Shown here one piece after another: positions 1-15,965 of a stretch of DNA of 15,965 bases (position 1 is its first letter; the number at the start of each line of letters is the position of its first letter). Origin of the DNA: an uncultured Clostridia bacterium (GTDB taxonomy: Bacteria > Bacillota > Clostridia > Oscillospirales > CAG-272); NCBI GenBank assembly GCA_937934385.1, contig CALGZV010000134.1, forward strand, positions 1 through 15,965. The letters run 5' to 3'. The notes under the pieces were generated by a model. The model made no database searches and was not told the origin of the DNA. It worked only from the letters and a program-made list of their open reading frames with translations. Made by a program: the position numbers and the translations under genes.

Positions 1-1
1 T

Positions 2-79
2 ATTTATCTGATATTTTCAAGAGGGTTACAATATTTTGCCGGAAAAACTTTTTTAAACAAGTATCTGAAAGTTATCTGA
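2..79 (+). CDS. Possible 3' end of a gene entering from the left
   Basis: Reading frame 2 is open from the window edge to a TGA at 77-79 (25 codons, ending in residues KTFLNKYLKVI). A strong intrinsic terminator begins 35 nt downstream, which is where one would expect it after a gene end. The codons are AT-rich, unlike the GC-richer genes to the right. A competing frame (frame 1) stays open to a TAA at 232-234, but it would run through the terminator hairpin. No family can be recognised from so few residues, and the frame may be chance. Confidence 0.25.
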   Translation: MYLIFSRGLQYFAGKTFLNKYLKVI

Positions 80-114
80 TTTCGGGTGAATTTCCGTTTG
101 ATTCTTATGAAGAA

Positions 115-164
115 CCGGGCAGATGTGTTTTTTGTGCGCACATCTGTCCGGTATTTTATTTAAT
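115..164 (+). terminator. Intrinsic terminator
   Basis: A 13-bp stem (115-127 with 139-151, one G-U pair, GC-rich base) with an 11-nt T-rich loop is followed by the T-rich tract TATTTTATTTAAT. The orientation fits termination of a plus-strand transcript entering from the left edge. Confidence 0.6.
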
Positions 165-246
165 CTATATTGAAGGGTGTGAACCTTTAATGTCAGATCC
201 AAGCGGAACAAAAATGACAACCGAATATTATTAAAAGACTGTATTT

Positions 247-663
247 GCTTTTTACCGCGGGATCGCTTAATTCGGAGCAATCTCTCGGATAAAGAAAGCA
301 CCGCAGCGGAATACGAGAGATTGGCGTCTCCCGTATCCGAACTCAGGGTTGGTGTGAACAACACCTAAGTCACTTCTACGGTAAAGGATATGATAACACA
401 TTTTCTCCGAATTGTCAACAGCGTTGACGGATTTCAGAGGAAATAAACGCAGCGAAACGTGAGAAGCGGCTAACTCTCGTGTCCGTGCTTGGGGTTGCCC
501 AGACAACACCCAAGCTTTACTGCGAAAAATACGGTATTATTCTCTTGAAAAATCAGCACACTCTGCTTGATTTCAGAGAAGATGAACGCGGCGAAACGTG
601 AGAAACGGCTAATTCTCGCGTCCGTGCCTGGGGTTGACGCAGACAATACCCGAGCTTTACTGC
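247..663. repeat. Three tandem copies of a structured hairpin plus three-way-junction unit
   Basis: Three imperfect copies (247-381, 401-523, 540-663; starts about 140-150 nt apart) share one predicted fold. Each has a long upstream hairpin (outer arms 247-253/292-299, 401-407/437-443, 540-545/575-580) and then a three-way junction. P1 pairs 301-306/376-381, 449-452/520-523, 588-591/660-663. P2 pairs 311-320/327-336, 457-464/475-482, 596-604/613-621. P3 pairs 341-351/359-370, 488-497/504-514, 627-636/644-654, and has the same bulged A in its 3' arm in all copies (CAACACC or CAATACC). Stem sequences differ between copies while pairing is kept (for example P2 ATACG/CGTAT against ACGTG/CGCGT). 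Copies 2 and 3 are most alike. The fold suggests RNA function or a mobile palindromic element. The strand is undetermined, and I recognise no known RNA family. Confidence 0.6.
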
Positions 664-699
664 AATAAAAATTCCGTAACGTATTAAAGTTACATATCT

Positions 700-931
700 T
701 TTACGCAGCAGCGTGCTGTAAGCTTACAGTCTTTGAACCTATAAAGATAAAGTGTTGTGAACGAATGTGCATTTGGACGAAGTTTTTTGCCGGATGACGG
801 ACGCTGTGCGTCCTACACCTCATTCGAGCGGCTGCGCCGCCCACTTTTTCCCCAAAGGTGCGACTGAATTTTCCCTTTAATAAATTCGTACACGCACCTT
901 TCGAAATCATATTTGCTATGCAAATATGATT
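700..931. repeat. Palindrome-rich intergenic element
   Basis: This stretch is dense in inverted repeats. There is a palindrome CTGTAAGCTTACAG near 717-730, a GGACGC/GCGTCC hairpin (799-804/808-813) and a GCGGC/GCCGC hairpin (828-832/836-840). A 9-bp repeat AAAGGTGCG/CGCACCTTT pairs 854-862 with 893-901. A perfect 12-bp stem with 3-nt loop (905-916/920-931) closes it. A minus-strand frame of about 69 codons (701-910) crosses it, but its coding sequence is mostly these palindromes and has no convincing ribosome binding site, so I do not call a protein. The structure resembles a non-autonomous interspersed repeat; the family is not identified. Confidence 0.45.
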
Positions 932-1135
932 CCCAGATTCGGGAAAAATGAAATGGGGAAAGCCTGTAATTGCAAACTCGTCAGTTTCTTCCCTACTTTA
1001 AGGGAAAGACAGAAAACTTCGGCACGCCGCGTATTTGACGCGTCCGGACAGGACCAAAAAATATTTATCAGGGTTTTTGCGCCGGTGCGTATTATACGCG
1101 ATAGTTCACAGTTCTGAGTTCTCCGCTCCCGCTTG
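932..1135. other. Intergenic stretch without a recognisable gene
   Basis: No coding sequence is supported here. A 63-codon plus-strand frame starting in the preceding palindrome (926) has no family features. Small structures seen are a TTCCCT/AGGGAA hairpin (989-994/1001-1006), a 13-nt palindrome GCGTATTATACGC (1087-1099), and CTCCCG near 1125-1131 that could pair with CGGGAG at the start of the next element. Confidence 0.4.
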
Positions 1136-1216
1136 TTTTTATCCGGGAGTTTAGCTTATACGTTCGCTTCAGCGGATGTATTTATAGGCGGCTGACTTTC
1201 GTCAGCCGCCTTTTTA
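1136..1216 (+). repeat. Conserved two-hairpin element, left copy
   Basis: This 80-nt stretch is nearly identical to the reverse complement of 15854-15932. Both copies contain TTTTATCCGGGAG, TTTAGCTTATAC, a hairpin built on ATAC...GTAT, TTTATAGG, and a terminal GC-rich hairpin. Differences fall at paired positions: the terminal stem has GGCGG/CCGCC here and GGAGG/CCTCC in the other copy, and the first hairpin changes G-U to A-U and C-G to U-G. That pattern points to selection on RNA structure. It may be the 3' part of a small RNA or a dispersed terminator-bearing repeat. Sequence upstream of it is not conserved between the two copies. Confidence 0.6.
1186..1216 (+). terminator. Intrinsic terminator at the end of the conserved element
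   Basis: A perfect 11-bp stem (1186-1196 with 1201-1211) with TTTC loop is followed by a run of Ts (1211-1215). It would stop plus-strand transcription before it converges on the minus-strand glmM gene. Confidence 0.75.
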
Positions 1217-1289
1217 TACGCATAAAAGGTGCTGAAAATGTTTTTACTAAGCTGCACAGAAAAAACATATTTACAAATTTAGAACAACA

Positions 1290-1378
1290 TAGGGTGAGCC
1301 TGACAAGCTCAGTAACACTTCTAAGCCATTCCCTCAAAGGAGCAGCCTTGACGGATTTGGCAATTCTCCTGCGTAAAA
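1290..1378 (-). repeat. Small intergenic repeat downstream of glmM
   Basis: On the minus strand this segment contains AGGAG...CTCCT arms (1366-1370 with 1338-1342) enclosing GCC/GGC, then TTTGAGGG and a GAGC...GCTC hairpin. It carries CCGTCAAGGCT followed shortly by CCTTT, and the same start occurs in the fabD-fabG gap at 7842-7860, so the two look like members of one interspersed repeat family. Lying directly after the glmM stop codon, the AGGAG hairpin could also help end glmS-glmM transcription, but there is no clear U-tract. Confidence 0.4.
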
Positions 1379-2740
1379 TTAAATTTTGTTATTCGAATAT
1401 CCGTTTCCGATTATTGCGCCTTCGATACTGTCCGCAAGCTCTGAGCAAAGCTCACTGCTCTGCGCCTCAACAGTTATTCTTATCACAGGCTCGGTGCCGC
1501 TCTTACGGATAAGCAGCTTACCTTTTCCGATGAGCCTTTGCTCAGCCCGCTTCGCCGCACGCACAACTTCGGGATCGTGCAGCGCCGAGTCACGGTCGTA
1601 TGCACGCACATTTTTCGTAACCTGCGGATACATATAAAGTCCGTCGTACAGCTCAGATGCGCGTCCGCCTTTCTGTGCAAGCAGTCTTGCAAGCATTATT
1701 GCCGTAACAAGACCGTCTCCTGCCGTTTCGTATTCGGGTATTATAATGTGTCCGCAGCTCTCTCCTCCGAGACAAACTCCGCTGCGGCGCATCTCCTCGC
1801 TGACATTGCGGTCACCCACGTCGGTAAGCCGCAGAGCTATTCCTTTTTCGGCAAATGCTTCTCTCAGTCCGATGTTCGACATTACCGTCGAAACGACGGT
1901 ATCTCCCGCAAGCTTTCCGCGCTCCTTCATATCGCAGCCGAGAATATACAGTATATGATCTCCGGTAATAATGCCGCCGTTTTCATCAACAGCGATGCAC
2001 CTGTCCGCATCTCCGTCAAATGCAAAACCGATATCAAGATGTTTTTCACGTACAAATTCCGAAAGCGTCTGCGGCGAAGTTGAACCGCATTTCCGATTGA
2101 TATTGAAACCGTCCGGCGAATTTTCTATAGCGAATGTCTTTGCGCCGATAGCTTCAAATATTTCCTCTGCCATTCCCGACGCACTTCCGTTTGCAGTGTC
2201 GAGTCCTACTTTCAGCCCGCCGACGCCGTCTCCGCCAAGTCCGATCAGATGCTTTATATATTCCTGACACCCGGCTTCATAGTCAACGGCTACACCGATA
2301 TCGCCGCGCATTGCCGGAGAAAACACATCCGTCATTCCGTCCATTCCGTCGAGATACATTTCCGCACCTGCGACTGTTTCATCTCCGGTCTTTCCGCCGA
2401 TTCCGTCTATCAGCTTTATACCGTTATCGTAAAACGGATTATGGCTCGCCGATATCATTATCCCGCAGTCAAAGCCGCCGCTGCATACGGCATACGACAC
2501 CGACGGAGTTGTCGTCACATGCATAAGATAAGCGTCCGCGCCGACTGACATAAGTCCTGCGGCAAGCGCATATTCAAGCATAAAACCGGACCACCGTGTG
2601 TCCTTTCCTATCACAGCGCGGCAGCGATGCTCTTTTCCGAAGCAGATACCGAGATACCGTCCGATCTTAAATGCATGCTCTGCCGTAAGTTCCGTTCCGG
2701 CCTCACCGCGGAAGCCGTCTGTTCCGAAATATTTTCCCAT
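1379..2740 (-). CDS. glmM: Phosphoglucosamine mutase
   Basis: Converts glucosamine-6-phosphate to glucosamine-1-phosphate in the cytoplasm, on the route to UDP-GlcNAc for peptidoglycan. The 453-residue length is normal for the family. Visible motifs in order: KYFGTDGFRG at the N-terminus; SASHNP with the phosphorylatable serine at Ser99; the Mg2+ loop DGDADR (242-247); the sugar-binding GGESCGH (325-331), where the family more often has GEQSGH; and the phosphate-binding RKSGTEP (412-418). The start is supported by AGGA seven bases upstream of the ATG. It lies 18 nt behind the natural end of glmS (2759) on the same strand, so the two are probably co-transcribed. The gene itself appears intact. 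Confidence 0.95.
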   Translation of the reverse strand: MGKYFGTDGFRGEAGTELTAEHAFKIGRYLGICFGKEHRCRAVIGKDTRWSGFMLEYALAAGLMSVGADAYLMHVTTTPSVSYAVCSGGFDCGIMISASHNPFYDNGIKLIDGIGGKTGDETVAGAEMYLDGMDGMTDVFSPAMRGDIGVAVDYEAGCQEYIKHLIGLGGDGVGGLKVGLDTANGSASGMAEEIFEAIGAKTFAIENSPDGFNINRKCGSTSPQTLSEFVREKHLDIGFAFDGDADRCIAVDENGGIITGDHILYILGCDMKERGKLAGDTVVSTVMSNIGLREAFAEKGIALRLTDVGDRNVSEEMRRSGVCLGGESCGHIIIPEYETAGDGLVTAIMLARLLAQKGGRASELYDGLYMYPQVTKNVRAYDRDSALHDPEVVRAAKRAEQRLIGKGKLLIRKSGTEPVIRITVEAQSSELCSELADSIEGAIIGNGYSNNKI

Positions 2741-3326
2741 AAGCTGTCCTTTCTCCGCTCACTCCACGGTAACTGATTTCGCAAGATTTCTCGGCTTGTC
2801 GATATCGCGGCCAGCCAAGATACAGCGCTGTACGGTATGCGATAAGCTGCGCCGCCGTCGCAGCAGGCATCGGCATGAAAAGCTCGCTTACCTGCGGAAG
2901 CCTTATAATGCTGTCGGCTGCATTTTCAGGAACTTTGATATTTTCACTGCACAGAAGAGTGACACGTGCGCCGCGGCACCTGACTTCGTCGATACTGCTC
3001 AGCATTTTATCGCAGAGACTCTCCTGCGTCAGAAATGCAAAAACAGGAGTTCCGTCGCTTATAAGAGATATTGTCCCGTGCTTCAGTTCGCCTGCCGCAT
3101 AAGCCTCGCAGTGTATATACGATATTTCTTTGAGCTTAAGCGCCGACTCAGCGCATATTGCATAGTCCGCGCCGCGCCCTATAAAAAATATGCTTTCCGC
3201 TCCGCTGATGCTCCGCGCAGCTTCTGTGCATATGCCGTCAAGCTCAAGCGCCCGCGCTATCGCCTCCGGTACTCTACTTTCAAGCTCAGCCGCAAAGCTT
3301 CTTATCCGGAACGCTTCCGCGCACAT
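2703..3326 (-). CDS. glmS: GlmS C-terminal fragment (second SIS domain)
   Basis: This is the continuation of glmS in a different frame, overlapping the N-terminal piece. The conserved block FIGRGADYAICAESALKLKE and the following EAYAAGELKHG are typical of the second SIS domain of GlmS. The ATG chosen (3324-3326) is only the first available in this frame, and there is no reason to think translation truly starts there. Past 2817 the frame leaves the GlmS sequence and runs on, out of register, into the start of glmM. The last 20 or more residues are therefore an artefact of the second frame break. Confidence 0.5.
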   Translation of the reverse strand: MCAEAFRIRSFAAELESRVPEAIARALELDGICTEAARSISGAESIFFIGRGADYAICAESALKLKEISYIHCEAYAAGELKHGTISLISDGTPVFAFLTQESLCDKMLSSIDEVRCRGARVTLLCSENIKVPENAADSIIRLPQVSELFMPMPAATAAQLIAYRTALYLGWPRYRQAEKSCEISYRGVSGERTAYGKIFRNRRLPR

Positions 3327-4587
3327 GTGCGAGCCTGAGAGAAAGCAGATAAAGCGCGGCAAGCTGAACTTCGTATGCCTTTGTACTTGCTACGGCGATC
3401 TCCGGACCTGCAAGAGTGTATATAACACAGTCCGCCTCCGTCGCAATGACCGAGCCGGGAACATTGACGACCGCAAGGATATACGCTCCGCGCGATTTTG
3501 CAAGCCGCATAGCGGCGACGGTATCGGCAGTCTCGCCCGACTGCGATATAACGACGGCAAGCTCATTTTTTCCGATTATCGGCTCGCGGCATCGGAATTC
3601 GGAGGCGATCTCCACACTGACAGGAACACGTGCAAGCCGTTCTATCGCGTATTTTCCCACAAGTCCCGCATGCATGGCGGTTCCGCAGCCTATCATGTAA
3701 ATATGCTCAAACGACGCAAGCCGCATGTCGGTAAGTACGTTCCCGCCTATGCACGGAAGTCCTCTGCGCACAGCTCCGCTGACGGTTCGCATGACCGCCT
3801 GCGGCTCCTCATGTATCTCTTTGAGCATGAAATGCGGATATCCGCATTTACTCACCGCTTCCGCAGTAATTACCGATCGCTCAGGCGTTTTTTCGACATT
3901 TTCTCCGCTTTCCGAATAAAAGTTTATCCCGTCACGAGAAACAACCGCAAGCTCGCCGTCTGCAAGGCGGTAAAACTCATCTGCATGCCCGGCTACAGCC
4001 GACATATCAGACATTATATAGTTGCCGTCCGCGCCGCATGCAGCTATAAGCGGACTCTCACGTTTAAGTGCATATATCTCTCCCGGGCGGTCTGCAAACA
4101 CCGCGCCGATAGCATAAGAGCCGCGAAGTTGCTCCGCGGTGCGCCTCAGCGCAAGTATCGGATCGTGCGTTTCCGAATAAAAAAGATCGGTCAGCTTTGC
4201 CGCCGCTTCGGTATCGGTCTGCGAGTAAAAATCATAGCCCTTGTCTTTCAGCATTCCGCGAAGCTCTGCGAAATTGCCGATTATCCCGTTGTGAACGATT
4301 TGAACCGCACATGTCCCGTGCGGATGCGCGTTTGTATCGTTCGGAGCGCCGTGCGTCGCCCAGCGCGTATGACCGACACCGCAGCCGGAAACGAGCGTAT
4401 CAGACAGCTCCCCGATCCTTTCTTTAAGTGCGTCAAGCCGCCCTGCGGCTTTCCCCGTTTTCAGCCCCCCGCCGTCGAAAACGGCGATTCCCGCCGAGTC
4501 GTATCCCCTGTATTCAAGCGACGAAAGTCCCTCAAGTATCCGCTGCACCGCGTCCGCCGTGCCTGTATATCCTATAATTCCGCACAC
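2759..4587 (-). pseudogene. glmS: Glutamine-fructose-6-phosphate aminotransferase, disrupted by two frameshifts
   Basis: Makes glucosamine-6-phosphate from fructose-6-phosphate and glutamine. The coding sequence is split across three frames. The glutaminase domain and first SIS domain run in one frame to a TGA at 3286-3288. The second SIS domain continues in a frame entered near the T run at 3294-3296 (one base too many, or two missing). The C-terminal tail DIDKPRNLAKSVTVE and its TGA lie in a third frame, entered at a tandem GCCAGCCA (2810-2817) that looks like a 4-bp duplication. Removing 1+4 bases gives 607 residues, matching the family length of about 610. The tail holds the lysine of AKSVTVE that contacts the sugar in the family. 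The start is the GTG at 4585-4587, which places the catalytic cysteine at residue 2. Sequencing or assembly error is a real alternative, since the gene is normally essential and its neighbours are intact. Confidence 0.85.
3286..4587 (-). CDS. glmS: GlmS N-terminal fragment (glutaminase plus first SIS domain)
   Basis: This 433-residue open part of glmS begins MCGIIGYTG, with Cys2 as the nucleophile of the class II glutaminase. Glutamine-site residues are visible: HTRWATHG (Arg75, Trp76), HNGIIGNF (Asn100, Gly101) and QTDTE (Asp125). The first sugar-isomerase domain follows with SQSGETADT and EIAVASTKAY. An upstream in-frame GTG at 4594-4596 would add three residues before the cysteine, which the mechanism does not tolerate, and AAAGG (ending 4600) is too close to it. 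The AAAGG suits the GTG at 4585-4587 better. If expressed alone this piece might hydrolyse glutamine, but it lacks half of the synthase domain. Confidence 0.7.
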   Translation of the reverse strand: MCGIIGYTGTADAVQRILEGLSSLEYRGYDSAGIAVFDGGGLKTGKAAGRLDALKERIGELSDTLVSGCGVGHTRWATHGAPNDTNAHPHGTCAVQIVHNGIIGNFAELRGMLKDKGYDFYSQTDTEAAAKLTDLFYSETHDPILALRRTAEQLRGSYAIGAVFADRPGEIYALKRESPLIAACGADGNYIMSDMSAVAGHADEFYRLADGELAVVSRDGINFYSESGENVEKTPERSVITAEAVSKCGYPHFMLKEIHEEPQAVMRTVSGAVRRGLPCIGGNVLTDMRLASFEHIYMIGCGTAMHAGLVGKYAIERLARVPVSVEIASEFRCREPIIGKNELAVVISQSGETADTVAAMRLAKSRGAYILAVVNVPGSVIATEADCVIYTLAGPEIAVASTKAYEVQLAALYLLSLRLAHVRGSVPDKKLCG

Positions 4588-4721
4588 ATGTATCACACGC
4601 CTTTCCGAATTTTTCTGTACAGCGGACAGTACCCCTGCCGTCCGCTTATTTTCTTCTATCCTGTACCGCCCGCGGCGCTTCAGTCAGACTGATTTTCCCG
4701 ACAATATGCCGGATAAAGCAA

Positions 4722-5423
4722 TTATCTGACAATATCGCCGCCGCGCGGCTTTTTATCCGCACCGTCCCGCCCGGACGGCCGCTTCGCCGCTATATCATCC
4801 GCAGACTTAAATATACAGCTGTCCGGAATATATCCTCTGACGAGCGAGAGCGGATATACCGTGCAGTTTTTCCCGATAACAGCGCCGGGGCAAAGCACGC
4901 TTCCGCAGCCTATCTCGCTGCCGTCTCCGACTGCCGCACCGAACTTACGCCGTCCGGTTCCGATCCTGCTGCCGAGCGACGCGACGGTTACCTCTGTTTT
5001 GTCGCATTTGACATTCGATGTGACCGCGCCTGCGCCGAGATGCACCTTGTAACCGAGAACGGAATCACCGACATAGTTATAATGCGGAATCTGCACACAG
5101 TCAAAAAGAATACTGTTTTTAACCTCTGTCGAATTACCTACGACGCACTCATTTCCGATTACCGCGTTTCCTCTTATATAAGCGCAATGGCGTATCTCGG
5201 AATACTCTCCGATAATACACGGCGCGGATATAGACGCCGTCGCGGCGATGCGCGCGCTTTTAGCCGCCCATACTCCGTCCGCTATCTGCAAAAAACCGCA
5301 CACCGAGGCAAGCTCCGGTATAAGTCCGCCGATACCGTCAAGCGCCTGCCACGGATACTTGTACATTTCAAGATACCGCGCCGCCGCGGTATGACTGAGA
5401 TCAAAAAGCTCTGATATTTTCAT
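4722..5423 (-). CDS. Left-handed beta-helix acyltransferase, GlmU C-terminal-like
   Basis: A 233-residue protein with a short N-terminal segment (about 1-45, containing LFDLSHTAAARYLE and YPWQAL) and then hexapeptide repeats (about 50-200) that form a left-handed beta-helix. Residues IPHYNYVGDS (112-121) and LGAGAVTSN (129-137) align with the acetyltransferase part of GlmU (HLTYLGD, IGAGTITCN), placing His114 at the GlmU catalytic histidine. Proteins like this are often annotated UDP-N-acetylglucosamine pyrophosphorylase, yet no nucleotidyltransferase domain is present. First gene of an operon with glmS and glmM, so acetylation of glucosamine-1-phosphate is a reasonable inference. Another sugar acyltransferase is possible. 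GGGGA lies about 8 nt before the ATG. The C-terminal tail is polar and probably disordered. Confidence 0.8.
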   Translation of the reverse strand: MKISELFDLSHTAAARYLEMYKYPWQALDGIGGLIPELASVCGFLQIADGVWAAKSARIAATASISAPCIIGEYSEIRHCAYIRGNAVIGNECVVGNSTEVKNSILFDCVQIPHYNYVGDSVLGYKVHLGAGAVTSNVKCDKTEVTVASLGSRIGTGRRKFGAAVGDGSEIGCGSVLCPGAVIGKNCTVYPLSLVRGYIPDSCIFKSADDIAAKRPSGRDGADKKPRGGDIVR

Positions 5424-5454
5424 TATTTTTCCCCGTAAATTTTCATATAAGTTT

Positions 5455-5483
5455 ATTATATACAGTGCAGGCTAAAACTTGCA
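5455..5483 (-). promoter_or_regulatory. Probable promoter of the LbH-glmS-glmM operon
   Basis: On the minus strand a perfect TATAAT (plus coordinates 5455-5460) lies 31 nt upstream of the start codon at 5423. A weak -35-like TGCAAG sits 17 bp further upstream (5478-5483). The -35 match is poor, so strength is uncertain. No glmS ribozyme core was found in this leader or in the 134-nt gap before glmS. Confidence 0.5.
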
Positions 5484-5531
5484 TATAACGGCAAAAAAAT
5501 TTGTGATATACCCTGATGTATCAGCTTATTT

Positions 5532-5592
5532 TGATTGACTGCGGAATATTTAATTATAAAAAGATAATAAATGCAGAAAATAATGTCAATCA
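5532..5592. other. Inverted repeat in the divergent intergenic region
   Basis: TGATTGAC (5532-5539) and GTCAATCA (5585-5592) are perfect 8-bp inverted arms. Inside them CTGC and GCAG are also complementary. Between them lies AT-rich sequence including TTATAA, 17 bp after a TTGATT, which could be an alternative plus-strand promoter. Function is unknown; it could bind a dimeric regulator of either divergent operon. Confidence 0.3.
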
Positions 5593-5660
5593 TAGCTGTA
5601 AACCGTTATGAAAATAATTCACGGAAAATTTTTCTTTTTTAAGTAAAAAAATATAAATCC

Positions 5661-5698
5661 GGAACGTTATTGGAACGCCCTGGGAATATATACGGAAC
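5661..5698 (+). promoter_or_regulatory. Four GGAAC/GGAAT motifs at exact 11-bp spacing
   Basis: GGAAC begins at 5661, 5672 and 5694, and GGAAT at 5683, so all four are exactly 11 bp apart and face the same side of the helix. The last one ends 10 bp before the -10 hexamer, covering where a -35 would lie. Direct repeats of 11-bp period immediately upstream of -10 are the known binding layout of OmpR/PhoB-family response regulators (PhoB, PhoP, WalR boxes). The GGAAY sequence itself does not match a box I know. The FapR operator consensus is not present. Confidence 0.5.
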
Positions 5699-5705
5699 AT
5701 GCTTT

Positions 5706-5714
5706 TGATATAAT
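5706..5714 (+). promoter_or_regulatory. Extended -10 promoter of the fatty-acid operon
   Basis: TGATATAAT is a perfect extended -10 (TG, one base, TATAAT at 5709-5714). No good -35 hexamer exists 16-18 bp upstream, where the phased GGAAY motifs lie instead, suggesting activator dependence or reliance on the extended -10. It leaves a leader of about 50 nt before the acpP start. An alternative TATAAA lies at 5719-5724. Confidence 0.6.
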
Positions 5715-5769
5715 TCATTATAAATAAATAAGCTATAGGCTTGCTTAAATATTTTGGAGGAATTTTATT

Positions 5770-5994
5770 ATGTACTTTGAAACAATCGCTAAGATTATCG
5801 CTGAACGCACAGGATGTGATGTTTCCGCAGTAAAACCCGAAAGCACCTTTGCAGAACTCGGAATTGATTCTCTCGACACCGTAGAGCTTCTCATGAGCCT
5901 TGAGGACGAGATCGGCGTTGAGATCGAGCTTGATCAGAAGGTTGAGACAGTAGCTGACCTTGACAGCTTCATCCAGAGCAAGACTCAGGCATAA
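5770..5994 (+). CDS. acpP: Acyl carrier protein
   Basis: Carries the growing acyl chain on a 4'-phosphopantetheine arm for all enzymes of the operon. It is 74 residues, acidic, and has the DSL motif with the modified serine at Ser34 (GIDSLDTVEL), followed by the helix II acidic patch (LLMSLEDEIGVEI) that docks partner enzymes. GGAGGA eight bases before the ATG is the strongest ribosome binding site in the operon, as suits a very abundant protein. It is the first gene of the operon, preceded by the extended -10 promoter. A fatty-acid role rather than a polyketide or specialised ACP is supported by the complete fab set downstream. Confidence 0.97.
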   Translation: MYFETIAKIIAERTGCDVSAVKPESTFAELGIDSLDTVELLMSLEDEIGVEIELDQKVETVADLDSFIQSKTQA

Positions 5995-6000
5995 ACAGTC

Positions 6001-6945
6001 ATGATAAAGTCAGAAATTTGTGAGATGCTCGGTATAAAGTACCCCGTATTTCAGGGTGGAATGGCTTGGATCGCTGACGGAAAACTGGCCGCCGCCGTCT
6101 CTGAGGGCGGCGGTCTCGGTATTATCGCGGCGGGAAACGCCCCCGGAGAATATGTACTTGAGCAGATAAAAATTGCAAGATCGCTCACCGACAAGCCTAT
6201 CGGTGTTAATATAATGCTTATGAGTCCGTTTGCAGATGACGTAGCCAAGGTTGTTTCGGACGAAAAAATAGAAGTCGTTACAACAGGCGCAGGAAATCCT
6301 TCCAAATATATGAAAGACTGGAAGGAAGCCGGAATAAAGGTGATCCCTGTCGTTGCGTCTGTCGCAATGGCTAAGCTCATGACCAGGCTCGGCGCCTCCG
6401 CGCTTATCGCAGAGGGCGGCGAGAGCGGCGGTCACGTAGGAGAGCTTACTACTATCGTACTTGTACCGCAAATATGTGATGCAACTACCCTTCCTGTCAT
6501 TGCGGCAGGAGGAATCGCCGACGGACGCGGCGTTGCCGCGGCATTTATGCTCGGCGCATGCGGCGTTCAGCTGGGAACACGCTTCCTCAGCGCATTCGAA
6601 TGTACGATACATCCGAATTATAAAGAAAAAATACTTAAGGCAAACGATCTGTGTACCATGGTAACAGGTAAGCGCCTCGGACATCCCGTCCGCAGTCTGC
6701 GCACGCAGTTTGCCCGCAATTATTCAAAAGCCGAATACGGCGGAATGCCCGACGACGAGCTTGAAGCACTCGGAGGAGGCGCGCTTCGTCTTGCCGTAAA
6801 AGAGGGCGACAATGAAAAAGGCTGTTTCCTTGCAGGACAGATAGCCGCTATGGTAAAGAAAGAGCAGCCCGCAGCCGAAATCGTTAAAGAGATTATGGAT
6901 GAGGCAGAGCCTATCCTTAAAAGAGGTCCGTCATGGGTAGAATAG
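6001..6945 (+). CDS. fabK: Enoyl-ACP reductase II (FMN-dependent)
   Basis: Reduces trans-2-enoyl-ACP, the last step of each elongation cycle, using FMN and NAD(P)H. The 314 residues form a nitronate-monooxygenase-like TIM barrel. Visible features are PVFQGGMAW near the N-terminus, the catalytic histidine in EGGESGGHVG (His145), and the flavin-phosphate loops IAAGGIADGRG (167-177) and GVQLGTRF (188-195). It starts six bases after acpP. Only a weak AGG precedes the ATG, so translation may be coupled to acpP. Its last 13 bases overlap fabD. Operon position separates it from other nitronate monooxygenase-like enzymes. The FabK type is unrelated to FabI and is known to be insensitive to triclosan. 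Confidence 0.95.
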   Translation: MIKSEICEMLGIKYPVFQGGMAWIADGKLAAAVSEGGGLGIIAAGNAPGEYVLEQIKIARSLTDKPIGVNIMLMSPFADDVAKVVSDEKIEVVTTGAGNPSKYMKDWKEAGIKVIPVVASVAMAKLMTRLGASALIAEGGESGGHVGELTTIVLVPQICDATTLPVIAAGGIADGRGVAAAFMLGACGVQLGTRFLSAFECTIHPNYKEKILKANDLCTMVTGKRLGHPVRSLRTQFARNYSKAEYGGMPDDELEALGGGALRLAVKEGDNEKGCFLAGQIAAMVKKEQPAAEIVKEIMDEAEPILKRGPSWVE

Positions 6946-7838
6946 CCTTTGTTTTTTCAGGTCAGGGAGACCAGCACCCGGGAATGGGAAAAGAGCTGTA
7001 CGAAAGCTATGAAAGCGCCAAAGCCGTATTCAGCATGTGCGACGCGCTCCGTCCCGGAACATCTGAGCAGTGCTTTGACGGCACAGAGGAACAGCTCAAG
7101 GAAACAAAAAATACTCAGCCCTGTCTTTTTGCGACAGAGCTTGCCGCAGCCGACGTACTTATCGGCGAGGGCATAAAGCCGGACGCAGTCGCAGGCTTCT
7201 CTCTCGGAGAGGTCGTGGCGGCAACCGTCGCAGGAATATTCAACCGTGAAACAGGTTTCCGCCTTATATGTAAGCGCGGAGAGCTGATGCAGGAAGCTGC
7301 GCTCAGGCATGAGACCTCTATGGTCGCAGTCGTAAAGCTCACTCCCGAAACGGTCACCGAGCTTTGCTCGAAATTTCCGGAGGTATATCCGGTAAACTTC
7401 AACTGCCCCGGTCAGATATCGGTATCGGGACTCTTGAGCAGCATGAAGGATTTCTGCGACAGCGTCAAGGCGGCAGGCGGAAGAGCCATTCCGCTCAAGG
7501 TCGCCGGCGCATTTCATTCCCCGTTCATGAATGAGGCGGCTGACGCATTTGCAGCAGAGCTTACTCAGGCGGAGATATCCGAGAGCAGTATCGACGTTTA
7601 CTCGAATGTTACGGCTGAGCCGTACTCATCGGATGTGCGCGGACTTCTCTCACGTCAGATATGCAGTCCTGTACAGTGGGAACGCACCGTCCGCCGGATG
7701 ATAGCGTCGGGAATCGACACATTTATAGAGATAGGTCCCGGGAAAACGCTTACAAATATGATAAAAAAGACGGATCCCGAAGTAAAAGTCTATCCTGTGA
7801 CCGAGCTTCAGACTATCTTATCTGAGCTTAAAGGCTGA
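6933..7838 (+). CDS. fabD: Malonyl-CoA:ACP transacylase
   Basis: Transfers malonyl groups from CoA to ACP, feeding FabF. It has 301 residues. Motifs are FSGQGDQHPGMG (oxyanion-hole Gln11), the nucleophile elbow GFSLGE with Ser90, Arg115 in CKRGELMQ for the malonyl carboxylate, and the catalytic His195 in GAFHSPFM. The elbow has Phe where many family members have His or Leu before the serine, a mild variant unlikely to abolish activity. The start lies inside fabK (13-nt overlap), with AGAGG six bases upstream of the ATG. A 158-nt hairpin-containing gap follows before fabG. Confidence 0.95.
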   Translation: MGRIAFVFSGQGDQHPGMGKELYESYESAKAVFSMCDALRPGTSEQCFDGTEEQLKETKNTQPCLFATELAAADVLIGEGIKPDAVAGFSLGEVVAATVAGIFNRETGFRLICKRGELMQEAALRHETSMVAVVKLTPETVTELCSKFPEVYPVNFNCPGQISVSGLLSSMKDFCDSVKAAGGRAIPLKVAGAFHSPFMNEAADAFAAELTQAEISESSIDVYSNVTAEPYSSDVRGLLSRQICSPVQWERTVRRMIASGIDTFIEIGPGKTLTNMIKKTDPEVKVYPVTELQTILSELKG

Positions 7839-7996
7839 GCGCCGTCAAGGCTTCGCCTTTCAATAAGGGGCAAAGCCTCGTAATTCAACATTTCAGTGGT
7901 GGTATAACCCACCGCTGAAAAAAGCAAGAGGAACCCGCCGCCTAAGCGGAGGGAGACATCTGCGCGAAGGATAAAACACTGAAAGGAACAAAAGTT
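7839..7996. repeat. Hairpin-containing intergenic insertion between fabD and fabG
   Basis: Two strong hairpins occupy this gap: an AGGCTT...AAGCCT stem with further inner pairing (7848-7878) and a 12-bp stem with TATAAC loop (7891-7902 with 7909-7920). Neither is followed by a T run on the plus strand, so they are not plus-strand terminators. The first begins with CCGTCAAGGCT then CCTTT, shared with the repeat next to glmM (minus strand, about 1339-1357). A CCGC/GCGG mini-hairpin lies near 7937-7950. The fabG ribosome binding site GAAAGGA follows (7981-7987). Confidence 0.55.
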
Positions 7997-8725
7997 ATGC
8001 TAAACGGAAAGGTTGCACTCGTCACAGGCGCGTCACGCGGAATCGGCGCGGCAATAGCCGAAAAACTGGCTTCACTCGGTGCAAATGTGGCGGTTATCTA
8101 TGCCGGAAATGAACAGGCTGCAAACGCTGTCTGCGAAAAATGCATCGGTCAGTACGGAGTTCAGGCAAAAGCATACCGCTGCAACGTGGCTTCTTTCGAT
8201 GAGGTGAAAAGCACGGTAGCGGCTGTCAAGGCTGATTTCGGCACGGTACATATTCTTGTAAACAATGCCGGAATCACAAGAGACGGACTCACGGCGATGA
8301 TGAAGGAAGAGGACTTCGATTCGGTAATAGATACCAACCTCAAGGGCGCATTCAATATGATACGCCACTGCACCGGACTTTTTCTGCGCAACCGCGAAGG
8401 CTGCATAGTCAATATCAGTTCGGTGGCAGGTATAATGGGAAATGTCGGTCAGAGCAACTATGCCGCCTCAAAGGCAGGACTTATCGGTCTGACAAAATCG
8501 GTTGCAAAGGAGCTTGCGCCGCGCGGAATACGCTGCAACGCAGTCGCTCCCGGCTTTATAAAAACAGACATGACCGGAGAGCAGACGGATAATCCGCTGC
8601 TTTCGATGATACCGCTCGGAAGGATGGGCGAGCCGTCGCATATCGCGGACGCGGTCGCTTATCTTGTCAGCGCAGAATACGTTACCGGAGAGGTACTGCG
8701 CGTCGACGGCGGAATCGCAATGTAA
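7997..8725 (+). CDS. fabG: 3-oxoacyl-ACP reductase
   Basis: NADPH-dependent reduction of 3-oxoacyl-ACP to 3-hydroxyacyl-ACP. It is a classical short-chain dehydrogenase of 242 residues with the nucleotide-binding TGASRGIG (10-17), NNAG (89-92), and the tetrad Asn114, Ser142, Tyr155 and Lys159 (YAASK). The C-terminal VTGEVLRVDGG is typical of FabG. The ATG is preceded by GAAAGGA with a 9-nt spacer. Its position between fabD and fabF assigns it to fatty-acid synthesis rather than another SDR role. It is separated from fabD and fabF by unusually long structured gaps for this operon. Confidence 0.96.
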   Translation: MLNGKVALVTGASRGIGAAIAEKLASLGANVAVIYAGNEQAANAVCEKCIGQYGVQAKAYRCNVASFDEVKSTVAAVKADFGTVHILVNNAGITRDGLTAMMKEEDFDSVIDTNLKGAFNMIRHCTGLFLRNREGCIVNISSVAGIMGNVGQSNYAASKAGLIGLTKSVAKELAPRGIRCNAVAPGFIKTDMTGEQTDNPLLSMIPLGRMGEPSHIADAVAYLVSAEYVTGEVLRVDGGIAM

Positions 8726-8752
8726 CATAATAAAACACAAAAAATATCAGTT

Positions 8753-8780
8753 AAAAATGCCGCGCAAATATCGCGCGGCA
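8753..8780 (-). terminator. Minus-strand intrinsic terminator between fabG and fabF
   Basis: An 8-bp GC-only-core stem TGCCGCGC/GCGCGGCA (8758-8765 with 8773-8780) is followed on the minus strand by TTTTT (8753-8757), the form of an intrinsic terminator. On the plus strand there is no T run, so operon transcription would pass. An outer stem TATCAGT/ACTGATA (8745-8751 with 8780-8786) extends it. It would stop antisense transcripts before they enter fabG. Confidence 0.5.
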
Positions 8781-8786
8781 CTGATA

Positions 8787-8850
8787 CTGCCGATCCCCGG
8801 AGAAAAAACTCTCCGCAGTCGGTCAAAACCATCCCGCGGCGCATGCCGCG
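8787..8850. repeat. Two further hairpins upstream of fabF
   Basis: One hairpin joins CCGA/TCGG (8790-8793, 8819-8822) and CGGAGA/TCTCCG (8798-8803, 8810-8815). The next is CGCGGC/GCCGCG (8835-8840, 8845-8850). With the terminator before them they fill most of the 226-nt fabG-fabF gap. They may be RNA stability or processing structures, or remnants of interspersed palindromes. Confidence 0.4.
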
Positions 8851-8951
8851 CCGGCGCTGCCGCGCAAGAATGAAAAATTACTGCGGCAAAAACAGATATG
8901 CGTCACAGCCCTATGAGGCGGTGCGCTTCGGAAAGGTACGGTCTTAAACAA

Positions 8952-10190
8952 ATGAGCGAAAACAGAAGAGTTGTCGTAACCGGACTCGGCGCTATATCCC
9001 CTGTCGGAAAGAGCGCACACGAGGTCTGGGAAAATCTTAAAAACGGAAAAAACGGTATCGGCAGGATCACGCTTTTCGATACCGAAAATTATAAAGCAAA
9101 GCTTGCGGCAGAGGTAAAGGACTTCGATCCGCTGAACTACATGGAGCGCAACGATGCTCTGCGCAGCGACCGCTACGCGCAGTTCGCGGTAGCGGCTGCA
9201 AATCAGGCTGTCGAGGACAGCGGAATCGCTGGAACTGTAGCGCCCGAGAAATTTTCGGTATATTTCGGAAGCGGAATCGGCGGTATAAGCACTTTCGAGA
9301 CCGAACACACAAAGCTGATAGAAAAGGGGCCGAGACGCGTTTCTCCCCTGTTTATCCCTATGCTCATAGCGAATATGGCAGCAGGACTCATAGCAATAAA
9401 GCATGACTGCCGCGGTTCGGCGCTTCCGGCTGTAACTGCATGCGCCTCCGGCTCAAACGCTATCGGAGAAGCAATGAGAATGATAAGACACGGATATGCA
9501 GACGCTGTAATTTCTGGAGGTTCGGAAGCTCCGATCAGTCCCTCTGCACTGTCCGGATTTGTAAATATGCACGCGCTTTCGACATCGGAAGATCCCGATG
9601 CGGCTTCGCTTCCCTTCGATAAGCGCCGCGGCGGCTTCGTTATCGGAGAGGGCGCGGTATCGCTCATTCTCGAAGAATACGAGCATGCAAAAGCAAGAGG
9701 TGCTAAGATATACGGAGAACTGTGCGGATACGGCTCTACCTGCGATGCATACCATATCACTTCACCGCATCCGGAAGCAAGAGGCGGCGCACAGGCAATG
9801 AAGGACGCAATGGCTGAAGCAGGCTATACCGAAAGCGATTCGGTATACATCAACGCGCATGGAACGGGAACTTCGATGAATGACTCGATCGAGACAAAGG
9901 CTATCAAGCTTGCTCTCGGAGAGGATGCAGCGCGGAAGGCGCTTATAAGCTCCACAAAGTCTATGACAGGACACATGCTCGGCGCAGCGGGCGCTATGGA
10001 AGCACTTGTATGTCTGCTCGCGCTCAGAGACGGAATAATCCCGCCGACCATCAATCTGCTCGAGCCTGACGAGGAGTGCGATCTGAACTATGTACCCGGT
10101 AAAGCGGTAAATGTCAAGGCGGATCTTGCACTGTCAAATTCACTCGGCTTCGGCGGTCACAACGCCTGCCTTGCCTTCAGAAAGATCTGA
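8952..10190 (+). CDS. fabF: 3-oxoacyl-ACP synthase II
   Basis: Condenses malonyl-ACP with acyl-ACP to elongate the chain. From the chosen ATG it has 412 residues, the usual FabF length. An in-frame ATG at 8898 would add 18 basic residues outside the family fold and lies upstream of the GGAAAGG at 8930-8936, so 8952 is preferred. Active site: Cys164 in TACASGSNAIG, His303 in NAHGTGTSMND, Lys336 and His341 in STKSMTGHMLG, and the C-terminal glycine loop LGFGGHNACL. It is the only condensing enzyme in the window. An initiating FabH is not encoded here, so starter units depend on a gene elsewhere. Confidence 0.96.
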   Translation: MSENRRVVVTGLGAISPVGKSAHEVWENLKNGKNGIGRITLFDTENYKAKLAAEVKDFDPLNYMERNDALRSDRYAQFAVAAANQAVEDSGIAGTVAPEKFSVYFGSGIGGISTFETEHTKLIEKGPRRVSPLFIPMLIANMAAGLIAIKHDCRGSALPAVTACASGSNAIGEAMRMIRHGYADAVISGGSEAPISPSALSGFVNMHALSTSEDPDAASLPFDKRRGGFVIGEGAVSLILEEYEHAKARGAKIYGELCGYGSTCDAYHITSPHPEARGGAQAMKDAMAEAGYTESDSVYINAHGTGTSMNDSIETKAIKLALGEDAARKALISSTKSMTGHMLGAAGAMEALVCLLALRDGIIPPTINLLEPDEECDLNYVPGKAVNVKADLALSNSLGFGGHNACLAFRKI

Positions 10191-10256
10191 ATCCGGGATC
10201 GTCCGCGCGCGGACCTTCCGGATATCGAAAGATATTGAAAGGAACAGACAAAAGCC

Positions 10257-10688
10257 ATGAAAGAATCAGATATCAGAAAATACGCCGGTCTGATGAGCGA
10301 ACTCGGACTGACCGCGCTTGAAATAACAGAAGACAACAAAACAGTACGTCTCGAAAAAACGCCTGTCCGCGCATCCGAGACAGTACCGGTCAGTCTTCCC
10401 TCTGCACCGGCAGCCGCCGCTGCGCAGCCTGCAGCTTCGGACAAGGACGACTATATCAGCGTAAGATCACCTATCGTCGGAGTATTCTATGCCGCGCCTG
10501 CGGAGAATGCGGAGCCGTATGTTTCGATCGGCGACAAGGTGGAAAAAGGAAAGATCCTCTGCATCATCGAGGCAATGAAGCTCATGAATGAGATATGTGC
10601 GGACGAGAGCGGAGTCATCGCTGAAATATGCGTAACAAACGGTCAGGTAGTCGAATACGGAACAGAGCTGTTCCGCATAAAGAGGTAA
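10257..10688 (+). CDS. accB: Biotin carboxyl carrier protein of acetyl-CoA carboxylase
   Basis: Carries the carboxybiotin between AccC and the AccAD carboxyltransferase. It has 143 residues: an N-terminal helical part (1-38), an Ala/Pro-rich flexible linker (about 45-62, SAPAAAAAQPAA), and a C-terminal biotinyl domain with EAMKLMNE and the biotinylated Lys108. The preceding VRSPIVGVFYAAP and the hydrophobic half-domain are typical. GAAAGGA lies 13 nt before the ATG. It is four bases upstream of fabZ, so the two are probably translationally linked. A biotin ligase is needed but is not in the window. Confidence 0.96.
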   Translation: MKESDIRKYAGLMSELGLTALEITEDNKTVRLEKTPVRASETVPVSLPSAPAAAAAQPAASDKDDYISVRSPIVGVFYAAPAENAEPYVSIGDKVEKGKILCIIEAMKLMNEICADESGVIAEICVTNGQVVEYGTELFRIKR

Positions 10689-10692
10689 AAGC

Positions 10693-11109
10693 ATGAACAG
10701 AGACGAGATCATGAATATACTTCCCCACAGAGACGACATGCTTCTGCTCGACGATGTGGAGAACACCGACGGAACCGCAGTAGGACACTATACCGTAAAG
10801 GGAGACGAATTCTTCCTTCGCGGGCATTTTCCGGGCAATCCGATCGTGCCGGGAGTCATTCTCTGCGAGATACTCGCGCAGTCGGCATGCGTTCTTATGC
10901 AGGACGCGCTCGGAGATGGTCATCTGCCTGTCTATACAGGACTTAACAACGTCAAATTCCGTTCTCCGGTAAAACCCGGGGACACTGTCGAAACACGGTG
11001 CTGCATAAAGCGCGCTAAGCATCCGTTCTACTTCGGAGAGGGTACGGTATGCGTAGACGGCAGGCTTTGCGTGTCGGCTGAATTTTCCTTTGCAATAAAA
11101 GGAGACTGA
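10693..11109 (+). CDS. fabZ: 3-hydroxyacyl-ACP dehydratase
   Basis: Dehydrates 3-hydroxyacyl-ACP to trans-2-enoyl-ACP with a hot-dog fold. The 138 residues include LPHRDDMLLLD near the N-terminus and the active-site helix GHFPGNPIVPGVILCE with His45 and Glu59. No FabA-type isomerase features are evident, and no fabM is present, so the route to unsaturated fatty acids is not visible here. AAAGAGG lies seven bases before the ATG. Its gap to accB is 4 nt and to accC 7 nt. Placing fabZ between accB and accC is the same order as in the pneumococcal cluster. Confidence 0.96.
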   Translation: MNRDEIMNILPHRDDMLLLDDVENTDGTAVGHYTVKGDEFFLRGHFPGNPIVPGVILCEILAQSACVLMQDALGDGHLPVYTGLNNVKFRSPVKPGDTVETRCCIKRAKHPFYFGEGTVCVDGRLCVSAEFSFAIKGD

Positions 11110-11116
11110 AAAGGCT

Positions 11117-12424
11117 ATGTTTTCTAAAATACTTATCGCAAACCGCGGCGAGATCGCAGTGCGTATAATAAGAGCATGCAAGGAAATGGGCGTCGCGACC
11201 GTAGCCGTATATTCGGAAGCGGACAAAAATGCTCTTCACGTCGCGCTCGCCGATCAGAGCTACTGCATCGGACCTGCCGAAGCGACAGAAAGCTATCTGA
11301 GTGAAGATCAGATAATAAGCACCGCGATACTGTCGGGCGCGCAGGCTATTCATCCAGGATACGGCTTTCTCTCGGAAAATGCTCATTTTGCCCGTATGTG
11401 CAGAAAAAAAGGGCTTGTATTTATCGGTCCCGATCCCGACAGCATGGAACAGCTCAGCGACAAAGCACTGCTTAAGGAGCTTGTCAAAAACACAGGCCTC
11501 TCTGTAATTCCGGGTACAAAGGCGGTATCCTCCGCCCAGCAGGCGCGGCAGGAAGCCGACGCTCTCGGATATCCCGTCATGCTCAAGGCATGCGCCGGAG
11601 GCGGCGGACGCGGAATACGTCTTATCAGATCGGGCGACGAGATCGCGGAAGCATACAGCCAGGCTACAGCCGAGGCAATAGCCTCCTTCGGAGACGGCTC
11701 GGTGTATATCGAAAAATACATCTTTCCGGCGCGCCACGTCGAGCTTCAGATACTTGCCGATGAGCAGGGAAACGTCGTCTGTCTCGGCGACAGAGACTGC
11801 TCGCTCCAGCGCCGCAATCAGAAGCTTATCGAAGAAACGCCGTCCCCCGGAGTTTCTCCTGAGCAGCGCAGGAAAATAATAAAGGAAGCTACCGACGCCG
11901 TAAAGCAGATCGGTTATGTCGGAGCGGGAACGCTCGAATTTCTGCTCGACCGCGACGGAAACTTCTGGTTCATGGAGATGAATGTAAGACTTCAGGTCGA
12001 GCATTGCGTAACTGAGATGCTCACGGGAATCGACCTTGTCAAGTGGCAGATACGCGTTGCGGCGGGAATACCGATAAACTTTACTCAGGACGATATAAAA
12101 CTTGAAGGATCGTCGATCGAATGCCGGATCAATGCGCAGAGCTGCGGAACGTGCAGTATGCTGCATGTCCCCGGAGGCCCTTCCGTCCGCTTCGATACCT
12201 GTCTTATCGGCGGCGCTACTGTATCGCCCTACTATGACTCGCTTCTCGGAAAGCTCGTCACCTACGCGAAAACGCGCGAGGAAGCGCTCAGAAAGCTCCG
12301 CGCCGCGCTTTGCGAGCTTTTGATTGAGGGAATTCCCACGAATATCGAGGAGCAGCTCAGCTTTGTCGAGGACGAACGTTTCACATCCGGAAACTACGAT
12401 CTGACCTTTATGGGAAACAGATAA
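11117..12424 (+). CDS. accC: Biotin carboxylase subunit of acetyl-CoA carboxylase
   Basis: ATP-dependent carboxylation of AccB-biotin. The 435 residues are slightly shorter than the usual 445-455. ATP-grasp residues are in place: Lys116, Lys157, the glycine-rich loop ACAGGGGRG (158-166), His207, Lys236, Glu274, Glu287, Arg291 and Glu295 (RLQVEH), and Arg337 (ECRINA). The segment after ECRINA is short: AQSCGTCSMLHVPGGP replaces the usual longer stretch containing SPGKI, a loss of about eight residues in the C-terminal subdomain. MNVRLQVEHCVTEM also departs from the common MNTRIQVEHPVTEM. GGAGA precedes the start. Reading frame and catalytic residues are intact, so it is probably active. Confidence 0.95.
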   Translation: MFSKILIANRGEIAVRIIRACKEMGVATVAVYSEADKNALHVALADQSYCIGPAEATESYLSEDQIISTAILSGAQAIHPGYGFLSENAHFARMCRKKGLVFIGPDPDSMEQLSDKALLKELVKNTGLSVIPGTKAVSSAQQARQEADALGYPVMLKACAGGGGRGIRLIRSGDEIAEAYSQATAEAIASFGDGSVYIEKYIFPARHVELQILADEQGNVVCLGDRDCSLQRRNQKLIEETPSPGVSPEQRRKIIKEATDAVKQIGYVGAGTLEFLLDRDGNFWFMEMNVRLQVEHCVTEMLTGIDLVKWQIRVAAGIPINFTQDDIKLEGSSIECRINAQSCGTCSMLHVPGGPSVRFDTCLIGGATVSPYYDSLLGKLVTYAKTREEALRKLRAALCELLIEGIPTNIEEQLSFVEDERFTSGNYDLTFMGNR

Positions 12425-12472
12425 GGCTGACGCCTTAAATATCGCAAAATTCGAAAGGTACGGTCATAAGCT

Positions 12473-13348
12473 ATGGCTTTGATAAACTTTTTAAATCCAA
12501 AAAACAAGCTTGAAGAGGGCGGACGCTCGGCAGCCCCGGTCCAGCGCGACGAGGGCGAGCCTGAAAAGAACTGTCCGAACTGCCACAAGGACATACCGCT
12601 GAGCCGCCTTTGGGCAAACAAGCTCGTATGTCAGTGCGGATATCATTTCCGTATGAAAGCGCGTCAGCGCATCCATATAATAGTCGATAAAGGGACGTTT
12701 CACGAGCTTTATTCGGAGATGAAGTCCGCAAATCCGCTCCAGTTCCCCGGTTATAACGATAAGCTCGACACCGTCAAAAACGTAAGCGGCGAGGAAGAGG
12801 CTGTCATCTGCGGAACTGCAAAGATCGGCGGTCAAAGCTGCTGTATATTCGTCATGGAATCATATTTTATGATGGGAAGCATGGGAACCGCTGTCGGTGA
12901 AAAGATCACCTCACTGTTTGAATATGCGCACAAGCACAGAATGCCGGTCGTCGGCTTTACCGTCTCAGGCGGTGCGCGTATGCAGGAGGGACTTCTGTCG
13001 CTCATGCAGATGGCAAAAACAAGCGCGGCGGTAAAGCGCCATAGCGACGCGGGACTGCTCTATATAGCAGTTCTTACAGATCCTACTACCGGAGGCGTAA
13101 CTGCAAGCTTTGCAATGGAAGCCGATATAATCCTTGCCGAGCCGGGTGCCATGATCGGCTTTGCGGGAACGCGCGTCATCGAGCAAACGACGCGAAGATC
13201 TCTGCCGAAGGAATTCCAGAAAGCTGAGTTTGTACTCGATCACGGATTTATAGACAGCATTGTAAGCCGCGGAAATCAGAAAAAGATGCTCAGCGAGCTT
13301 CTGAAAATGCATAACGGAGGACGTGGAAATGAGTCAGACGCCATATGA
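12473..13348 (+). CDS. accD: Acetyl-CoA carboxylase carboxyltransferase beta subunit
   Basis: With AccA transfers the carboxyl group from biotin to acetyl-CoA. It has 291 residues: an N-terminal zinc ribbon and then a crotonase-fold carboxyltransferase with [23 protein letters not shown] and [12 protein letters not shown]. The ribbon has CPNC (Cys34, Cys37) but the second pair is CQC (Cys53, Cys55), where the family has CxxC, apparently one residue missing. The DNA supports this reading without any frame problem. A 48-nt gap separates it from accC; GAAAGG lies 14 nt before the ATG. Its last 20 bases overlap accA, which suggests coupled synthesis of the two subunits. Confidence 0.95.
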
Positions 13349-14147
13349 CAGAGTAAAGCTTGCCCGTAACAGCGCAAGACCTACGGGACTCGATTATATA
13401 AACAACATTTTCGAAGACTTCATCGAATTTCACGGCGACCGCCGCTTTGCGGACGATCCCGCGATAGTCGGAGGGATCGCAAGGCTGGACGGAGATCCGG
13501 TGACCGTGATCGCGATCGAGAAAGGACACACCGCAAAGGAGCGTGCAAGACGCAATTTCGGAGCGCCGAATCCCGAGGGCTACAGAAAAGCACTTCGCCT
13601 TATGAAGCAGGCAGAAAAGTTCGGCAGACCTATAATCTGCTTTATCGACACCTCCGGAGCATATTGCGGCATCGGAGCAGAGGAACGCGGGCAGGCTCAG
13701 GCAATCGCCGAAAATCTTACGGAAATGTCTACGCTCTGCGTTCCGATAATCTCGGTACTTATAGGAGAGGGCGGAAGCGGAGGAGCGCTCGCACTCGCCG
13801 TTGCAGACAGAGTATGGATGCTTCAGAACGCCGTATATTCGGTCATATCCCCCGAGGGATGCGCAAGCATTCTCTGGAAAGACGCTTCAAAAGCGGAAAA
13901 TGCCGCCGCAAGCCTGAAGCTCACCGCAGAGGACGCTAAAACACTCGGCGTTATCGAACGTATACTGTCTGAAAACGATATCGGCAAAAAGGAATTTTAC
14001 GACCGCATTCGCTCGCTTCTCACAGACGAGATAAAACTGCTTAACGAGGACTTTGATCTTATGGAAAAACGCTACAGGCGTTTCAGATATATAGGATCGG
14101 AAGCCGCGGGAGGAAGCACGGCAGACAGGCAGGAAGAAATATTATGA
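13329..14147 (+). CDS. accA: Acetyl-CoA carboxylase carboxyltransferase alpha subunit
   Basis: Partner of AccD in the carboxyltransferase. It has 272 residues from the ATG at 13329. A GTG six bases earlier (13323) is rejected because GGAGGA (13316-13321) would sit almost on top of it, while it is 7 nt from the ATG. Motifs: [34 protein letters not shown], and the glycine-rich oxyanion region [16 protein letters not shown], then [15 protein letters not shown]. It is shorter than the E. coli subunit at the N-terminus. It overlaps accD by 20 nt and the following gene by 4 nt (ATGA), so the three genes are tightly coupled. Confidence 0.96.
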
Positions 14148-15784
14148 GTATCAGCGATAAATATTGCCGCGAGACGCTTAATGCATCCGGCGGACTTGAA
14201 AAAATTGAGATAAACTGTCCGGATAACTTTAACTTCGGATACGACGTAGTCGATGCGATAGCAGACAAAACTCCGGATAAAACCGCTCTTGTATGGTGCA
14301 ATGTCGAAAATGAAGAACATATCTTCAGCTTTTCGGATGTAAAAAAATACAGCAACCGGATCGCAAATGTATTTACAAGCGCAGGACTGAAGCGCGGCGA
14401 CCGAGTAATGGTCGTGCTGAAACGCCATTATGAATATTGGTTCGTAGCGGTCGCGCTTCATAAGCTCGGAATAACTATGATCCCTGCCACACATATGCTC
14501 ACCGTCGCTGATTTTCTCTACCGCATAAAGTCCGCAAGGGTAAATGCGATCGTATGTACGCCGCAGGACGGTGTTCCGGATAAAGTGCTTCAGGCACTCC
14601 GCATGTTTGAGATCCCGTGCAAGCTCTGGAGCGTTCAGAAAAGCATACCCGGATTCCGCAATCTGTCAGAAGAGCTTCGCCATGTATCGGATGAGCTTCC
14701 GCGTGTCGCAACATCCGTAAACGACCGAATGCTGCTTTACTTCACATCAGGTACTACAGGATATCCCAAAGGTGTAATTCACGACTTTTCGTATCCGCTC
14801 GCCCATGTCGTAACCGCGAAATACTGGCATCAGGCAGAGGACGGAGGCTTGCATTTCACAGTCGCCGAAACCGGATGGGCAAAGGCGTCGTGGGGTAAGA
14901 TCTACGGTCAGTGGCTTATCGGAAGCGCTGTAATGGTCTATGATTTCGACAATTTTGATCCTAAACAGCTTATATCTGTAATAAACCGCTACGGAGTCAC
15001 CTCATTCTGCGCGCCGCCGACGGTATACAGATATATCGTAAGGAAAGGTATTCCCGACATGCCTACGCTGAAGCATGCGACAACTGCCGGAGAGATGCTT
15101 GCCCCGGAGATATCAAGAAAATTCACCGAAAAAACAGGAATACAGCTCTACGAGGGTTACGGTCAGACCGAAACCACTCTTCTTACTGCGAACTTCAAGG
15201 GACGCTCACCTGTCGAAGGATCTATAGGTACCGGTTCGCCCCTTTATAATTTAGAGCTGCGCGGTAAAAACGGAGAGAAGGTCTCCGTAGGAGAACTCGG
15301 AGAAATCGTTATCGTGCCTCCGAAAAACGGCAGACAGATAGGTGTTTTCTGCGAATACCTTGATAATGAGGAGCAGTATAAACATGTATGGCGCGGCGGA
15401 GTGTATCACACCGGAGATTCCGCATATATGGACGAAAACGGCATGTACTGGTTTCACGGCCGCTTTGATGATATTATAAAGACCGGCGGATTCAGAGTCG
15501 GTCCTTACGAGATCGAAAATATACTTGCGGAATATCCCGGCGTAGTCGAATGCAGCGTCATCGGCGTTCCCGACGCCCTGCGCGGTCAGGCGATCAAGGC
15601 GGTAATCGTATTGTCCAAGGACTATGAACCGTCGAAAGCGCTTGAAAAGGAGATCAAGGACTTCTGCAACAGCAAGCTTGCAGAATACAAATGGATCAGA
15701 ATAGTCGAATTCGTTGACGAAATGCCGAAGACAATAAGCGGAAAGATCCGCAAGGTGGAGCTTCGCGGCGAAGTAAATAAATAA
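14144..15784 (+). CDS. AMP-forming acyl-CoA synthetase (ACSM/Acs-like)
   Basis: Activates a carboxylic acid with ATP and CoA through an acyl-adenylate. The 546 residues show all ANL-superfamily motifs: P-loop-like [13 protein letters not shown] (199-211), [10 protein letters not shown] (336-345), YHTGD with Asp425, Arg440 in [18 protein letters not shown] (447-458), and the adenylation lysine Lys534 in SGKIRK. The sequence looks nearer to medium-chain acyl-CoA synthetases than to true acetyl-CoA synthetase, but substrate cannot be read from it. Overlapping accA by 4 bp puts it firmly in the fatty-acid operon. It could make acyl-CoA starters for a FabH encoded elsewhere, recycle free fatty acids, or supply acetyl-CoA. 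No plus-strand terminator with a T run is seen after it. Confidence 0.88.
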
Positions 15785-15853
15785 AAAGTATTTACACCGC
15801 CGTGCCATATACAGTATCAGAGGTTTGCTCTTATCGCCTTTCATTAAAGATAA

Positions 15854-15932
15854 ATAGGAGGCTGACAAAAAGTCAGCCTCCTATAAATACATCCTCAAAA
15901 AGCAAATGTATAAGCTAAACTCCCGGATAAAA
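15854..15932 (-). repeat. Conserved two-hairpin element, right copy
   Basis: Reverse complement of this stretch matches 1136-1216 over nearly its full length, from TTTTATCCGGGAG to the terminal hairpin. The terminal stem is 13 bp (15854-15866 with 15872-15884, loop of five), with A-T pairs where the left copy has C-G. On the minus strand it is followed by a T-rich but interrupted tract (TTATCTTTAATG). It reads toward the end of the fatty-acid operon, just as the left copy reads toward the end of glmM. Sequence to the right (15933-15965) belongs to whatever transcript it terminates and is too short to identify. Confidence 0.6.
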
Positions 15933-15965
15933 GTAAGAGCCGCAGCGGAACATAAGGGACGGCAT

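Follow-up and report, generated by a model that had tools for sequence, protein, structure and literature searches.

Related small RNA units repeated at one locus are a general type, the tandem paralogous small RNAs. GlmY and GlmZ of enterobacteria are small structured RNAs that stand alone. Two other kinds of folded element follow recognizable rules: in the attC sites of integrons the 5′ arm ends in AAC and the 3′ arm starts with GTT, with an integrase or cassettes adjoining, and T-box leaders, which precede aminoacyl-tRNA or amino-acid genes, carry the UGGNACCGCG T-box together with a stem I.

Candidate structured RNAs have been predicted in human metagenomes, in the form of 3161 intergenic models (PMC8040213). 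They resemble the element described here in being bacterial RNAs supported by covariation and without known function, and our element may be among these models, the comparison being one of text only. No description of the element was found in the literature searched, which included passages of that article.

The window, that is, the whole stretch of 15,965 nt analysed here (contig CALGZV010000134.1 of an uncultured Clostridia bacterium), holds three related units at positions 247–664: unit 1 at 247–381, unit 2 at 404–524 and unit 3 at about 550–664. An earlier note, made from the sequence alone, had pointed out this array, and its presence is confirmed here. Our favoured reading, which we consider probable (roughly 0.7), takes unit 1 as a stand-alone gene for a small structured RNA, encoded on the minus strand, with units 2 and 3 as its tandem duplicates. 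Repetition is what the locus has in common with the tandem paralogous small RNAs, but only one of the three units has a recognizable promoter. With GlmY and GlmZ it would share the stand-alone structured form, and its strand also carries glmS and glmM further upstream; it differs from them in having no Rfam match, and its glm link is one of position in this window only.

The note had recognized no known riboswitch, ribozyme or small RNA, and a comparison with Rfam, which it had itself proposed, agrees. Rfam 15 gave no family at the gathering cut-off over the whole window, five sub-threshold matches up to E 5 over 1–1378, none of which overlaps 247–663, and no match up to E 10 over 150–430. The junction sequences do not fit those of 5S rRNA or the hammerhead, and there is no Rfam match to either. 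A T-box leader was likewise rejected: the plus strand shows TTTTTACCGCGG without the UGGN part, again with no Rfam match. As to attC sites, P3 has GTTG in its 5′ arm and CAAC in its 3′ arm on both strands, against the rule; attC polarity is seen only in the unit 2 hairpin and is not common to units 1 and 3.

Layout and folding of the units

Each unit consists of a hairpin (P0) and a three-way junction (P1, P2 and P3), as had been proposed, and the common bulged base in P3 is present in all three, as A on the plus strand and U on the minus strand. Read on the minus strand, the junction comes first and P0 follows. The features of the locus and its neighbours are as follows:

301–381, minus strand: unit 1 three-way junction, P1 376–381/301–306
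364–370 and 359–362 with 348–351 and 341–347, minus strand: unit 1 P3, bulged base 363
327–336/311–320, minus strand: unit 1 P2, with covariation in relatives
247–299, minus strand: unit 1 hairpin P0, 3′ of the junction on this strand
413–418, minus strand: −35 box TTGACA of the unit 1 promoter-like sequence, inside the unit 2 hairpin
390–395, minus strand: −10 box TATCAT with an upstream TG (extended −10); unit 1 P1 starts 9 nt downstream
448–524, minus strand: unit 2 three-way junction, P1 520–524/448–452, without a recognized promoter
404–440, minus strand: unit 2 hairpin P0, which overlaps the promoter-like sequence of unit 1
587–664, minus strand: unit 3 three-way junction, P1 660–664/587–591, partly mismatched, without a recognized promoter
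550–573, minus strand: unit 3 hairpin P0
160–234, plus strand: end of a probable coding frame, stop codon TAA at 232–234, converging on the putative RNA gene
Minus-strand neighbours: glmM, split glmS and an acetyltransferase-like gene (4722–5423; below curated cut-offs)
Plus-strand neighbours: fabK, fabD, fabG, fabF and an acyl-CoA ligase-like gene (below cut-off)

The stems named in the earlier note all exist, with one reservation: P1 of unit 1 (CCGCAG/CTACGG) holds a C-A mismatch on the plus strand, which on the minus strand is a G-U pair. P3 of unit 1 likewise has a plus-strand C-A mismatch that reads as G-U on the minus strand. Counted on the minus strand, the 30 listed pairs of unit 1 comprise 27 Watson-Crick and three G-U pairs without any mismatch, the 27 of unit 2 comprise 24 Watson-Crick, one G-U and two A-C, and the 28 of unit 3 comprise 21 Watson-Crick, three G-U and four A-C; on the plus strand, the A-C mismatches of units 2 and 3 become G-U pairs.

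Units 2 and 3 closely resemble each other, and unit 1 is diverged yet related. Direct repeats link units 2 and 3 only (88% identity over 68 nt and 79% over 42 nt). The junctions of units 1 and 2 align with a local score of 41, a value reached by none of 1000 shuffles (mean 15.1, maximum 35), while the score of 24 between units 1 and 3 is weak (shuffle maximum 31; 24 reached by 13 of 1000).

Compared with shuffled sequences, unit 1 folds with a z of −3.44 on the plus strand and −5.58 on the minus strand, and unit 2 with −2.09 and −3.39, respectively. Unit 3 (z of −1.16 on the plus strand, with 22 of 200 shuffles as good, and 0.02 on the minus strand, with 93 of 200) is not clearly better folded than shuffles on either strand, and folding energy therefore gives it no support; its proposed fold differs from its minimum-energy folds. 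Long-range pairing between UUUACCG at the 5′ end and CGGUAAA was considered and dropped: it fits the window and is broken in relatives in which the peptide at this place is N-R-R or D-R-R (compared by hand).

The units sit between the end of glmM (1379) and the plus-strand frame that ends at 234. A terminator-like hairpin with a T-run lies at 1186–1211 on the plus strand, and no plus-strand ORF of at least 80 aa is seen between 664 and 1186. Further along, glmS is split over two overlapping minus-strand frames in 2703–4596, with the N-terminal part in 3286–4596 and the C-terminal part in 2703–3362, either through a frameshift in the genome or through an assembly error. The acetyltransferase-like protein agrees with a probable clostridial origin: among the best 120 of its 7982 relatives, five bear an organism name, four of them 'Clostridia bacterium' and one Anaeromassilibacillus.

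Relatives read from spurious reading frames

Relatives of the element were recovered as spurious metagenomic ORFs that overlap it. The minus-strand translation of 270–536 matched seven short unnamed metagenomic proteins, and a profile search with those seven and the window gave 23 protein clusters (E 3e-63 to 0.018), the seven being included by construction. Since the matched ORFs use different frames of the same DNA, both at P2 and further on, the conservation is not that of a protein; to judge from the sequences, the 23 clusters are ghosts of noncoding DNA. These relatives are known only as translations. They were back-translated to ambiguity codes, which leave many third codon positions open, and only forced incompatibilities were counted.

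Searches of nucleotide collections gave no further copy. A single genome scan, whose pattern was built on units 2 and 3, required the exact junction sequence and misses diverged copies. It found no genuine copy: the six matches (Planctomycetaceae, Rhizobium, Saprospiraceae, Polaromonas, Chloroflexi and Magnetococcales) all lack the second P3 arm downstream and were taken as chance. A search of the Chloroflexi-titled genome and 20 of its relatives gave nothing, a negative that carries no weight. Among eight scans of viral contigs, three gave one, six and eight matches and five gave none; none of the 15 surroundings shows the unit by eye.

The note had argued from stems that differ in sequence and stay paired that the structure is under selection. 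Three copies alone cannot prove covariation, and support for it therefore comes from the relatives. P2 is covered by 21 of the 23 ghosts (P0126 and P0133 end before it), which with the window makes 22 segments and 16 distinct helices, 15 from ORFs and one from the window. For each frame, conserved anchors served to place the arm ends once the pairing had been noticed by eye. Not one of the 144 pairs (16 helices of nine pairs) is forced to be incompatible, as against 238 of 2160 when arms are swapped between different helices. Over 5000 arm-swap permutations the mean number of incompatible pairs was 14.9 (sd 2.7) and none was as low as zero, a count that is not a probability, as the helices are not independent (P0124 is close to the window, P0131 to P0138) and the test is not phylogeny-aware; with related helices among those swapped, the control is milder rather than harsher. 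The support for selection on RNA structure now goes beyond the earlier evidence, and the covariation that the note wished to see checked in homologues is found in P2.

Copies resembling unit 2 in P0123 and P0128 have a compatible P2 across the eight pairs tested, and the P2 of P0121-type upstream copies fits only in a shifted register (by hand, unscored). P1 and P3 vary hardly at all in the relatives and so speak neither for nor against those stems. The 3′ arm of unit 1 P0 (CGATCCCGCGGTAAAA) also appears nearly constant, by eye, in the relatives that cover P0; P0129 appears to break one P0 pair (by hand).

The relatives also bear on a second proposal of the note, that of a palindromic mobile repeat. 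We take this to mean a MITE- or REP-like element inserted at many sites and not selected as RNA, of which one would expect scattered copies whose flanks are unrelated on either side. The palindromic form agrees with this, as do the sequences upstream of the element, which differ among relatives: by eye, six unlike groups of upstream peptides are seen among the 16 relatives long enough to include the −35 box. Downstream, 10 of the 12 ghosts that run past the element clearly have the flank of the window; P0139 is short but consistent, and P0142 sits in a different flank, as a mobile repeat might. The flank common to 10 of 12 places the element mostly at one locus, convergent with the plus-strand gene, and this, together with the compensatory change in P2 and the constant promoter spacing described below, stands against mobility. 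So do the phage and plasmid collections: blastn of 404–666 gave no match at E 0.01, and blastn of 90–670 at E 10 gave eight plasmid and seven phage records with pieces of 24–45 nt at E 0.2 or more, none of them meaningful. We consider a mobile repeat very unlikely.

By eye, P0140 appears to carry a minus-strand stretch like 690–850 upstream of a single unit, which suggests the same locus with one copy.

Strand and promoter

The note had described the RNA on the plus strand. The better minus-strand folds of units 1 and 2, the G-U bias in P2 and a promoter-like sequence all point the other way, and the conserved RNA most likely lies on the minus strand. In six of the 16 P2 helices there is one forced G-U pair each on the minus strand, and forced A-C pairs occur in none; the independent events behind the six may number about four. 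Units 2 and 3 of the window go against the minus-strand reading, with six A-C and four G-U pairs between them on that strand.

Upstream of unit 1, minus-strand positions 418–390 read TTGACA-17-TATCAT, which agrees with the consensus at 11 of the 12 positions of both boxes. Four promoter-like sites were found where 2.8 are expected, so that the match alone is weak; the relatives add to it. All 16 that reach the −35 box are compatible with TTGAC at the same spacing, the code leaving two of the five positions open (TNGAY), and 18 of 21 anchored relatives are compatible with TATNAT at −10, conservation that is partly built in, as the relatives were retrieved by similarity covering this stretch (P2 is much less affected). 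P0139, P0142 and P0143 do not fit at −10 in this register; P0135 and P0140 have no anchor and fall outside the count. On sequence grounds, the site is what an independent small RNA gene would be expected to carry. For units 2 and 3, neither the promoter listing nor inspection by eye gave a minus-strand promoter, and no minus-strand terminator was found after unit 1. The free-standing array of three RNAs that the note had entertained finds no support in the promoter-like sequences, as units 2 and 3 have none that was recognized; a complete gene is suggested by unit 1 only.

The promoter-like sequence just upstream, and a compact three-way junction with constant segments, would also suit a cis-regulatory element (a riboswitch, an attenuator or a T-box-like leader) for the next minus-strand gene. 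The minus strand downstream is, however, antisense to a plus-strand frame that probably codes for protein; the sole minus-strand ORF of at least 80 aa there (53–364) starts inside the element, and its frame is lost in several relatives. Rfam gave no riboswitch or T-box match, and we hold this reading to be highly improbable.

The plus-strand frame ending at 234 seems to be coding. Forced differences among the ghosts fall at 5, 1 and 9 sites of codon positions 1, 2 and 3, or at 2, 0 and 6 once doubtful sites are dropped that rest on one ghost in a distrusted stretch of alignment (P0124: 166, 169, 172; P0131: 198, 204; P0140: 209, 222), position 2 being less visible with 15 informative sites vs 25 and 25. 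The frame (1–231) matched no NCBIfam family, and the window lacks 23–24 nt of it that are found in all eight relatives with a placed insertion. A hairpin at 115–153 (CCGGGCAGATGTG ... CACATCTGTCCGG) with a T-rich plus-strand stretch behind it occurs also in the relatives that reach there, with small changes of length, inside or beside the frame.

The element starts 12 nt past the stop codon of this frame, and in most relatives that extend so far the same frame precedes it. It might then be the structured 3′ UTR of the plus-strand gene, a transcript stabilizer or regulatory tail; the plus strand gives unit 3 its better fold, and there units 2 and 3 together have six G-U and four A-C pairs. Against this, the 16 P2 helices, read on the minus strand, include six pairs forced to be G-U and none forced to be A-C, P1 and P3 of unit 1 have their C-A mismatches on the plus strand, and it is on the minus strand that the relatives keep the promoter-like sequence. 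A 3′ UTR is, in our view, unlikely.

Proposed working of the RNA and its meaning

If unit 1 is a small RNA gene, as we favour, a promoter of the sigma-A type would start minus-strand transcription at about 383. The RNA would fold into the three-way junction (P1, P3 with the bulged U, and P2) and then the hairpin P0, and would end tail to tail with the plus-strand gene. P2 would be a strut in which any sequence is allowed provided that pairing holds. The likely contact surface is, as a guess, formed by two nearly constant parts, the bulged P3 stem and the 3′ arm of P0. The partner would most probably be a protein or a target RNA, on which the RNA would act in trans. Units 2 and 3, with no recognizable promoter of their own, may be partly decayed, or may be expressed only through read-through.

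A further proposal, which we put forward as quite doubtful, is that the element represents a new class of small structured RNA of Clostridia. As a regulator it would bind a protein or respond to amino sugars, and tandem duplication of the unit, at one chromosomal locus downstream of glmS-glmM, would tune its dose. In more general terms, spurious database ORFs, once back-translated, can serve to test the covariation, promoter conservation and strand of an RNA where no homologous DNA is to hand. We know of little small-RNA work in this lineage, to which the locus adds a putative, covariation-supported small RNA without any match in Rfam 15.
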